A DNA stretch of 64,000 bases, taken from positions 1 to 64,000 of the forward strand of contig CAJBNH010000048.1 of the NCBI GenBank assembly GCA_903955385.1, in the 5' to 3' direction. This document shows, piece by piece, positions 1 through 64,000 of this stretch; positions within the stretch are counted from its first letter, which is position 1, and each line of letters starts with the position of its first letter. Origin of the DNA: an uncultured Myxococcales bacterium (GTDB taxonomy: Bacteria; Myxococcota_A; UBA9042). The notes under the pieces were generated by a model. The model was not told the DNA's origin, made no database searches, and was given only the letters and a program-made list of their open reading frames with translations. A program made the translations under genes and the position numbers.

Positions 1-814
1 GCGTGTCGACGCAGCTGCCGGCCTTGCACTGCGCGTCGCTGTCACAGGGGCATCCGGTAGAGCCGGGGCCGCCCAGGCACATGTCGCACTTGTCGCCGTA
101 CAGCGCGGTGTCGGTGCAGGGCGCGCACATGTCGACGGGGTTGCCGTACTGCTTTCCGGCCGCCAGGTACTCGCCCTCGACCTTGCAGCCGAACGGGCAC
201 GAGAACGAGGTCGACGGGCAAACGCCCTTCCAATACTCGCAAGGAATCGCCGTCGCCTCCCCAACCGTCACGACACCGTTTTCGCACTTCTGGTAGCCGG
301 GAATGCAGTCGTAGTGACAGTTGGGGTCCACCACCTCGGTGTCGCTGACGTCGGGCACATCGTTGACTTCCGTGACTTCTTCGACCGCGGCATCGACTTC
401 CACGTTCGCCGCGTCGCCTTGGTCTCCGTCGGTCACGTCGGACACGTCCGCGCACTGCTGCTCTTGTCCTTCCTTCACCTTCAGGCCGTTGGTGCAGTTC
501 AGCTGGCTCTGGTAGCACGTGCAGCCGAACACCTTCAGCCCCGCCGACTGGCCGCACACCAGCAAATCCCCACCGAAACCGCACTCTTGCAGCAAGCCGC
601 CGGTGCCGCCGACCAGCAGTCCTTGGCACGCATGGCCCTGATACTTGGCGACGAAGGTCTCGACGTTGTCGCTCGTCAGCCCGGTCACGTCGAAGTCGGC
701 GCACGCGGTGATGGGGCCGGTCTGGACGTCGGGCGTCGTGCTGTCTTCGGCCTCGCAGGCGACCAGGGCGCAGGCGGTGATCAGCAGGGCGGGCAGGGTG
801 TTCCGGGGCTTCAT
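1..814 (-). CDS. Cys-rich lipoprotein, 3' part outside the window
   Basis: An open frame of 271 codons runs from ATG at 814 to the window edge without a stop, so the C-terminus is missing. The first 20 residues form a lipoprotein signal with lipobox LVAC (Cys20), so the product should be lipid-anchored. A Cys-rich domain follows (residues 37-125), then a Val/Asp/Glu/Ala-rich linker (about 128-160), then a second Cys-rich segment with pairs such as CPFGC and CAPCTD. This layout repeats in the lipoproteins starting at 20283, 27776 and 32377, and is common in Myxococcota surface proteins. The ribosome site is GAGGTG, 5 bases before the ATG. I do not recognise a specific function; an envelope or surface protein is inferred. 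Confidence 0.8.
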   Translation of the reverse strand, partial: MKPRNTLPALLITACALVACEAEDSTTPDVQTGPITACADFDVTGLTSDNVETFVAKYQGHACQGLLVGGTGGLLQECGFGGDLLVCGQSAGLKVFGCTCYQSQLNCTNGLKVKEGQEQQCADVSDVTDGDQGDAANVEVDAAVEEVTEVNDVPDVSDTEVVDPNCHYDCIPGYQKCENGVVTVGEATAIPCEYWKGVCPSTSFSCPFGCKVEGEYLAAGKQYGNPVDMCAPCTDTALYGDKCDMCLGGPGSTGCPCDSDAQCKAGSCVDT

Positions 815-857
815 GCGGCACCTCGTACGTGGGGGCGGAGCGGGGGCGACCGTGGGC

Positions 858-886
858 GAGATAGCGCCGCCGGGCGTGGCGGTCAA
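858..886 (-). promoter_or_regulatory. Sigma-70-like promoter of the lipoprotein gene
   Basis: TTGACC (886-881), 17-base spacer, TATCTC (863-858) on the minus strand. It would start transcription about 37 bases upstream of the ATG at 814. Pattern match only. Confidence 0.45.
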
Positions 887-973
887 GCTTCGGTGGGGCG
901 GAGAAGACCGAGGCGTGCCGGAACATGCGGGTCGACTGTTCTTGCGACTGCCCTGGGCCGACTCCCACCCGTG

Positions 974-1002
974 TTGCATTGACGCAGCGCGTGACGTATC
1001 GT
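974..1002 (+). promoter_or_regulatory. Possible promoter of the toxin-antitoxin pair
   Basis: TTGCAT, 17-base spacer, TATCGT, about 40 bases upstream of the antitoxin ATG at 1043. The -35 is weak, so this is only a candidate. Confidence 0.3.
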
Positions 1003-1042
1003 TGTGCGCACGGGTGTACGTCACCCCACACCGAGGCACGCC

Positions 1043-1288
1043 ATGCACACGAAACTGACCCTACGACTCGACGAGACCCTGATCGCTCGGGCCAAGGCAT
1101 GGTCCGATCAGCAGGGCATTTCTCTGTCACAAGCCGTGGCCGACCTGTTCTCGCAAATCTCCATCGCGGGGCCCGAGACGCAGACCGTGACGCCATGGAC
1201 ACGCCAGTTGGTTGGGGTGGCCGGTCCCCGCAGCGACGACGAGGTGCGCGAACTGGTCCGCCACCGCATCGGCCGAAAGCACAGCTAG
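1043..1288 (+). CDS. DUF6364-type ribbon-helix-helix antitoxin
   Basis: An 81-residue protein beginning MHTKLTLRLDETLIARAKAW, which is the pattern of DUF6364 antitoxins: a beta strand with alternating Thr/Leu followed by a helix (ribbon-helix-helix DNA binding). It is followed 14 bases later by a PIN-domain gene. In such pairs the antitoxin neutralises the nuclease and represses its own promoter through its N-terminal strand. The start at 1043 matches family N-termini; an in-frame upstream start (1004) would add an unsupported extension. It stands alone between unrelated genes, as a small mobile module would. The role is inferred from family and partner. Confidence 0.8.
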   Translation: MHTKLTLRLDETLIARAKAWSDQQGISLSQAVADLFSQISIAGPETQTVTPWTRQLVGVAGPRSDDEVRELVRHRIGRKHS

Positions 1289-1302
1289 CCGGCGGGGGCA
1301 CG

Positions 1303-1707
1303 ATGAAGCGAGTGCTGTACGACACCAACGTCCTGCTGGACGTCTTGCTGGCTCGCGAGCCGCACGTCGTCGAGTCCGCGCGGGCATTGGACGCTGTCGC
1401 GGCCGGTCGCGTGCACGGTTTCGTTTCCGCGCATGCCGTCACGACCGTCTTCTACGTCCTCGAACGCGACGTTGGAACCGCGCGGGCCAAGGCCGTGCTA
1501 GGTCAGTTGCTGGGCCGGCTGGTTGTCGCACCCGTGACGGATGCCACGGTGCGGGCGGCCCTTGCCGGACCGCTCGACGACTTCGAGGATGGCGTGACGC
1601 TTGCGGCCGGCCAGGAGATCGGGGCGGACGTGATCGTCACCCGCAACGGCAAGGATTTCGCCGGCGGGTCCATCGCGGCGGTTCACCCGGCATCACTGGT
1701 CGCCTGA
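1303..1707 (+). CDS. PIN-domain toxin (VapC-like ribonuclease)
   Basis: A 134-residue PIN domain: N-terminal VLYDTNVLLDVLL with acidic Asp7, Glu54 in the 'VLERD' helix, Asp93/Asp96 in DDFEDG, and 'VTRNGKDF' near the end. These are the acidic residues that bind the metal ions for RNA cleavage. It starts 14 bases after the DUF6364 antitoxin, and the first codons fit the PIN family. Such toxins usually cleave tRNA or rRNA when the antitoxin is lost; the target here cannot be read. The gene converges on the Ehr-type operon, with 36 bases between the stops. Confidence 0.85.
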   Translation: MKRVLYDTNVLLDVLLAREPHVVESARALDAVAAGRVHGFVSAHAVTTVFYVLERDVGTARAKAVLGQLLGRLVVAPVTDATVRAALAGPLDDFEDGVTLAAGQEIGADVIVTRNGKDFAGGSIAAVHPASLVA

Positions 1708-1743
1708 GCGCCCGCACGCGCCGGGGGATTGGCACGGCCCGAG

Positions 1744-2505
1744 TCACTCCTCTACCTTCCCAAGAACCCGCAAAATCCCATCCAAGATCGTCAAGGGATG
1801 CGGCGGACACCCGGGAATGAACAAGTCGACCTTCAGTGTCCCGCTGGCCCCATCGTGGCACTCGGCATGTCCCCGGTACGGCCCACCGGCAATCGCGCAC
1901 GCACCCACGGCAATCACGAACTTGGGCGCCGGCACCGCCTCGTAGGTCTTCTTCAATCCCAGCAGCATGTTCTCGGTCACCGGGCCAGTGATGAGCAACG
2001 CATCGGCATGTCTGGGCGACGCCACGAATTGCACCCCAAACCGCCCCAGGTCCCACGCCAGCGTGTTCAGCACGTTGCTGTCGGCCTCGCACGCGTTGCA
2101 GCCACCCGCACTGACCTGTCTGAGCTTCAGCGACCGCCCGAACCGCTTGTGGATCTCCTCGCTGTACGCCTTGGCGATGGTGGCGGGTCCGGGCTTGACG
2201 ATCAGGTCCTCGCGCCGTGCCCCGGCCAACCGATGCTCCTTGGTAAAATGCACGCCACCATGGGTACATGCGAGCTCGCACTGCCGGCAGAACAGGCACG
2301 CGCCGGTATCCAACTGCGGGCCGCCATCGACCACGGTCAACGCGCCCACCGGGCACGCGTCGGCACACTCGCCGCACTCGCGACAGCCGGACTTGTCGAG
2401 CACCGGGCGACCGACGAACCGGTCGGGCAACTCGGGCGCCGGGCCGTCCGGGTACCGCATCGTGCGGTGGCCCTGTTGCAGGCGGGCGATGAAGGCTTCG
2501 AACAT
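1744..2505 (-). CDS. hyfI: Ehr/hydrogenase-4-like small subunit fused to a 2[4Fe-4S] ferredoxin
   Basis: A 253-residue fusion. Residues 35-85 are an 8-Fe ferredoxin (C41, C44, C47, C51 and C70, C73, C76, C80), so the electron-wire subunit (HycB/HyfA-like) is joined to the NuoB/HyfI-like small subunit. The small-subunit part keeps ligands for the proximal [4Fe-4S] cluster: C136 and C139 in GGCNACE, C203 in GACAI, C233 in PGCPPHP. It would sit on the cytoplasmic face of the membrane arm and pass electrons to the large subunit. It is the last gene of the six-gene operon. The ATG at 2505 follows a good GAGGAAG site, but both lie in or next to a short inserted/duplicated segment; a 9-codon remnant of the original start survives at 2607 (see findings). 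Confidence 0.88.
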   Translation of the reverse strand: MFEAFIARLQQGHRTMRYPDGPAPELPDRFVGRPVLDKSGCRECGECADACPVGALTVVDGGPQLDTGACLFCRQCELACTHGGVHFTKEHRLAGARREDLIVKPGPATIAKAYSEEIHKRFGRSLKLRQVSAGGCNACEADSNVLNTLAWDLGRFGVQFVASPRHADALLITGPVTENMLLGLKKTYEAVPAPKFVIAVGACAIAGGPYRGHAECHDGASGTLKVDLFIPGCPPHPLTILDGILRVLGKVEE

Positions 2506-2610
2506 CCGGTCTTCCTCGCTGAGCCCACGAAGGTGGGCTTCTCAACTGATAGCCCGCCATTTCAATGGCGGGCGATTTCAATGGCGGGCGACAAAGGCTT
2601 CGAACATCCG
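2481..2610. repeat. 28-bp near-perfect duplication flanking a two-hairpin insert at the hyfG/hyfI junction
   Basis: Copy A (2481-2508) and copy B (2583-2610) match at 26 of 28 positions; both encode the hyfI start region on the minus strand. The 74 bases between hold two hairpins: a 7-bp stem with a GAAG loop (2522-2539) and a 10-bp inverted repeat with a 2-base centre (2552-2573). A 16-bp tandem repeat also occurs (2560-2575 and 2576-2591). Copy B reads M-F-E-A-F-V-A-R-H-stop, so it is a dead start; copy A is used. Two adjacent palindromes recall REP/BIME-type elements, but no second full copy is seen in the window. Confidence 0.75.
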
Positions 2611-2623
2611 AGTCGCTCCGTGG

Positions 2624-4144
2624 CTACAAATCGTGCCCACAATACGAAAGGTTGAAGCTCTTGTTGCACAGGGGGAAATCCGAGATGGCCTGCTCTCGCA
2701 GCGCACACGCCAGACCGAACCAGTTGTGCACCGATGGGTCTACGACCTGGTAGCAGGCGAAGTGGCCGGTTGCCTCGGTGCGTGCCACGTGGCAGACGGC
2801 GCCGCGCCATGCCTCGGTCAAGGACACGATCATCTCGTGCGGCCGCAGCCCGCCGGGTTCCAGCCACGTCAGACCGTCGCGCCACGGCGCCTGCAGCTCG
2901 CGCCGCACGAGGTCGAGCGACTTTTCGATCTCCAGTGCCCGCACTTTCGCCCGCGCCGCCACATCGCCGGTCGTCGCCGTGACGGGCACATAGGGCCGCA
3001 CCAGATGGGCACCCGTGGGAAAATCGGCCCGCACGTCGCGGGTCAGACCGGAAGCGCGGGCGGCGGGGCCCACCAGCCCAATCTCCGTCGCGAGCTCCTT
3101 GCTGATCACGCCCACGCTCTCAAAGCGCGCAAGGACCGACGCGGTCGACTGCAGCAAGTCCACGGCCTGCCTGACGTCCTTGGCATAGGCGTCCAGCACG
3201 TCCAGCACCTTGCGGATGCGCGCTTCGTCCAGGTCGTGGCGGGTGCCACCGGGGCGCAACAGGCCGCGGCCAAAGCGATTGCCGCAGATCAGCGCCGTCA
3301 GGTTCAGCACGTCGCCGCGCAGCCGACCGCAGAAGGCATCGGTCGGCTGAAAGCCCACGTCGCCGGACAGGGCGCCAAGATCGCCGGTGTGGCACGCCAA
3401 ACGCTCCAGTTCGAGGGCGATCTGGCGAATACGCACGGCGCGACCGGGCACCTCACCGCGCGAAAGCCCTTCGCTGGCTTGGGCATAGGCAAGGGCATGA
3501 CCGACCGACGTGTCGCCGGCCAGCGTCTCGATGTAGTGCTGCGTGCGCTTGTTCGGGCCGCCCACCAGCGCCTTGGTCACGCCACGGTGCTGGTAGCCCA
3601 GCGAGATCTCCAGATGGTGGACGGTCTCGCCGTGGCACTGGAAGCGAAAGTGGCCGGGCTCGATGACGCCCGCGTGCACGGGGCCGACGGCGACCTCGTG
3701 GATCTCCTCGCCCAGCATCGAAAAGAACGGCGATTGTCCGATCTTGCGCTCGACAGGCGTCAGGATGTCCGGGGCGTCCGTTCTGGCGGCTTGGAACCGC
3801 AGCGGCTTGAGCCACGGGTGTCCGACCGGACGAATGCGCCAGACCTCGGCAATGTCGCGCTCGAAGGCCTGCGCCTGAGGCAGTTCTGCCGTCAGCGAGG
3901 GGTACTTGTCGCGCACCACGGTCGAGGTGATCGCCAGCTCGTGCGCGGCATCATCGGCCAACACGGCGAACAGCTTGACCGATCCGTCGGGCTGGCCCTC
4001 GCCGTACAGCGCCGCGATCCAGGCGCCGTTGCGCACGGTCGAGACGACCTCGTCGTGGAATTCGCGCTCGCCCAGAACGGGGCAGTCCTTGACTTGAAAG
4101 GCGACCGCGTTGCGGACCCGGATGGTGCGTGCGACGGCCGTCAT
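2624..4144 (-). CDS. hyfG: Ehr-type large subunit (NuoCD/HyfG-like, lacks Ni-Fe ligands)
   Basis: 506 residues: an N-terminal NuoC/HycE-like domain (about 1-115), then a NuoD/hydrogenase-large-subunit fold (about 125-506) beginning with the family motif GPVHAGVIEPGHFRF (154-168). Catalytic group 4 hydrogenases have CGIC in the L1 motif and DPCxxC at the C-terminus. Here the L1 position reads TLAGDTSVGHALAY (207-220) and the C-terminus reads DPSVHNW ... DFPLCNKSFNLSYCGHDL, so no CxxC pair can hold Ni-Fe. This is the hallmark of energy-converting-hydrogenase-related (Ehr) complexes, whose substrate is unknown. The ATG overlaps the hyfF stop (ATGA), so the two are translationally coupled. Confidence 0.88.
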   Translation of the reverse strand: MTAVARTIRVRNAVAFQVKDCPVLGEREFHDEVVSTVRNGAWIAALYGEGQPDGSVKLFAVLADDAAHELAITSTVVRDKYPSLTAELPQAQAFERDIAEVWRIRPVGHPWLKPLRFQAARTDAPDILTPVERKIGQSPFFSMLGEEIHEVAVGPVHAGVIEPGHFRFQCHGETVHHLEISLGYQHRGVTKALVGGPNKRTQHYIETLAGDTSVGHALAYAQASEGLSRGEVPGRAVRIRQIALELERLACHTGDLGALSGDVGFQPTDAFCGRLRGDVLNLTALICGNRFGRGLLRPGGTRHDLDEARIRKVLDVLDAYAKDVRQAVDLLQSTASVLARFESVGVISKELATEIGLVGPAARASGLTRDVRADFPTGAHLVRPYVPVTATTGDVAARAKVRALEIEKSLDLVRRELQAPWRDGLTWLEPGGLRPHEMIVSLTEAWRGAVCHVARTEATGHFACYQVVDPSVHNWFGLACALREQAISDFPLCNKSFNLSYCGHDL

Positions 4145-5655
4145 CCCTTCGCCCCCAGCGCGGCAGCTGCCGCCTCGATCAGGTCCTGCAGCACCGGCGG
4201 CACATACAGGCCCAAGCCCAGCACCGCGGCGCCCAGCAGCATGGGCGGCACGATCGACCAGCGCGCCTCCCGACGACCGCCGGTGGTGGCGGACCAGCCG
4301 CCCGTCTCTTTCAAGCCCTTCAGACCCGCCGGGTGACCATACGCCATGCGAATGACGATGCGCGCCATGCCGACGAACACCACACCCAGCAACAGCAAAT
4401 ACAGCGCGGCGACCCACAGGCGACCCGCGTCGACGGCACCCTTGAGGATCATCAGCTCGCTTTGGAACACCCCGAACGGCGGCGTGCCCGTGATGGCCAG
4501 AAAGCCCGCGACCCACAGCACACCCGTCACCGGCAGCACCGACACCACACCGCGCACTTCGCGCGTCGACTTGGTGCGATACGCCGCCAGAATGTTGCCG
4601 GCCGCCAGGAACAGGGCGCCCTTGGTCAGCGAGTGGTTCACCGCGTGCAGCATCGAGCCCACGCCCGCCACGCCGCCAAGACCCACGCCCAGCGCCAGAA
4701 TGCCGACGTGCTCGACGCTGGAGTAGGCGAGCATCCGCTTGAAGTCGAGCTGGCCGACGATGAAGAACGCCGCCAGCGTCATCGACACGAGACCGAACAT
4801 CACCAGCAAGTCCTGACTGAAGGCGCCCAGACCGGCTGCGACCAACACGCCGTGCATCCTCAGGATCGCCAGGAACGCGCAGTTCAGCAGCGCCCCCGAC
4901 AGAAGGGCCGACACGACCGACGGCGCCTCGCTGTGCGCGTCCGGCAGCCAGGTGTGCAGCGGCGCGAGGCCCATCTTGGTGCCATAGCCGACCAGCACCA
5001 TCAGAAAACCGGCGCGCAGCCACGTCGGGTCCAGGTCGCGGGCGTGCTCGACCAGCTCGGGGAAGACGAGGTGCAGCGGGTGGCCCGCCTGAAATTTCGC
5101 CGTGGCCGCAGCCAGGAAGAAGTTGCCCAACAGCGCAAGACCGATGCCGACAGAGCAGATCAGCAAGTACTTCCAAGCAGCTTCCAGCGACCGGTGGTGG
5201 CGGTGAAAGTAGATCAGGGGCGCGGTCGTCAGCGTGGTGGCCTCGACCCCGACCCACAGCAGGCCGACGTGCTGTGCGACGGCCACCAGCGTCATGGTGC
5301 TGAGGAACAACAGCAGGCAACCGGTGAAGGTGGCCTCTGGGTAGTTCTTGAACAGAAAGCCTTCTTCGATGTCGGTGCGGTGGTGCTGGCCTTCCTCGCT
5401 GAGGTAGCCAATCGCGTACAGCGCACCCGCAAGGAACAGGGCGCTGGTGATGCCCAGGAACAGGATGCCGGCGGCGTCGAGCGCCAACCAGCCACCCATC
5501 GCGGAACAGTCGGGCGCCGTCAGCCAAGCCGTGATGACCAACGCGCTGTGGGCCGCCGTCGCCAGCACCAGCAGCGTGCGCCGCAGCCCGTCGGACCGCA
5601 GGAAGAATGCAACGAGTCCGGACAGCGCCGGCACCAGCAGCAGGGCCCAGATCAT
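4141..5655 (-). CDS. hyfF: Proton-pumping membrane subunit, NuoN/HyfF family
   Basis: 504 residues, almost entirely hydrophobic with about 14 predicted helices, matching antiporter-like subunits of complex I and hydrogenase-4. Visible channel residues are the Glu in 'LLWVGVEATTL', the Lys in 'GYGTKMGLAPLHTWLPDAH' and the Lys in 'NHSLTKGALF'. The helix that often carries another Lys reads SGALLNCAFLAI. It should translocate protons or sodium coupled to electron transfer in the peripheral arm. It overlaps hyfG by 4 bases and lies 6 bases after hyfE. Confidence 0.9.
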   Translation of the reverse strand: MIWALLLVPALSGLVAFFLRSDGLRRTLLVLATAAHSALVITAWLTAPDCSAMGGWLALDAAGILFLGITSALFLAGALYAIGYLSEEGQHHRTDIEEGFLFKNYPEATFTGCLLLFLSTMTLVAVAQHVGLLWVGVEATTLTTAPLIYFHRHHRSLEAAWKYLLICSVGIGLALLGNFFLAAATAKFQAGHPLHLVFPELVEHARDLDPTWLRAGFLMVLVGYGTKMGLAPLHTWLPDAHSEAPSVVSALLSGALLNCAFLAILRMHGVLVAAGLGAFSQDLLVMFGLVSMTLAAFFIVGQLDFKRMLAYSSVEHVGILALGVGLGGVAGVGSMLHAVNHSLTKGALFLAAGNILAAYRTKSTREVRGVVSVLPVTGVLWVAGFLAITGTPPFGVFQSELMILKGAVDAGRLWVAALYLLLLGVVFVGMARIVIRMAYGHPAGLKGLKETGGWSATTGGRREARWSIVPPMLLGAAVLGLGLYVPPVLQDLIEAAAAALGAKG

Positions 5656-5661
5656 GCGCGG

Positions 5662-6306
5662 TCAGTCCTTGAGCACCGAGAGCCGGTCGGTGTCGATGTG
5701 GTCGAACTCCCGGCTGATGTTGAAGATCGCAATCCCCATGACGAATACGCCCATGAACACGTCCAGCAGGATGCCCAGCTCGACCAGCACCGGCTCTTCG
5801 ACCGCAAGGGCCATGCCGAACGCGTAGATGCCGTTCTCCATCGCCAGATAGCCCAGCACCTGCATCACGGCCGTGCGCCGAGCGACGATCAGGAACAGGC
5901 CGACCAGAATCGTGAAGATCGCCACGGGGGTCATCAGCTGCGACTCGAACAAACCGGCCGGCGGCAACCGCTGGCCCAGGTATAGCGTCACGCCCAGCAG
6001 GCCCATCGTGATCAGCAGCGAGGTCGAGTAGCCGACGACGGGGTCCACCTCGCGCCGCAGCCCGACATCGCGCACCGCGCGCCGCAGCAGCCACGGAAAG
6101 ACGCCAGCTTTCAGGAACGTGGACCCGGCGGCCAGCAGTGCAGGGCGCCACGTCAGCGTGTTCCACTGCACCAGCACAGGCAGCAAACCGAGCAGCAGAC
6201 CCTGCACGGCGACGGTGCGCACGCAGGCGAACAGACGGCTGGACCCGACCAGACGCAGGTTGGTCAGGATCAGCAGCACCACGAGCGTATCCAACCAAGC
6301 TTGCAT
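5662..6306 (-). CDS. hyfE: Membrane subunit HyfE (NuoK-like C-terminus)
   Basis: 214 residues with about six helices. The C-terminal half (LGYLAMENGIYAFGMALAV, then ELGILLDVFMGVFVMGIAIF) carries the buried Glu residues typical of NuoK/MnhC-like subunits, which link the antiporter subunits to the quinone-side module in complex I relatives. HyfE homologues occur only in hydrogenase-4/Ehr-type complexes. Spacing is 6 bases on either side within the operon. Confidence 0.88.
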   Translation of the reverse strand: MQAWLDTLVVLLILTNLRLVGSSRLFACVRTVAVQGLLLGLLPVLVQWNTLTWRPALLAAGSTFLKAGVFPWLLRRAVRDVGLRREVDPVVGYSTSLLITMGLLGVTLYLGQRLPPAGLFESQLMTPVAIFTILVGLFLIVARRTAVMQVLGYLAMENGIYAFGMALAVEEPVLVELGILLDVFMGVFVMGIAIFNISREFDHIDTDRLSVLKD

Positions 6307-6312
6307 GCAGCG

Positions 6313-7227
6313 CTACCTCAGCACGAGCACGAGCGCTAGGCCCGAGAACACGACCGCCGCCACCAGAAACTGCGGAACCCGAGACAGCCGCAATCGCGCC
6401 ATCGTCGACTCGAGGATGCCGGTGACCACAGCAAGCGCGAACATGCCGGCCACGCCAGCCAGCAGGTCCAAGTACCAGAGGTCGGTCCGCACCGGCACCG
6501 CAATGCCGACCAGCAGCGCGCCCAGCACCCACAGCTTCAGCGCCGACGTGTACTCGACAAATGCGAGGTCCGGTCCGCTGTGGTCCAACACCATGACCTC
6601 ATGGATCATCGTGAGCTCGAGGTGGGTATTGGGGTCGTCAATCGGAAGGCGCGAATTCTCGGTCAGGAAGACGATCAGGAACGCCACGGCGACGAGCATC
6701 ACGGCCCCGGACGGCGCGATGACGAGGTCGAAGCTGATCTCGTCGTACATCGGGCTCAGCGACAGCTCGTGGGTCGTGCGCGCCATGGCCGCCAGACCCA
6801 ACAGCAACGCAGGTTCCGCCAGCGCCGAGAACTGGATTTCGCGGCTGGCGCCCATGCCCTCAAAGGCCGATCCAGTATCCAACGCTGCGAGTACATAGAA
6901 GAATCTCAGCAATCCCAGCAGAGCGGCAAACAGCACCAGGTCGCCTTGGAAGCGCATCAGCGCCGGCACGCCCCCCAGCGGCACCAGCGTCAAAGCCACC
7001 AGCACTGCCGCCAACCCGACCATCGGCCCGGCGCGAAACACCCAAGTGGTGGTGCGGCTGTAGACGGCGCCTTTGTTCAGCAGCCGAACGATGTCGTAGT
7101 ACGACTGCAGCAGCGGCGCACCCTTGCGACCGGACATCCAGGCCTTCACGCGGCGGATCACACCCAGCAGCAGCGGCGAGGCCACAAGTGCCGTGAGGAC
7201 GTGAAGAATGGGCGCGGCGACGGTCAT
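6313..7227 (-). CDS. hyfC: Membrane anchor subunit HyfC (NuoH family)
   Basis: 304 residues with about eight helices, the NuoH/HycD fold. The conserved amphipathic start 'GRKGAPLLQSYYDIVRLL' and the acidic cytoplasmic loop 'ENSRLPIDDPNTHLELTM' are both present; in complex I this loop lies next to the small subunit and the start of the proton path. The ATG at 7227 is preceded by GAGGAG at good spacing. It starts 17 bases after the hyfB stop. Confidence 0.9.
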   Translation of the reverse strand: MTVAAPILHVLTALVASPLLLGVIRRVKAWMSGRKGAPLLQSYYDIVRLLNKGAVYSRTTTWVFRAGPMVGLAAVLVALTLVPLGGVPALMRFQGDLVLFAALLGLLRFFYVLAALDTGSAFEGMGASREIQFSALAEPALLLGLAAMARTTHELSLSPMYDEISFDLVIAPSGAVMLVAVAFLIVFLTENSRLPIDDPNTHLELTMIHEVMVLDHSGPDLAFVEYTSALKLWVLGALLVGIAVPVRTDLWYLDLLAGVAGMFALAVVTGILESTMARLRLSRVPQFLVAAVVFSGLALVLVLR

Positions 7228-7244
7228 GCACTCCTCGGCAACGG

Positions 7245-9242
7245 TCACCCGAGCTTCCACACCAGCAGCACGATCAGCGTTGCGGCGATGTAGAGCACGT
7301 ACATCTGGATGTGGCCCCGCTGGACCCAGCGCAAGTGCGCTGCAACCCAAGCAAACGCCTGGAAGATTGGGCGGTAGCCGTGGTCCACGAACGGTTCGTT
7401 GGCGTCGTTGTGGCGCTTGGCATAGGTTGGAAACAGGCCGTTGGGCAGCACCAGCTGGGCCGTCGGGCGCAGCAGCGAGCTGAACAGGCGCAGCAGCGGC
7501 TCGGCGAACGAGGCACCGGAGTACTGCATCCGCTCTGTCGGGGCGATGTAGCCGCAGTCCCAGGTGCCCGACTGCGTGACCTCGCGCCCCTTCAGCAGCC
7601 AACGGCGCAGCAGCATCAGCCCGCCCAGCAAGCTCAGGAACATGCCGCCGCCGACGGTCACCCACACCAGCTGTCCGCGCGCCTCGACCAGCCGCGCAGA
7701 AACGTCGGCCACCATCGCACCCGGCGTCAGGGACAGGACCGCCTGTCGCACCGCCTCCAGCGCAAGCGGCGCGCCAAGGCCCAGCAGCACGCACAAGGTC
7801 GCCAGCACCACCATGGGCGCGCGCATCCCGCGCGGCGTTTCGTGCGCGTGCGCCGCTGCCTTGGTGCGGGGCTCGCCCAGCAGCGCGATGCCCACCACCT
7901 TGGTAAAGGTCGCGGCCGCCAGCCCTGAGATCAACGCCAGCGCCGCCAGCACCAGCAGGCTGCGCATGGGCCACGCGGCCGCCAGATCGTTGGTTCCCGC
8001 CACTCCCTGAAAGGCGCCCAGATAGATGAGCAGCTCGCCGACGAAGCCGTTCAGCGGGGGCAGGGCAGAGATCGCCAAAGCGCCCACGATCATGGCTGCG
8101 CCTGTCGTCGGCATCCGCTTCAGCACGCCGCCCAGCGCGTCGATCCGCTTGGTGGCCGTCACATGCACGATTGCGCCGGCGCCCAGAAATAGCAGGCTCT
8201 TGAACAGGGAGTGGTTCAGCACGTGCAGCAGCGCGCCCGCAAACCCCAAGGCCGCCACAGCCGGATTGCCCTGCGCCACGCCCAGCACGCCAACGCCCAG
8301 TCCCATCGCGACGATGCCCAGGTTCTCGACGCTCGAGTAGGCCAGCAGCCGCTTCAAGTCCTGTTGCGCCAAAGCGAAGGTCACGCCGACGACGCCCGAT
8401 GCCGCCCCCACCACGACCAGCGCCCAGCCCCACCACGCAGCGGCATCGCCCAACAGCAGAAAGACCCGCAGCAATCCGTAGATGCCCATCTTGGTCATCA
8501 CGCCGCTCATCACCGCAGCGACGTGGGAGGGCGCGACGGTGTCTGCGTCGGGGGCCCAGACGTGGACCGGCACGAATCCCGCCTTGGTGCCGAAGCCGAC
8601 CAGTGCCAGCAGGAACACCAGTGTCGCCTCGGGCGAAGTTGCGGCAAACCGCCCCAGCACGGCGAAGTCCAGCGAACCGGCGCCGGCGCCCAGGCGAGCG
8701 AACATCGCGAACAGAAAGGCCGTTCCCAGGTGCATCGCGATCAGGTAGGTCCACGCCGCGCGCCGCACGTGGTCCTTGTCGTGGTCGTTCATCACAAGGA
8801 AGAACGACGCGAGCGACATCACCTCCCACCCCAGCAGGAACAGCACGCCGTTGCGGGCGATGGTGACGACGATCATGGCCGCCAGCAGCGCGTCGTAGCC
8901 GAGCCAGGGCCATCCCGGGTTGTGGCGGATGCCACCCGTGTGTGTCGCACATTGGCCATAGATGGCCGCAAGGGCTCCGACGACCAGCACGGGGGCGGCG
9001 AAGACGGCGGACAGCGGGTCGATCGCGATGGACAGTGAACCCAAGGGCATCGACCAGGGCAGGGTCACCGCGGACGCATGGCCGGCCAGCCCCGCAACCA
9101 CCGCCGGCAGTCCCAGCAGGCACCCGACCACGGCCCCCCAAGCGCCCACGGCGGCCGCCACCACAGGTCGCGTGGAAAGCGACACGGCAGCCACGCCAGA
9201 GGCGAGCAGGACCAGCACAGCGGCGACGAGCCAGAGGACCAC
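7245..9242 (-). CDS. hyfB: Proton-pumping membrane subunit, NuoL/HyfB family
   Basis: 665 residues from GTG at 9242, close to the 672 of E. coli HyfB. The GTG follows GGGAG by 7 bases; the longer open frame upstream has no membrane-protein character. Antiporter residues visible are the Glu in 'LGWEVMSLASFF', Lys in 'GTKAGFVPVHVWAPD', Lys in 'MTKMGIYGLLR' and Lys in 'NHSLFKSLLF'. The C-terminal part has the long amphipathic and terminal helices typical of HyfB/HycC ('SGTWDCGY'). First gene of the complex; no hyfD copy is present, so there are two antiporter-like subunits in total. Confidence 0.9.
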   Translation of the reverse strand: MVLWLVAAVLVLLASGVAAVSLSTRPVVAAAVGAWGAVVGCLLGLPAVVAGLAGHASAVTLPWSMPLGSLSIAIDPLSAVFAAPVLVVGALAAIYGQCATHTGGIRHNPGWPWLGYDALLAAMIVVTIARNGVLFLLGWEVMSLASFFLVMNDHDKDHVRRAAWTYLIAMHLGTAFLFAMFARLGAGAGSLDFAVLGRFAATSPEATLVFLLALVGFGTKAGFVPVHVWAPDADTVAPSHVAAVMSGVMTKMGIYGLLRVFLLLGDAAAWWGWALVVVGAASGVVGVTFALAQQDLKRLLAYSSVENLGIVAMGLGVGVLGVAQGNPAVAALGFAGALLHVLNHSLFKSLLFLGAGAIVHVTATKRIDALGGVLKRMPTTGAAMIVGALAISALPPLNGFVGELLIYLGAFQGVAGTNDLAAAWPMRSLLVLAALALISGLAAATFTKVVGIALLGEPRTKAAAHAHETPRGMRAPMVVLATLCVLLGLGAPLALEAVRQAVLSLTPGAMVADVSARLVEARGQLVWVTVGGGMFLSLLGGLMLLRRWLLKGREVTQSGTWDCGYIAPTERMQYSGASFAEPLLRLFSSLLRPTAQLVLPNGLFPTYAKRHNDANEPFVDHGYRPIFQAFAWVAAHLRWVQRGHIQMYVLYIAATLIVLLVWKLG

Positions 9243-9404
9243 GGACGACTCCCGGCAGCAGAGGAACAGGCTTGCGTCGGGGGCCCCATCACGAGGTCTG
9301 CCCACAAAAGACGCATCATTTCCCAGTGGAAGGGCTCCGCCAACGGGGCGGGGTCGGGCGATCGGCTGGAGCCGACGGGCTGGGCTTCGGCCTGCGGCGG
9401 GGCG

Positions 9405-9434
9405 GAGTCTAGGACTCTGCGTGTGGTGCAGCAA
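9405..9434 (-). promoter_or_regulatory. Promoter of the hyf/Ehr operon with an inverted repeat over the -10
   Basis: TTGCTG (9434-9429), 17-base spacer, TAGACT (9411-9406), minus strand, leaving a leader of about 155 bases to the hyfB GTG. GAGTC-TAG-GACTC (9405-9417) overlaps the -10, the position expected for a repressor site. Confidence 0.4.
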
Positions 9435-9514
9435 GGCCCGATGCGCGACCGCAGAGGCCGTCGGGGCTTGATCCTCTTGCGGTTTCGCTGGTTCGCCGGG
9501 TTCAGGCCGATTCC

Positions 9515-9542
9515 TTTGCTTTCGGCGAGGGGCTGCTAGGCT
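9515..9542 (+). promoter_or_regulatory. Weak candidate promoter of the AmpG-like gene
   Basis: TTTGCT, 16-base spacer, TAGGCT, about 30 bases upstream of the GTG at 9572. The -10 resembles the TAGRCT seen at other promoters here; the -35 is poor. Confidence 0.25.
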
Positions 9543-9571
9543 CCGGGCTTCCTTCCGCCTCGGGGGCTGCC

Positions 9572-10945
9572 GTGCCCGCTGCCACTCCTCTACCTGCTTC
9601 CGTCCCCGCCGAGCCCTCGTCGGCCCCATCCGCTCGCGTTCGCCAGTCGCGAACCGCTTGGGTGTCCACGACCTACTTCGCAGAGGGGTTGCCGTACTCT
9701 CTGGTGCGGTTCCTCGCTGGCGTCTACCTGACCGACGCAGGCGTGAAGGAGTCTTACCTCGGATTCCTCAACTTCTTGGGACTCCCTTGGAACGTCAAGT
9801 TCCTGTGGGCACCTGCCGTCGACCTGTTCAGCACGCGCCGCAACTGGCTGCTGCGGGTGCAAGGGCTGCTGGCCGTCTTCGTGACCATTCTGGCCGTGCT
9901 GACGATCTGGGGACCCGCGACGGGGGCAGAGGCCATCGCCTTTCGCGCTTTCGCGTCGGTCGCCCACGTCGACCTGCCCCTGACCGGGGTGCCCGCGCTG
10001 CAGGGGATCCTCGCGATTCTGGTCGTGTTGGCGTTTCTGGCGGCGACCCACGACATCGCGATCGACGCCTTCTACATGGAGGCGATCCCGGAGCCCGGCG
10101 AGGCCGCTGCCTACACCGGTCTGCGCAACGTCACGTATCGACTGGCTGTTCTGTTCGTGAAAAGCGGTCTGGTCTGGGCGGCGGGAGCCCTTGCGTGGTT
10201 CTGGGGCTTTGCGGGCGGTGCGATGGCGCTGCTGGCCCTGGTTGGCATCCACATGTGGCTGTTGCCGCGTCCGCCCCTGCGCCCCAAGGAGGTCTCGGAC
10301 CTGCGCTCCACCTGGATCGCGTTCGGCGAGGCCTTCGGCACGTTCCTGGGGCAGCCCAAGGTAGGGCTGGTGCTGGCGTTCATCGTCACCTACAAGCTGG
10401 GCGACGAGCTGCTGTTCTCGATGAACACGGTGTTCCTGAAGCGCGAGATCGGTGTGGCGAATGCCGACTTGGCGTGGATCGCCGGCATCGTGGGCGTGTG
10501 GGCCACCATAGGGGGCTCATTGGTCAGCGCCTGGGCCATCAAGCGCTGGGGATGGCGGCGCGCGGTCTGGCCGCTGACGCTGGGCATGAACCTGAACATC
10601 TGGGCCTATGTGTGGCTCGCCTGGCTGAAGCCGGATGCCTCGACGGCCGAGGGGCTGGGCATCATCGCGACCATCCACGCCTACGAGCAGGTCGCGGCTG
10701 GCCTGGGCAACGCCGTGCTGGTCGTCTACATCATGCGCGTCTGCAATCCGCGGTTCAAAGCGGCCCACTACGCCATCGGCAGTGCCATCGCGTCGCTGGG
10801 CGGCACGGTCTTCGGCGGCGTCGCGGGCCTGCTGGTCGAGCAGATCGGCTACATGAACCTGTACATCGTGGCGTTCGCTGCCGCGTTGCCGTCGATGGCC
10901 CTGCTGTTCGTGCTGCCGATGCCGCCTGAGCAGACCACGACCTGA
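9572..10945 (+). CDS. MFS permease of the AmpG/PAT type
   Basis: 457 residues with about 12 membrane helices. The first helix and loop 'FAEGLPYSLVRFLAGVYLTDAGV ...' split as FAEGLPYSL and GLPWNVKFLWAPAVD (about residues 35-85) match AmpG-like transporters, which carry muropeptides (anhydro-MurNAc peptides) inward during cell-wall recycling, or acetyl-CoA-type substrates in the wider PAT family. The start is GTG at 9572; the GTG in 'WVSTTYF' (residue 31) is an alternative. No beta-lactamase regulator or recycling amidase lies nearby, so the substrate is not fixed by context. Confidence 0.75.
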   Translation: MPAATPLPASVPAEPSSAPSARVRQSRTAWVSTTYFAEGLPYSLVRFLAGVYLTDAGVKESYLGFLNFLGLPWNVKFLWAPAVDLFSTRRNWLLRVQGLLAVFVTILAVLTIWGPATGAEAIAFRAFASVAHVDLPLTGVPALQGILAILVVLAFLAATHDIAIDAFYMEAIPEPGEAAAYTGLRNVTYRLAVLFVKSGLVWAAGALAWFWGFAGGAMALLALVGIHMWLLPRPPLRPKEVSDLRSTWIAFGEAFGTFLGQPKVGLVLAFIVTYKLGDELLFSMNTVFLKREIGVANADLAWIAGIVGVWATIGGSLVSAWAIKRWGWRRAVWPLTLGMNLNIWAYVWLAWLKPDASTAEGLGIIATIHAYEQVAAGLGNAVLVVYIMRVCNPRFKAAHYAIGSAIASLGGTVFGGVAGLLVEQIGYMNLYIVAFAAALPSMALLFVLPMPPEQTTT

Positions 10946-10949
10946 CCGT

Positions 10950-10982
10950 GCCCACCGTCAGACGATCGGGCCCACCGTCAGA
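10950..10982. repeat. 13-bp direct repeat between convergent genes
   Basis: GCCCACCGTCAGA occurs at 10950-10962 and 10970-10982 (period 20). The second copy contains the stop codon of the TorF-like gene. It probably reflects a small local duplication; no hairpin terminator is visible in the 32-base gap. Confidence 0.5.
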
Positions 10983-11763
10983 ATTCCCAGCCCGCCCCCC
11001 AAGTCAGCGCCTGCGGCTGGTGCTTGCCGACGCGGTCCACGCCACCGTAGGTCCACGCGCCCAGCAGGCGGTAGCCCGTCCCCGGCACCTGATAGGCGGC
11101 GCCGAGATCTACGTTGCGGAAAGCGAACTTCTCGGTCGTCAGGTGCCTGGGCCCGGTGGCATAGCCGTGCCAGCCGACGTCCGTCGTCAGGCTGAAACCC
11201 AGCCAAGCGGGCGTCTCCAGCCGCAGCAACAGGTACGTGTCGCCGACGTGGCTCCAGTCCGAGTCGCCCAGCATCGTTCGTGCGGCGAACTGCAGCGCAC
11301 CCAGATCCGCCCCCGCGACGTTGGGAAAGACCCGCAGCTCGACGGCCGACTCTGCGACGTTGCTGGAAGCGTGTCCCAGGGTTGCGTACCCGGTGGCCCC
11401 CAGCCGCAGCTCCGCCTCACCCAGATCCAGCGCCCAGCCCAGCGACAGGTCGTTCTCGAACGGTGTCGGGCCACCCGTCGGGCTCGGGTCGAGCGACGAG
11501 CCCCAGTATCCCACGAAGAAGCCCCACGGCAGCGCGATGTTCAGATAGGGCTGCAGCGCCACGCCCTCGCTGTCCGGGTCCGCCGTCATCCCGCGCTGGA
11601 CGTACTGCGACATCAGGTCGAAGCCGCCGGTGATGGGGCTCTTGGCCGCCTTGGCCGCCGAACCAGCTGAAGCCTTGGGTCCGCCGCCGTCGTCCGATTC
11701 CGCTCTCGCGCTGCTGACCGCGATGGCCAGACACGAAATCACCATTGTGACAGCGAAAGACAT
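10978..11763 (-). CDS. TorF-family outer-membrane protein
   Basis: 261 residues with a signal peptide (1-21, cleavage after SSARA) and then an all-beta protein with alternating hydrophobic strands. 'ITGGFDLMSQYVQRGMTADP' near the mature N-terminus is the signature of TorF/TIGR02001-like proteins ('dYvfRGxs'), and the chain ends in Phe (AGWEF), as beta-barrels do for BAM recognition. Function within the family is unknown. The ATG at 11763 lacks a clear ribosome site; the ATG at 11745 (before VISCL) is an alternative. It lies 70 bases downstream of the YwqK-repeat gene and may be cotranscribed with it. Confidence 0.7.
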   Translation of the reverse strand: MSFAVTMVISCLAIAVSSARAESDDGGGPKASAGSAAKAAKSPITGGFDLMSQYVQRGMTADPDSEGVALQPYLNIALPWGFFVGYWGSSLDPSPTGGPTPFENDLSLGWALDLGEAELRLGATGYATLGHASSNVAESAVELRVFPNVAGADLGALQFAARTMLGDSDWSHVGDTYLLLRLETPAWLGFSLTTDVGWHGYATGPRHLTTEKFAFRNVDLGAAYQVPGTGYRLLGAWTYGGVDRVGKHQPQALTWGAGWEF

Positions 11764-11833
11764 TGGAAAACGGGATGTGCGAGATCGATCGGTCAACAGA
11801 GAGATCACCTTTGCCGGGCGGCAGGCGGACGAC

Positions 11834-14044
11834 TCAACGGCCCGGGGGAGCGTAGATCGGATCGGCCTGCGGTTGAATGGCCTCTTCGCGGACCTTGACT
11901 CCTCGCTCCCAAACAATCTGCAGGACGCGGCGACCGTCGCGATCGAACCGCACCTCGATCCCATACTTCTGGTTGTCGATGTACGGCACTTCCGCCCACT
12001 TCAGGCCCGCCTCGGTGTAGAAGACGGCCACACCATGGCGTACGCCGTTCAGCAGAGGCACGTGCAGTCGGACCTCGCCGTTGCGGTGAAACTGGGTCTC
12101 CGCTCCGTGCAGGATGTCAGGATCAAAGGTAAATTCGCTCTGTCTCGCACCGTCCGGATACCAAGTGCGTGCTACGCCGGTGGCTCTGCCGTGAGCGTAC
12201 GGGAATTCTGCCACGCGCTCCCCCGTGCGGGAGTAGCGGACCTCAGTCCCGTGCTTCAAGCCGCGGTCGAACTCGATCCTCGCCCACAGCGTGCCGGTTT
12301 CGTCGAACACCATCGCAGTCCCTTGGCGACGACCGTGCACCAGCGGAACCGACAGGCGCAGCTCGCCGTTGCGGTGGAACAGGTACTCGGTGCCTTCGCC
12401 GCTAGCGGGGATGCGACCCAGCAGTGACCCGTCGGGATAGCGGGTTGTGATCATGCCACGCGGTTTGGACTTCGCTGGGGTGGTCGGTGTGGCGGCCTGC
12501 GCAAGATCGACGCCGGTTTGCGTGGTGTCTACGGGCAGCTCGTCGGCCGGAACGATGGGACTGCCGCCGGGGCCACGCACCAGCACCCCGCGCTCCCACA
12601 AGTACGTCACCGGCTTGCGGCCATGGTAGCGGACCTCAGGGCCGTGCTGCACGTTGTCGACATAGGTCAGGGTGGCGATCAGCTTGCCTTTCTCATCAAA
12701 CACGCGGGCTTCGCCGTTCTTGCGACCCAACACCAGCGGAACGGTCATCCTCAGGTGTCCCTGATCGTCCCATCGACTCTCGACCCCGGTGCCGGCGCCA
12801 TTCGCGAACGGGAACTCGCTTTGCTGGACACCGTTGCGGTACCAGGTAGTCGCGATGCCGACCAACTTGTCCTCGCCGTAGCGGAATTCGGCCTGCTTCT
12901 CTCCCGTGGGGTAGAACCGGGTCTCGGGCCCGTCGCGCACATCGTCAGAGAACCAGATCTCCGCCCACTTCTCGCCGGTCCTCGCCCACAGCGTCGCCAG
13001 ACCGTGCTTGCGTCCACCGACGATCGGCACTTCCATGGCCTTCTGACCGCCGCCGTCTGGCCCTACGTCGTGGAACCGCACTTCCTTGCCGTTCTCCTGC
13101 TCGTCCGCAAAGGTCCGCACGGTGGCGACTGCGCCGCTGGGGTGGAAGGTGGTGATGCGGCAGCAGGGCTTGTCGTTGCGGTACTCGACCTCGACCGTGG
13201 GGCGTCCTGCGCGATCGAAGCGGCGCTCGACGCCGTTCAGCTTGCCCGCTTCATACGGCAGCTCGCCAATCTTCACGCCGTCGAAGTCGAACATGCCCGC
13301 GCGCCCATAGCGCTGGCCTGCCACAAGGGGAGCCACCATGCGCGGTTGGCCGTTGGGGTGGTACTGGATCTCGACGCCCTCGGCGACGCCATTGACGTAG
13401 GGCACCGAGCTCTGCAGCCAGCCGTCTTCGTGGTAGCTGCGAACCGTCCCCTGAACAATGCCATAAGTGTAGGGAACCTGAGAACTTACCTTGCCATTCT
13501 TGAAGTACTGGATCTCAACGCCGTGCTTGCGGTCGTTGACGATGTCCACTACGGCGGCGCGCTCTCCGGTGGGATACAGCACCACCATCGGACCGCTAGG
13601 TTCGCCGTCGCTGTAGGGCAGCTCGCTGAAGGTCTCGCCTGACGGCAAGAACTCTCTGGCGACGCCGTGACGCAGGCCGTGGCGGAAGGGAACGACCGCC
13701 TGACCGCGCCCCTCGGCGTCATAGCGGGTCTCGTCGCCTTCCTTGACGCCGCCTCGCTCGACCCAAGTGGCCCGCACGACGCCGTTGGCGTGGTAGGTCG
13801 TCCAGCGCACCGTCTTGCCACCGTCTTCGTACACAGCAAGTGCGGTCTTCTCGCCAGCAGGGCCGAACCACTCCTCGCGAATGCGCTTGCCGTCGACCAC
13901 CGTCAGCACCTGCTTGGCCTGACCGTCGGGGTGGCGCGCGGCGACAACGGCGGTCGGCTGAGGTGCAGTTCGAGCGGCGAGCGCGGTCGAGGTCCAGACG
14001 AATGCTGTCGCACAAGTCGATAGCATGAGTGCCCAACGTCTCAT
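11834..14044 (-). CDS. Secreted YwqK/MORN-like repeat protein
   Basis: 736 residues: a signal peptide (1-23, 'AFVWTSTALAA') followed by nearly continuous repeats of about 22-24 residues of the kind 'G-x-x-x-x-Y-x-x-N-G-x-x-x-x-x-x-P-x-x-x-G-x-x-x-G', as in YwqK/MORN_2 proteins (e.g. HGVEIQYFKNGKVSSQVPY). A Pro/Thr/Ala linker at about 505-535 divides the array into two blocks. Such repeats form an elongated beta sheet. YwqK is annotated as an antitoxin component in Bacillus, but no toxin is adjacent here, and export argues for an envelope scaffold or binding role. The function is unknown. Confidence 0.7.
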   Translation of the reverse strand: MRRWALMLSTCATAFVWTSTALAARTAPQPTAVVAARHPDGQAKQVLTVVDGKRIREEWFGPAGEKTALAVYEDGGKTVRWTTYHANGVVRATWVERGGVKEGDETRYDAEGRGQAVVPFRHGLRHGVAREFLPSGETFSELPYSDGEPSGPMVVLYPTGERAAVVDIVNDRKHGVEIQYFKNGKVSSQVPYTYGIVQGTVRSYHEDGWLQSSVPYVNGVAEGVEIQYHPNGQPRMVAPLVAGQRYGRAGMFDFDGVKIGELPYEAGKLNGVERRFDRAGRPTVEVEYRNDKPCCRITTFHPSGAVATVRTFADEQENGKEVRFHDVGPDGGGQKAMEVPIVGGRKHGLATLWARTGEKWAEIWFSDDVRDGPETRFYPTGEKQAEFRYGEDKLVGIATTWYRNGVQQSEFPFANGAGTGVESRWDDQGHLRMTVPLVLGRKNGEARVFDEKGKLIATLTYVDNVQHGPEVRYHGRKPVTYLWERGVLVRGPGGSPIVPADELPVDTTQTGVDLAQAATPTTPAKSKPRGMITTRYPDGSLLGRIPASGEGTEYLFHRNGELRLSVPLVHGRRQGTAMVFDETGTLWARIEFDRGLKHGTEVRYSRTGERVAEFPYAHGRATGVARTWYPDGARQSEFTFDPDILHGAETQFHRNGEVRLHVPLLNGVRHGVAVFYTEAGLKWAEVPYIDNQKYGIEVRFDRDGRRVLQIVWERGVKVREEAIQPQADPIYAPPGR

Positions 14045-14083
14045 CCGTCGCCCCCCGGTACCTGATCATGGAACTGCCCGGCC

Positions 14084-14112
14084 AGAATCGCTTCCGTGCC
14101 CGGCCATGTCAA
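14084..14112 (-). promoter_or_regulatory. Promoter of the YwqK-repeat gene
   Basis: Perfect TTGACA (14112-14107), 17-base spacer, GATTCT (14089-14084) on the minus strand, about 33 bases upstream of the ATG at 14044. Confidence 0.45.
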
Positions 14113-14231
14113 TCGACAACGCACGGTCTTGAACGGGAACAGAATGGCGACATCGGGGGTTGCTTTCCTACCCGTGTTGCGCCTGTGACCCGGGCCAAGC
14201 CCGCGTCCCTGCTGCGGGATCTCACTGTATC

Positions 14232-14260
14232 TGGACAATTGACCCGATCGAATCTATCCT
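14232..14260 (+). promoter_or_regulatory. Promoter of the DUF4407 gene
   Basis: TGGACA, 17-base spacer, TATCCT, about 67 bases upstream of the likely transcript-to-ATG stretch at 14334. The same TGGACA/TATCCT hexamers occur at the DUF1998 helicase promoter, without the LexA-like second half here. Confidence 0.4.
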
Positions 14261-14333
14261 ATTTTGCCGTTTTGCGGGGGCTCTGACCCTCGCCCGCGCG
14301 GGACTCATCGCCGCGCCGCTCCGGAATGACCAC

Positions 14334-15644
14334 ATGGGAATCTCTCCCGCAAAGCCCCTGGCCGCAGAGCCCCACCTCGAGGTGGTCGACGACGCGACGC
14401 CCCCCCAGGGACTGCCCCTGCCGTCGCACGTCGAGCTTCAGGTCGCTGCCGACCCGTCGCCGCCGACTGCGGCCCCTCCGCGTGAGCAGGTCCGGCCCTT
14501 CATGGACCTGTACCAGCCGACGTGGCTGCATCCGGTGATCCGCCTGTTGTTGCTGGACGAGAACGGCCACATGCCGCGCACCGTGCAGGCGCAGGTCGGT
14601 TTTGGCGCCATGCTGATGGGCGTGCAGTTCTGCATGGACCTGCTGGCGTGGATTCTCGGGTTCCGCTGGGTGTTCGTGAACGCGATGGGCTGGCCCGGCT
14701 GGTTCCTGGCCTTCCTGTTCGCGTTTCTGGTGTCGTCCATCATCCTGATCTTCGAGCGTTTTGTGCTGACGGCCGACGTTCACGGCCGCAAGACCCCGCT
14801 GCTGTTGAACCCGGCGATCCTGACCCGCGTCGTCGTGGTCGTCATCTTCGCGTCGGTGACCGCCATCCCAGTGGAAATGCTGGTGTTTCAGGACGTGATC
14901 CAGGGACGGCTGAACGGCGAAGTGCAGGGCGTCCGCGAGTCGGCGCGGCAGCAGCTGCGCAACGACTTCAAGAAGGACATCGAGGACGTTGCCACCGAAG
15001 AGGGTGCCTCCCGCAAGCGCGTGAAGGACGAGACGCCGCCGCTGGTCCTCGATGAGGTCGGTACGCCGAAGCTGGATGCCAAGATCGCGGACCTGCAGAA
15101 GCAAATCGACCAGAAGGTCATCGACTTGCGTGAAGAGGATGCTGGCTGGCGCTCAGGCGAGGCCGGTCAGGGCCGCAAGTTCCTGCGGCTCAAGGACGAG
15201 AAGGCCGCGCTGGAAGGGCAGCTGACGGAGGCCAAGGCGGCCCGTTCTGCCGAGCTGGAGCAGCGCGCCAACGGCAACCAGAAGGCTCAGGCCGGCGCCG
15301 CTGACCGCCACTTTCAAGAGCTGACGCGCATCTCGGAGCGTTATGAGCCCCGCAAGCGCGAGCTCGAGAAGAAGATGCGCGACGTCGACCGCCTGACCGA
15401 CGACGAGCTGGCGAAGGCCACCCGCAAGTCGTTTCGCGTGGTGGACGGCTTTGCGCGGCGCTGGAAGATCGTGAACGATCTCGAGAACGAAGACCCGATC
15501 TACGCCACCACCAAGTGGGCCGTTCGGCTGCTGTTCATCGCGTTTGGCTTGCTGGTGCTGACGACCAAGGCGCTGTTCAACCGCCCGACCCGAGCCTATT
15601 ACGCCGGTCGGGATCCGCTGCGCGCCTACGACGACGAAGCGTAA
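14334..15644 (+). CDS. DUF4407 membrane protein
   Basis: 436 residues. Three predicted helices lie at about 100-190 (around 'FRWVFVNAMGWPGWFLAF', 'SSIILIFERFVLTADV' and 'VVVVVIFASVTAIPVEM'), followed by a long charged coiled-coil segment (about 200-375, rich in Glu, Lys, Arg and Gln) and a last helix near 400-420. This matches DUF4407, in which a cytoplasmic or periplasmic helical hairpin is held between membrane segments. The molecular function is unknown. The start at 14334 fits the promoter; a different frame opens at 14326 but is not coding. Confidence 0.75.
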   Translation: MGISPAKPLAAEPHLEVVDDATPPQGLPLPSHVELQVAADPSPPTAAPPREQVRPFMDLYQPTWLHPVIRLLLLDENGHMPRTVQAQVGFGAMLMGVQFCMDLLAWILGFRWVFVNAMGWPGWFLAFLFAFLVSSIILIFERFVLTADVHGRKTPLLLNPAILTRVVVVVIFASVTAIPVEMLVFQDVIQGRLNGEVQGVRESARQQLRNDFKKDIEDVATEEGASRKRVKDETPPLVLDEVGTPKLDAKIADLQKQIDQKVIDLREEDAGWRSGEAGQGRKFLRLKDEKAALEGQLTEAKAARSAELEQRANGNQKAQAGAADRHFQELTRISERYEPRKRELEKKMRDVDRLTDDELAKATRKSFRVVDGFARRWKIVNDLENEDPIYATTKWAVRLLFIAFGLLVLTTKALFNRPTRAYYAGRDPLRAYDDEA

Positions 15645-15680
15645 CCGCTTCCACCGCTTGGCCCCTTTACCTGCCGCATC

Positions 15681-17192
15681 TCAAGCCGAGTCGCCGCTCC
15701 CGGTGTCCGGCATCTCGTGCCCGTTGCCCGCTGCGCCCATGTCGTGGGGCAGGCTGCCGCGCAGGCTGCGCAGGAACGAGTACGGCGTCTCGTGCAGGAA
15801 GTTCGACACCCGTGACGTGTAGATGTCGGCGTGCTGCTCGATCTGCCGGGCCAGCAGGCTCTTGTCGTTGCCGGCGCGCATCATCAGGCCCCAGAGGCGG
15901 TTGTGCAGGTGCCCAGCCGCCGCTGCCAGCGGGGCGATCGTGTTGTCCAGCGCCACCAGCCGCTCGCGCAAGACGTTCAGCTTCTCGGCGAGTTCGCTGT
16001 CGTGCCCCTCGATCGGCGCGCCATAGCCCGCGCGCTTGCGCATCCGCGCCACCCGCAGCTGCGAGAACGCAAACTCCAAGCGTTCCTTCTCGTTCATCAG
16101 CGCGTCGACGCGGTGCTGGCTCGGCCGCCAATCGGCGATCGCCGCGAGCTCCTCTTCCAGTTCGCGCAGGATCATCGCGGTGCGCCACTGCACCATCTTC
16201 TTCGACTGCCGCACGTCGCCGAACATGTGGTCGCCCACGTACAGGATTTGGTCGCCGTCGAGTCCCAGGGCCCGTTCGACGCGGTCTGCGGTGCCCCCGA
16301 AGTAGACCGCGCCCTCGCGCAGGGGCCCCTCGACCGGGCGCAACAGACCCGTCGCTTCTTCGATTACCTCGAACATCATCGGCGTGGTGCTGAAGAACCC
16401 TGGCTTGCGCGCCGACACCACGATCAGGGCGAACAGGTCGCGCCAACTGGTGCCCGCCGGCAGGTACCGGTCGAAGGCATACGACATCATCGGCTGGGTG
16501 TACGCCCACTCGGAATTCGTGATGAGCAGCAGCTTCTTGCCCGACTCGCGCTGGTCCAGCAGGGCCAGCGGCATCTCGGGGTCCAGCTCGACGTACAGGT
16601 CGGGGCGGGCCAGGATCTCGGCCTTCAGCTCGCCCTCCACGTGCGCGCGGTCGAGCGTATGGCGGACCTTGCGGTACAGCGCGTCGTAGCCCAGCACGTC
16701 GGGCAGCTCGCGGCGGTCGAGCAGGTCGACCAACTGCGCGTACATACAGCCTTCCGAGATCTCGAACAGCGTGTTCAGAAAGACGTAACGCGCGTCGGAC
16801 AGATCGACCAGCATGCGGCCGTACAGCTTGCGCTGGTCCTCCATCGCCAGCGGGTGGGTGCCGTGCATGCTCGACTTGATGTAGCCGAAACGATTGACCT
16901 TCAGCAGGTTGCCCAGCTGCTTGTCGATCACCAGCCCGCGCATGACGCGGTCGGGCTCGAACGCCAGGTCCTGCACCGGCCAGCCCTGCGACAGCAGCCG
17001 TTGGCGCAGGTGGGCGTACGCGCGGCCCTCCCACTTCACTACGTTGTAGTGGACCAGAGTGTAGTCCATGTCGTACCCGATCGCTTTGATGCTCCGCAGG
17101 TTCAGCGTGCGGTTGCAGAACAGGCGGCGGGACTCGGGAATGGGGGGCCATTCGGCGGCGAGGGCGGCGACGGAAGGATGCGGTGTGGTCAT
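15681..17192 (-). CDS. Cytosolic purine 5'-nucleotidase, HAD-IG type
   Basis: 503 residues of the HAD superfamily, subfamily IG (NT5C2-like, PF05761). Motif I is 'YDMDYTLVHY' with nucleophile Asp41 and acid/base Asp43; motif II is 'LLLITNS' (221-227); motif III includes Lys263 in 'SARKPGFF'; motif IV is 'VGDHMFGDV' with Asp321 and Asp326. It should hydrolyse IMP or GMP to nucleosides. A C-terminal helical region (about 350-480) is longer than the catalytic core and may mediate oligomerisation. The gene is divergent from aconitase, with 186 bases between the starts. Confidence 0.85.
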   Translation of the reverse strand: MTTPHPSVAALAAEWPPIPESRRLFCNRTLNLRSIKAIGYDMDYTLVHYNVVKWEGRAYAHLRQRLLSQGWPVQDLAFEPDRVMRGLVIDKQLGNLLKVNRFGYIKSSMHGTHPLAMEDQRKLYGRMLVDLSDARYVFLNTLFEISEGCMYAQLVDLLDRRELPDVLGYDALYRKVRHTLDRAHVEGELKAEILARPDLYVELDPEMPLALLDQRESGKKLLLITNSEWAYTQPMMSYAFDRYLPAGTSWRDLFALIVVSARKPGFFSTTPMMFEVIEEATGLLRPVEGPLREGAVYFGGTADRVERALGLDGDQILYVGDHMFGDVRQSKKMVQWRTAMILRELEEELAAIADWRPSQHRVDALMNEKERLEFAFSQLRVARMRKRAGYGAPIEGHDSELAEKLNVLRERLVALDNTIAPLAAAAGHLHNRLWGLMMRAGNDKSLLARQIEQHADIYTSRVSNFLHETPYSFLRSLRGSLPHDMGAAGNGHEMPDTGSGDSA

Positions 17193-17378
17193 GCCGACGA
17201 CTTTGCCATACGGGCGGGCAGGGCGCCACCGCGGACAGCCTTTCCCTTTGCCGACCGCGGGTGTATCTTCCGCGCGCAAGCCCGCCCAGGTCGCGGTGCT
17301 TTGGGGTAACCTACCGATTTGATGAATGTATGCCACCCTTGCCGGAGATCGGCCAAGGCGGGCGAGGAGACGTTTTCC

Positions 17379-20069
<2,691 letters not shown>

Positions 20070-20108
20070 CCTCCGTGTAGTTTCTCGCTGCCGGGCGCTC
20101 AAGCCCCA

Positions 20109-20138
20109 TTGCGTGACAACCCCGACACCCGGTAGATT
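20109..20138 (+). promoter_or_regulatory. Promoter of the large Cys-rich lipoprotein gene
   Basis: TTGCGT, 18-base spacer, TAGATT, with a GC-rich leader of about 138 bases before the ATG at 20283. Confidence 0.4.
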
Positions 20139-20282
20139 GCGCGCCGGAATCCCGGTCCAGCCCAATGGATCGGGGGTCTTTCCGGGCGAGACTTGCGCCT
20201 GGGCTCGGGCTCTAGCGGCAGCGCACCGCCCCCCCCCGTTCCGCCTGTTCCGCCCGTCCGTGTCGCGCCCATGGAGGCCTCG

Positions 20283-23200
20283 ATGTCCCGCCTCGGCTCC
20301 CGGCAGCACTGCCTGTGTCTGCTGCGTCCGCTGTTCTTGTTCCTCGCACTCACCTTTGCTGCGACCCTTGCCGCGTGCGGCAGCGATCCGGCGGCAACCG
20401 CAGATACGGCTGCCGTCACCGACGTTGCTGGCGATGAGATCGCAGAAGACGTCGACCCCGGTGTCGATGCCGTTGCGGACGCAGTGACGGACGCCGGGGA
20501 CTCGGTGGTCGGCCTGCCGTGCAAGATCGACGTCGATTGCGTCAATGCGGGTGGCAAGTGCAATCCGTACACCCACCTGTGCGGCGAGTGCGTAGTGTCG
20601 GCCGACTGCAAGACCCAGCCTGCGGTGTGCGAGGCGAGCCTGTGCGTGGCGCAGGCCCCTTGCACTGCCGCCGCAGACTGCAAGGCCGGTGGCAAGGTGT
20701 GCGACCCCACCGACAACGTGTGTGTCGCCTGCGTGACCAGCGCTGACTGCGCGCAAGGCCTTGAGTGCCACGCGCACCTCTGCCTGACGCCCGGTCAGGC
20801 GTGCGCCAGCACCAACGACTGCAAAGGCGGCAAGGTTTGCGACAAGGCGGCCGGCAAGTGCGCCGAGTGCGCGGTGGACGGCGACTGCGAGGCCTATCTG
20901 CACTGCGAAGAGGGTGTGTGCAGTGTCGACGCGTGCGGCGCCGGTCAGACGCAGTGCGACGCCCAGGACAAGATCCGCAAGTGCAAGTCCAACGGGTCGG
21001 GCTGGGTGGTCGAGACCTGTCCTGAGGGCGAAGTGTGCGCGTCCGGCCTGTGCCAGTCGCCGGCGTGCGAGCCGGGCAGCAAGGCGTGCGAGGGCAATGA
21101 CGTCATCACCTGCAACGCGACCGGCTTGGGCTGGAGCGCCCCCAAGGCGTGCGAAGGAAACGACACCTGCCAGTCCGGTCAGTGCGTTTCCTCCCTTTGC
21201 GTGGCGGACGAAAAGAAGTGCGGCGACGGCGCGGTGCTGGTCTGCAAGAGCGACGGCAACGGCTGGACGGTTGCCCCGTGCCCGCTGCTGCCTGGTACGC
21301 CGGGTCAGGCGTGCGTGGTCGAAGGCGGCGTGCCGAAGTGCATTCCGCTGTTGTGCGCGCCGGGCATGGGCTATTGCGAAGGTTCGATGGCCATGAAGTG
21401 CTCGCCCGACGGCATGTCGGCCGACCTGGTGACGGACTGTGGCACCGTGGCCAAGCAGATCTGCTCCGGCGGCCAGTGTGGGCCGCAGAAGTGCAATCCC
21501 GGCGACCAGATCTGCGCGGACCCCGGCACGCAGGCCGTGTGCGTGGACGGTTCGGTGGGCTGGACCAAGAAGGCGTGCCCGGAGGGGACCGGCTGCACCG
21601 ACGGCGTGTGCCTGCAGTTGCTGTGCCCGGCGGCGGAGTTCTTCTGCGACGGCAACGTCTTGCAGGAGTGCAGCGAGTCCGGAACGTCGGCGACCCTGAT
21701 CGAGGACTGCGCCCTGACCGGAAACGTCTGCTACCAGGGCAAGTGCAGCCCACTGCTGTGCAAAGCCGGGGCGACCCAGTGCAAGGGTGGGCAGATCGAC
21801 ACCTGCGACCAAAGCGGCATGTTCTACACCGTCTCAGACTGCCCGGACGGCGAGACGTGCGCTGGCGGGCTGTGCAAGCCGATCATCTGTCAGGCCGGCG
21901 TCTCGTACTGCGAGGCCGGCAAGTCGATGAAGTGCGACCCCACCGGAACCACGACGTCGGTGGCCGAGGCCTGCGCGGGCGCAAAGCCGTTCTGTCTGGA
22001 CGGCGTCTGCAGCGACAAGGCGTGCGTGCCCGGCGTGTTCAAGTGCGACGCAACGACGCTGAAGACCTGCAAGCCCGACGGCTCTGGATGGTCGGAGCAG
22101 TCCTGCGTAGACCCCAAGCCGTGCACCAACGACATCTGCGACCCCGTCGCCGGCAAGTGCAAGTACACCGCCAAGAATTGCGACGACGGCAACGCCTGCA
22201 CTACTGAGGTCTGCGATGCCGTCAAGGGATGCCAATACACGCCCGTCGTCAACGGCACCGGCTGCAACGACCAGAACGCGTGCACGTCCGGTGACACTTG
22301 CGACGCGGGCACGTGCAAGGGCGGTACGGCGGCTTGCGACGATGGCAACGCGTGCACCGACGACTCGTGCGACCCCCAGGTGGGCTGCAAGCACGCTGGC
22401 AACGTCGGCCTGTGCACCACGGATGACGGGGCGTGCGGACAGTGCGCCAACAGCACCTGCGGTTCTTTGGGGCCGTCCAAGGTGTGGGACCGCGTGTTCG
22501 CGACCGCATCCACCGGCTACACACCGGCCGAAGTCGCGCGCTACTCCGTCGTTGCCTTGGCGGACGGTGGCGCGGCGGTGGCCGGCACGACCAAGGTGGC
22601 CAACGGTCTGGCGGCGACGCTGCTGCGGGTCACCGACAAGTCTCAGGTCTCGTGGGAGAAGCAGTACCCGATGGGCACGGGCATGATTCAGACGGTCGTC
22701 CACCTCAGTAACGGCGGCTTTGCACTCGGCGGCACCATCAGCGAGTCGGGCGTGGACAAGGCGCTGTTGATTCGCGTCAAGGACGACGGCGAGTCCGCGG
22801 TGTCGACGTTCTACTCCCAGCAGTCCGACACGCGCGGCATGGTCGCGCTGCCCGACGGCGGCGTCGCGATGTACGGCAATCTGTTCAAGAAGGCGTGCTA
22901 CCTCGCCCTGATCAAGGACGACGGGACCAAGGTGGGCACCGGGACGACGTACGAGGCCAAGAGCGGCGCCGGCACCGACGACCAGGAGTGCAACGGCATC
23001 GCCCGCTTCCCGGACGGCTCGTTCGTGATGGTCGCCACCGTCCTGACCACTCCGACCAAGGTGATGGTTCGCAAGGTCGACTCGACGGGCAAGCTTCTGT
23101 ATTCGAAGCTGATCGAGGCGCCGCAGAACCTGCAGGGTCTTGCCGTGGTCACCACGCAGGACGGCGGGATTGGCGTCTCAGGCTCCGTGTTCCAGACCAC

Positions 23201-24026
23201 CGGCAGTGGGCATCAGGACGTCTGGCTCGCGCGCCTGACGCAGACGGTGGAACTGGTGTACCAGCGCACCTTTGGCGGCATGACGCGGGACGAGGCTGTG
23301 GGCCTGGCCGCGCTTTCGGACGGCGGTTTTGCCCTGTTCGGCCGCGCGAATTCGCTGCAGATCGGTGGCCCGGGCTGGTGGCTGATTCGCACCAACGCGG
23401 GCGGTGCTGCCCTTTGGAAGCAGGTCCATGCCGCCAAGTACGCCGACTACCGCGACGCGACCGGCATCGACGTCCGCCCCGGCGGCGGCTTCCTGCTGGT
23501 CGGCGCCGGCACTCCGGTCGGCAGCGCTTCGTGGAAGCCCCGCCTGATCGCCACCGATCCTTGGGGCAACGCCAGCTGCGCGACGTCGGGGCAGTGCGCC
23601 GAGCTGAACGCCAGCGGTTGCGACGACCAGAAGCAGTGCACGGCGGACATCTGCACGGCGGCAGAGGGCTGCCACCAGGTCTCGCTGCCCGAGGCGGCGC
23701 CTTGCGGCCAGTACGAGTACTGCGACGCGCTGAAGGTCTGCAAGGCCACCAAGTGTGGCGGCAACGGCTGCGAGCCCGGCGAGACGCTGCAGAATTGCCC
23801 GCAGGACTGCCCCGCGACCTGCGGCGACGGCAAGTGCACGCCCGGTGAGAGTGCGGCCGCCTGCGCCAAGGATTGTGGCGGCTGCGTCAAGACCGCCACG
23901 GCCGGCTGCACGAACTGCGGTTGCTCGGCCTGCGTTTGCGCCAAGGACCCGCTGTGCTGCTCAACGGCGTGGGACGATGGCTGCGTGGTGCTTTGCAACG
24001 AGTGCTCGCCCGGCCTCTGCAAGTAG
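20283..24026 (+). CDS. Giant Cys-rich repeat lipoprotein with a beta-propeller-like middle
   Basis: 1247 residues. Lipobox LAAC puts the lipid on Cys32; an Asp/Ala/Val/Thr linker follows (about 36-75). Residues about 80-635 hold some nine Cys-rich modules of roughly 50 residues ('C-x-D-G-x-G-W ... CPEGxxCxxGxC'), then dickerin-like '[12 protein letters not shown]' units (635-725). Residues about 740-1090 lack Cys clusters and have repeated 'ALxDGGxxxxG' strands, like the delta-60/SBBP repeats of beta-propellers. The C-terminus returns to Cys-rich motifs ('[11 protein letters not shown]'). GGAGG sits 5 bases before the ATG at 20283. A surface adhesion or recognition role is inferred; no enzymatic motif is visible. 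Confidence 0.8.
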
Positions 24027-24086
24027 CGCTGACCGCGACGGACCTCTGGAAGTCGGGCGGTTGTGCCGACGCTGGCGCCCGGTGAC

Positions 24087-26498
24087 TCACCCCCGAGCCA
24101 GTGGACACATCTTCTCGGGAAACGAACGTTCGCCCAACTTGGCGAACTCGCAAAACACCATGCCATCCGCAACCTTGGTGATGGTGCCTGCGCCATAGCG
24201 GGCGTGACGGACGACCTGTCCTTGGCACCAAGGGCTCGCCGCAAGTGCCGCGTTTTCCGCAGGTGCCGACTGGGCTTGCCCCGCGGTTTCTGCGCCGACG
24301 GCCGGCCCCACCTCAGGTGCCGCCTCTGGTGCATCCAGCCACCGCGTGGACGCCACCGGCAGCGGCAGCAGGTACGGGCTGGGCATCGCCAGCGCCTGGG
24401 CGTGCGCGGGCTGCGTGTGGTAGGACAGCTCGACCTCGTCCTTGGCGCGCGTGATGCCGACGAACAGCAGACGGCGTTCTTCGGCGTCGGCGGCAGGGTC
24501 GCCCCAGGTGCTGGCCAGCGGGACCATGCCCTGATTCACGCCGCTGATGAAGACATGGCGACATTCAAGGCCTTTCGCTGCGTGCAGGGTCAGCAGCTTC
24601 ACCGACTCGGCTTGGGGGTCGACGGTCTCGGTGATGGCTCCCAGGCCGCCCAGCGCGGTCTGGTCCAGCGCGCGCTCGAACGCCTGCCGAACCGGACCTC
24701 CGTCGGTGGCGCAGAACCGCTCAACGCTGGCCAGCCACTGTCGCGCGTGCCCCAGATCGCGGGGGTGCTCTGCAGACGCCGGGCGCAAGCGAAGAGGCAG
24801 GGCCAGCTGCGCCTCCAGAACCTCAGCAAGGCCGTCGGCGTCGGGCAGGGTGGCCAACCAGGCTCCCAGTAGCTCCAGGCGTCTGCAGAGGTCCAAGGTC
24901 TCCGTCAAGGCCTTGCGCGACCCGGATCCGGGCAGACTCGGGTCGCCCGCGGTCCGCTTGTCAGCGAGTCGGATCTGCAGGAAGGCCTGTGCAGCAGCCA
25001 GACCGCTGATGGCGTGCTTGTCGCAAAACCCTTGGTACGACTTGAGGTTCCATGCCTTGGCGGGCAGACAGCCGTAAGCCGGATGGGTCAGGACCGCTCG
25101 AACGCTCTCGGCGTCCCCCGTCTGAACTGCCGCTTGCAACAGACGCAGCAGCCATGCCGCCGCCGGCTGGTCGCGCAGGGTCGCGCGGGTCGGCTCTTCG
25201 CAAGGGATGTCGCGGTCGCCCAACGCCTCGCGAAACACCTCTCCCTGCCGACGGGTGCGGAACAGAATGGCGACCTCGCGGTAGGGCACGCCCCCCTGAT
25301 GCAGCCGCGCAATCCGTTCGCAGAGGTACTGCGCCTCCAGGAAGGGGTTGTGGTGCCGACGAATCGTGACGGGCGACCCGGAATCCCTTGTGGCGACGAG
25401 GGGTTGTCCGCCGCCCGGCTGCTGCAGGCCCAGGACCGACCGTGCACACGCGAGGATGCTGGCGGTCGAGCGGTAGTTGACGGGCAGGGTATGCGTCGTG
25501 CATCCGAACTCCGCCTGCACTTGATCGAAAAGCTCCGGTGTGCTGCCTCGCCACGCGTAAATGACCTGCGACGGGTCGCCCACCGCGAACAGACGGGTCT
25601 CCGGGCCTCGCAAGCGCCGCAGGAGCTCGAGCTGCCGACCGTCGCAGTCCTGAAACTCGTCGACGATGACCCAGCGAGGGAACTGGAAGGCGTCACCGGG
25701 ATGGGCCAACAGGGCGGTGGTGTGGGCAATCAGGTCGTCGAAGTCCATGACGTTGCGCAGAATCTTCTCGTCGGTTGCCAGTTGCGCCAGCTGGGGCAGG
25801 TCGTCATCGGCTCGCATGGCACCGTAACGCCGTTCGCCTCGCGACAAGGCCTCAAGCCGTTGGGGCAGCTTGGCCGCGTACTTCACGTTCAGGCGGTGTT
25901 GGGCGATCAGACGCTCCCACAGCGCCTCGCTTCCGGCTTGGTCCAACACCGAGAACCCGCGTCGAAACCCAAGGTGCTCGACCGGCAACACCCGCGACAG
26001 CAGCGACCGGGCGACGGAGTGGAAGGTGCCCATCAGCCAGAAGTCCTGCGGCGTGTGGGGCAGCCCGGCGTCCGCCAGAGCCTCGATGCGCGTCCGAATT
26101 TCGCCCGCTGCCTTGTGCGTGAACGTCAGGACCGCCATCTCTCGCAGCGGTACGTCCTGAATCAGGTGCAGATACAGGACTTTATGGACCAGAACCGCCG
26201 TCTTGCCGCTGCCGACCTGCGCGCGTACCAGCGCCGCCGGCTCATCGGAAAACACTGCGCGCAGCTGCCACGGGTTCAGGCGCGACAGGCTCTGGTGCAG
26301 CGGTGGGTGGCGGTCGAGGACCCGGTCCAGCTGGGCTTGCAGGTCGGCCGGTAAAGGCTCGGCCAGCGCTGAGGCTGCGGTGACACCCGCGGGGACCTCT
26401 GCCGGACCCTGTGGGCCGAACAGCGACCTCGCAACCGCCAGCGGCTCGTCGGCCTTGCGGCGGTTGTCGCGGAGCTGGCGGCGGAGGTCCTTGAACAT
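24087..26498 (-). CDS. UvrD/Rep-family DNA helicase
   Basis: 803 residues of superfamily 1A. Motifs in order: Q motif 'LNPWQLRAV' (74-82), Walker A 'AQVGSGKTA' (93-101), Walker B 'VDEFQD' (279-284), motif III 'GDPSQVIYAWRG' (307-318), motif V 'LLTLHAAKGLE' and motif VI 'LFVGITRAKDEVELSYH'. The end (about 755-800) has a Tudor-like PcrA/UvrD tail ('VVRHARYGAGTITKV') that can contact RNA polymerase or UvrB. It should unwind DNA 3' to 5' in repair or fork restart. Residues 1-60 are a non-conserved extension. A LexA-like palindrome overlaps its promoter, so SOS control is inferred. No strong ribosome site precedes the ATG. Confidence 0.9.
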   Translation of the reverse strand: MFKDLRRQLRDNRRKADEPLAVARSLFGPQGPAEVPAGVTAASALAEPLPADLQAQLDRVLDRHPPLHQSLSRLNPWQLRAVFSDEPAALVRAQVGSGKTAVLVHKVLYLHLIQDVPLREMAVLTFTHKAAGEIRTRIEALADAGLPHTPQDFWLMGTFHSVARSLLSRVLPVEHLGFRRGFSVLDQAGSEALWERLIAQHRLNVKYAAKLPQRLEALSRGERRYGAMRADDDLPQLAQLATDEKILRNVMDFDDLIAHTTALLAHPGDAFQFPRWVIVDEFQDCDGRQLELLRRLRGPETRLFAVGDPSQVIYAWRGSTPELFDQVQAEFGCTTHTLPVNYRSTASILACARSVLGLQQPGGGQPLVATRDSGSPVTIRRHHNPFLEAQYLCERIARLHQGGVPYREVAILFRTRRQGEVFREALGDRDIPCEEPTRATLRDQPAAAWLLRLLQAAVQTGDAESVRAVLTHPAYGCLPAKAWNLKSYQGFCDKHAISGLAAAQAFLQIRLADKRTAGDPSLPGSGSRKALTETLDLCRRLELLGAWLATLPDADGLAEVLEAQLALPLRLRPASAEHPRDLGHARQWLASVERFCATDGGPVRQAFERALDQTALGGLGAITETVDPQAESVKLLTLHAAKGLECRHVFISGVNQGMVPLASTWGDPAADAEERRLLFVGITRAKDEVELSYHTQPAHAQALAMPSPYLLPLPVASTRWLDAPEAAPEVGPAVGAETAGQAQSAPAENAALAASPWCQGQVVRHARYGAGTITKVADGMVFCEFAKLGERSFPEKMCPLARG

Positions 26499-26535
26499 CG
26501 CGACACGGGCCGCGAGTTCAGGGCGGCAGCGGGGG

Positions 26536-26566
26536 ATGGTAGGCGAGACTGAACGGATGTCCAGTG
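26536..26566 (-). promoter_or_regulatory. UvrD-like helicase promoter with LexA-like operator
   Basis: TGGACA (26563-26558), 16-base spacer, TACCAT (26541-26536). CTGGACATCCGTTCAG (26564-26549) covers the -35. Twenty-one identical bases (26546-26566) recur at 30654-30674 in front of the DUF1998 helicase. Confidence 0.6.
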
Positions 26567-26576
26567 AGATCGGGGG

Positions 26577-27776
26577 TCAGGGCACTGACTTGGCGCAGCG
26601 GAAGCCCTGGCTCGAGTACTGCTCTCCCGGTCCGGCCGGCACGCGAGACGACACCCGCAGCTCCCCAACGGGGTGAGCAAAGCTGCCGCCCTTCATCACC
26701 TTGTAACCAGTGTTGCCGGGTCCCTGCGGGTCGACGGCCGGATCGGCGCTGAACGGGCCGTACCAGTCGGCGACCCACTCTTGCACGTTGCCCGCCATGT
26801 CGTAGAGGCCGTAGGCGTTGGCCGCGCTCTGCGTGCCGACCGGCGACGTCAGGCCGGTGTTGCAGCCGATCTCGTCCGTCTTGAACGACGCAGAGCTGGC
26901 TTGGTCCTTGGAGCACGTCGGATTCTCATCGCCCCACGGGAACTTGCCGACCTTGCCACCGTGCGCCGCCCGCTCCCACTCGGCCTCGGTCGGCAGCCGA
27001 CCGCCGGACCACTTGCAGAAGGCGTTGGCGTCGTCCCAGCGCGCCCCGTTCATCGGTTGCTTGCCGCGGCCGTCCTTGCCCCAGTTGAACCAATTCGCGA
27101 ACAACCACTGGGCAAGCCCGCAAGCGTTCTGGCCCACGCAAACCTGATACCGCTCGACGGTGACCTCGTAGGTGTCCAGATAGAACGCCTTGACCGTCAC
27201 GGTGTGCTGCGGGCTCTGATCCGCGGGACAAGTGTCGCCGGTGGCGCAGCCCATCTGGAAGGTTCCGCCTGGCACGTAGACCATGCCGTCGGGGGCGTTC
27301 TTCGCGCACGCGCCGCTCTTGCAACTGGTGCCGGTGGGGCAGAATTCCTCCTCCCAGCCCGAGCCGTCGGCCTTGCAGGTCGCCAGCGTGTCGCCCGCGC
27401 ACATGGCAACGCCGGGCACGCAGGACAGGGCAACGTCGCCTGCAACGTCGTTCGCAACATCGTCCGCAGTGTCCTTGACGACGTCGGGGGCGGTGTCGAC
27501 CGGAATGTCCGGCGCAACGTCAGGGGCTACATCCACCGTGGTGTCGGGTACTTGGGTGCCGTCTGGCGCTTCCTCGCCGTCGGTGGCCGTCGCGTCAGCT
27601 CCGGGGTCGACCACTTCCGTCGCGTCGTCGGCAACGTCCGCCAGGCCGTCTGGCAGGGTGTTGCCGGTGTCGGAGAAGGCTGCCTCTGGTGTGGGCGCTT
27701 CGACGTCAGAGCAAGCCGGGAGGACAAGCGAAGACATCAGCAGAATCAGGAAGATCAAGCTGGATCGGTCAAGCAT
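26577..27776 (-). CDS. Lipoprotein with formylglycine-generating-enzyme-like (SUMF1) domain
   Basis: 399 residues. Lipobox LPAC (Cys22), then an Asp/Val/Thr/Pro-rich linker (about 25-125) with repeats like DVAPDIPVDTAPDV, a small Cys motif (about 130-165), then an FGE/SUMF1 domain from 'DGMVYVPGGTFQMG' (about 170) to 'SSQGFRCAKSVP' at the end. The substrate loop reads KGGSFAHPVGELRVSSR, without the catalytic cysteines that true FGE has after RGGSW, so oxidation of sulfatase Cys is unlikely. Such domains also occur in non-catalytic, carbohydrate- or lectin-like roles. It sits between two helicase genes with its own promoter. Confidence 0.82.
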   Translation of the reverse strand: MLDRSSLIFLILLMSSLVLPACSDVEAPTPEAAFSDTGNTLPDGLADVADDATEVVDPGADATATDGEEAPDGTQVPDTTVDVAPDVAPDIPVDTAPDVVKDTADDVANDVAGDVALSCVPGVAMCAGDTLATCKADGSGWEEEFCPTGTSCKSGACAKNAPDGMVYVPGGTFQMGCATGDTCPADQSPQHTVTVKAFYLDTYEVTVERYQVCVGQNACGLAQWLFANWFNWGKDGRGKQPMNGARWDDANAFCKWSGGRLPTEAEWERAAHGGKVGKFPWGDENPTCSKDQASSASFKTDEIGCNTGLTSPVGTQSAANAYGLYDMAGNVQEWVADWYGPFSADPAVDPQGPGNTGYKVMKGGSFAHPVGELRVSSRVPAGPGEQYSSQGFRCAKSVP

Positions 27777-27790
27777 GCGATGACTCAATT

Positions 27791-27805
27791 CGCGACGCTG
27801 TCGCG
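27791..27805. promoter_or_regulatory. Hairpin in the leader of the SUMF1-domain lipoprotein gene
   Basis: CGCGAC-GCT-GTCGCG, a perfect 6-bp inverted repeat, 15 bases upstream of the ATG at 27776 and just downstream of the predicted transcription start. It could hinder initiation or be an operator. Confidence 0.35.
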
Positions 27806-27815
27806 CAGGTGTGGC

Positions 27816-27844
27816 ATCGTAGCAGTCCGGCCCGGTCAGGTCAC
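27816..27844 (-). promoter_or_regulatory. Promoter of the SUMF1-domain lipoprotein gene
   Basis: GTGACC (27844-27839), 17-base spacer, TACGAT (27821-27816), minus strand, in the 80-base gap after the DUF1998 helicase stop. Confidence 0.35.
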
Positions 27845-27856
27845 CGGCACTCGTCC

Positions 27857-30616
27857 TCAATTCACCGTCTTGTCCTCAACCTTGACTGCAAAATCGCCGC
27901 CCAGCACATAGCCGCTCGCCAGCTCAGCGTTGGCTTCGTGCTCGGTCTCGGGCGTCTGCTGCGTCAAGTCGTCATGGCGACGCTTCAGCTTGATGGCTTT
28001 GCGGGTTGCCGTCTCTCGCTCGTCCGCGCCGACCTCGACCACCAGACGCCAATCGCGCGGCACTTCCACTTGTGACTCCAGCGCTTGCCGCAGCCGACCG
28101 TGGGTGCGCTCTTCCAGCAGCCAATCGCGCAACCCCGGACTCGCCACCTTCAGCAGCAGCCGCTCGCCGAACTGCTGCACCTGCGCCTGCGCCAGCACCT
28201 CGACGCCGGTCGCCCGCGACTGCCGCAGCCCCGCCAACACCTGGTCCCAACGCCCGATGACTTCCACCCAAGGGACGCGTACGGCCGCCGGTGCCGGGGC
28301 GCGATCCTGGGCCGACGCGGGGGGCATCAGGTCTGCTGGCAACGAAGCGATCTCACGCAACCCCTTGAGCGACCAAGCGATCAACCGCCGGTCCCGCACG
28401 TAGTCGCCCACGCACGCAGGGCACCCTCGCTTGCAGCGGCAGTGCTCAACCAACCGGACCGCGTCCTCCACCAGTTCGTCGGCGAAGTCGAAGGCCTTGG
28501 CCGAGTACCCCAGACCGCCGGTGTAGCTGTCGTAAAGGATCAGCGCGGTCACGGTCTTGCCGGTCTCTTCGTCGGCGTAGTGGAAACTGGTGGCGCGCAG
28601 GTCGGCTTTCTCGGCCATCGTGCGCAGCCGGGCGACCGAGTGCAGGGCGTGCACCATCCCAGCCAAGGCATCGCGACGCTCGGCACCCAGCACCTTCAGC
28701 ACCCGCTCGGGCACCGCGATCCACAACGCTTCGGTCTCCAGCTGCAGGCGCAGGGGTTCGTGCAGTTGCTCGTAGCCCAGGTTCTGGTGGTTGTGGAATT
28801 CCAGCATCTTGTAGCCAATCACGGCGTCGTCGACCCGCACGTCGCCGAAGTAGGCCTGCGTGACCGGGGGCTGCTGCACGTCACCGTGACTCAGGTCCGC
28901 CACGACCTTGGCCTCTTGCGTCAGCAGGACTTCGATGTTGGTCCGCACGTCGGGCTGTGTGTAGAAGTTCTGCTCGACCGGCACAACCGTCGCTACATGC
29001 GCCACGAGATCCAGCGTCTCGACCTGGTACTGGATGCCGTCGTGCAGGTAGACCGCACGCGTGTGGGCCTCGCGGTACACCTGCGGGCGATCCATCTCGG
29101 TGATCGTCATCCCCGTGTCGCGGTTGACGATCTTGAAGCGGTCCTTGTGCAAGTTGCGCAGGCTGAACTCGCCGGCGGGGAACGGGCCACCTGCCCAGTG
29201 GTAGCTCCCCAGCACCTCGCGCAGCTCGCCCGCCTTCTGCAGCACGCCGACGATCTCGCCCAGATCGGGAAACGTCGCGGCATCGTCCAGCGTCAACGGC
29301 AATTCGGCTGCAGCCGCGCGCACATGGGCCAGCTGGATGGCCAGATTGTCGCGGTCGACCACAGCGTGCTCGGCGGCTTGACCCACCAGCCAGTCGGGGT
29401 TCTCGGCGATGTACTGATCGGCCGCGTCGACGGCGAGCATCAGGATGGCGTGGGCGACCTCGTTGCGGCGACCCGCGCGGCCCATCTGCTGCCAGAAGCT
29501 GGCGCGCGTGCCCGGAAAGCCAGCTTGCACGACCACTTGCAGGGCGCCGATGTCGATGCCCAGCTCCAGCGCATTGGTCGACACCACGCCCAGCAGCCGC
29601 CCGTCGATCAGGTCGCGCTCAACCTTGCGCCGCTCTTCAGGGGTGTAGCCGCCGCGATAGCCGGCCAGCAGGTAGCTCTCGTCGTGTCCGGCGACGTCCG
29701 ACAACCGGTCGCGCGACTCCTTCAGGACGATCTCGGTCTCCTTGCGGCTGCGGCAGAAGGCGATGGTGCGGTGGCGCTTCTCGACCAGGTGCGGAATCAG
29801 CTGCGCCATCTCACCCGTCACCTGCTTGCGGGTGTCGTTTTCCTGCATCGGTGGCTGCCAGAAGTGCACGATCTTGCCGGCCGAGGGCGAGCCGTCCCGG
29901 TCCACCAGCGTAAACGGCCGGTGGCACAGCGTCTCGGCGTGCTCACGTGCGTTGGCGATGGTCGCAGAACTGCACAGGAACTGTGGATTGGAGCCGTAGT
30001 GATGGCAGATGCGCAGCAGCCGACGCATCAGGTTGGCAAAGTGGGCGCCAAACGCGCCGCGGTACGTGTGCAGCTCGTCCAGCACGATGTACCGGACATT
30101 GCGAAAGATGTGCGAGAAGCCCTGTCGGCCGTGGTGCGGCAGCAGCGCCGTGTTGAACATGTCGGGGTTGGTCAGGATCAGGTTGGCGCGGTCGCGGATG
30201 CGGGTGCGCTCGGCGGGGGGCGTGTCGCCGTCGTACACGCCCGCCTCGATGTGTCGGCCGGTCAGCCCGTCGGCCAGGCCGATCACGCCGCGCAGCTGGT
30301 CTTGCGTCAGCGCCTTGGTCGGGAACAGCAGCAGCGCGCGCGCCGACGGGTCCTCCAGCACCGACTGGATCACGGGCAACAGGTACGACAACGACTTGCC
30401 GCTGGCGGTGCCGGTGGTCACCACGACGTGCTCGCCCCGGCGCGCCGCGCCAAACGCCTCGGCTTGGTGGCTGTACAGCTGAGAGATGCCGCGCTGGGCC
30501 AAGGCGTCGCGCAGAGCAGGGTGGAGATCCGCAGGAAAGTCGACGAGATCCGCAGGGCGGGCGGGGATCTCTCGGGTGGCGACAATACGGTTCTGGAAGC
30601 GGCCGAGGTGCAGCAT
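27857..30616 (-). CDS. DEAD/DEAH helicase with DUF1998/MZB domain (MrfA-like)
   Basis: 919 residues of superfamily 2. Walker A is 'TTGTASGKS' (67-75), Walker B 'LDELH' (179-183), SAT motif 'CSSATIAN', and the motif VI region 'QMGRAGRR'. The C-terminal third has the DUF1998/MZB zinc cluster 'HCRCKRGCPACVGD' (four Cys). This is the layout of Bacillus MrfA (YprA), a 3'-5' helicase for repair of mitomycin C damage. Residues 790-919 extend past the core. The ATG at 30616 is preceded by GGAG at 8 bases; the longer frame to 30907 would pass through the promoter. A LexA-like box overlaps the promoter, consistent with a damage-inducible repair helicase. Confidence 0.87.
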   Translation of the reverse strand: MLHLGRFQNRIVATREIPARPADLVDFPADLHPALRDALAQRGISQLYSHQAEAFGAARRGEHVVVTTGTASGKSLSYLLPVIQSVLEDPSARALLLFPTKALTQDQLRGVIGLADGLTGRHIEAGVYDGDTPPAERTRIRDRANLILTNPDMFNTALLPHHGRQGFSHIFRNVRYIVLDELHTYRGAFGAHFANLMRRLLRICHHYGSNPQFLCSSATIANAREHAETLCHRPFTLVDRDGSPSAGKIVHFWQPPMQENDTRKQVTGEMAQLIPHLVEKRHRTIAFCRSRKETEIVLKESRDRLSDVAGHDESYLLAGYRGGYTPEERRKVERDLIDGRLLGVVSTNALELGIDIGALQVVVQAGFPGTRASFWQQMGRAGRRNEVAHAILMLAVDAADQYIAENPDWLVGQAAEHAVVDRDNLAIQLAHVRAAAAELPLTLDDAATFPDLGEIVGVLQKAGELREVLGSYHWAGGPFPAGEFSLRNLHKDRFKIVNRDTGMTITEMDRPQVYREAHTRAVYLHDGIQYQVETLDLVAHVATVVPVEQNFYTQPDVRTNIEVLLTQEAKVVADLSHGDVQQPPVTQAYFGDVRVDDAVIGYKMLEFHNHQNLGYEQLHEPLRLQLETEALWIAVPERVLKVLGAERRDALAGMVHALHSVARLRTMAEKADLRATSFHYADEETGKTVTALILYDSYTGGLGYSAKAFDFADELVEDAVRLVEHCRCKRGCPACVGDYVRDRRLIAWSLKGLREIASLPADLMPPASAQDRAPAPAAVRVPWVEVIGRWDQVLAGLRQSRATGVEVLAQAQVQQFGERLLLKVASPGLRDWLLEERTHGRLRQALESQVEVPRDWRLVVEVGADERETATRKAIKLKRRHDDLTQQTPETEHEANAELASGYVLGGDFAVKVEDKTVN

Positions 30617-30643
30617 GATAGGCTCCAGGCGGGCAGGTCTCGG

Positions 30644-30674
30644 AGGATAGCCAAGACTGAACGGATGTCCAGTG
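30644..30674 (-). promoter_or_regulatory. DUF1998 helicase promoter with LexA-like operator
   Basis: TGGACA (30671-30666), 16-base spacer, TATCCT (30649-30644), about 21 bases of leader. CTGGACATCCGTTCAG (30672-30657) covers the -35 exactly as in the UvrD-like promoter. Confidence 0.6.
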
Positions 30675-30720
30675 GTCCCATCGATCGTCGCCGATCGAAG
30701 CACCTGCGGACGGCTATGCA

Positions 30721-30748
30721 TTGACCCCGGCTCCCGCACCCCTATGAT
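30721..30748 (+). promoter_or_regulatory. Promoter of the Rsm22-like gene
   Basis: TTGACC, 16-base spacer, TATGAT, about 37 bases upstream of the ATG at 30785. One of the best matches to consensus in the window. Confidence 0.5.
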
Positions 30749-30784
30749 CCCCGCCGCCGCGTTCCCTACCGCGCAAGGATTCCC

Positions 30785-32260
30785 ATGGTCGGCCCCCGCA
30801 AGCCCACGCGCCCTACCGGCCCCAAGCCGCCTCGCAAGCCGTCGCGCGGACCGGCCAAGGGACCGCCGAAGCCTGAGAATTCTCAGGCCGTTACGCCTGC
30901 TTCCCAACGTCCGCCGCGCCCACGGTCAGGCTCAGGACCCCGAACCGCCGACGGACCGCGCCCTTCCATCGTCAAGGGGCAACGGCCCACCGACGGTGCA
31001 CGCCCCCGTCCAGTGCCCCGCCCGGTTCCCCGCACCGGTGCCCGCCCGTCCCGGCCGCTGATCCTGCCGCGTGTCGAGCGGCCGGCGCGGCAGGCGCCGA
31101 TCTTGCCCGGCGACCTTCCAGACCTCGGCCAGCTGCCGTCGCTGTTGGCGCAGCACGTGGCCGCGCATTACACGCCGCACCGATTCGAGAAAGCGACGTT
31201 GCCGCTCGAGCGGATTCACCGCGACGCACTGCTGCAGCTCTCCGGGCTGTTTACCAGCGAGCGACCGGACTTGCCCGCCGGCTACCTGACGCAGCCCAAG
31301 TACCGCGGTGCCTATCTGCTGTATTTCGTCCCGACGGGCGTGGCGACGATGATGACCGTGCTGCGCGACTCGCTGGCGTGGCCGCCGTCGCCGGATCGCA
31401 AGCCCTTGCGCGTGCTGGACATTGCTTCGGGGCCGCTGACGGCGTCACTGGCCGTGGCGCTGCTGCTGCCGCCCGACGTGCCGCTGGAAGTCACCGCCAT
31501 CGACGCTTCGGGGCCAATCCTCGACGACGGTCGGACGCTGATGAGGCAGATCCGCCCGGACGCGGTCGTGCACACGTTGTCGGGAAACCTGCGCGAGGGC
31601 CGACTGCTGCGCGACCTGAAGGGCCGGTTTGACCTGATCCTGATGGCCAATTTCCTGAACGAGTGGTCGGTCGGCGGCCGCAAGAAGCAAGAGCCGGGCG
31701 AGTTCGTCGAGAAGGTGATGGTCGACCATCTGGCCGAAGGGGGCGCCGCCGTGCTGGTCGAGCCTGCCACGCGCACCGCCTCGCACCACTTGATCGCGGT
31801 GCGCGAGCACATCGTCGAGAACACCGGCATCGCGCTGCTGGGGCCGTGCTTGGGGACGATGCCGTGTCCGCTGGGTGCGGCTTCGATGCGCGATTGGTGC
31901 CACGCAGAGCGACCTTGGGAGCGCCCGCCGATGGTGGTGGCGCTGGACGAGGCGATTGGCCACCGCCGGTCCACCTTGAAGTACAGCTGGCTGGCGCTGG
32001 GCGACCGCGGGCAGCCGGTGCCTGCACCCAACAAGTATCGGGCGGTCGGCGGACCGATGCGGGCGGCAGGGGCATTTCGGCGCTATTTGTGTGGTCCGGA
32101 AGGCCGTGTGGTCGCCCTGTTCGAAGACGACCGCGTTCCAGCGACCCTGCGCGACGCGTGGCGCGGCCAGTCCGTGGTGGTCACGGGCGACCTCTCCATC
32201 GCCAGACGCGGACCGTACGAAGAGACCGTCTTGCGTCCACAAACCCCACAGCGCCGCTGA
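30785..32260 (+). CDS. Rsm22-family methyltransferase-like ribosome assembly protein
   Basis: 491 residues. Residues 1-95 are a disordered Pro/Arg/Lys-rich extension, likely RNA-binding. The rest matches the Rsm22 family (PF09243): a Rossmann methyltransferase core with SAM motif I 'VLDIASGPLTASLA' and 'LILMANFLNEW'. A Cys set 'CLGTMPCPLGAASMRDWCHAE' splits as CLGTMPC and DWCHAE, which in mitochondrial Rsm22 homologues (METTL17) binds a [4Fe-4S] cluster. It would act in small-subunit ribosome assembly, possibly as an iron-sulfur checkpoint. AAGGA precedes the ATG at 5 bases. Confidence 0.8.
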   Translation: MVGPRKPTRPTGPKPPRKPSRGPAKGPPKPENSQAVTPASQRPPRPRSGSGPRTADGPRPSIVKGQRPTDGARPRPVPRPVPRTGARPSRPLILPRVERPARQAPILPGDLPDLGQLPSLLAQHVAAHYTPHRFEKATLPLERIHRDALLQLSGLFTSERPDLPAGYLTQPKYRGAYLLYFVPTGVATMMTVLRDSLAWPPSPDRKPLRVLDIASGPLTASLAVALLLPPDVPLEVTAIDASGPILDDGRTLMRQIRPDAVVHTLSGNLREGRLLRDLKGRFDLILMANFLNEWSVGGRKKQEPGEFVEKVMVDHLAEGGAAVLVEPATRTASHHLIAVREHIVENTGIALLGPCLGTMPCPLGAASMRDWCHAERPWERPPMVVALDEAIGHRRSTLKYSWLALGDRGQPVPAPNKYRAVGGPMRAAGAFRRYLCGPEGRVVALFEDDRVPATLRDAWRGQSVVVTGDLSIARRGPYEETVLRPQTPQRR

Positions 32261-32276
32261 TTCGCAACTGTTGGAG

Positions 32277-32306
32277 TTGCCGCGGACAGGCGGTGCTTGG
32301 TAGCGT
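32277..32306 (+). promoter_or_regulatory. Promoter of the second giant Cys-rich lipoprotein
   Basis: TTGCCG, 18-base spacer, TAGCGT; leader of about 64 bases. Geometry and hexamers resemble the promoter at 20109-20138. Confidence 0.35.
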
Positions 32307-32376
32307 TGTCGGTGCAGAAGACCTATTTCGCGGGCTGGCCGATCGGGTCGAAGCTGCCTCTACTTCCGAGGTTCCC

Positions 32377-35253
32377 ATGCGTCGCCTTGCCTGGTTCCTG
32401 GCCGTGCTGTTCGTGCTCGGTGCAGTCTCCGCCTGCGGCGACCTGACCGTGGCTCCCAACACCCCGCCAACGGACGCGGCGGACGTGAACCTTTCCGACA
32501 GCGATGCCGATACCGTGGTCACCGACGCGCTGCCCGGCGACACGACCGCCACCTCGTGCCAATTCGACCTCGATTGCTCGTCGATGAAGGGCAAGACGCC
32601 GTGCAAGCTGCCGTCCTGCGACCACGGCGCGTGCGTGCTGAAGCTGCGGCTGCCGGGCGAAGCCTGCATAGACACCGGAGAGGTGCTGGGCGAGTGTCGT
32701 GAATCGACCTGCACCGCTGAGGGGCAATGCGTCGTCGGCAATCGGCCCGACGCCACGACGTGCGGCATCGGCGCGTGCGGCAAGAAGTGTCAGGGCGGCG
32801 AGTGCGTGCCCGCCACCGCTGTGGATTACGACGACGGCAACCTCTGCACCTATGACTATTGCGACCAAGGAAAGCAGGTGGTCCACGCGCCCATCACCGA
32901 CGCGTCCACGGCTTGCGATGACAGTGACGCCTGCACCAAGTCCGACGCCTGCCTGGCAGGCAAGTGCACCGGGCAGCAGGTGATTTGCAACGACGGCGTG
33001 GTGTGCACGGTCGACACTTGCTCCAAGGACAAGGGTTGCGCCTACATCCCGCAGGCCAGCGCGTGCAGCGACGGCAATCCGTGCACCAAGGACGCGTGCG
33101 ACCCCACCCAGGGCTGCATCGTCGCGGGCAACGAGGTCGCCAAGCAGTGCGACGATAACAATGCATGTACGATCAATGACTTGTGTGCGGACGGCACCTG
33201 TCAGGGCAAGCCCGACGTCGCCAAGCCCGAGTGCGCGTGCACCACCGTCGCCGATTGCCCGCCGCCCGCCGACCTGTGTGCGGGCGAGTACACCTGCAAC
33301 AAGGTCTGCATGTTCAAGCCCGGCACCGCCATCGTGTGCGACAAGTCGGCCGACACGATGTGCGCCAAGAGCACGTGCGACAAGTTGACCGGCAAGTGCG
33401 TGATGGCCCCCATCCAAGAGGGGGTCGCCTGCGACGACAACGACGCTTGCACGGCCGATACCGTTTGCGCCAAGGGAACTTGCGCTTCCGAAAAGGTCGT
33501 GGCTTGCGACGACGGCAACACTTGCACCGTCGACGCCTGCAACCCGCAGCAGGGCTGCGTCTCGACGCCCACGACCGAGGCGTGCGATGACGGGGACGCT
33601 TGCACTACCGGCGACAATTGTGCGACGGGCGTGTGTCAGGGCGCCAAGAAGCCGTGCGACGACGGCATCAGCTGCACCTTCGACGAGTGCAACCCCAACA
33701 CCGGGTCGTGCAAGTTCACGCCCGACGCCACCCTATGCGCCGACGGCAACCCCTGCACGCTGGACCAGTGCCTGGTCTCGGCCAAGGGCTGCGCGTACCT
33801 GGCCGACGACGCCGCCAAGTGCGACGACGGCAACAGCTGCACCAAGGATGCGTGCCAGGGCGGCAAGTGCGTGGGCAAAAGCATCTGCGAGTGCAAGGCC
33901 GACAGCGATTGCAACGACAACAACCCCTGCACGGCAGACACTTGCGAGGGCGGGTCGTGCATCAGCTCGGTGGCGGGGGCTGACGGCAAGGCGTGTTCGC
34001 CCGTAGACAAGTGCCAGATCGCAGGCTCAGGTGTCTGCCAGGGCGGCAGCTGCAGCGGTGGCAAGCCGTTGGACTGCAGCGGCGCGGGCGATGCGTGCAA
34101 CGAGGCGATTTGCAACCCGCAAACGGGCATGTGCGAGACCATCGGCAAGGGAGACGGCACCGAGTGCAGCGACGGCAGCGGCTGCACGGCCAACGATGCG
34201 TGCCAGGGCGGCAAGTGCATCCCCGGTATGGGCGTGGCGTGCGACGACTTTGCCCCGTGCGTCGGCGGCACCTGCAAGTCGACGGGTGCGACGACGTACG
34301 AGTGCGCCAAGACGCCCAAACCGCCGCAGACACCGTGCGACGACGGCAACAACTGCACGCAAAACGATAGTTGCGACGGCAAGGGCACATGCTCGCTGGG
34401 CGCCGCCACCTTGTGCCCGGGTGACCCCTGCTTCGACGGCATTTGCGACCCGGTGCAGGGTTGCATCAAGCAGCAGAAGAAGCCCGGAAGCCCTTGTGAG
34501 GACAACTTGTTCTGCACAAGCGGCAATACCTGCGATACGCAGGGCATGTGCGGCGCTCCCACGGTGTGCGCAGGAGGTGCCTGCATGGCGGCCTACTGCG
34601 ACGCGGGCATCCAGTCGTGCTTCGAGGTCCCTGTCGAAACCTGCTGCACGATGTCCAGCGACTGTGACGATGGCAAGCCGTGCACGTCGTCGATCTGCAA
34701 GGGCGGCAAGTGCCTGTTTATGCCGCTCACGGGCTGCTGCGACAAGGTCCTCTGGTCGTCCGCGTTTGACGATGGCCGCACGCACGGCATGAAGATCGCA
34801 AACAGCACGAGCCCCGCCCAAGGCTGGCAATTGCGCATGAAGTCCAAGCAGTTCGTTAGCGAGCCCGGGGTGCTGTACTACGGCGACGCGACGGCGAACA
34901 ACTACAACTGGGGCTCGCACAGCGGCACCGTAGAGACGCCGATCCTGGTGCTGCCGACGGCCAAGGGCATCGTGTTCTCGTTCCAGGCGCTGCTGGCCGT
35001 CGAAGAGAACCCCTCGTATGACCAACTGTTCTTGTACGTGGTCAATCCGGCCACGGGAGGCAAGGACCAGGTCTGGGGAAAGTCGTCGACGACTCCGATC
35101 GGCAAGTGGTTCCCGGTCGAGATTGACCTTTCGGGGTATGCGGGCCAGACAGTCACGCTCGTGTTCGAATTCAACACGGGCGACGCACAGGTCAACGAGA
35201 CGCTGGGCGTCCTTCTGGACAATCTGATGGTGACCGGGCCCTGCCTCTTCTAG
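32377..35253 (+). CDS. Cys-rich dickerin-like repeat lipoprotein with C-terminal jelly-roll domain
   Basis: 958 residues. The signal ends in lipobox 'VSAC' (Cys20), then an Asp/Thr/Val linker to about residue 60. Residues about 65-790 are a run of more than a dozen 'CDDGNxCTxDxC ... GC' repeats, each with 6-8 cysteines, that would form disulfide-rich beads. Residues about 795-958 have few cysteines and look like a concanavalin/MAM-type beta sandwich ('FDDGRTHGMKI ... LLDNLMVTG'), a common ligand-binding or protease-accessory module. GAGG precedes the ATG by 6 bases. Like the gene at 20283 it is probably a surface protein; the ligand is unknown. Confidence 0.8.
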   Translation: MRRLAWFLAVLFVLGAVSACGDLTVAPNTPPTDAADVNLSDSDADTVVTDALPGDTTATSCQFDLDCSSMKGKTPCKLPSCDHGACVLKLRLPGEACIDTGEVLGECRESTCTAEGQCVVGNRPDATTCGIGACGKKCQGGECVPATAVDYDDGNLCTYDYCDQGKQVVHAPITDASTACDDSDACTKSDACLAGKCTGQQVICNDGVVCTVDTCSKDKGCAYIPQASACSDGNPCTKDACDPTQGCIVAGNEVAKQCDDNNACTINDLCADGTCQGKPDVAKPECACTTVADCPPPADLCAGEYTCNKVCMFKPGTAIVCDKSADTMCAKSTCDKLTGKCVMAPIQEGVACDDNDACTADTVCAKGTCASEKVVACDDGNTCTVDACNPQQGCVSTPTTEACDDGDACTTGDNCATGVCQGAKKPCDDGISCTFDECNPNTGSCKFTPDATLCADGNPCTLDQCLVSAKGCAYLADDAAKCDDGNSCTKDACQGGKCVGKSICECKADSDCNDNNPCTADTCEGGSCISSVAGADGKACSPVDKCQIAGSGVCQGGSCSGGKPLDCSGAGDACNEAICNPQTGMCETIGKGDGTECSDGSGCTANDACQGGKCIPGMGVACDDFAPCVGGTCKSTGATTYECAKTPKPPQTPCDDGNNCTQNDSCDGKGTCSLGAATLCPGDPCFDGICDPVQGCIKQQKKPGSPCEDNLFCTSGNTCDTQGMCGAPTVCAGGACMAAYCDAGIQSCFEVPVETCCTMSSDCDDGKPCTSSICKGGKCLFMPLTGCCDKVLWSSAFDDGRTHGMKIANSTSPAQGWQLRMKSKQFVSEPGVLYYGDATANNYNWGSHSGTVETPILVLPTAKGIVFSFQALLAVEENPSYDQLFLYVVNPATGGKDQVWGKSSTTPIGKWFPVEIDLSGYAGQTVTLVFEFNTGDAQVNETLGVLLDNLMVTGPCLF

Positions 35254-35283
35254 GCGAGGCGCGTGCAGTGAGGGGGAGGGCGG

Positions 35284-35895
35284 ATGGCGCACCCGGATGA
35301 CTTTCGTTGGCCCCTGGGCGACCTGCTCGAGGGGGACCGTGCCGTCGCGCACTCGTCGCAAGCCCTGGCCGGTCGCCGAGTGGCGCTGCTGATTACGGGT
35401 GGAATCGCGGCGTTTCGCACGCCAGCGCTGGTCCGCGAGCTGCGGCGTGCCGGTGCCGAAGTCCAGACGTATGCGACGCCTGCCGCGCTGCAGTTCGTCA
35501 CGCGAGACGCTTTGGAGTGGGCGAGCACGCTCCCGCTGATCACCCAACTGGACGCCCATGCCCAGCACGTCGAGCACACGGCGGACGTCTATCTGGTGGC
35601 TCCAGCGACCTATTCGACGATCTCCAAGGCCGCGGTGGGCATCGCGGACAACGCCGTGACGACAACGCTGGCCAGTGCGCTGGGGTTGCAGGAACAGGGG
35701 CGCTGTCGGGTGCTGTTCGCGCCCACCATGCATGGCAGCATGGTCAATCGCATTCTGCGCGAGCACTTGGCCAAGCTCGCCGAGCTGGGGTGCCGCGTGA
35801 TCCCGCCGCTGGGCCGCGACGGCAAGGCGCTGCTGCCCGACGACCCGACGCTGGTGGCCGAGGTGGTTGCTGCACTGTCACCCGCAGTCGCCTGA
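35284..35895 (+). CDS. Flavoprotein decarboxylase-like (CoaC/EpiD family)
   Basis: 203 residues of the HFCD flavoprotein family, which includes the phosphopantothenoylcysteine decarboxylase half of Dfp/CoaBC. Visible are the FMN-binding start 'LLITGGIAAFRTP' (35-47), catalytic-type His98 ('HVEHTAD'), and 'VAPATYSTISKAAVGIADN' (105-123). The substrate clamp is PTMHGSMV (147-154), whereas CoaC and EpiD have PxMNxxMW: the Asn is His150 and the Trp is Val154. There is no CoaB ligase domain. It may be a CoaC relative with changed specificity or a UbiX/EpiD-like enzyme. A strong GGGGGAGGG site precedes the ATG, 30 bases after the lipoprotein stop. Confidence 0.72.
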   Translation: MAHPDDFRWPLGDLLEGDRAVAHSSQALAGRRVALLITGGIAAFRTPALVRELRRAGAEVQTYATPAALQFVTRDALEWASTLPLITQLDAHAQHVEHTADVYLVAPATYSTISKAAVGIADNAVTTTLASALGLQEQGRCRVLFAPTMHGSMVNRILREHLAKLAELGCRVIPPLGRDGKALLPDDPTLVAEVVAALSPAVA

Positions 35896-35932
35896 CCCCG
35901 CCAAGTCCCCGACTCCTTCTTGAGGACCTTGC

Positions 35933-36700
35933 ATGGCCACCCTTGCTTCCGTGGGTTCCGGCGTCATCGCCACCGACTCGCCCACCGAGTCCATTCGCTT
36001 CGACCGCCGCGTTCGCCGCTACGAGTGGACCGGCGACGACCCGCAGCCGCTGGTGGACGCCATCGCGGCAGACGACCCGGATCTGGCCATCGTGCGCATC
36101 CCGACCCATCGGGGTGAGGTGCTGCATCGTCTTCAGGCCGTAGCGGACGAGGTCATCCTGGGGGACTGTCTGGTCGTTTACGGCCGCGACAACCTGCGCA
36201 TGGGTCCGCCGGCTGCACCTGCCAACCCCGCGTTCCAAGCGAGCCTGGCGACCGCCGCCGACCTCGACCCGCTCGATGCCTTGGTGGCGACCAGCTTTGC
36301 CGGATACCGCAATCATTACGCGGCAAATCCGCGGCTGGGCGCTTCGTTCGACATCGTCTCGGGCTATCGGGAGTGGACGCGCAACCACATCGGCACGGGC
36401 GAGCGGCGGTGCTATCTGGCGGAAGTCGGGGGCGTCCCGCGCGGCTTCATGACGGTGCGCGTCTCGCCCGGCGAGTCGGAGATCGTGCTCAACGGCGTCG
36501 ACCCGGCGTTTCAGGGGCAGGGCGTGTACAGGGACCTGTTGCGTGCAGTCCTGGCGCAGCTGGTGGCCGAAGGCTCGCCGCGTACCGTCGTGTCCACGCA
36601 GCTGGACAACCGGCCGGTCCAGCGTGTTTGGGTGCGTGAGGGCTTCTATCTGGGCGACTCGCAGTACACGCTGCACCTCAATCGGCACGTGCAGCGCTGA
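35933..36700 (+). CDS. GNAT-family N-acetyltransferase, possibly WecD-like
   Basis: 255 residues. The C-terminal half (about 105-245) is a GNAT fold: 'GFMTVRVSPGESEIVLNGVDPAFQGQGVYRDLL' contains the acetyl-CoA loop QGQGVYRDLL, and 'NRPVQRVWVREGFYLGDSQYTLHL' is the usual last strand and helix. Length and two-part layout recall WecD (dTDP-fucosamine acetyltransferase). It lies head-to-head at its 3' end with wecE, 21 bases apart, so acetylation of the WecE product (dTDP-4-amino-4,6-dideoxygalactose) is a reasonable inference though the genes are on opposite strands. GAGGA lies 8-9 bases before the ATG. Confidence 0.7.
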   Translation: MATLASVGSGVIATDSPTESIRFDRRVRRYEWTGDDPQPLVDAIAADDPDLAIVRIPTHRGEVLHRLQAVADEVILGDCLVVYGRDNLRMGPPAAPANPAFQASLATAADLDPLDALVATSFAGYRNHYAANPRLGASFDIVSGYREWTRNHIGTGERRCYLAEVGGVPRGFMTVRVSPGESEIVLNGVDPAFQGQGVYRDLLRAVLAQLVAEGSPRTVVSTQLDNRPVQRVWVREGFYLGDSQYTLHLNRHVQR

Positions 36701-36721
36701 CCGTTGGACCCGGACCGAGCC

Positions 36722-37858
36722 TCAAGTCCGGCCGAAGAACCCCCGCACCTCGCGGATGACGGTGGCCACGTCGGCATCGGTCAGGTTGTCGTGCAGCGGC
36801 AGCCGCAGCAGGCGCTCGGCGGCATCGACCGTCACCGGCAGGTCCTCGGCCCGATAGCCCATCTTGCGTCCCATCTTCGACCCGTGCAGCGGCACGTAGT
36901 GGATGGTCACCTGCACGCCGCGCGCCGACAGGTGCTCGCGCAGGCGGTCGGCCTCGGCGCCGCTCGCAGTGTGGAACCAGTAGGCGTGGAAGTTGCTGAC
37001 ACAGCCTTCGGGGATGTGGCAAAGACGCAGCGTGCCGTCGCTTCCCAAGTCTTGCAGCCCGGTCTCGTACTGGCACCAGATCTCGGCGCGGCGGCGGGTG
37101 TTGCCCTCGATGGCCTCGAGCTGCGCCATCAGGAAAGCCGCTTGCAATTCGCTGGGATAGAAGCTTGACCCCGGCTCGACCCACGAGTACTTGTCGACCA
37201 GGCCCTTGAACATCTTGGAGCGGTCGGTGCCGCGCTCCCACATATCCTCAGCGCGGTCGAAAAGGCTCGCGTCGTTGACGAACAGCACGCCGCCCAAGCC
37301 GCAGTGCACGTTCTTGGTCTCGTGGAAGCTGACGGCCGCCAGCGGCGCGATGCCGCCCAACCACTTGCCGTCGCGCTTGGCGTCGAGGCCCTGCGCCGCG
37401 TCTTCGACAACGTGCAGGCCCCGCTTGGCCGCCAGCGCCATCACGGCGGTCATGTCAGCGCCGACACCGGCATAGTGCACCGGCACAATCACCTTGGTAT
37501 TCGGGGTGATGCGACGCTCGACGTCGGCCACGTCGATCGTCATCGTCGCCGGGTCGACCTCGCAGAACACCAGCTTGGCGCCGGTGCGCAGAAAGGCCGT
37601 CGCCGTGCTGACGAAGGTGTAGGAGGGCAGGATCACCTCATCGCCCGGCCCCAGGTCCAGCAGCATCGCGGCAAGCTCGAGGCCGCCGGTACAGCTGTGG
37701 GTCAGCAGGGCGTGGGGGACGCCGTAACGCCCCTCGAACCACTTCTGGGTGCGCTTGGTGAAGGGGCCGTTTCCGGCGAATTGCTTCGACGAGATGACCT
37801 GTTGCAGGTAGTCGATCTCGCGCCCGGTGACGAAGGGTTCGTTGAAGCGGATGGTCAT
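36722..37858 (-). CDS. wecE: dTDP-4-amino-4,6-dideoxygalactose transaminase
   Basis: 378 residues, a DegT/DnrJ/EryC1 (type I fold) sugar aminotransferase with strong WecE/RffA character: 'PGDEVILPSYTFVSTA', 'VIVPVHYAGV', 'VVEDAAQG' (Asp153 to the PLP nitrogen), and 'SFHETKN' with PLP lysine Lys182. It would turn dTDP-4-keto-6-deoxyglucose from RfbB into dTDP-4-amino-4,6-dideoxygalactose with glutamate as donor. It is the last gene of the rfbA-glycosyltransferase-rfbB-wecE operon, 25 bases after rfbB. Confidence 0.9.
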   Translation of the reverse strand: MTIRFNEPFVTGREIDYLQQVISSKQFAGNGPFTKRTQKWFEGRYGVPHALLTHSCTGGLELAAMLLDLGPGDEVILPSYTFVSTATAFLRTGAKLVFCEVDPATMTIDVADVERRITPNTKVIVPVHYAGVGADMTAVMALAAKRGLHVVEDAAQGLDAKRDGKWLGGIAPLAAVSFHETKNVHCGLGGVLFVNDASLFDRAEDMWERGTDRSKMFKGLVDKYSWVEPGSSFYPSELQAAFLMAQLEAIEGNTRRRAEIWCQYETGLQDLGSDGTLRLCHIPEGCVSNFHAYWFHTASGAEADRLREHLSARGVQVTIHYVPLHGSKMGRKMGYRAEDLPVTVDAAERLLRLPLHDNLTDADVATVIREVRGFFGRT

Positions 37859-37883
37859 GGCGGGGTTCCTGGTCGTGGGCGGG

Positions 37884-38915
37884 TCAGGCGTTGGTGCGGC
37901 CTGCGTACCACTGGTCGTAGAAGCTGCGGTACTCCTGACTCAGCACCTGGCGGCACCACTCGGGGTTGGCGAGGTACCACTGAATGGTGTCGGCAAGGCC
38001 CGTGGCGAAGGTGACGCGGGGCTCCCACCCCAGCTCGCGGCGGACCTTGGTGATGTCCATCGCATAGCGCCAGTCGTGACCGGGCCGGTCTTGCACGAAG
38101 CGAATCAGGTCGTGGTGGCCGCACACCAGGTCGGCAATCTGCTGCACAATCTGCAGGTTGTCGCGCTCGGACTCGCCACCGAAGTTGTAGACCTCACCCG
38201 GCTTGCCGTGCTCCAGCGCCGTCAGTACGCCGCGGCAGTGGTCCTCGACGTGGATCCAGTCGCGCACGTTCTTGCCGTTGCCGTAGACGGGCATCGGCTT
38301 GCCGTCCTTGGCGTGCAGGATCATCAGCGGGATCAGCTTCTCGGGGAACTGGAACGGCCCGTAGTTGTTCGAGCAACGCGTCGTCACGACGTCGAGGCCG
38401 AACGTGTGGTGATAGGCGCGGACCATCAAGTCGGCCGACGCCTTGCTGGCGGAGTACGGGCTGTTGGCGGCGATCGGCGTGTCCTCGGTGAAGGCGCCCT
38501 CGTCGCCCAGCGACCCGTAGACCTCGTCGGTCGAGACCTGCACGTACCGCAGCTGCTTGTGCTTGCGTGCGTACTCCAGCAACCGGAACGTGCCGATGAT
38601 GTTGGTGTTCAGAAACGCCTCGGGACCCACGATGCTGCGGTCGACGTGCGACTCGGCGGCGAAGTGGACCAGCGCGTCGGGCGGCGCGGGCAGGGTCGCC
38701 AGCGCCGCGTTCAGGGCCTCGGCGTCGGTGATGTCGACACGCAGGAACGTGTAGCGCGGGTCGTCGGCAATCGACGCCAGGTTCGCGAGGTTGCCCGCGT
38801 ACGTCAGGGCGTCGAGGTTGACGATGTGCCAGTCGGGCCGCTCGCGCAGCAAGAGGTGAACGAAATTCGAACCAATGAATCCGCAACCACCTGTGATCAC
38901 TAATGTCTTCGGCAT
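37884..38915 (-). CDS. rfbB: dTDP-glucose 4,6-dehydratase
   Basis: 343 residues of the extended SDR family. NAD-binding 'GGCGFIGSN', the 'STDEVYG' motif (Thr-Asp-Glu of dehydratases) and the catalytic 'YSASKASADL' (Tyr and Lys) are all present. It makes dTDP-4-keto-6-deoxyglucose. The ATG at 38915 has TGGAG 6-7 bases upstream; a start further up (38951) would add non-conserved residues. No rfbC or rfbD is seen, so the product is an amino sugar, not rhamnose. Confidence 0.94.
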   Translation of the reverse strand: MPKTLVITGGCGFIGSNFVHLLLRERPDWHIVNLDALTYAGNLANLASIADDPRYTFLRVDITDAEALNAALATLPAPPDALVHFAAESHVDRSIVGPEAFLNTNIIGTFRLLEYARKHKQLRYVQVSTDEVYGSLGDEGAFTEDTPIAANSPYSASKASADLMVRAYHHTFGLDVVTTRCSNNYGPFQFPEKLIPLMILHAKDGKPMPVYGNGKNVRDWIHVEDHCRGVLTALEHGKPGEVYNFGGESERDNLQIVQQIADLVCGHHDLIRFVQDRPGHDWRYAMDITKVRRELGWEPRVTFATGLADTIQWYLANPEWCRQVLSQEYRSFYDQWYAGRTNA

Positions 38916-38976
38916 GGAGGCTCCAGAACGGCCGACGCGGTGCTTGGGCAACCCGCGTGCGGCGAGGACAAGGGGG

Positions 38977-39984
38977 TCAGGACTGCGCTGCGGTCTCAGG
39001 GGGCAGCGTGGGCGTGCGCTCGGTGATGTCGGTGGACACGGGCTCAGGCTCGGTCAACCGGCCACCCACGCGTGCTGCCACCGTATATTGCGGGCGCCGC
39101 AACCCGGACGAGTAGAGTCGTCCCAGATACTCGCCGATCAGGCCCAGCACCAGCAGCTGCACGCCGCCCAGCCCCGACACCGTCAGCGCCAGAAACGCAA
39201 AGCCGGGCACCGTCGACCCGTGCATCAGCCAATTCACCAACGCGTACAGACTGATGCCGAACGACGCCAGCACCGCCGCCACGCCCAGGTAGGACGAGAT
39301 CCGCAGCGGCGCCGTCGAAAACCCGAAGGCAAGGTTGCCCAGGTACTTGAGCAGCTTCGCCAATGTGTATCCGGACTTGCCACCCTTGCGCGCCGCATGG
39401 CTGCTGGTGACGGTGCGGACCGGCAGGGCGCTCCACGACAGCAGGACGTCCAAGGCGACGTGGCGCTCGTGGTAGTCGGCGTACGCCTCGCGCGATTGCG
39501 CGGGGAAGGCGCGGAAGGCACTGAGGTTCTGGGCGTTCTCGACGTCCAGGTACTTGGCCAGGAACCACTTGATGGTGCGCGACGAGGCGTTGCGGAACAG
39601 GCCGTGGTGCAACTGCGGCGACACCCCGTAGACGATGGCTTCGTGTTGCAGCGACTCGGTCACCAGCGCGGGTACGTCGCGGGGGTCGTGCTGCAGGTCC
39701 TCGTCCATCGTGACGATGGTGCGGCCGCGAGCCTCGCGAATCCCCAACAATGTCGCGGGGTGCTGCCCGTAGTTGCGCCGCAGCAGGATGCCGCGGATCT
39801 GCGGCCAGCGTGCCGACAGCCGCTGCACGACGGCCCAACTGTCGTCGACGGGGCAGTCGCACACAAACAGGATCTCGTGGGTCCAGCCGCGCGGACCCAG
39901 GGCCGCGCGCAGTCCATCGGCCAGCGCCTCGATGGTGGTGGCGCCGCCGTAGACCGGAATGACGACGGTGACGTCCAGCGTCAT
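38977..39984 (-). CDS. Polyprenyl-phosphate glycosyltransferase, GT2 family
   Basis: 335 residues: a GT2 domain (1-225) with 'TVVIPVYGGATTIEAL', the metal/donor motif 'TMDEDLQHDP' and 'RNYGQHPATLLG', then two membrane helices (about 230-255 and 265-290), as in GtrB/DPM1/ArnC-type enzymes that move a sugar from a nucleotide to undecaprenyl phosphate. The C-terminal tail is Thr/Pro/Glu-rich. Being between rfbA and rfbB it probably uses the dTDP-amino sugar made by this operon, giving a lipid-linked sugar for surface glycan decoration. Confidence 0.85.
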   Translation of the reverse strand: MTLDVTVVIPVYGGATTIEALADGLRAALGPRGWTHEILFVCDCPVDDSWAVVQRLSARWPQIRGILLRRNYGQHPATLLGIREARGRTIVTMDEDLQHDPRDVPALVTESLQHEAIVYGVSPQLHHGLFRNASSRTIKWFLAKYLDVENAQNLSAFRAFPAQSREAYADYHERHVALDVLLSWSALPVRTVTSSHAARKGGKSGYTLAKLLKYLGNLAFGFSTAPLRISSYLGVAAVLASFGISLYALVNWLMHGSTVPGFAFLALTVSGLGGVQLLVLGLIGEYLGRLYSSGLRRPQYTVAARVGGRLTEPEPVSTDITERTPTLPPETAAQS

Positions 39985-39994
39985 GCGATCCCCA

Positions 39995-40882
39995 TCAGCC
40001 CTGACCGGCTTCGGCGAGGATGCGCTCGAGGTACGAGCGGTAGTCGTTGCCCACCGGAAGGTCCTTCAGGCAGGCGCGCACGCCGTCGGCCGACAGCCAA
40101 CCCATGCGATACGCCGCCTCTTCGGGCGAGCCGACCAGTAGCCCTTGGCGCGTCTCGACGCTGTGCACGAAGTTCGAGGCCTCGAGCAGGCTTTGCGGCG
40201 TTCCGGTGTCCAGCCACGCGATGCCGCGGCCCATGGGCATGGCGCGCAGCTTGCCTTCCTTGAGGTACAGGCGGTTCAGGTCGGTGATTTCGTACTCGCC
40301 GCGACCGGAAGGGGCCAACTGGTGCGCCTTCTTCGCCGCGCCGGGACCGTACAGGTACAAACCGGGTACCGCCCAGTCGGACTTGGGGGCCTTGGGCTTC
40401 TCTTCAATCGACAGCACCTGATACGACGCGTCGAACTCGACCACGCCGAACTCGCTGGGGTTGCGAACGCGATAAGCGAACACCGTTGCGCCGTCGCCAA
40501 GGTCCTGAACGGCAGTGCGCAGGAAGTCCAAGCGGCCGTAGATCAGGTTGTCGCCGAGCATCAGGAATACCGGGTGCTCACCGATGAATTCCTCGCCGAT
40601 GACCAGCGCTTGGGCGATGCCGCGGGGCTCGGGCTGCACTTGATAGGACAGGCGGATGCCCCACTGGCTGCCGTCGCCCAGCAGGTCCTGAAAGCGCGGA
40701 GTATCTTCAGGCGACGAGATGATCAGCACGTCGCGCACGCCCGCCAACAGCATGGTCGTCAGCGGGTAGTAGACCATCGGCTTGTCGTAGATCGGCTGCA
40801 GCTGCTTGGAGGCGACCCGCGTCATCGGGTAGAGCCGCGTGCCCTTGCCACCGGCCAGCAGAATGCCTTTCAACTCCGCCAT
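39995..40882 (-). CDS. rfbA: Glucose-1-phosphate thymidylyltransferase
   Basis: 295 residues, the normal RmlA length. The signature 'GILLAGGKGTRLYPMT' lies at residues 6-21 and 'LMLGDNLIYG' supplies the metal-binding Asp. It makes dTDP-glucose from dTTP and glucose-1-phosphate. The ATG at 40882 has AGGA 5 bases upstream; the longer frame to 40963 would overlap the promoter. First gene of the dTDP-sugar operon, 10 bases before the glycosyltransferase. Confidence 0.94.
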   Translation of the reverse strand: MAELKGILLAGGKGTRLYPMTRVASKQLQPIYDKPMVYYPLTTMLLAGVRDVLIISSPEDTPRFQDLLGDGSQWGIRLSYQVQPEPRGIAQALVIGEEFIGEHPVFLMLGDNLIYGRLDFLRTAVQDLGDGATVFAYRVRNPSEFGVVEFDASYQVLSIEEKPKAPKSDWAVPGLYLYGPGAAKKAHQLAPSGRGEYEITDLNRLYLKEGKLRAMPMGRGIAWLDTGTPQSLLEASNFVHSVETRQGLLVGSPEEAAYRMGWLSADGVRACLKDLPVGNDYRSYLERILAEAGQG

Positions 40883-40923
40883 GGGGTCCTGAATGCGCAC
40901 GTGGTGGCGCTGGAAAGAGGTCA

Positions 40924-40952
40924 AGGGTATGCGGTTGAGGCGGGGGAGACAA
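40924..40952 (-). promoter_or_regulatory. Promoter of the dTDP-sugar operon
   Basis: TTGTCT (40952-40947), 17-base spacer, TACCCT (40929-40924), about 36 bases of leader before rfbA. Confidence 0.45.
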
Positions 40953-40987
40953 GAGCGCAACACGACGGCTGCCGTTGCCGTCGACGC

Positions 40988-43384
<2,397 letters not shown>

Positions 43385-43427
43385 GGGGGCCTGTCCGCGA
43401 GCCAATTCGAGCTCGAGCTGCCGCGCC

Positions 43428-43748
43428 TCACGCCGGTTCCGCCGTCAGTTTGAGCGGCGCCCCGTGCGTGCGGGCATAGTCTGTCACCTGCGCTACCTTG
43501 GATTCCGCGACGTCTTTGCTGTACGTCCCCGCAACCCCTTGACCCTTGTGATGCACCGTCAGCATCACATGGCGCGCTTCCGTTTCGGTTTTGTGGAAGA
43601 ACTGCGTCAGCACGTCCACCACCAGCTCTTGGGTCGTGTAGTCGTCGTTGTGCAGCAGCACGTTGTACAGCACGGGGCGCTTGACCGCCTGGCGTGTGGC
43701 CAGAAGGACGCCGTCCTGTTCGCGTTGCTGATCCTGCGGGTTGGTCAT
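43428..43748 (-). CDS. clpS: Clp adaptor protein ClpS
   Basis: 106 residues, exactly the E. coli length. The N-degron pocket motifs 'NVLLHNDDYTTQELVVDVL' and 'HVMLTVHHKGQGVAG' are present. ClpS delivers N-end-rule substrates to ClpA. An in-frame ATG at 43829 lies inside the predicted -10 hexamer and cannot be used, which fixes the start at 43748. clpS and clpA form an operon. Confidence 0.93.
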   Translation of the reverse strand: MTNPQDQQREQDGVLLATRQAVKRPVLYNVLLHNDDYTTQELVVDVLTQFFHKTETEARHVMLTVHHKGQGVAGTYSKDVAESKVAQVTDYARTHGAPLKLTAEPA

Positions 43749-43827
43749 CTCAGGTGTCCGTTCGATGCGTCGGGGGGGCGTCCGACGGGGAAGCGTGGGG
43801 GCGACGCGCGTCGGCGATGCGAGGTTC

Positions 43828-43855
43828 ATGGTAGGACAACCGGACGCCGAGGCAA
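43828..43855 (-). promoter_or_regulatory. Promoter of clpS-clpA
   Basis: TTGCCT (43855-43850), 16-base spacer, TACCAT (43833-43828); about 74 bases of leader to the clpS ATG. Confidence 0.45.
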
Positions 43856-43867
43856 GGCGAACCCGTC

Positions 43868-43894
43868 CGGATGCGACGGAAATGGTCGCATTCG
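43868..43894. repeat. Inverted repeat between clpS and the DksA-like gene
   Basis: ATGCGAC (43871-43877), 7-base centre, GTCGCAT (43885-43891); with one wobble pair the arms extend to 10 bases. It lies 13 bases upstream of the clpS -35 and could be an operator for either divergent gene. Confidence 0.4.
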
Positions 43895-43999
43895 CTTGAG
43901 GTTGCAGTCGCTCATGGCAACAGACCGCGTCGCCTCCCCTTGCAGCCCCGGGCGGACGCTGCGAGGCTCATGCCCCTCGATACGCCAAGGAGCCCCGCG

Positions 44000-44332
44000 A
44001 TGCCCACCCCGACCGATCCCGCCCACGTCGCCCGCCTTCGCACGCACTTGGGGCGCCAAGGTATGGAGTTGAATGAGAAACTGACCAAGCTGCTGGCAGG
44101 CCAGAACGCTACGCTCGTCACGATGAAGATGCCGTGGGAGGAGAAGCCGGGCGAGAAGCCGCAGGAGAAGCTGCGTCGCTTCCTCGACACCGTCAGCCGC
44201 GCGCAGAAGCGTCTGGGGACGGAGGCCTGGGGTCTCTGCATCGACTGCGGCGCCGAAGTGCCTGAAGCCGTGCTGGACGAGGTGCCGTGGACAGAGCGGT
44301 GTCGGCCCTGCCAGACGAAGTGGGATGCCTAG
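44000..44332 (+). CDS. DksA/TraR-type zinc-finger protein
   Basis: 110 residues with a helical N-terminal half and a C-terminal C4 zinc finger: C80 and C83 ('CIDCG'), C101 and C104 ('CRPC'). DksA/TraR proteins enter the RNA polymerase secondary channel; the acidic coiled-coil tip (DxxDA) of true DksA is not evident, and a basic/acidic loop 'PWEEKPGEKPQEKL' replaces it. It is better called a DksA/TraR-like protein of unknown target. AAGGAG lies 8 bases before the ATG; ATG at 43970 is a less likely alternative. Its stop is 6 bases from the mscS stop on the other strand. Confidence 0.78.
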   Translation: MPTPTDPAHVARLRTHLGRQGMELNEKLTKLLAGQNATLVTMKMPWEEKPGEKPQEKLRRFLDTVSRAQKRLGTEAWGLCIDCGAEVPEAVLDEVPWTERCRPCQTKWDA

Positions 44333-44338
44333 GCGCGA

Positions 44339-45442
44339 CTAGGACTTGCCGGCCCTGGCACCCGACAGCAGCCGCGCCGCCTCGTCCGAGACGTGCAGGG
44401 TGCGGGTGGGGAAGGCGAACTGCAGGCCAGCAGCGGCAAAGCGCTCGTGGATGGCAAGGTTGACGGCGTTCAGGGTAGGCCCGAAGTCGTCGGGGTCGAC
44501 CACGTAGACCACCCGCAGCGTCAGGGCCGACTCGGTCAGCGAGTGGAAGACGACCGAGCCCTCCAAGTGGATCGACGGCTGCTCCCGCAGAATCTCGTTC
44601 AGGATCGCGGTTGCCTGACGGACCTGATCGGTCGTCGAGCTGTAGACCAGCCCGAGGGTGAACTCGTGGACGCGACCGTGCGACTGCGTGAAATTCTCGA
44701 TGGCAGCGCCGGCGATGCGTTTGTTGGGGATCACGACGCAGACCCCGGCTGGCGTCACCAACTTGGTCGAGCGCATGCCGACCTCGGTCACGCGCCCGAA
44801 GAACGTCTCGACGCGGATGTGGTCGCCGGCGACAAATGGCCGGTCGGTCATGATCTGCACGCTGCCCAGGATGTTGCCCAGCGTCTCTTGCGCAGCCAGC
44901 GCCACCGCCAGACCGCCGATGCCCAGACCGGTGATCACGGACATGACGTCGAAGCCCGCCCGCTTCAGCGCCGTCATGCCCAACATGGTCGCGACGACAA
45001 CCTTGGTGGTCATGCGCAGGAAGTAGATGACCTGCTTGCTGATCGGCGGCACCTGCCGCTGCGACCACGGCAGCACCCACTCGTCGAACACGGCGTCGAT
45101 CGACCGCAGGGCGATGACGGCAACGGTCAGCGCGATGGCGACCATCGCGGCGTTCTGGGCGAGCAGCTGCACGCCGTCGGGCAGCGTCAGGAAGCCCGCG
45201 CAGACGTGGACACCCGCAAACACGAACAGCAGCGACATCGGGCGGGAAGCGGCCTCGACCAGCCGATCGTCCAGCTTGGTCTCGGTCTTGGCCGTCAGTC
45301 GTCCCACGACACGCGTCAGGACCATGCGCGCGATGCGGCCGAGCACCCAAGCGCCGACCAACGTCGCAAGCGCATACAGCCATACTTCCAATGAGTTGCC
45401 GGCATAGACGCGCGAGAGCCAGAGTTGGACTTCATGCGGCAT
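44339..45442 (-). CDS. Small-conductance mechanosensitive channel, MscS family
   Basis: 367 residues, four to five membrane helices. The pore helix and beta domain are recognisable: 'GLGIGGLAVALAAQETLGNILGSV' (TM3; written as GLGIGGLAVALAAQE) then 'TDRPFVAGDHIRV'. It releases solutes on hypo-osmotic shock. The ATG overlaps the last 11 bases of the radical SAM gene and GGAG lies about 10 bases before it, so translation is probably coupled, linking channel and maturase in one operon. Residues 20-110 form an extra N-terminal helix bundle relative to E. coli MscS (286 residues). Confidence 0.88.
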   Translation of the reverse strand: MPHEVQLWLSRVYAGNSLEVWLYALATLVGAWVLGRIARMVLTRVVGRLTAKTETKLDDRLVEAASRPMSLLFVFAGVHVCAGFLTLPDGVQLLAQNAAMVAIALTVAVIALRSIDAVFDEWVLPWSQRQVPPISKQVIYFLRMTTKVVVATMLGMTALKRAGFDVMSVITGLGIGGLAVALAAQETLGNILGSVQIMTDRPFVAGDHIRVETFFGRVTEVGMRSTKLVTPAGVCVVIPNKRIAGAAIENFTQSHGRVHEFTLGLVYSSTTDQVRQATAILNEILREQPSIHLEGSVVFHSLTESALTLRVVYVVDPDDFGPTLNAVNLAIHERFAAAGLQFAFPTRTLHVSDEAARLLSGARAGKS

Positions 45443-46982
45443 GAGGTGATTCTCCGGGCGCAGCGACGCCGGTGGACGCAGATTCGGCAAGCAGCAGCTC
45501 CAAGGCCGCCGCTCGCAGCATGCGCGGGATGACGGTGCGGAACACTTCGCAGTAGGGCGACCGACCCTCGACGTCGCCAGCGCGGCGGTACAGCAGCAGC
45601 GGGCAGCCACCCGCGCAATTGGCCTTGTGAGTACAGCGGTTGCACTCGGCGTTGCCCTGCGTCCGCGCGAAGGCGTGGTCGAACTGGACCTGCCCGCTCG
45701 CCTGATCGAACAGGTTGTCGACCGTCAGTACCTGCGTGTCGGGGTGGTGCAGGGCGGCTTGGCACGCGCTGAACTTGCCGTCGTGGCCTACGGCCAGATA
45801 GGTGCTGGCGGCTCCGCACGCCTTGGGGCCCAGGGGCCGCCACAGCTCCAGATCGCAGAACCGATGCGTGGTGCGAATCGACGGCTGCACCGGGCGACCT
45901 TCCGCGTGGCGCTGGACCAGCGTCTGCTCGATGGTGTCGTAGACCTCAGCCATCACGCGCTGCACGCGTCGCAGCGGGGCACCGGTCAGCAGCCCTGGCT
46001 CGTCCTGCGTGTGCCGCTCGATGCTCAGCGCTCGCCCGGCACCGTGGCGGTCGTCCAGCAGGCCCGCGCCCCACTCCAGATCGCGCACCAGACTCAGGCG
46101 AAACGCGAGGTTGCGGCCCATCAGCCAGCGCACCAGCTCAGGCATTGCCTCCAGATTGCTGTCGCCGACCGTGACCAGTGCGTACGGCGTGATGCCCGCC
46201 GCCTGATACGCGTCCAAGCCCGCTTGCAGCCTGGCGAACGACGACCCTCCGCCCACCACCGGCCGCATGGCGTCCTGCGCGGGGCCCACACCGTCGATCG
46301 AGACCGAAACGTCGACGTCGTGTTCGCGCAACCACTCTGCCGCGCCGGGGGGAACTACCGTGCCGTTCGTGATGACCGCAGCCGAGAACCGCACCCCGTG
46401 GCGCGCACAGCGGTCACGCGCCTCGTCGTAGAACGTGCGCATCCGTGCAAAGCGCAGCATCGGCTCGCCACCGGCAAAGCGCACGTGCACGCGGTCGGCC
46501 TGACCTGAGCGGGCCGTCGACTCCAGCGCGTCCAGCACCCGCCCCAGCACGTCCTCGCCCATGTGGTGGGCATCCTTGGCGATGTAGCAGTACGGGCAGT
46601 CCAGGTTGCACGCATTCGTCAGGTGCACCCAGGTGTTGAAGACGCGGTCCGGCGGCTTCGGGTCGCTGGGGCGGGGCACGTCAGGAGCCACCAGATAGCC
46701 CTGGGCCAGCAGCCGCGTTGCGCGGTCTCGCAAGCGACTGACGCGGACCGGGTCGCCCGCGCCCAGTCGGTGCGCCAGCTGCCGCGCCGAGAGGCCGTCC
46801 GCCGCGTGCAGCACCGCCCAGTCGTCGGCATCCAGCAGTCGCAGCGCGTCGTAGCCATGAGGATCATGCACAAATCCGAGATCCTGCACCCGGCCGATGT
46901 GAAGGTCGGCCGCACGGGTCAGCGGCGCGTCAACCAACTGTGGTCGAGGCGACGGGTCCGCGATGCGTGCAGAATCGGGCAT
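45432..46982 (-). CDS. Radical SAM/SPASM maturase with RRE-like N-terminal domain
   Basis: 516 residues. Residues about 45-100 look like a PqqD-type winged-helix recognition element (DALRLLDADDWAVLHAAD, then RLLAQGYLV). The radical SAM core follows with C125, C129 and C132 ('CNLDCPYC'), 'FAGGEPML' for SAM, and 'VSIDGVG'. The C-terminal SPASM domain has 'CGAAS ... FSACQ' and 'CNRCTHKANCAGGC' for two auxiliary [4Fe-4S] clusters. This matches enzymes that form C-C or thioether links in ribosomal peptides or modify sulfatases (anSME). No sulfatase is near; the product of the preceding gene (12 bases upstream) is the nearest possible substrate. It overlaps mscS. Confidence 0.85.
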   Translation of the reverse strand: MPDSARIADPSPRPQLVDAPLTRAADLHIGRVQDLGFVHDPHGYDALRLLDADDWAVLHAADGLSARQLAHRLGAGDPVRVSRLRDRATRLLAQGYLVAPDVPRPSDPKPPDRVFNTWVHLTNACNLDCPYCYIAKDAHHMGEDVLGRVLDALESTARSGQADRVHVRFAGGEPMLRFARMRTFYDEARDRCARHGVRFSAAVITNGTVVPPGAAEWLREHDVDVSVSIDGVGPAQDAMRPVVGGGSSFARLQAGLDAYQAAGITPYALVTVGDSNLEAMPELVRWLMGRNLAFRLSLVRDLEWGAGLLDDRHGAGRALSIERHTQDEPGLLTGAPLRRVQRVMAEVYDTIEQTLVQRHAEGRPVQPSIRTTHRFCDLELWRPLGPKACGAASTYLAVGHDGKFSACQAALHHPDTQVLTVDNLFDQASGQVQFDHAFARTQGNAECNRCTHKANCAGGCPLLLYRRAGDVEGRSPYCEVFRTVIPRMLRAAALELLLAESASTGVAAPGESPHAA

Positions 46983-46994
46983 AAATCCAAAGCC

Positions 46995-47609
46995 TTAGTT
47001 GCGGGGCAGGGTGCGGCGCGCTTGATCGAAGGCGGCGCGGATGCGACGGGCGTCGTCTGCCAAGGCGCGGGCCCGGTTCACGGCGCCGGCATCGGGAGCG
47101 CCTGCCTTCAGTGCATCGATCTGCTCGGTCACCGCGGTCGCCTTGTCCATCAGGGCGGGAAAGTCGGGGTGGTCTTCCAGACCGTCGAGCGACAGGTAGA
47201 CCTCTGTCATCGTCGCCTCAGGCAGCTTCAGCGCCTGCTGCAGCTCCAACACCGCTTGACCGTCCGCTTGCTTGCGCCGACGCATGGCGAACCAGACCAC
47301 GGCAGCCACGACGATGGCGAAGAATCCGACCCCAAACCACATGCTGCTGCCTCCCTCGTCGCGCCTTGCCAGTGCGGTGGGCACTTCGCTGCCGGTCTGG
47401 CCGGTTGCCTCATGGCCGTCGCGTGCGCCCGCGACATCGTCCTTGTACTGTGACCACTCGTGCGACATCCGGGCGCTGTCCCAGCCCCGACCGGCGTTGG
47501 CCTGCTGGAATTCGTTCCAGGTCATGGCACTCGACCTCGCCCAAACGGGCAGGGCGACGGCAGCCGAGAGGAGTGAGACGGCGCAAAGCGACGAGAAACG
47601 ACGTGACAT
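46995..47609 (-). CDS. Exported single-pass membrane protein in the radical SAM operon
   Basis: 204 residues. A signal peptide (1-24, 'AAVALPVWA') is followed by a short domain 'MTWNEFQQANAGRGWDSA' ... 'MSHEWSQYKDD' (residues 29-58) resembling SAP/HeH-type helix-turn-helix patterns, a low-complexity stretch, one membrane helix (about 90-108), and a soluble C-terminal helical domain (110-204) rich in Ala/Asp/Arg. The product is not a typical RiPP precursor, but it is immediately upstream of the maturase and first in the operon. No known function; a partner or substrate of the maturase is a guess. Confidence 0.6.
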   Translation of the reverse strand: MSRRFSSLCAVSLLSAAVALPVWARSSAMTWNEFQQANAGRGWDSARMSHEWSQYKDDVAGARDGHEATGQTGSEVPTALARRDEGGSSMWFGVGFFAIVVAAVVWFAMRRRKQADGQAVLELQQALKLPEATMTEVYLSLDGLEDHPDFPALMDKATAVTEQIDALKAGAPDAGAVNRARALADDARRIRAAFDQARRTLPRN

Positions 47610-47641
47610 GGTGGCAGCTCCGAGGGCGACGACGCGCGCGC

Positions 47642-47670
47642 AAGGTATGCGCGTCGTCTGCCGCGATCAA
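47642..47670 (-). promoter_or_regulatory. Promoter of the membrane protein-radical SAM-mscS operon
   Basis: TTGATC (47670-47665), 17-base spacer, TACCTT (47647-47642), about 27 bases of leader. Located in the 78-base gap after the metalloprotease gene. Confidence 0.5.
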
Positions 47671-47687
47671 GCGGATCCTCGGCAACC

Positions 47688-49019
47688 TCAGAGGCCGGCT
47701 GCGGGATGTCGCCGCGTGACGGTCACTTGGCCTTTGGAGAGGTTCGCGGCCGCCGGGCTCCAGAACATCAGGTTCTGCGCTTGCTGTGGACAGAGGGCCG
47801 GGGTCAGCACCGAAGCGGAGATCGTGCAGCTGGACGTGTCGTCAATCGGGTCGGCCAACGATCCGTCGAACTCGTCCGTGTGCCACAAGCCCATGAAATG
47901 ACCCAGCTCGTGCGCCAGCGTCGTGCCCCATACGGTAGCGGCGATCGACTGACCGGCAAGGGCGGACTGGTCCTTGGTCCATTGCTGGGGGTCGATCGAG
48001 ATGACCAGCCCACTGGAGCGCGCGCCCGCCATCCCCGGTACCCCCGCAAGATGCGACAGACCCAGCGCGACCGGCTGTCCCATGTCGTAGATGCCGCTGA
48101 CCACCGCCACTGCCACCGCCGTCGACGTCGGCCGCAGCTTGCCCAAAACCTCGAACAGTCCCGCCATCTCGTTGGCCGACCCGGCGCTGGAAACATCGTC
48201 CACATACAGGTACTTCTGGCCGTCGTCGCCACTCACGTCGAAGAACGCGACCTTGCCCAACTGTATCTTGGCAGGCGCCCAGATCGCGTTGACCTGCCCG
48301 GCGATCGCCTTCCACTGCGGCGAGACCGAGAGCTTGGCCGCCCCCCCAGCCGTGTTGCCCACGACGAAGACGTCGATGTCGAGCTTCAGCGGTTCCATGC
48401 CCGCGAGTGCCGTTCGGCCGATCATGCCGAGATAGAGCCACCCTGGCGTCGCAGATCCTGAGTACTTCAGAGGTATTTGCACGCTACGTGTGAAGCTGAA
48501 CTTCCAAACGCCCGCAGACGGCACGACTTGCGGCGCCATGCCGATCAGCGCGGTCGCCCGGCCCAGCGACGGCCAGGCGCGATTCGCCGACAGGTCCCAC
48601 GCGCCGGGCGTCAGAAACTTGGTGCCATCGGGGCCCGTCAGCGACTCTGCCCACACATACGCCGAGTTGCCGCCTCCCACGTCGCGCGCCACCAGCACCA
48701 CCCCCATGTTCAGCATGGGCAGCGTGAAAGCTTTGACGGGTGCAGGACCAAGCCCGCCGGGAAGGTAGACGGCCCCAAGGTCCAGCCACGACTCGTCGGC
48801 CCGCAAATTCGGCTTGGTTTGGCAGCCTTCGTCGATGATGCCGTCGAGGTCGTCGTCCTGCAGGTTGCAGACCTCAGGGGACGGTCCGCTGCCGTCGCCT
48901 TTGCTGTCGGTGGTGTCGCCGCCGTCGATGGCGTCGGACGCGCCCGTGTCGCTGGTCGTCAGGCAGCCGCCGCAGGCGAGCAGCAAGACTCCCGCCGCGA
49001 TGGTTCGACCCAGGCGCAT
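47688..49019 (-). CDS. Metzincin-type zinc metalloprotease lipoprotein
   Basis: 443 residues. The signal ends 'LLLACGGC' (lipobox), followed by an Asp/Gly/Thr linker with one 'CNLQDDDLDGIIDEGC' Cys motif. A beta-rich domain (about 90-230) precedes the protease domain, whose zinc site is 'HELGHFMGLWH' (His370, Glu371, His374, His380), the HExxHxxGxxH of metzincins, with a Met-turn candidate 'NLMFW' (Met418). It should be an outer-membrane-anchored endopeptidase facing periplasm or medium. The ATG at 49019 follows TGGAGAC; the longer frame upstream runs to 49067. It is 44 bases after ansA. Confidence 0.83.
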   Translation of the reverse strand: MRLGRTIAAGVLLLACGGCLTTSDTGASDAIDGGDTTDSKGDGSGPSPEVCNLQDDDLDGIIDEGCQTKPNLRADESWLDLGAVYLPGGLGPAPVKAFTLPMLNMGVVLVARDVGGGNSAYVWAESLTGPDGTKFLTPGAWDLSANRAWPSLGRATALIGMAPQVVPSAGVWKFSFTRSVQIPLKYSGSATPGWLYLGMIGRTALAGMEPLKLDIDVFVVGNTAGGAAKLSVSPQWKAIAGQVNAIWAPAKIQLGKVAFFDVSGDDGQKYLYVDDVSSAGSANEMAGLFEVLGKLRPTSTAVAVAVVSGIYDMGQPVALGLSHLAGVPGMAGARSSGLVISIDPQQWTKDQSALAGQSIAATVWGTTLAHELGHFMGLWHTDEFDGSLADPIDDTSSCTISASVLTPALCPQQAQNLMFWSPAAANLSKGQVTVTRRHPAAGL

Positions 49020-49063
49020 GGCTGTCTCCACTCTCCTCACCCGTGCAACTCTGCGGAGTTCGG

Positions 49064-50155
49064 TCAATCCGAAGCCGAGGCGCGTCGGTCGCCAGTACCC
49101 AGCGAGACCTCACCGGCCACGTCCACCGCAAACCACTCGCCCAGCGTTCGTTCTCGCCGCGCCAGCGCCCACATCGCCTTGGTCACGGTCGCTTCCAATG
49201 TCATGTCATGGGCTTCCACGGCCCCAGCCTCCAACAGCGCGCGGCCAGCAGGATACAGCCCAAGGTCCGTTCTGCCTCGGTGGCACTGGCTGGACACGAT
49301 CACCTGCACACCGGCCGACGTCAGGCTGTGCAGCAGCGGCAGCAGGTTCATCCGACCCTGCATCGGCACGTTGCCCACACCAAACCCACGCACCACAAGC
49401 GCCCGCATCCGCTCGTGCACGTCAGGGCCCAGCACGCGCGCCATGCTCTCGGGGTCCAGTCCCGGGAAGATCGTCAGGGCCACCACGCTGGGGTCGAGAT
49501 CCACTTGCAGCGAGAAGCCTTCCGTCGGTACGCGCACCCGCGGCCAGTCCACCTCGACATCCACACCGATCCGACCCAACGGGGCATCGCTGGGCATCTC
49601 GAAGGCTTGGTAATCGTTCGAGTCCGCCTTGGTCGACCGGCACCCACGCAGCACCGAGTCGCCAAAGACGATCAGCACTTCCGGGATGTCCATCGTCGCG
49701 CACTCGACGGCAGCCGTCAGGTTGGCTCGGGCATCGGACCGCCAGGCCTCCAGCGGACGCTGCGAGCCGGTCAGCACCACGGGTCGGTCAAGGCCCCGCA
49801 GCATGAACGCGAGTGCCGACGCCGTGTACGCCATCGTGTCGGTACCGTGGATCAGCACGACGCCGTCAAAGCAGCCCTCCTGCCCCCGCGGTTGCCCCAA
49901 ACCGGCGCGGTTGGCGATGATCCGTGCGAGCGACTGCCAGTGCGACGGACCGATGTCAGACGAGTCCAGATTCCACGGCAAGACGAGCTCGATCTCCGCG
50001 ATTTCCTTCAGCTCTGGCACGTGGGTGAGCATGCGGTCCAGATGCTCGCCAGGCGCCAGATCGAGGCGCGTGCGCGAGGGCTGGGCCATACCAAGCGTCC
50101 CGCCGGTGTGTACCACCAGCACGCGCTTGCGGTTCGAAGAGCGGGGGGGAGTCAT
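49064..50155 (-). CDS. ansA: L-asparaginase, type I (cytoplasmic)
   Basis: 363 residues, no signal peptide. The two catalytic Thr motifs are 'VHTGGTLGM' (first Thr, residues 15-23) and 'VLIHGTDTMAYTASAL' (second Thr-Asp pair), with 'VVLTGSQRP' and a C-terminal domain. It hydrolyses asparagine to aspartate and ammonia. It starts 15 bases after the outer-membrane protein gene and is probably cotranscribed with it. Confidence 0.9.
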   Translation of the reverse strand: MTPPRSSNRKRVLVVHTGGTLGMAQPSRTRLDLAPGEHLDRMLTHVPELKEIAEIELVLPWNLDSSDIGPSHWQSLARIIANRAGLGQPRGQEGCFDGVVLIHGTDTMAYTASALAFMLRGLDRPVVLTGSQRPLEAWRSDARANLTAAVECATMDIPEVLIVFGDSVLRGCRSTKADSNDYQAFEMPSDAPLGRIGVDVEVDWPRVRVPTEGFSLQVDLDPSVVALTIFPGLDPESMARVLGPDVHERMRALVVRGFGVGNVPMQGRMNLLPLLHSLTSAGVQVIVSSQCHRGRTDLGLYPAGRALLEAGAVEAHDMTLEATVTKAMWALARRERTLGEWFAVDVAGEVSLGTGDRRASASD

Positions 50156-50170
50156 GGTGCCGCCGAACGC

Positions 50171-51139
50171 CTAGAGGTGAGCCGCCAGCGTCAGTCTGGG
50201 CTCGAACCGGAAGGTACCGATGCCCGTGTCCGGACGCGAGAGTTCCTCGCGGTCCCAGCTGAAGTACCACTTGTCGTACGTCGTGTTGACGCCGCGCAGG
50301 TCAAGTCCGACAGCGAAGCCCTTGGCGATGTTCGGCTTCCACTCAAACGTCAGGCCGAACGGGATGTTGGTGCCAATCCAACCTTTCGGCTTGTAGTCCG
50401 GGTATTCCGACTGGTTTTCGTTGTAGCCGAGGATCTCGATCGGTGACCACCCAGCGTACAGCGAGGCATCGACGGGCAGGTCGCGACGCCAGAACGCCAG
50501 CGGATGCACGGCCAGACCGACGCCGGCGCTGCCGCCACCCGCCAGATCCTTCTTGTCGGTCGACAGGCTGCCGTGTCCGGCGATGTCCAACCAGAAGCTG
50601 GCGTAGCCCAAAATGTTGTAACCAAAGCGCAAAAGAACAGATGGGCCGGCGCCGACGTCGGTGGTGACCAGCTCGTCGTAGTTGGCCACTGAGTGCAGAT
50701 TGGTGCCGCCGGACGGTGAAGTGGAGTTGGGGATCCCCGGACCCGCCTCGCCCCCCGTGTTCGAGTAGCCAAGGCCGAAGGTGAAGAAGAAGCCTTCCCA
50801 AGGCGAGACCACTTCGCCCGTATGCTGCGGAGCACTCGCGATCGCAGGAGCCTCTGCGGACGGAGCCGGCGTCTCGGCAACCGGAGCGGGCTTGGGCGCC
50901 ACCGCGGCAGGAGCCACCGGCGTCGGGGTCACCAGGGGCGAGTGCACGATCGGCGGTGCCTCAGGCTGTGCCTCGGGCTTGGGAGTCGGCTTGGGGGCGG
51001 ACTTCTTCTTCTTCGCAGGAGCGGCCGCAGCGGGCAGAGCGACCACCGACGCGACAAAGGTCGACGTCAGGCCGATGCACAGCAGAATCGCGAGAGGCGA
51101 CAGCGCCTTCCCCGCACGGCTAGGGTAATGGAGCGTCAT
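50171..51139 (-). CDS. Outer-membrane beta-barrel with Pro/Ala-rich N-terminal linker
   Basis: 322 residues. A long signal/anchor (about 1-41, 'VASVVALPAAAAPA') is followed by a Lys-rich KKKK segment and a Pro/Ala/Val/Glu-rich linker (45-105), then an all-beta domain (110-322) with aromatic strand ends ('FFFTFGLGYS', 'KWYFSWDRE', 'FRFEPRLTLAAHL'). The family is not recognised; it resembles small OmpA-like or porin-type barrels. The linker could cross the cell wall or bind peptidoglycan. First gene of the operon with ansA. Confidence 0.6.
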   Translation of the reverse strand: MTLHYPSRAGKALSPLAILLCIGLTSTFVASVVALPAAAAPAKKKKSAPKPTPKPEAQPEAPPIVHSPLVTPTPVAPAAVAPKPAPVAETPAPSAEAPAIASAPQHTGEVVSPWEGFFFTFGLGYSNTGGEAGPGIPNSTSPSGGTNLHSVANYDELVTTDVGAGPSVLLRFGYNILGYASFWLDIAGHGSLSTDKKDLAGGGSAGVGLAVHPLAFWRRDLPVDASLYAGWSPIEILGYNENQSEYPDYKPKGWIGTNIPFGLTFEWKPNIAKGFAVGLDLRGVNTTYDKWYFSWDREELSRPDTGIGTFRFEPRLTLAAHL

Positions 51140-51289
51140 GGCAGCACCCGCTGGAAGAAAACATCCGGGCGCACGCTGACATCGCAGGGGGAAACCCCGC
51201 CAGGACACGGATCGCCCGGGAAGACGCGGGTCGCTGGGCGGGACGCGGGAGAGCACGACGCAGGGCAATCACCCCGCGCGAGGACAGGA

Positions 51290-51586
51290 CTACGCGCGCT
51301 CGCGAGCGACGCGCACGGCCTTCTTGCGACGGCGATCAGCCTCACGGCCACGGCGCTTGCGCTCCTCGGACGGCTTCTCGAAGAAGCGGCGCTTGCGCAG
51401 CTCCTTGTAGATCCCCTCGGCGGCCATCTTGCGCTTCAGCATGGAGAGCGCGCGGTTCACGTTGCCGTCCTGCACCGCAACTTCGATCGGGCGAAACTCG
51501 ACCGAGCGGGCGGAGGCGCGGTGGGGGCGGGGGCCCTCGATGCGCGGCTTGTTGTCGATCGAGAGGTTGTCCTGGATGTCGGTCAT
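51290..51586 (-). CDS. rpsU: 30S ribosomal protein S21, N-terminally extended
   Basis: 98 residues. The S21 core starts near residue 28 ('RPIEVAVQDGNVNRALSMLKRK') and ends in an Arg/Lys tail; bacterial S21 is usually about 70 residues, so the first 28 are an extension. S21 helps base-pairing of the 16S 3' end with messenger RNA. The start at 51586 is preferred; ATGs at 51733 and 51727 would add about 49 poorly supported residues. A 13-bp palindrome lies upstream. Confidence 0.85.
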   Translation of the reverse strand: MTDIQDNLSIDNKPRIEGPRPHRASARSVEFRPIEVAVQDGNVNRALSMLKRKMAAEGIYKELRKRRFFEKPSEERKRRGREADRRRKKAVRVARERA

Positions 51587-51736
51587 CTGGGCTCGAGCTC
51601 CTGGCTGCATCGCTTGGCCGTCTTGCTGGTCCAAGCTGGATTCACGCTTGAGGTTCGTCAGTTGTCGCGGTTCGAACCCGGCTTGCACGATGTGCGGGTA
51701 GGGGTGCGAGGGACGAGAGAGTGCCATAACCAACGG

Positions 51737-51749
51737 GGCTTGGCAAGCC
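51737..51749 (-). terminator. Hairpin between the Rrf2 gene and rpsU
   Basis: GGCTTG-C-CAAGCC on the minus strand (one-base centre), 24 bases after the Rrf2 stop. It has no T-run, so it could be a weak terminator, a processing site or an operator upstream of rpsU. Confidence 0.3.
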
Positions 51750-51772
51750 TGATGGGGCGGTTGCGTCGTCGG

Positions 51773-52345
51773 CTAGCGGGCATCCGTCTCGGACCCCGCG
51801 GCGTGCTCAGTCCCCAGACCCACTCCGGTCAGCTGGCAGTCGGCGGCCAAGTCACCGGCGATCAGCGCAGGGGCCAGATCGCGACGCGAGCGGGACAGCG
51901 GACGCGGGTTGGCGGCCGTGCGCTGGCTGGCCACCATGTTCTTGGGCGTCACGAACATGTCCATCGTCAGGCCCTCGAACTGGCGCATCACAAACGCATT
52001 CAGCACGGCCATTGGCGCCCGCAGACCACAGGCAGGGGTGCGCTCGCAGCTGTGGCCGCTGACCTGACAGTGCACGACGCCCAGCTGGTCCTCGAAGGGG
52101 CGCAGCACGTCCAGGAAGTGGATGTCCTCGATGGGGCGCGCGAGCCGGTAGCCACCGCCGACGCCCTTGGAGGCCAGAAGGATGCCGGCGCGCTTGAGCG
52201 TTTGCAGCACCTTGGCCAGCACATCTTGGGGGATGTTCTCGGCGGCCGAGACTTCTGCAACCGAGACCAACGATTCGCGCGGCTGTCGACTCATGTGCTG
52301 CAGGGCAATGAGTGCGTATTCGGACTTGCGGCTGACCTTGAACAT
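51773..52345 (-). CDS. Rrf2/IscR-family iron-sulfur regulator
   Basis: 190 residues. The winged helix-turn-helix N-terminus is 'MFKVSRKSEYALIALQHMS', with recognition region 'DVLAKVLQTLKRAGIL'. The cluster cysteines are Cys93, Cys100 and Cys106, close to IscR (C92, C98, C104), so it should sense Fe-S status, NO or redox. The tail (125-190) is longer and Arg/Ala-rich. GAGGGA lies just before the ATG; the longer upstream frame includes the promoter. It is divergent from a small Cys protein whose promoter has an IscR-like palindrome. No isc genes are adjacent. Confidence 0.88.
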   Translation of the reverse strand: MFKVSRKSEYALIALQHMSRQPRESLVSVAEVSAAENIPQDVLAKVLQTLKRAGILLASKGVGGGYRLARPIEDIHFLDVLRPFEDQLGVVHCQVSGHSCERTPACGLRAPMAVLNAFVMRQFEGLTMDMFVTPKNMVASQRTAANPRPLSRSRRDLAPALIAGDLAADCQLTGVGLGTEHAAGSETDAR

Positions 52346-52372
52346 GGTCCCTCGGGGGGTAGAGAGGCAGCA

Positions 52373-52401
52373 ACGGTAGAACCTTGGCGGCGGGGACGCA
52401 A
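52373..52401 (-). promoter_or_regulatory. Promoter of the Rrf2 gene
   Basis: TTGCGT (52401-52396), 17-base spacer, TACCGT (52378-52373), about 21 bases of leader. Confidence 0.45.
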
Positions 52402-52516
52402 GAACCGGACCGCAAGAGCCTGAAATTGTCTGCGCCAAGGGAGGCCGACCGGCGTGTTGGTGAGGGTTTGGCAGCTGTGACGCGATGTTGAGTTGGGGGC
52501 GCGAATCCTCTCGTCG

Positions 52517-52531
52517 ATTCGAGCATCGAAT
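52517..52531. promoter_or_regulatory. Perfect palindrome ATTCGA-N3-TCGAAT
   Basis: ATTCGA-GCA-TCGAAT, a perfect 6-bp inverted repeat with 3-base centre, 24 bases upstream of the -35 of the five-Cys promoter. Possible operator. Confidence 0.4.
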
Positions 52532-52554
52532 GGAGAAGAGCATTGGGGCGTGGC

Positions 52555-52606
52555 TTGACTCTGGGGAAAGACGATCCTAATCTTGAAGTCGGACCAAACT
52601 AGTCCG
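52555..52606 (+). promoter_or_regulatory. Promoter of the five-Cys gene with IscR-like operator at the start site
   Basis: TTGACT (52555-52560), 17-base spacer, TAATCT (52578-52583); the start would fall near 52590. CGGAC-N7-GTCCG (52590-52606) sits on and just after it. IscR type 1 sites have the core GAC-N7-GTC, which this matches. Confidence 0.55.
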
Positions 52607-52687
52607 GTTTGGAAACGATCAACGCGGAAGATGCCGTCCCGGGCGAACAGCGTCCGATGCGAGCTGAGTCCGCAAGAAGGTGCTCCG

Positions 52688-52903
52688 ATGACGCTTCTCG
52701 AGATTCAGCAGATTCGTCGCGAACGGGCCGAACGCTTGGCCCTCGAGGACGAATTCTACTGTCGCCCGCGACGGCGGCGGCTGACGATCGAGCGTTGTCT
52801 CGAAGACTACATGAACGCCAACGCATTCGCGGACAAACGAAGTGCTTGCTGGCGGTGTCCGCAGGGTTGCACGAATCGCACCCAGTTTGCCGAGGCCCAG
52901 TAG
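52688..52903 (+). CDS. Small five-cysteine protein next to the Rrf2 regulator
   Basis: 71 residues: a charged helical N-terminus (LLEIQQIRRERAERLALE), then Cys25, Cys37, Cys54, Cys57 and Cys61. The last three form 'CWRCPQGCTNR', and 'LTIERC' precedes them. This layout (C-x11-C-x16-C-x2-C-x3-C) suggests a zinc or Fe-S site, in a small protein type I cannot name. AAGG lies 8 bases before the ATG. Its promoter, with an IscR-like operator, indicates control by the divergent Rrf2 regulator. It might be an iron-sulfur sensor, carrier or transcription accessory factor; all of this is inference. Confidence 0.7.
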   Translation: MTLLEIQQIRRERAERLALEDEFYCRPRRRRLTIERCLEDYMNANAFADKRSACWRCPQGCTNRTQFAEAQ

Positions 52904-52928
52904 ATCTCGGGGCCCGTCCGCGACTTCT

Positions 52929-52942
52929 GCCCGCTTCCGGGC
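52929..52942. terminator. Small hairpin between convergent five-Cys and FadL-like genes
   Basis: GCCCG-CTTC-CGGGC, a 5-bp stem in the 38-base gap, reaching the first base of the FadL-like stop codon. There is no clear T-run, so terminator function is uncertain. Confidence 0.3.
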
Positions 52943-54459
52943 TACTCCCACCGAGCGATCAACGAGACCGAACCGACGTGGACCGCCGCGTCGAAGATGC
53001 CGTTGCCGGCGACCGCAGGCGACACGTCGCGCACCTGCTTGCCGACCTTCACGGTGCAGTTGGTCGCGTTGTCGTACGGCGGCTGACAGTCGGAGAGGGG
53101 CTGCACCTGCCGCACTTCAGAGTTGGTCACATCGCGCGTGGGGAAGTGGATATAGGCGTAACCCGCCGCGATCTCGTAGGCGCCGATGGTCCAGCTGACG
53201 CCCGCGGTGGCGCCCAAGCGGTCCCAGGAAACGAAGTCCAGGTTGGTCAACTCGACCGGCACGGCCGCCGACTCGTAGAACGACCCCGCGCGCACCGTCC
53301 AGGCCGGGTTGACGCGGTAGCTGCCACCGAGCCGACCGCCCCAGACGTCTGAGTAGTTCTTGCGAATCGAGACGTTGGACAAGGGGATCACGTTGATCTT
53401 GTCGGGGTCGGTGGACGCGTTCAGCTGCAGGTTCAACGGGCCGTCGAATTCGAGCCGCAGCGCGTCCAGCGACGACCACGCCTCGTAGGTCAGGTCCGCC
53501 TCGAGGTCCCATGCCTTGCCGTCGGGACCAGCGCCGTAGCGCGCCGCCGCCACCGCCGTCCAAGGCAGCGTCATCGTCAGCGCCACGCCATTGTCCGGGT
53601 GGGTGATGGTGCCGAGTTTCTTCATATCCTCAGATACTTGCAGCTTGACCTTGCCCTCGTTGCGAACCTCGATGGGGGTGACGCGGCCGGCCAACGCGAA
53701 GCTCCAGTTCGGGCTGGGGCGCCAGGACGCGCCCAGGCGCAATGCAGGCGCAAACCACATGCTGGCGTCGACCGACGTGAAGGAGTCGAAGGCCGTCGGG
53801 TCGAAGTCGCAGGCGGTGCCTTGATTGGCCTCGGTCTGGCCGGGCTGGTCACAGTGGGCAGACTCGCTCTTGTCCATGAACGTGGTGGTCACCAAGCCGA
53901 AGTGCATGTTCGGCGCCATCGTCCACTGCAGCGTGGCGCCGAAAGCGAGCTCGGGCGTGACGGCATAGGCGGCGGCGAAGGACAGGTAGCCCAAGATCAC
54001 GTCGGTCTCGACCAGCATGTAGCGTTGGGCACCGTCGCGGGGATAGTTGTTGGCACCGGCCGACGACGGACCGTAGGCGCCGAAGCCGAAGCCCCAGTTC
54101 TTCAAGCCGAAATCGTCCGTGTAGAAGAGGTGTGGCGCGGGGAACAGGCCGGAATCGTTCTGGATCGGGTCGGCCTTCGAGCCGTCGGAGTAGCGGCGCG
54201 TGAACGTCAGGTCCTTCTGGATCACGTTGGTGCCGAGCGTCAGGCGCGAACCGCGCTGCCACGCCAGCGCCGCCGGGTTGAAGTGCACGGCCAAGCCGTC
54301 ATCGGGCAGGGCTGCATTGGCGCCGCCCCGCCCCAAGGCCACGGTGCCGTTGTCGGGGAACTCGATGCCTCCCGCTTGGGCGACCAGCGGAATCGCGAGG
54401 GCGGTCAGGGAGGTGGCAAGTGCGGTCAGGCGGCGGGCAAGCGGGCGGCACGGGCTCAT
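52942..54459 (-). CDS. FadL/OmpP1/TodX-family outer-membrane transporter
   Basis: 505 residues with signal peptide (cleavage near 'LVAQA'). The mature N-terminus 'GGIEFPDNGTVALGRGGANAALPDDGLAVHFNPAAL' (split here as GGIEFPDNGT and FNPAAL) is the FadL plug pattern with the NPA motif, and the chain ends in a beta strand. FadL-type channels admit long-chain fatty acids or aromatic hydrocarbons. It follows the YceI operon on the same strand but has its own promoter with a palindrome in the spacer. GGAG lies 6 bases before the ATG. Confidence 0.87.
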   Translation of the reverse strand: MSPCRPLARRLTALATSLTALAIPLVAQAGGIEFPDNGTVALGRGGANAALPDDGLAVHFNPAALAWQRGSRLTLGTNVIQKDLTFTRRYSDGSKADPIQNDSGLFPAPHLFYTDDFGLKNWGFGFGAYGPSSAGANNYPRDGAQRYMLVETDVILGYLSFAAAYAVTPELAFGATLQWTMAPNMHFGLVTTTFMDKSESAHCDQPGQTEANQGTACDFDPTAFDSFTSVDASMWFAPALRLGASWRPSPNWSFALAGRVTPIEVRNEGKVKLQVSEDMKKLGTITHPDNGVALTMTLPWTAVAAARYGAGPDGKAWDLEADLTYEAWSSLDALRLEFDGPLNLQLNASTDPDKINVIPLSNVSIRKNYSDVWGGRLGGSYRVNPAWTVRAGSFYESAAVPVELTNLDFVSWDRLGATAGVSWTIGAYEIAAGYAYIHFPTRDVTNSEVRQVQPLSDCQPPYDNATNCTVKVGKQVRDVSPAVAGNGIFDAAVHVGSVSLIARWE

Positions 54460-54538
54460 GTCGTCTCCGGGCGGGGTCTGCGGACGGCGAGGCGAACGAA
54501 AGGCGCGGACATGCGCCGCTGGGGTGGGGGGAAGGCGC

Positions 54539-54567
54539 AGTGTAGGGGCGAGTCCGACTCGTGTCGA
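54539..54567 (-). promoter_or_regulatory. FadL-gene promoter with a palindrome in the spacer
   Basis: TCGACA (54567-54562), 17-base spacer, TACACT (54544-54539), minus strand, leader of about 75 bases. A 13-bp palindrome CGAGTC-C-GACTCG (54549-54561) fills the spacer, a classic repressor position. Confidence 0.45.
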
Positions 54568-54603
54568 CGGGGAGCCCTTCATCGATTCCGGCTGCGGAGC
54601 CGG

Positions 54604-54879
54604 TCAACCGACCTTGTTCGCCTTGCGATTCCACCACAGCAGGCCCAGCGCCAGCACGGTCAGCACGCCAGCCGTCGGCAGCGCCCGGTCCAGGCCGCCC
54701 AGCTGGTACTGGTCGCGCCACTCTTCGCGGGTGGTCTTCTCTCCGGTGACGGGGTCCTCGAATGCGACCTGCACGGCCACCTTGTGTTGGGTGTAGGGGT
54801 GCGCGCCGGTGGCGAGCCAATAGCCGACGATGCCCAGCGCCGCGATCAGGAACAGTGCAGCGAACACCTTGCGTACCAT
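54604..54879 (-). CDS. Small two-helix membrane protein
   Basis: 91 residues. Helix 1 is about 5-24 ('VFAALFLIAALGIVGYWL'), then a hydrophilic loop with 'FEDPVTGEKTTREEWRDQYQ' (split: FEDPVTGEKT and EEWRDQYQ), helix 2 about 68-84, then a basic tail. AGAGG precedes the ATG. No family recognised. It lies 50 bases after YceI in the operon that begins with the Rieske gene, so it may be the inner-membrane component of that system. Confidence 0.65.
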   Translation of the reverse strand: MVRKVFAALFLIAALGIVGYWLATGAHPYTQHKVAVQVAFEDPVTGEKTTREEWRDQYQLGGLDRALPTAGVLTVLALGLLWWNRKANKVG

Positions 54880-54929
54880 GGGAAACCTCTTGTGAGCCGT
54901 GGGGCAGTCTGCGCAGCAGTCGCTGGCGA

Positions 54930-55559
54930 CTAGCGGGCGAGGCCGTAGAACACCGCTTCGAGTTCGACCGACTCGCCGACCTGCTTGCCGATGATGCCGC
55001 GCTTGCCCTTGATGTTGAAGTCCTTCAGCAAGATCGAGAACTTGGCGGTGATCTTGATCGCCTGGTTCTTGGGGTTGAAGACGATGTTGACCGGGATGGC
55101 CAAGCGCTTGGATACACCGTTCAGGCTGAAGGTGCCGGCGGTGGTGGCCTTGGCAGTGGATCCCTCGGTCGTGACGCCGTCCAACTTCTCAATCTCAAAC
55201 GAGATCAGCGGGAATCCGTCGCCGTTCAGCCACTCCGGCCCACGCATGTGGACGTCGCGGGTGTCGTTGCCGGTCGTCATCGAGGCGATGGGCACCGTGA
55301 TCTTGCCGATGGTGCCGGCCAAGTTGGCGCCGTCGGCCAAGCGCAGGCTGCCCTTGATGTGGCTGGCAGTGCCGCGGGTCTGTTCCATCGGCGCCGTGCA
55401 CAGGAAGGTGATCTGGCTGGCAGCGGGGGCGTCGCCGATCTCGATCGAAATCGGTCCCGCGCGGCCGAACAGGCCTTGGGCGGCGGCGGGCAGGGCGGTG
55501 ACAGCCATGGCGAGGGTGCCGGCGGCGGCGAGGACCAGGAATCGGGCGGCGCGGGTCAT
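54930..55559 (-). CDS. YceI-family periplasmic lipid-binding protein
   Basis: 209 residues with signal peptide (1-27). Family motifs are 'TRGTASHIKGSLRLADGANL', 'DTRDVHMRGPEWLN' and a C-terminal 'GKQVGESVELEAVFYG'. YceI proteins form a lipocalin-like barrel that binds polyisoprenoids such as quinones. AGGAG precedes the ATG. In the middle of a Rieske/monoheme operon, a quinone-type lipid as electron carrier is a plausible ligand (inference). Confidence 0.85.
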   Translation of the reverse strand: MTRAARFLVLAAAGTLAMAVTALPAAAQGLFGRAGPISIEIGDAPAASQITFLCTAPMEQTRGTASHIKGSLRLADGANLAGTIGKITVPIASMTTGNDTRDVHMRGPEWLNGDGFPLISFEIEKLDGVTTEGSTAKATTAGTFSLNGVSKRLAIPVNIVFNPKNQAIKITAKFSILLKDFNIKGKRGIIGKQVGESVELEAVFYGLAR

Positions 55560-55578
55560 GAAGGGCTCCTGTGTGAGG

Positions 55579-56733
55579 CTAGAAGAAGAGGTGCAGCTGC
55601 AGCGTGTACTGCCCCAGCGTGTAGTCGTCGGTGACGAGGTAGCGGTACTCCGGACGCAGCTCGACGAACGGCAGCGGCTCAAACTGAAGGCCCGCCACCA
55701 GGGCGCGGGTCTCGGCCGTTTGACTGCCCAGCTCTGAGGTCGCGCGCTCGGCCCGTGCCTCGACCGTCAGCCAGTCCTTCACCGGCACCGTTGCGTGCAG
55801 CATCATGTTCAGCGTCGAGTGCTTGGCGGAACGCTTGGCGTGCGAGGCCTCGAACAGCAGCGTTCCCCAGTAGTTCTTGCCGACGCCCACATAGCCCGAC
55901 GTGAACTGCAGATCGCCTGCGCGCAAGTAGGACGCGCCGGCCATTCCGTTCAGACCGGCTTCGAGCCATTGCGGGAAGAGTGCGAGGCGGCCTGAAGCTC
56001 CGGGTTCGTCTTTCGCGACGGTCGGTACCGCCTCAGTCAGGTTGCGCGCCAACAGTGCCCCGACCTGGACCAGCAACCAGTGCGACGGGGCCCAGCCGAC
56101 CTCGGCACCCGGGTCGGCATAGTCAGGTGGGATCATGGGTTGGCGAGGACTGGCGGCGTCAGAGCGCAGCAGCATCGTGTGGTCGTCGTGCCGGATGCCC
56201 ACCGACGGCTGCATCATGCCGGCGCGGACGTACGGGGCGTTTGGCGACGGTTGCCACCGCGCCCACGCTTGCCACGGCGACTGGCCGGGATAGCTCTTGA
56301 CGAAGGCAGAGGCGTTCATGCTTCCGGTGACCGTCACCGTGTCGGTCGGCATGACCGCGATCTCGGGCGTCAGCTGCATCGGAATCACTTGTCGATCTGG
56401 GAGCTTCACCTTGCCGTCGGTTCCCCGAGTCGGCCGTCCCAGACGCGCCATCTGGCCGCGGTAGTCCAGACCCAGCGAGACCTTGCCGTCCAGCAGCGTG
56501 TTGTCCTCCAGGTTGTGGAGCGAATCCCAGCCGATCTGCTTCCACGTCCACGCGCCGGTCTGGTTCATCGCGTACCAACCGAGGTCGGTTCGCAGTCCAG
56601 AACCTTGCGGATCGACATGGCAATTGGCACACGGCGCGCCGGTGGTCAGCGTCATCCGCGGTAGGGCGTGTCCGGGAACCGTCAAGACCACAGGGGCCAA
56701 CAAAGCGACGACGGCAAAGGTCAGGCGGCTCAC
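55579..56733 (-). CDS. Monoheme c-type cytochrome fused to an outer-membrane barrel
   Basis: 384 residues. Signal peptide (1-23), then a single heme-c site 'CANCH' (C35, C38, H39) within 'TTGAPCANCHVDPQGSGLRTD', a pattern found before porin domains in some metal-reducing Deltaproteobacteria. From about residue 75 to the terminal Phe ('YTLQLHLFF') it is an all-beta porin-like barrel. The start is GTG at 56733, overlapping the Rieske stop by 4 bases (GTGA), so translation is coupled. It would bring a heme to the periplasmic mouth of a barrel. Confidence 0.82.
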   Translation of the reverse strand: MSRLTFAVVALLAPVVLTVPGHALPRMTLTTGAPCANCHVDPQGSGLRTDLGWYAMNQTGAWTWKQIGWDSLHNLEDNTLLDGKVSLGLDYRGQMARLGRPTRGTDGKVKLPDRQVIPMQLTPEIAVMPTDTVTVTGSMNASAFVKSYPGQSPWQAWARWQPSPNAPYVRAGMMQPSVGIRHDDHTMLLRSDAASPRQPMIPPDYADPGAEVGWAPSHWLLVQVGALLARNLTEAVPTVAKDEPGASGRLALFPQWLEAGLNGMAGASYLRAGDLQFTSGYVGVGKNYWGTLLFEASHAKRSAKHSTLNMMLHATVPVKDWLTVEARAERATSELGSQTAETRALVAGLQFEPLPFVELRPEYRYLVTDDYTLGQYTLQLHLFF

Positions 56734-57206
56734 AGCGTCACCAGCCCGATGCCGTTGGTCACGACGACCGGGTAGGACGTCAGGGCCTCAGTCGCCGGTC
56801 CAGCCAGCACGTGGCCATCCTTGGCGAACACCGAGTCGTGGCAGACACAAGTCAGCGTTTCTGCTGCCTTATCCCAGTGGCCCGCCATGTCGGGGCCCAT
56901 GTCGCAGAACACGTGGGTGCACAGGCGGTCCAGCGCGACGTACTCGGCGTTGGACACTCGAATGATCAGGATCTTGTGGCCCAAGGCTTCGGCCGACTGC
57001 ATGCCGCCCACCAGCGCAAGGTTTGCGAAGGTCGGGTTGGCCAAGTCGAACTGGAACTCCCCGGATGTGCCCTCTCGCAGCTGTGCCACCTCGCAACCGG
57101 GCAGGGCGGTCAGCGCGGCGCTGGCCACGCCGACAGCACCCAGCGAACAGAGGAATTCACGACGGGTGGCGGCCCTGACAGCCGTCGGGGAGGAACTCGA
57201 GTTCAT
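56730..57206 (-). CDS. Tat-exported Rieske [2Fe-2S] protein
   Basis: 158 residues. A twin-Arg signal 'TRREFLCSLG' (residues 14-23) is followed by lipobox LPGC (Cys38), so it is folded before export and probably lipid-anchored. Rieske ligands are C96 and H98 ('CTH') and C120 and H123 ('CVCH'), and C101/C122 fit the stabilising disulfide. Rieske folds carry electrons at relatively high potential. It lacks a bc1 partner here; its neighbour is a monoheme barrel protein, with which it is translationally coupled. First gene of a probable five-gene operon. Confidence 0.9.
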   Translation of the reverse strand: MNSSSSPTAVRAATRREFLCSLGAVGVASAALTALPGCEVAQLREGTSGEFQFDLANPTFANLALVGGMQSAEALGHKILIIRVSNAEYVALDRLCTHVFCDMGPDMAGHWDKAAETLTCVCHDSVFAKDGHVLAGPATEALTSYPVVVTNGIGLVTL

Positions 57207-57252
57207 GGCGCACGCCTATCTTGGGGGGAGTGGGAAGGGAATATTGCAACTC

Positions 57253-57271
57253 CCCTTGCGGAAGGCAAGGG
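57253..57271 (-). terminator. Hairpin between the acylase and Rieske genes
   Basis: CCCTTGC, 5-base loop, GCAAGGG on the minus strand, 47 bases after the acylase stop. Seven-bp perfect stem, followed by mixed sequence and no strong T-run. Confidence 0.4.
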
Positions 57272-57317
57272 CGGCAACCCGAGAGCGTGACACGCAAAGG
57301 CCCTGATGGCCGCAGAC

Positions 57318-60300
57318 CTAGGGCTGCAGCTGTTCGCGTCCCGTCGCCCCTTCCACCACCCGCTTCACGCCAAATCGGAAGGGAAAGGCCTGGTTGCCCA
57401 GCCACATCGCTGCCTGGTCCGCAAAGTGGGGCGAGGTGGTCATGGACGACTGTCCACCTGGCAGGATGTTCCAGCCGGTCGTGTCCTGGCCGTTCGGTGC
57501 GATGACCATGCGGAACACAGGGCCACTGCCATAGCCAAAGCCCTGCGTCTGGATACCGCCCGCCGCGTCGACCACAAAGGCGTCACCGTTGCGGGGAAAG
57601 CGCGGCAGGCCGATGCGCGGGTCACCCTTGGGCAGCTTGGGGGCCAGCGGCACCACCTCTGGTGTGATGGCAAACGTCTCGGTCAGAAAGGCGTATTCAG
57701 GCTTGTCGCCCAGAAAGTCGGCGAGGATCGAGTTGAACCGCACGCCGTGGCGCAGCCCCCACAGCCACGTGCTCATGTCCGGCGTGCCGAAACCGCCGTC
57801 GCCGGGACCCGTGGGCGGGGCACGCAGGAACGTCACGGCCTGGACCAGTGCCTTCAACGCCACCTCGCGACTGCGCTCCACCTGCGGCGTCTGCAGCACG
57901 TCGAAGAACGCGGACTCTTCGGTGTCTGGATTCCACGCCGCCAGTTGTTCCGGATTGCCGGGGCCGCGGCCCTTGCGCATCGAGGTCAGCGCTCGGGTCC
58001 GCGCGTCGTTGCCCCAAGGCTCCCAGATGCCGGGCAGCCCCTCGTCGTCGAACACGCCGCCCACGAACGCCCCGAACCACGCGTTGAAGATCATCGTCGC
58101 GACGGCGTGTTGCGCGTCCTGAGCGGCAGGCGTGTGGTAGAAGGTCTCGACCCCGGACTGGGCGGGCGTTCCCGCGTCGACCCACGCCTGCAGCCGCTGC
58201 TCGATGGCGTCGAACGTGGACGCTCCCGTCGTCTCTGTGACTTGCTGGTACAGGGCGACCAACCGCTGCTCGTCCGGGGTGACTTGCGCCTGCAGCGATG
58301 CCTTGTGCGCGGCCTGAATTGCGTCAATCAGGAACGGCGCCCACTCCTCCCCCAAGCGCGACCGGTGGTTGGCCTGAATGGCGGACATGCGGTCGGGGTC
58401 GGCCTGACCGGCCGCGATGGCCTTTTGCAGCTCCTGCGAGATCGTCAGTGCCCGCAAGCCGTTGGCCCATGGACCGCCGATGTACCACTTGTCGTTGGTC
58501 AGCGAGTTGTCGCTGGCCAGGTTGCCCGGGTCATTGTTCGCGGTCACGACATAGCCTTGCGGCGGGTCGATCGACTGCGGGTACTCGGCGAACGGCACCA
58601 CGCACTTGTACGGGTCCAGCGCTCCCGGCGCCTCGTCGACCTTGCCATCGGCGCCGACCGGAATCGTGAACCCTGCGTATTTCTTGCCGTCCAGCAGCTG
58701 CTTGGGGTCCGCGCCCGGCAGCCATACGCCGTCCTTGTCCCGCGGCAGATAGCCCCGGCAGGGCACCGCTTGATAGCCTGTGTACAGAACGTGGCCTTGG
58801 CTGTCGGCGACCATCAGGTTCTGCGAATAGGCCACCAGGCCCTTGGTCGCCTCTCGGTACTCGAACACGTCTTTGGAGTGGCCGAACCGGTCGACCGCCC
58901 CCAGCACGTCGGCGCCGTCAAAGCCCGCGAAGTCGCCGCTGATGGCCGTAACGACACCGTCGTTGTTCAAGTCTCCGGGCACGACCAGACCGCCCTGCAC
59001 GCTGACCAGTGACTCGCCCGGCGCCAACTTCTCGTCCGCCGTTGCGGTGCGTCCTTCGATCTCTGCGATCAGCCGCCCGTCCCAAGTCTCCCACCGCGCC
59101 CAGGTCTCGGTGCGCCCGGTGCTCTTCAACAGGGGCACGTCCGCCACCACAAAGACTTCGTCGATCTTCTTCAAGGGCTTGGTCTCACTGCCGAAACGCG
59201 TGGCCTGCGGCTGTCCGCTGGCGTCGAGCACCAGCTCCTCGCGGTACCAGTCCGAGATGTCACCGCCCAGCTGCGTCTGGCTCCACGCCACCTGACCGTT
59301 GGTGCCGACGGCAAGAATCGGCAAACCGGGGATGACGAGGCCCAGCTGGTGCGTGTCCCCGCCGCCGAACACCTGGGTGTCCAAGCCGATCTGGTAGAAC
59401 AGCGACGGCACCGTCAGCGGCAGGTGGCCGTCGCCCGCCAGCATGGCTCGCCCCCCGACCGCCGCCTTGCCTGCGACCGCCCAAGCGTTCGAGCCCCATC
59501 CCGCCAAGTGGTCGCGGCCGGCACGATTTTGCCAAGCATCTGCGCGGTGTTGGAGGCGCTGCAAGACGCTTGTCGGAACCCCCAGCGCCGGATCGCCCAC
59601 GCCAGCCTGCGCCCGGGTCCTGCCTGCCTGACGCCCCTGTCCCGGTCCTCGCTGTGGCGGTGGCGGCGGCGGCACCATCTTGCCGTCCTGGTCCAGGCCG
59701 AGCCCAAGTGCCGAGCTGACCATGCCGACCGGTCGCACGTTCTTCCAAATGTCCTTGACGGCACCGGACTTGCGCAGGTCGGCCAGTGCCTTGCCGTCGA
59801 ACAGGTTCGGCAACGCGGCTGCGGCCAGGGTGCGTCCGATGTCGTCGGTCTCGTAACCCAGATTGTAGACCACGGCGGCGGTGATCCCGGCGACGCTGCG
59901 GCGGTCGAACGGCACCATCAGCTTCTGCGCCGTCGTGCCCAACAACCCCTTGGCCAGCAGAATCTCTGTGGGTTCCGGCAACTTGCCTGCGACCACCAGC
60001 GCGATGTAGTCGTTTACACCGGCCGCGAACGCATCGAATGTCTCGACTTGGTCCGGGGTCAGGCGGGCCAGCACCCGCTCAGCGTAGGCACGGCTGCCGT
60101 TGCCTCGCGAGCCCTGGTCGGTGGACAGCGCGGCGGCCCCCAGCAGCTCTGAGAGCACACCCAGACCCACCCGACGCTCAAGGTCCAGCTGAAAGTACCG
60201 GTCGCGCGCCACCACGAAGCCTTGTGCGTGCGCCAGATCCTTGCGGTTCGCTGCGTAGATGTGCGGGACGCTGCCTTCGGTGCGGACGACCTGCACTGGG

Positions 60301-60515
60301 GCGGACAAGCCGGGCAGGGTGTAGGTGGCCGTCAGGGGGACGCTTTCGATCAGCGCCTGTGCGGACGGGTCACCGGGCAGCGGCACGTCGGCAGCGTCGG
60401 CGGCATCCACCACATCCGTCGCGGTCGAAGCGTCCGACGAGGCATCGTCAGACCCGCAACCACTCGACATCCATAGGAAAGCAATCACAGGAAACCACGC
60501 CGCTGCGCTCTTCAT
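57318..60515 (-). CDS. Penicillin-acylase-family (Ntn hydrolase) lipoprotein
   Basis: 1065 residues. Lipobox SSGC (Cys20), then an Asp/Ala linker. The alpha domain runs to about 280. A Pro/Gln/Arg/Gly linker with PPPPPP (282-287) precedes the beta chain, whose N-terminal nucleophile is Ser342 in 'GWGSNAW', the site of self-cleavage. Length exceeds typical penicillin G acylase (about 840) and includes extra loops. It would hydrolyse amide bonds of acylated compounds such as acyl-homoserine lactones, beta-lactams or lipopeptides; the natural substrate is unknown. The ATG at 60515 follows GGACGGAAC. Confidence 0.87.
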   Translation of the reverse strand: MKSAAAWFPVIAFLWMSSGCGSDDASSDASTATDVVDAADAADVPLPGDPSAQALIESVPLTATYTLPGLSAPVQVVRTEGSVPHIYAANRKDLAHAQGFVVARDRYFQLDLERRVGLGVLSELLGAAALSTDQGSRGNGSRAYAERVLARLTPDQVETFDAFAAGVNDYIALVVAGKLPEPTEILLAKGLLGTTAQKLMVPFDRRSVAGITAAVVYNLGYETDDIGRTLAAAALPNLFDGKALADLRKSGAVKDIWKNVRPVGMVSSALGLGLDQDGKMVPPPPPPQRGPGQGRQAGRTRAQAGVGDPALGVPTSVLQRLQHRADAWQNRAGRDHLAGWGSNAWAVAGKAAVGGRAMLAGDGHLPLTVPSLFYQIGLDTQVFGGGDTHQLGLVIPGLPILAVGTNGQVAWSQTQLGGDISDWYREELVLDASGQPQATRFGSETKPLKKIDEVFVVADVPLLKSTGRTETWARWETWDGRLIAEIEGRTATADEKLAPGESLVSVQGGLVVPGDLNNDGVVTAISGDFAGFDGADVLGAVDRFGHSKDVFEYREATKGLVAYSQNLMVADSQGHVLYTGYQAVPCRGYLPRDKDGVWLPGADPKQLLDGKKYAGFTIPVGADGKVDEAPGALDPYKCVVPFAEYPQSIDPPQGYVVTANNDPGNLASDNSLTNDKWYIGGPWANGLRALTISQELQKAIAAGQADPDRMSAIQANHRSRLGEEWAPFLIDAIQAAHKASLQAQVTPDEQRLVALYQQVTETTGASTFDAIEQRLQAWVDAGTPAQSGVETFYHTPAAQDAQHAVATMIFNAWFGAFVGGVFDDEGLPGIWEPWGNDARTRALTSMRKGRGPGNPEQLAAWNPDTEESAFFDVLQTPQVERSREVALKALVQAVTFLRAPPTGPGDGGFGTPDMSTWLWGLRHGVRFNSILADFLGDKPEYAFLTETFAITPEVVPLAPKLPKGDPRIGLPRFPRNGDAFVVDAAGGIQTQGFGYGSGPVFRMVIAPNGQDTTGWNILPGGQSSMTTSPHFADQAAMWLGNQAFPFRFGVKRVVEGATGREQLQP

Positions 60516-60543
60516 CGTTCCGTCCCCCCCCAAGAGACGGGCG

Positions 60544-60572
60544 AGTCTAGAGGTGAAGAGGGGGCGGGGCAA
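60544..60572 (-). promoter_or_regulatory. Promoter of the acylase gene
   Basis: TTGCCC (60572-60567), 17-base spacer, TAGACT (60549-60544). Its -10 is identical to that of the hyf promoter. Confidence 0.4.
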
Positions 60573-60588
60573 CGAGCAAAGGCCGTCG

Positions 60589-62571
60589 CTACTGTCCGAA
60601 CGGCAGACGCAGGGCTGCCGTGTTGCCGGACTCGTCCGTCACCTGGATCAGCAGCGTGTGCGGGCCCTTGGCGGCTTCGGCGGGCAGGTCGAGGTCGAAC
60701 GCCTCGCGGTTGCGGTCGAACAGGCCGTCGCGCGCGGCGGCCAGGACGGGCGGCTCGCCGTCCAGCGAGACTTCCACGCGAACGATCTTCGAGATGGCGT
60801 CGGTGGCCATGCCCTGCAGCTGCGTGCCCACGACCTGAGCGGTGACTTCGGGGCGACCCTGATCCACCAGGAACGGCTTGGAGATGCGAGCGGTCGCGCG
60901 GGCCCCGGCCGGGCCGTTGGCGGGTTCGTCCGTGACCTCGACGCGCAGCTCGTACCAGCCGTCGGGCATGTCGGTGGGCGCGATCTCCATCGCCTTCAGC
61001 GGGAACAGCCGGTCGTGCATCTTCAGCCACTGCTTGGTGCCGCGCAGGCGGTACTGCACGACGAAGGCCAGGGCGTCGCCATCCGGGTCTTCCGCGACCC
61101 ACGAGGCGGCGATGGTGCGCTTGGCCTTGTTGAACACGGTGTCGATCTTCAGCACCAGGGGCGGGCGGTTGACGACTTGGCGCGAGATCTTCAGCTCCGT
61201 CAGGCGGGCATCGGGCGAGGCGAGCTTGACGCGCACCTGCAGGAAGGTCGCGGGCGGGCTCTGCAGGATGCTGTCGGTGGCGGGGGTCCAGGCGCTCCAG
61301 GTCTCGCTGGGCGGGTCGCTGAAGCCTGAGCGCGACTCGACGACCAGACTGCCCTCGCCAATCGCCTCGACCAGACCCCACTGGGCCGGGCCGGTCTCTC
61401 CCATCACTTCCGTGGTGAAGACAGCGGGTTTGGGTTGCCCGGCGCCGACCACGTACACAGCCGCAGACTTGCCGGTGAACAGGGTCTGGGCGCCCTTGGG
61501 CCCCATCTCCAGACCAAGCACCTCTTCCTCGTTCAGGTCGAACAGGCTCTGCACGTCGCCGAAGTCGTCGCCGACCACGACGCGACCACCGCGCGCCGCC
61601 CCCGCGACCACGGTGCGGCCCGACACGCCGATCTGGCTGAGCATGCCCTCCGGCGACAGAAACACGCGCGACACGATGCCGTCATCCGACCGCTTCCACA
61701 CGGCGCCGCGGCCCTTGGCTCCGGGGTCCTTGCCGGGCTTCTTCTCTGCGCTGGGGCGGTTGGCGGGGTCCTTGCCCGGGCGCTCGGACGTGGGCTTCAT
61801 CGACGCAAGCGGAACCGCCGTCGCCGCGCCGTTGACCGCGACGTACCAGGCCTTGTCGGCACGCACCAGGCTGCGAACTTCGTTGCCGGGGAAGCTGGCG
61901 ATGGCCTTGACCTGCTTCTCGCCCTCGATGCGCATCAGCATGGCGGGTTCGGCCGTGCCGGCAATCAGCGCGTTGCCGTCGAGGCCCAGCACCAGCACGT
62001 GCTCGGCCCCTGTATCCGCGTATTCACGGGCTTTCTGGGTGGTCAGGTCGATGGCGAACACCTTGCCGCCGGGGCCGGTGCCCGCAAGCAGCTCGTTGCC
62101 GCGACGAACCATCGCCCAGACGTGGTTGACATCCGTCAACTTGACAAATGGTGTGACCTTGCCATCGGCGGCCACGCGCACGATCTCGCCCGACCCGACC
62201 AGACCGGCGTAGACACCGCCCGAACCATCCGGCAGCAGCGACGCCACCATGGGCGCGTCAACCTTGGCGACTTCGCGCGCCTTGCCGTTCTCGACCACGA
62301 AGACCTTGCCCAGCAGGCCTGTGCCCAGCCACAGCTTCTGGCCGTCGCGCACCCACGAATGGACGAATTCCGCGTCGACGTCGATGCGTTGCAGCGATGG
62401 CGCGGGGGTCAGTCCGGTGGTCGGATGCAGCGCCAGGCCATCCAAGTTGCCGCGGCGAAAGTCATTTTCGTCCGCGTAGTGCCAGATGGCCGGCTGGCTG
62501 GCGAGCGCTGCGACGGGCAGGAGGCAGGCGGCGGCGAGGGCGAGAGACAGGGTTCGGATCGGGCTCGACAT
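60589..62571 (-). CDS. Secreted beta-propeller protein with C-terminal Fn3-like domains
   Basis: 660 residues with signal peptide (1-25). Residues about 30-400 hold repeated blades ('GVYAGLVGSGEIVRVAADGKV', 'LLAGTGPGGKVFAIDL', 'NALIAGTAEPAMLMRI'; short forms shown) like a PQQ/NHL-type propeller, with a Pro/Lys-rich insert near 265-290. Residues 460-660 are Fn3-like beta modules ('DPDGDALAFVVQYRL'). No enzyme motif. AAAGGA lies 7 bases before the ATG. It may be cotranscribed with the S55-like gene 88 bases upstream; its role is unknown. Confidence 0.65.
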   Translation of the reverse strand: MSSPIRTLSLALAAACLLPVAALASQPAIWHYADENDFRRGNLDGLALHPTTGLTPAPSLQRIDVDAEFVHSWVRDGQKLWLGTGLLGKVFVVENGKAREVAKVDAPMVASLLPDGSGGVYAGLVGSGEIVRVAADGKVTPFVKLTDVNHVWAMVRRGNELLAGTGPGGKVFAIDLTTQKAREYADTGAEHVLVLGLDGNALIAGTAEPAMLMRIEGEKQVKAIASFPGNEVRSLVRADKAWYVAVNGAATAVPLASMKPTSERPGKDPANRPSAEKKPGKDPGAKGRGAVWKRSDDGIVSRVFLSPEGMLSQIGVSGRTVVAGAARGGRVVVGDDFGDVQSLFDLNEEEVLGLEMGPKGAQTLFTGKSAAVYVVGAGQPKPAVFTTEVMGETGPAQWGLVEAIGEGSLVVESRSGFSDPPSETWSAWTPATDSILQSPPATFLQVRVKLASPDARLTELKISRQVVNRPPLVLKIDTVFNKAKRTIAASWVAEDPDGDALAFVVQYRLRGTKQWLKMHDRLFPLKAMEIAPTDMPDGWYELRVEVTDEPANGPAGARATARISKPFLVDQGRPEVTAQVVGTQLQGMATDAISKIVRVEVSLDGEPPVLAAARDGLFDRNREAFDLDLPAEAAKGPHTLLIQVTDESGNTAALRLPFGQ

Positions 62572-62659
62572 CTAGGGTCCTTTCCGCTCATGGGCGGGTC
62601 AGGGTCTCGGACGGGACAAGTCGCTTCGTTCGTTGGCGAAACATGCGCGCGCGCCGTGG

Positions 62660-64000
62660 TCAGTCCACCGGACGCACCTTCAGTTTGAGGACGGCACCGC
62701 CGTTCAGCGTCCACGGCAGGTCCATGCCGGTCCGCAGCGTGTTGACGCCGACGCGGGTCGGCACGGTGTGGCCGGCCATTGTCTCACGCACGCCGATCGG
62801 CAGGCCAACCAGACGATGACCTCGCAGCATCAGGGTGGGCTCGGGCAGGGCGACGACCGCAGCCAGACGGTTGCGTGGGATCTGCCGACGCAGGTAGTTC
62901 AGCATGTCGTCGACGTTCTCGGGCTCCGGGATCTCGGGGGCCAGCTCCTTCTCAGGGCCAACCTGCACGGTGATGGTGCTGCCAGCCAAGTCCCGGGGCA
63001 GCGGCGGCAACGTCAGCGTAACCATCTCGGTCGGAGCGTTGGCGCGCTGCAGGCGGACGCGGATGGCAATGGGCTGACCGACGTCGACCTCGGCAGACGG
63101 TGCGCGCGCGCCCTCGATGAAGGCGATGTTGCGGTCGTCGGCGACCTCGAACCATGCGTCGATCCGGGCCACGCGAAGGCGTTCAAACCCGTTGAAGACC
63201 AATGCCTTGGCCACGTTCGCGACGATGCCGTTGACCTCGTTGACCGAGGCCATGCCGCCCAGACCGGTGAGGACCTCGACGATCTCGATGGGGGCGCGGC
63301 CTCCCTCGAGCTCAAACCGCAGCTTCATCGTCATCGCCACGTTCTCGGCGATCGGCTCCGACGTGCGCACGGCATTGCCGACGACCATCGCCGCCGCCAT
63401 CGGAAAGAACAGCGGCTGGTCGGTGACCTCCACGTTCCAGGTCTGCGTGTCGCCGCGGTCCAGACTCTTCACGACGACCTTGATCGGCACCATGACCGCG
63501 CGCTGCCCGGTGCGACCGGCCACCGCAGGCTGGCGGTCCTGATCGAGCACGCCGAAATCCTCAAGCGCCACGGCCATCTTGAATGACGACGCGAGCGAAC
63601 TGAGGATCCACTGCACGTCCGCGCCGCCCACCGGCAGATGCACTTGACCCAGCCCCTTGAACGGGTGACCAAACGCGATGAACTGGTTGCCGCGCACCCA
63701 AGTCACGGTGCCGACGCCGCTGATGCTCATGTCGCCGCGGGCGAGCGACAGGGAGATGGCGGAACCCGGCTCGAACTTCGGCGACGGCGCCTGACTGGCC
63801 GTGCCGCCGGTCGCGACCTGCACGAGCGGAAAGCCCATGTCGCGGAACTGGTCGCGTGCGGCCTCGACCACGTCCGGGTGAAAGCCCGACAGCGTCAGCG
63901 GCACTGCAACGGGCTGCATCTCGGCGCCGGTCGGCAGATGGACGGGAGACGCAACGGCCTGCGCGGCCTGAATCGGCTCGATGCGTTGATTCTCTGGGAC
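62660..64000 (-). CDS. S55 (SpoIVB-like) domain protein, 5' part outside the window
   Basis: 446 visible codons, open to the right edge. The S55-type core 'GVGTVTWVRGNQFIAFGHP' (about residues 80-98 of the visible part) contains the FGHP motif with the catalytic-type His, followed by 'GADVQWILSSL'. SpoIVB peptidases need a Ser in a GMSGSP motif further on; I do not find it, so activity is doubtful unless the missing part compensates. The C-terminus (about 250-446) is beta-rich. The start and any signal peptide lie beyond the window. It heads the operon with the beta-propeller gene. Confidence 0.6.
   Translation of the reverse strand, partial: VPENQRIEPIQAAQAVASPVHLPTGAEMQPVAVPLTLSGFHPDVVEAARDQFRDMGFPLVQVATGGTASQAPSPKFEPGSAISLSLARGDMSISGVGTVTWVRGNQFIAFGHPFKGLGQVHLPVGGADVQWILSSLASSFKMAVALEDFGVLDQDRQPAVAGRTGQRAVMVPIKVVVKSLDRGDTQTWNVEVTDQPLFFPMAAAMVVGNAVRTSEPIAENVAMTMKLRFELEGGRAPIEIVEVLTGLGGMASVNEVNGIVANVAKALVFNGFERLRVARIDAWFEVADDRNIAFIEGARAPSAEVDVGQPIAIRVRLQRANAPTEMVTLTLPPLPRDLAGSTITVQVGPEKELAPEIPEPENVDDMLNYLRRQIPRNRLAAVVALPEPTLMLRGHRLVGLPIGVRETMAGHTVPTRVGVNTLRTGMDLPWTLNGGAVLKLKVRPVD

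Follow-up and report, generated by a model that had tools for sequence, protein, structure and literature searches.

What could a Rieske protein, a porin with a single heme site, a YceI-family protein and a small membrane protein that belongs to no named family do together, encoded side by side at positions 54604-57206 (coordinates re-checked) of the 64-kb window, the whole stretch of DNA analysed here? We argue that the four genes, all on the minus strand like every other window feature located below, probably specify an electron-transfer device, so far unrecognised, with kinship to the iron oxidase Cyc2. The first gene encodes a predicted Tat-exported, lipid-anchored Rieske [2Fe-2S] protein of 158 aa (56730..57206; Pfam Rieske, E=2e-13), and it shares a GTGA start/stop overlap (56730..56733) with the gene for a 384-aa monoheme cytochrome-porin of Cyc2-like architecture (55579..56733), here called the heme-porin, which has one CxxCH and a barrel in its AlphaFold model. 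After 19 bases follows a YceI-family periplasmic lipid-binding protein of 209 aa (54930..55559; Pfam YceI, E=5e-23), and after another 50 bases a membrane protein of 91 aa with two hydrophobic helices (54604..54879; alignment A3). The preliminary description of this locus had named the same four proteins and the same overlap, and both are confirmed in the DNA and its translations. Two flanking genes were left out of the operon: a FadL gene downstream, which is absent from the families conserved across loci, and a penicillin amidase family gene directly upstream (57318-60572), common to only five of 42 loci. An Rrf2-family regulator with three cysteines (CQVSGHSCERTPAC), possibly an Fe-S or NO sensor, is encoded at 51773-52543. 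No Rfam family was found in the window.

The first point to settle is whether these genes belong together at all, as that description had proposed in calling them one functional module. The heme-porin has a match in 20 of the 21 same-family assemblies besides its own, one of these 20 (G002) giving a weak match only. The gene order of this locus, from Rieske through heme-porin and YceI to the two-helix gene, persists within the family at identities of about 20-50%, and the start/stop overlap often persists with it. Beyond the family, detection depends on the query: the single heme-porin sequence matched none of 31 genomes that represent other families within the class or phylum and nothing in a scan of genome contigs, where an alignment was needed; the alignment recovered the protein in other families of the same phylum and in Ignavibacteria/Kapaibacteria. 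A plasmid collection gave no heme-porin match, and a plasmid-borne origin was set aside. One of the records, L047, is a MAG contig titled Klebsiella pneumoniae that bears a Myxococcota-type operon; its name is probably wrong.

With R for Rieske, M for heme-porin, Y for YceI and s for the two-helix gene, four orders of the complete set are seen among 41 distinct loci of Myxococcota and of Ignavibacteria/Kapaibacteria: R-M-Y-s (19 loci), M-s-Y-R (4), Y-s-R-M (4) and Y-R-M-s (1). No other gene family around the heme-porin is comparably conserved, the next genuine one being the Rrf2 regulator, near the operon in six loci. Genes that were neighbours by chance, or loosely grouped in a cell-envelope operon with no shared function, would fit the nine of 41 loci where the heme-porin stands without the other members close by; in five of these nine the sequence extends for 2.5 kb or more on both sides. 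However, all seven incomplete-locus genomes that were checked contain both a Rieske and the two-helix protein, three of them holding a complete M-s-Y-R locus in addition, and in every inspected region of these genomes where the two-helix gene was found it adjoins YceI. This genome-wide co-occurrence, together with four complete orders in two phyla, makes the chance reading very improbable, and the synteny in several orders and phyla largely excludes it. Synteny in relatives, on which the preliminary description had staked its proposal beforehand, is thus strong, and the recurrence of the set in two phyla and several orders shows that it is more than a product of chance.

If the genes form a module, its character depends first on the heme-porin. 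Exactly one CxxCH stands behind the signal peptide and, as previously claimed, ahead of the barrel: the predicted heme c attachment site CANCH (residues 35-39, 56617..56631), whose C35, C38 and H39 are invariant in 36 aligned and diverse homologues; with one such site, a multiheme porin complex was excluded. Pfam gives only a weak BBP2 barrel match and no relative was found in the PDB by sequence. The AlphaFold model built with the 36-sequence alignment (pLDDT 89, pTM 0.83) has 16 strands over residues 85-383; the N-terminal segment that surrounds the CxxCH is folded, where an earlier model, before the alignment was deepened, had left it unresolved. The Foldseek matches listed are all porins, with OprP/OprO reaching the top query-normalised TM-score (0.58). 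Also invariant among the 36 homologues are M119, H381 and a DDHT tetrad (residues 183-186, 56176..56187), which the model places within a long loop, 175-206, as a candidate metal or heme-ligand site.

These residues lend themselves to a reading in which the heme-porin serves as a pore for ligand binding or catalysis (a peroxidase, for example, or a route by which NO or metals are taken up), its heme simply kept reduced by the Rieske, with no net long-range electron flow. A ligand or metal site could be built from DDHT, His381 and Met119; one heme is too few to bridge the membrane; and six loci have an Rrf2-type regulator nearby. We nevertheless regard this reading as improbable, as both the Rieske-cytochrome c fusions described below and the presence of a YceI arm point beyond a housekeeping reductase.

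A different precedent is Cyc2, a fused cytochrome-porin that acts as an Fe(II) oxidase and has been modelled on OprP/OprO templates (PMC8406198). Cyc2 and the heme-porin both have a signal peptide, a single N-terminal CxxCH in a secreted porin, a predicted 16-strand barrel and similar length (384 aa, against at least 365 for Cyc2), and they share the same register from A-x-P to CxxCH as well as a remote profile similarity. Cyc2 is further marked by AXPXFAR[Q/K][T/Y] upstream of CXXCH and by PXL four residues after it (PMC8406198); both are absent from the heme-porin, which has ALPRMTLTT in place of the former and CANCHVDPQGSG at the position of the latter, and membership in Cyc2 proper is excluded on this ground. 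The heme-porin has its own CHVxPQGxGxR and the invariant DDHT loop, and unlike Cyc2 it is genetically linked to a Rieske, a YceI and a two-helix protein; in the paper on Cyc2 neither a Rieske nor a YceI comes up (PMC8406198).

Profile comparisons bear on how deep the resemblance goes. Against eight motif-bearing proteins of the same phylum, taken by pattern search (L136-L143), the heme-porin family matched at 96% over 345 columns with signal peptides included; for the mature parts the match was 75% over the whole, 85% for the heme segment and 80% for the barrel, while reversed-sequence controls gave 0.2-0.8%. An intermediate set of one-heme porins, drawn from weak matches of the heme-porin profile and so not an independent sample, matched the heme-porin family at 99.9% and Cyc2 at 96.8%. 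These profiles lend support, by way of the intermediate family, to a probable remote homology of heme-porin and Cyc2, and we read the whole as one superfamily with at least three branches, in which the heme-porin branch would be separate from Cyc2. The intermediate porins (L112-L124, L127) have the pattern [A/E]PRFAxREG..C..CHVNxTGGGMRT and are often encoded beside a two-heme cytochrome c. Four of the eight Cyc2-motif proteins of Myxococcota come from genomes of the window's own family.

The Rieske protein is the proposed partner. Its export signal, TRREFL, contains the twin-arginine motif RREF (residues 15-18, 57153..57164) and is followed by the lipobox LPGC (35-38, 57093..57104) and Glu39, which bears out the Tat-exported, lipid-anchored protein proposed earlier. 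The cluster-binding CxH and CxxH lie in box I, CTHVFC (96-101, 56904..56921), and box II, CVCHDS (120-125, 56832..56849); the Pfam Rieske match is above cut-off and the best PDB matches are b6f Rieske domains. Throughout an alignment of 15 Rieskes (A2), the twin arginines (R15, R16) with F18, the lipobox C38 and the four [2Fe-2S] ligands C96, H98, C120 and H123 are all invariant and E39 is conserved in at least 90%; the Tat motif occurs in 31 of 31 Rieskes. In heme-porin and Rieske alike, it is the functional residues that selection has kept. By contrast with the bc-type proteins, the disulfide cysteine pair is complete in only 13 of these 31, the second cysteine of box I not being conserved, and the potential of this Rieske may therefore be lower than that of bc1. 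According to the Lol rule of E. coli, unproven for Myxococcota, an Asp after the lipobox cysteine retains a lipoprotein in the inner membrane; with Glu in this position no such retention is expected, and the same sorting rule would put the Rieske into the outer membrane, next to the heme-porin. In two relatives, both Myxococcota with the heme-porin elsewhere, the Rieske carries a C-terminal class I cytochrome c (L164:2516-3433 and L166:2767-3702, both minus strand), genetic evidence that the operon-type Rieske works with heme c. Tandem double-Rieske versions occur in L034, L037, L038 and L100.

The wider genome places the set outside bc1 and the oxygenases. The operon copy is the sole Rieske of its genome and no cytochrome b (PF00033) was matched there, in an assembly that is 95.6% complete; no bc1 or oxygenase genes adjoin the set, and a part in either was excluded, as the preliminary description had maintained. 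Among the same-family genomes, about half possess a cytochrome b. A cbb3-type oxidase whose CcoN and CcoO share a single 797-aa reading frame (L111:7657-10050, minus strand) is present, and c-type cytochromes are presumably matured.

The remaining two proteins suggest a lipid or quinone function. The YceI protein has a signal peptide, as read from its sequence, and its profile matches solved YceI or polyisoprenoid-binding proteins in the PDB; one further YceI is encoded in the same genome. Some members of this family bind ubiquinone-8, and a YceI with a cytochrome b561 (BcnA-LcoA) detoxifies lipid peroxyl radicals (PMC9113575), so that at the level of the family the operon YceI may be a quinone carrier. 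The two-helix protein, which has no Pfam or NCBIfam family, conserves D42, G46, G61 and D64 between its helices (alignment A3), and its gene usually adjoins YceI across loci.

Taken together, these observations point to a Cyc2-like outer-membrane redox relay as the explanation that we hold to be fairly likely: its periplasmic partner would be the lipid-anchored Rieske, and YceI would join the two-helix protein in a lipid or quinone arm. The 16-strand barrel would admit a small solute from outside, and the single covalent heme at its periplasmic mouth would exchange electrons with that solute within the barrel. The Rieske, exported folded with its cluster by Tat and lipid-anchored beside the barrel, would exchange electrons with the porin heme and connect it to a cytochrome c/cbb3 chain, while YceI and its two-helix partner could shuttle an isoprenoid quinone, towards the inner membrane or away from it. 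This relay is favoured by the complete set in four gene orders across Myxococcota and Ignavibacteria/Kapaibacteria and by the partners found in seven of seven incomplete-locus genomes; by the invariant cofactor residues, the barrel nearest OprP/OprO and the profile link to Cyc2; and by the Rieske-cytochrome c fusions, the sole Rieske without cytochrome b and the cbb3-type oxidase. Against it stand the missing Cyc2 signature motifs, the division of the set between contigs in some genomes and the heme-porins without an adjoining Rieske in others, and the YceI proteins known from quite different contexts. The source organisms are, moreover, mostly lake and sediment MAGs without a known iron-oxidising lifestyle, the absences in the window's own genome are those of a 95.6% complete assembly, and we infer heme and cluster occupancy, localisation, docking, substrate and the YceI ligand from sequence and model.

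The direction of flow in such a relay is a separate question. The relation to Cyc2 suggests inward flow, our tentative first guess, though somewhat less likely than not. The usual direction from Rieske to heme c, and the part that YceI plays in binding quinone and as an antioxidant (PMC9113575), suggest outward flow from quinol, which we rate as almost equally probable. A fuller outward version, on balance rather unlikely, is a bc-like branch in which quinol borne by YceI is oxidised by the Rieske, whose electrons pass through the barrel heme to an acceptor in the pore, be it a metal, a peroxide or a lipid radical, for electron disposal or protection of outer-membrane lipids. The known periplasmic Rieskes of bc1, b6f and arsenite oxidase do reduce c-type hemes. 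The ubiquinone-8 binding and radical detoxification reported for YceI proteins (PMC9113575), the usual pairing of the two-helix gene with YceI, the cytochrome c fusions and the genome without cytochrome b are in keeping with this version. Yet the functionally known relatives of the heme-porin, Cyc2, work inward; the disulfide (both cysteines in 13 of 31) and other high-potential Rieske features are not conserved; and the cytochrome b in about half of the family argues against a simple replacement of bc1. Its most specific form, a bc1-like high-potential branch at the outer membrane leading from YceI quinol through the lipid-anchored Rieske to a Cyc2-type porin heme without cytochrome b, seems unlikely; if true, it would link an extracellular acceptor with the quinone pool, bypassing that protein.

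Whichever way electrons move through the proposed relay, the module may be of use to research on Cyc2, in which single-heme cytochrome-porins are treated mainly as iron oxidases and the periplasmic proteins that take their electrons are poorly known. It offers a genetically linked, testable set of partners, the lipid-anchored Rieske and the YceI pair, for a branch that neighbours Cyc2 and is widespread in uncultured Myxococcota and Ignavibacteria, and it gives a functional context to the nameless two-helix protein and to some YceI proteins. The preliminary description stands in its proposal of a module and in knowing of no described system of this kind, which agrees with the open-access literature searched; it overlooked the Cyc2 architecture and the probable remote relation, as well as the Glu behind the Rieske lipobox. 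The heme-porin architecture is known in kind, and it is the branch and its partner set that were not found described in that literature.

Several known systems resemble parts of this module. MtrAB, MtoAB and PioAB are alike, by analogy, in their role in outer-membrane electron transfer; the heme-porin differs in having one heme, 16 rather than 26 strands and no decaheme partner in the operon. BcnA-LcoA likewise links a YceI to a membrane protein gene in an envelope redox context (PMC9113575), whereas here the partner is the two-helix protein, which has no named family, accompanied by a Rieske and a heme-porin, and no member of the cytochrome b561 family was found among the operon proteins and neighbours scanned. 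The Rieskes of bc1/b6f and of arsenite oxidase (AioB), finally, share the cluster ligands and Tat export with the operon protein, which differs from them in its lipobox anchor and non-conserved disulfide, in a genome without cytochrome b and an operon without a Mo subunit, and in the tandem double or cytochrome c-fused forms that it sometimes takes.
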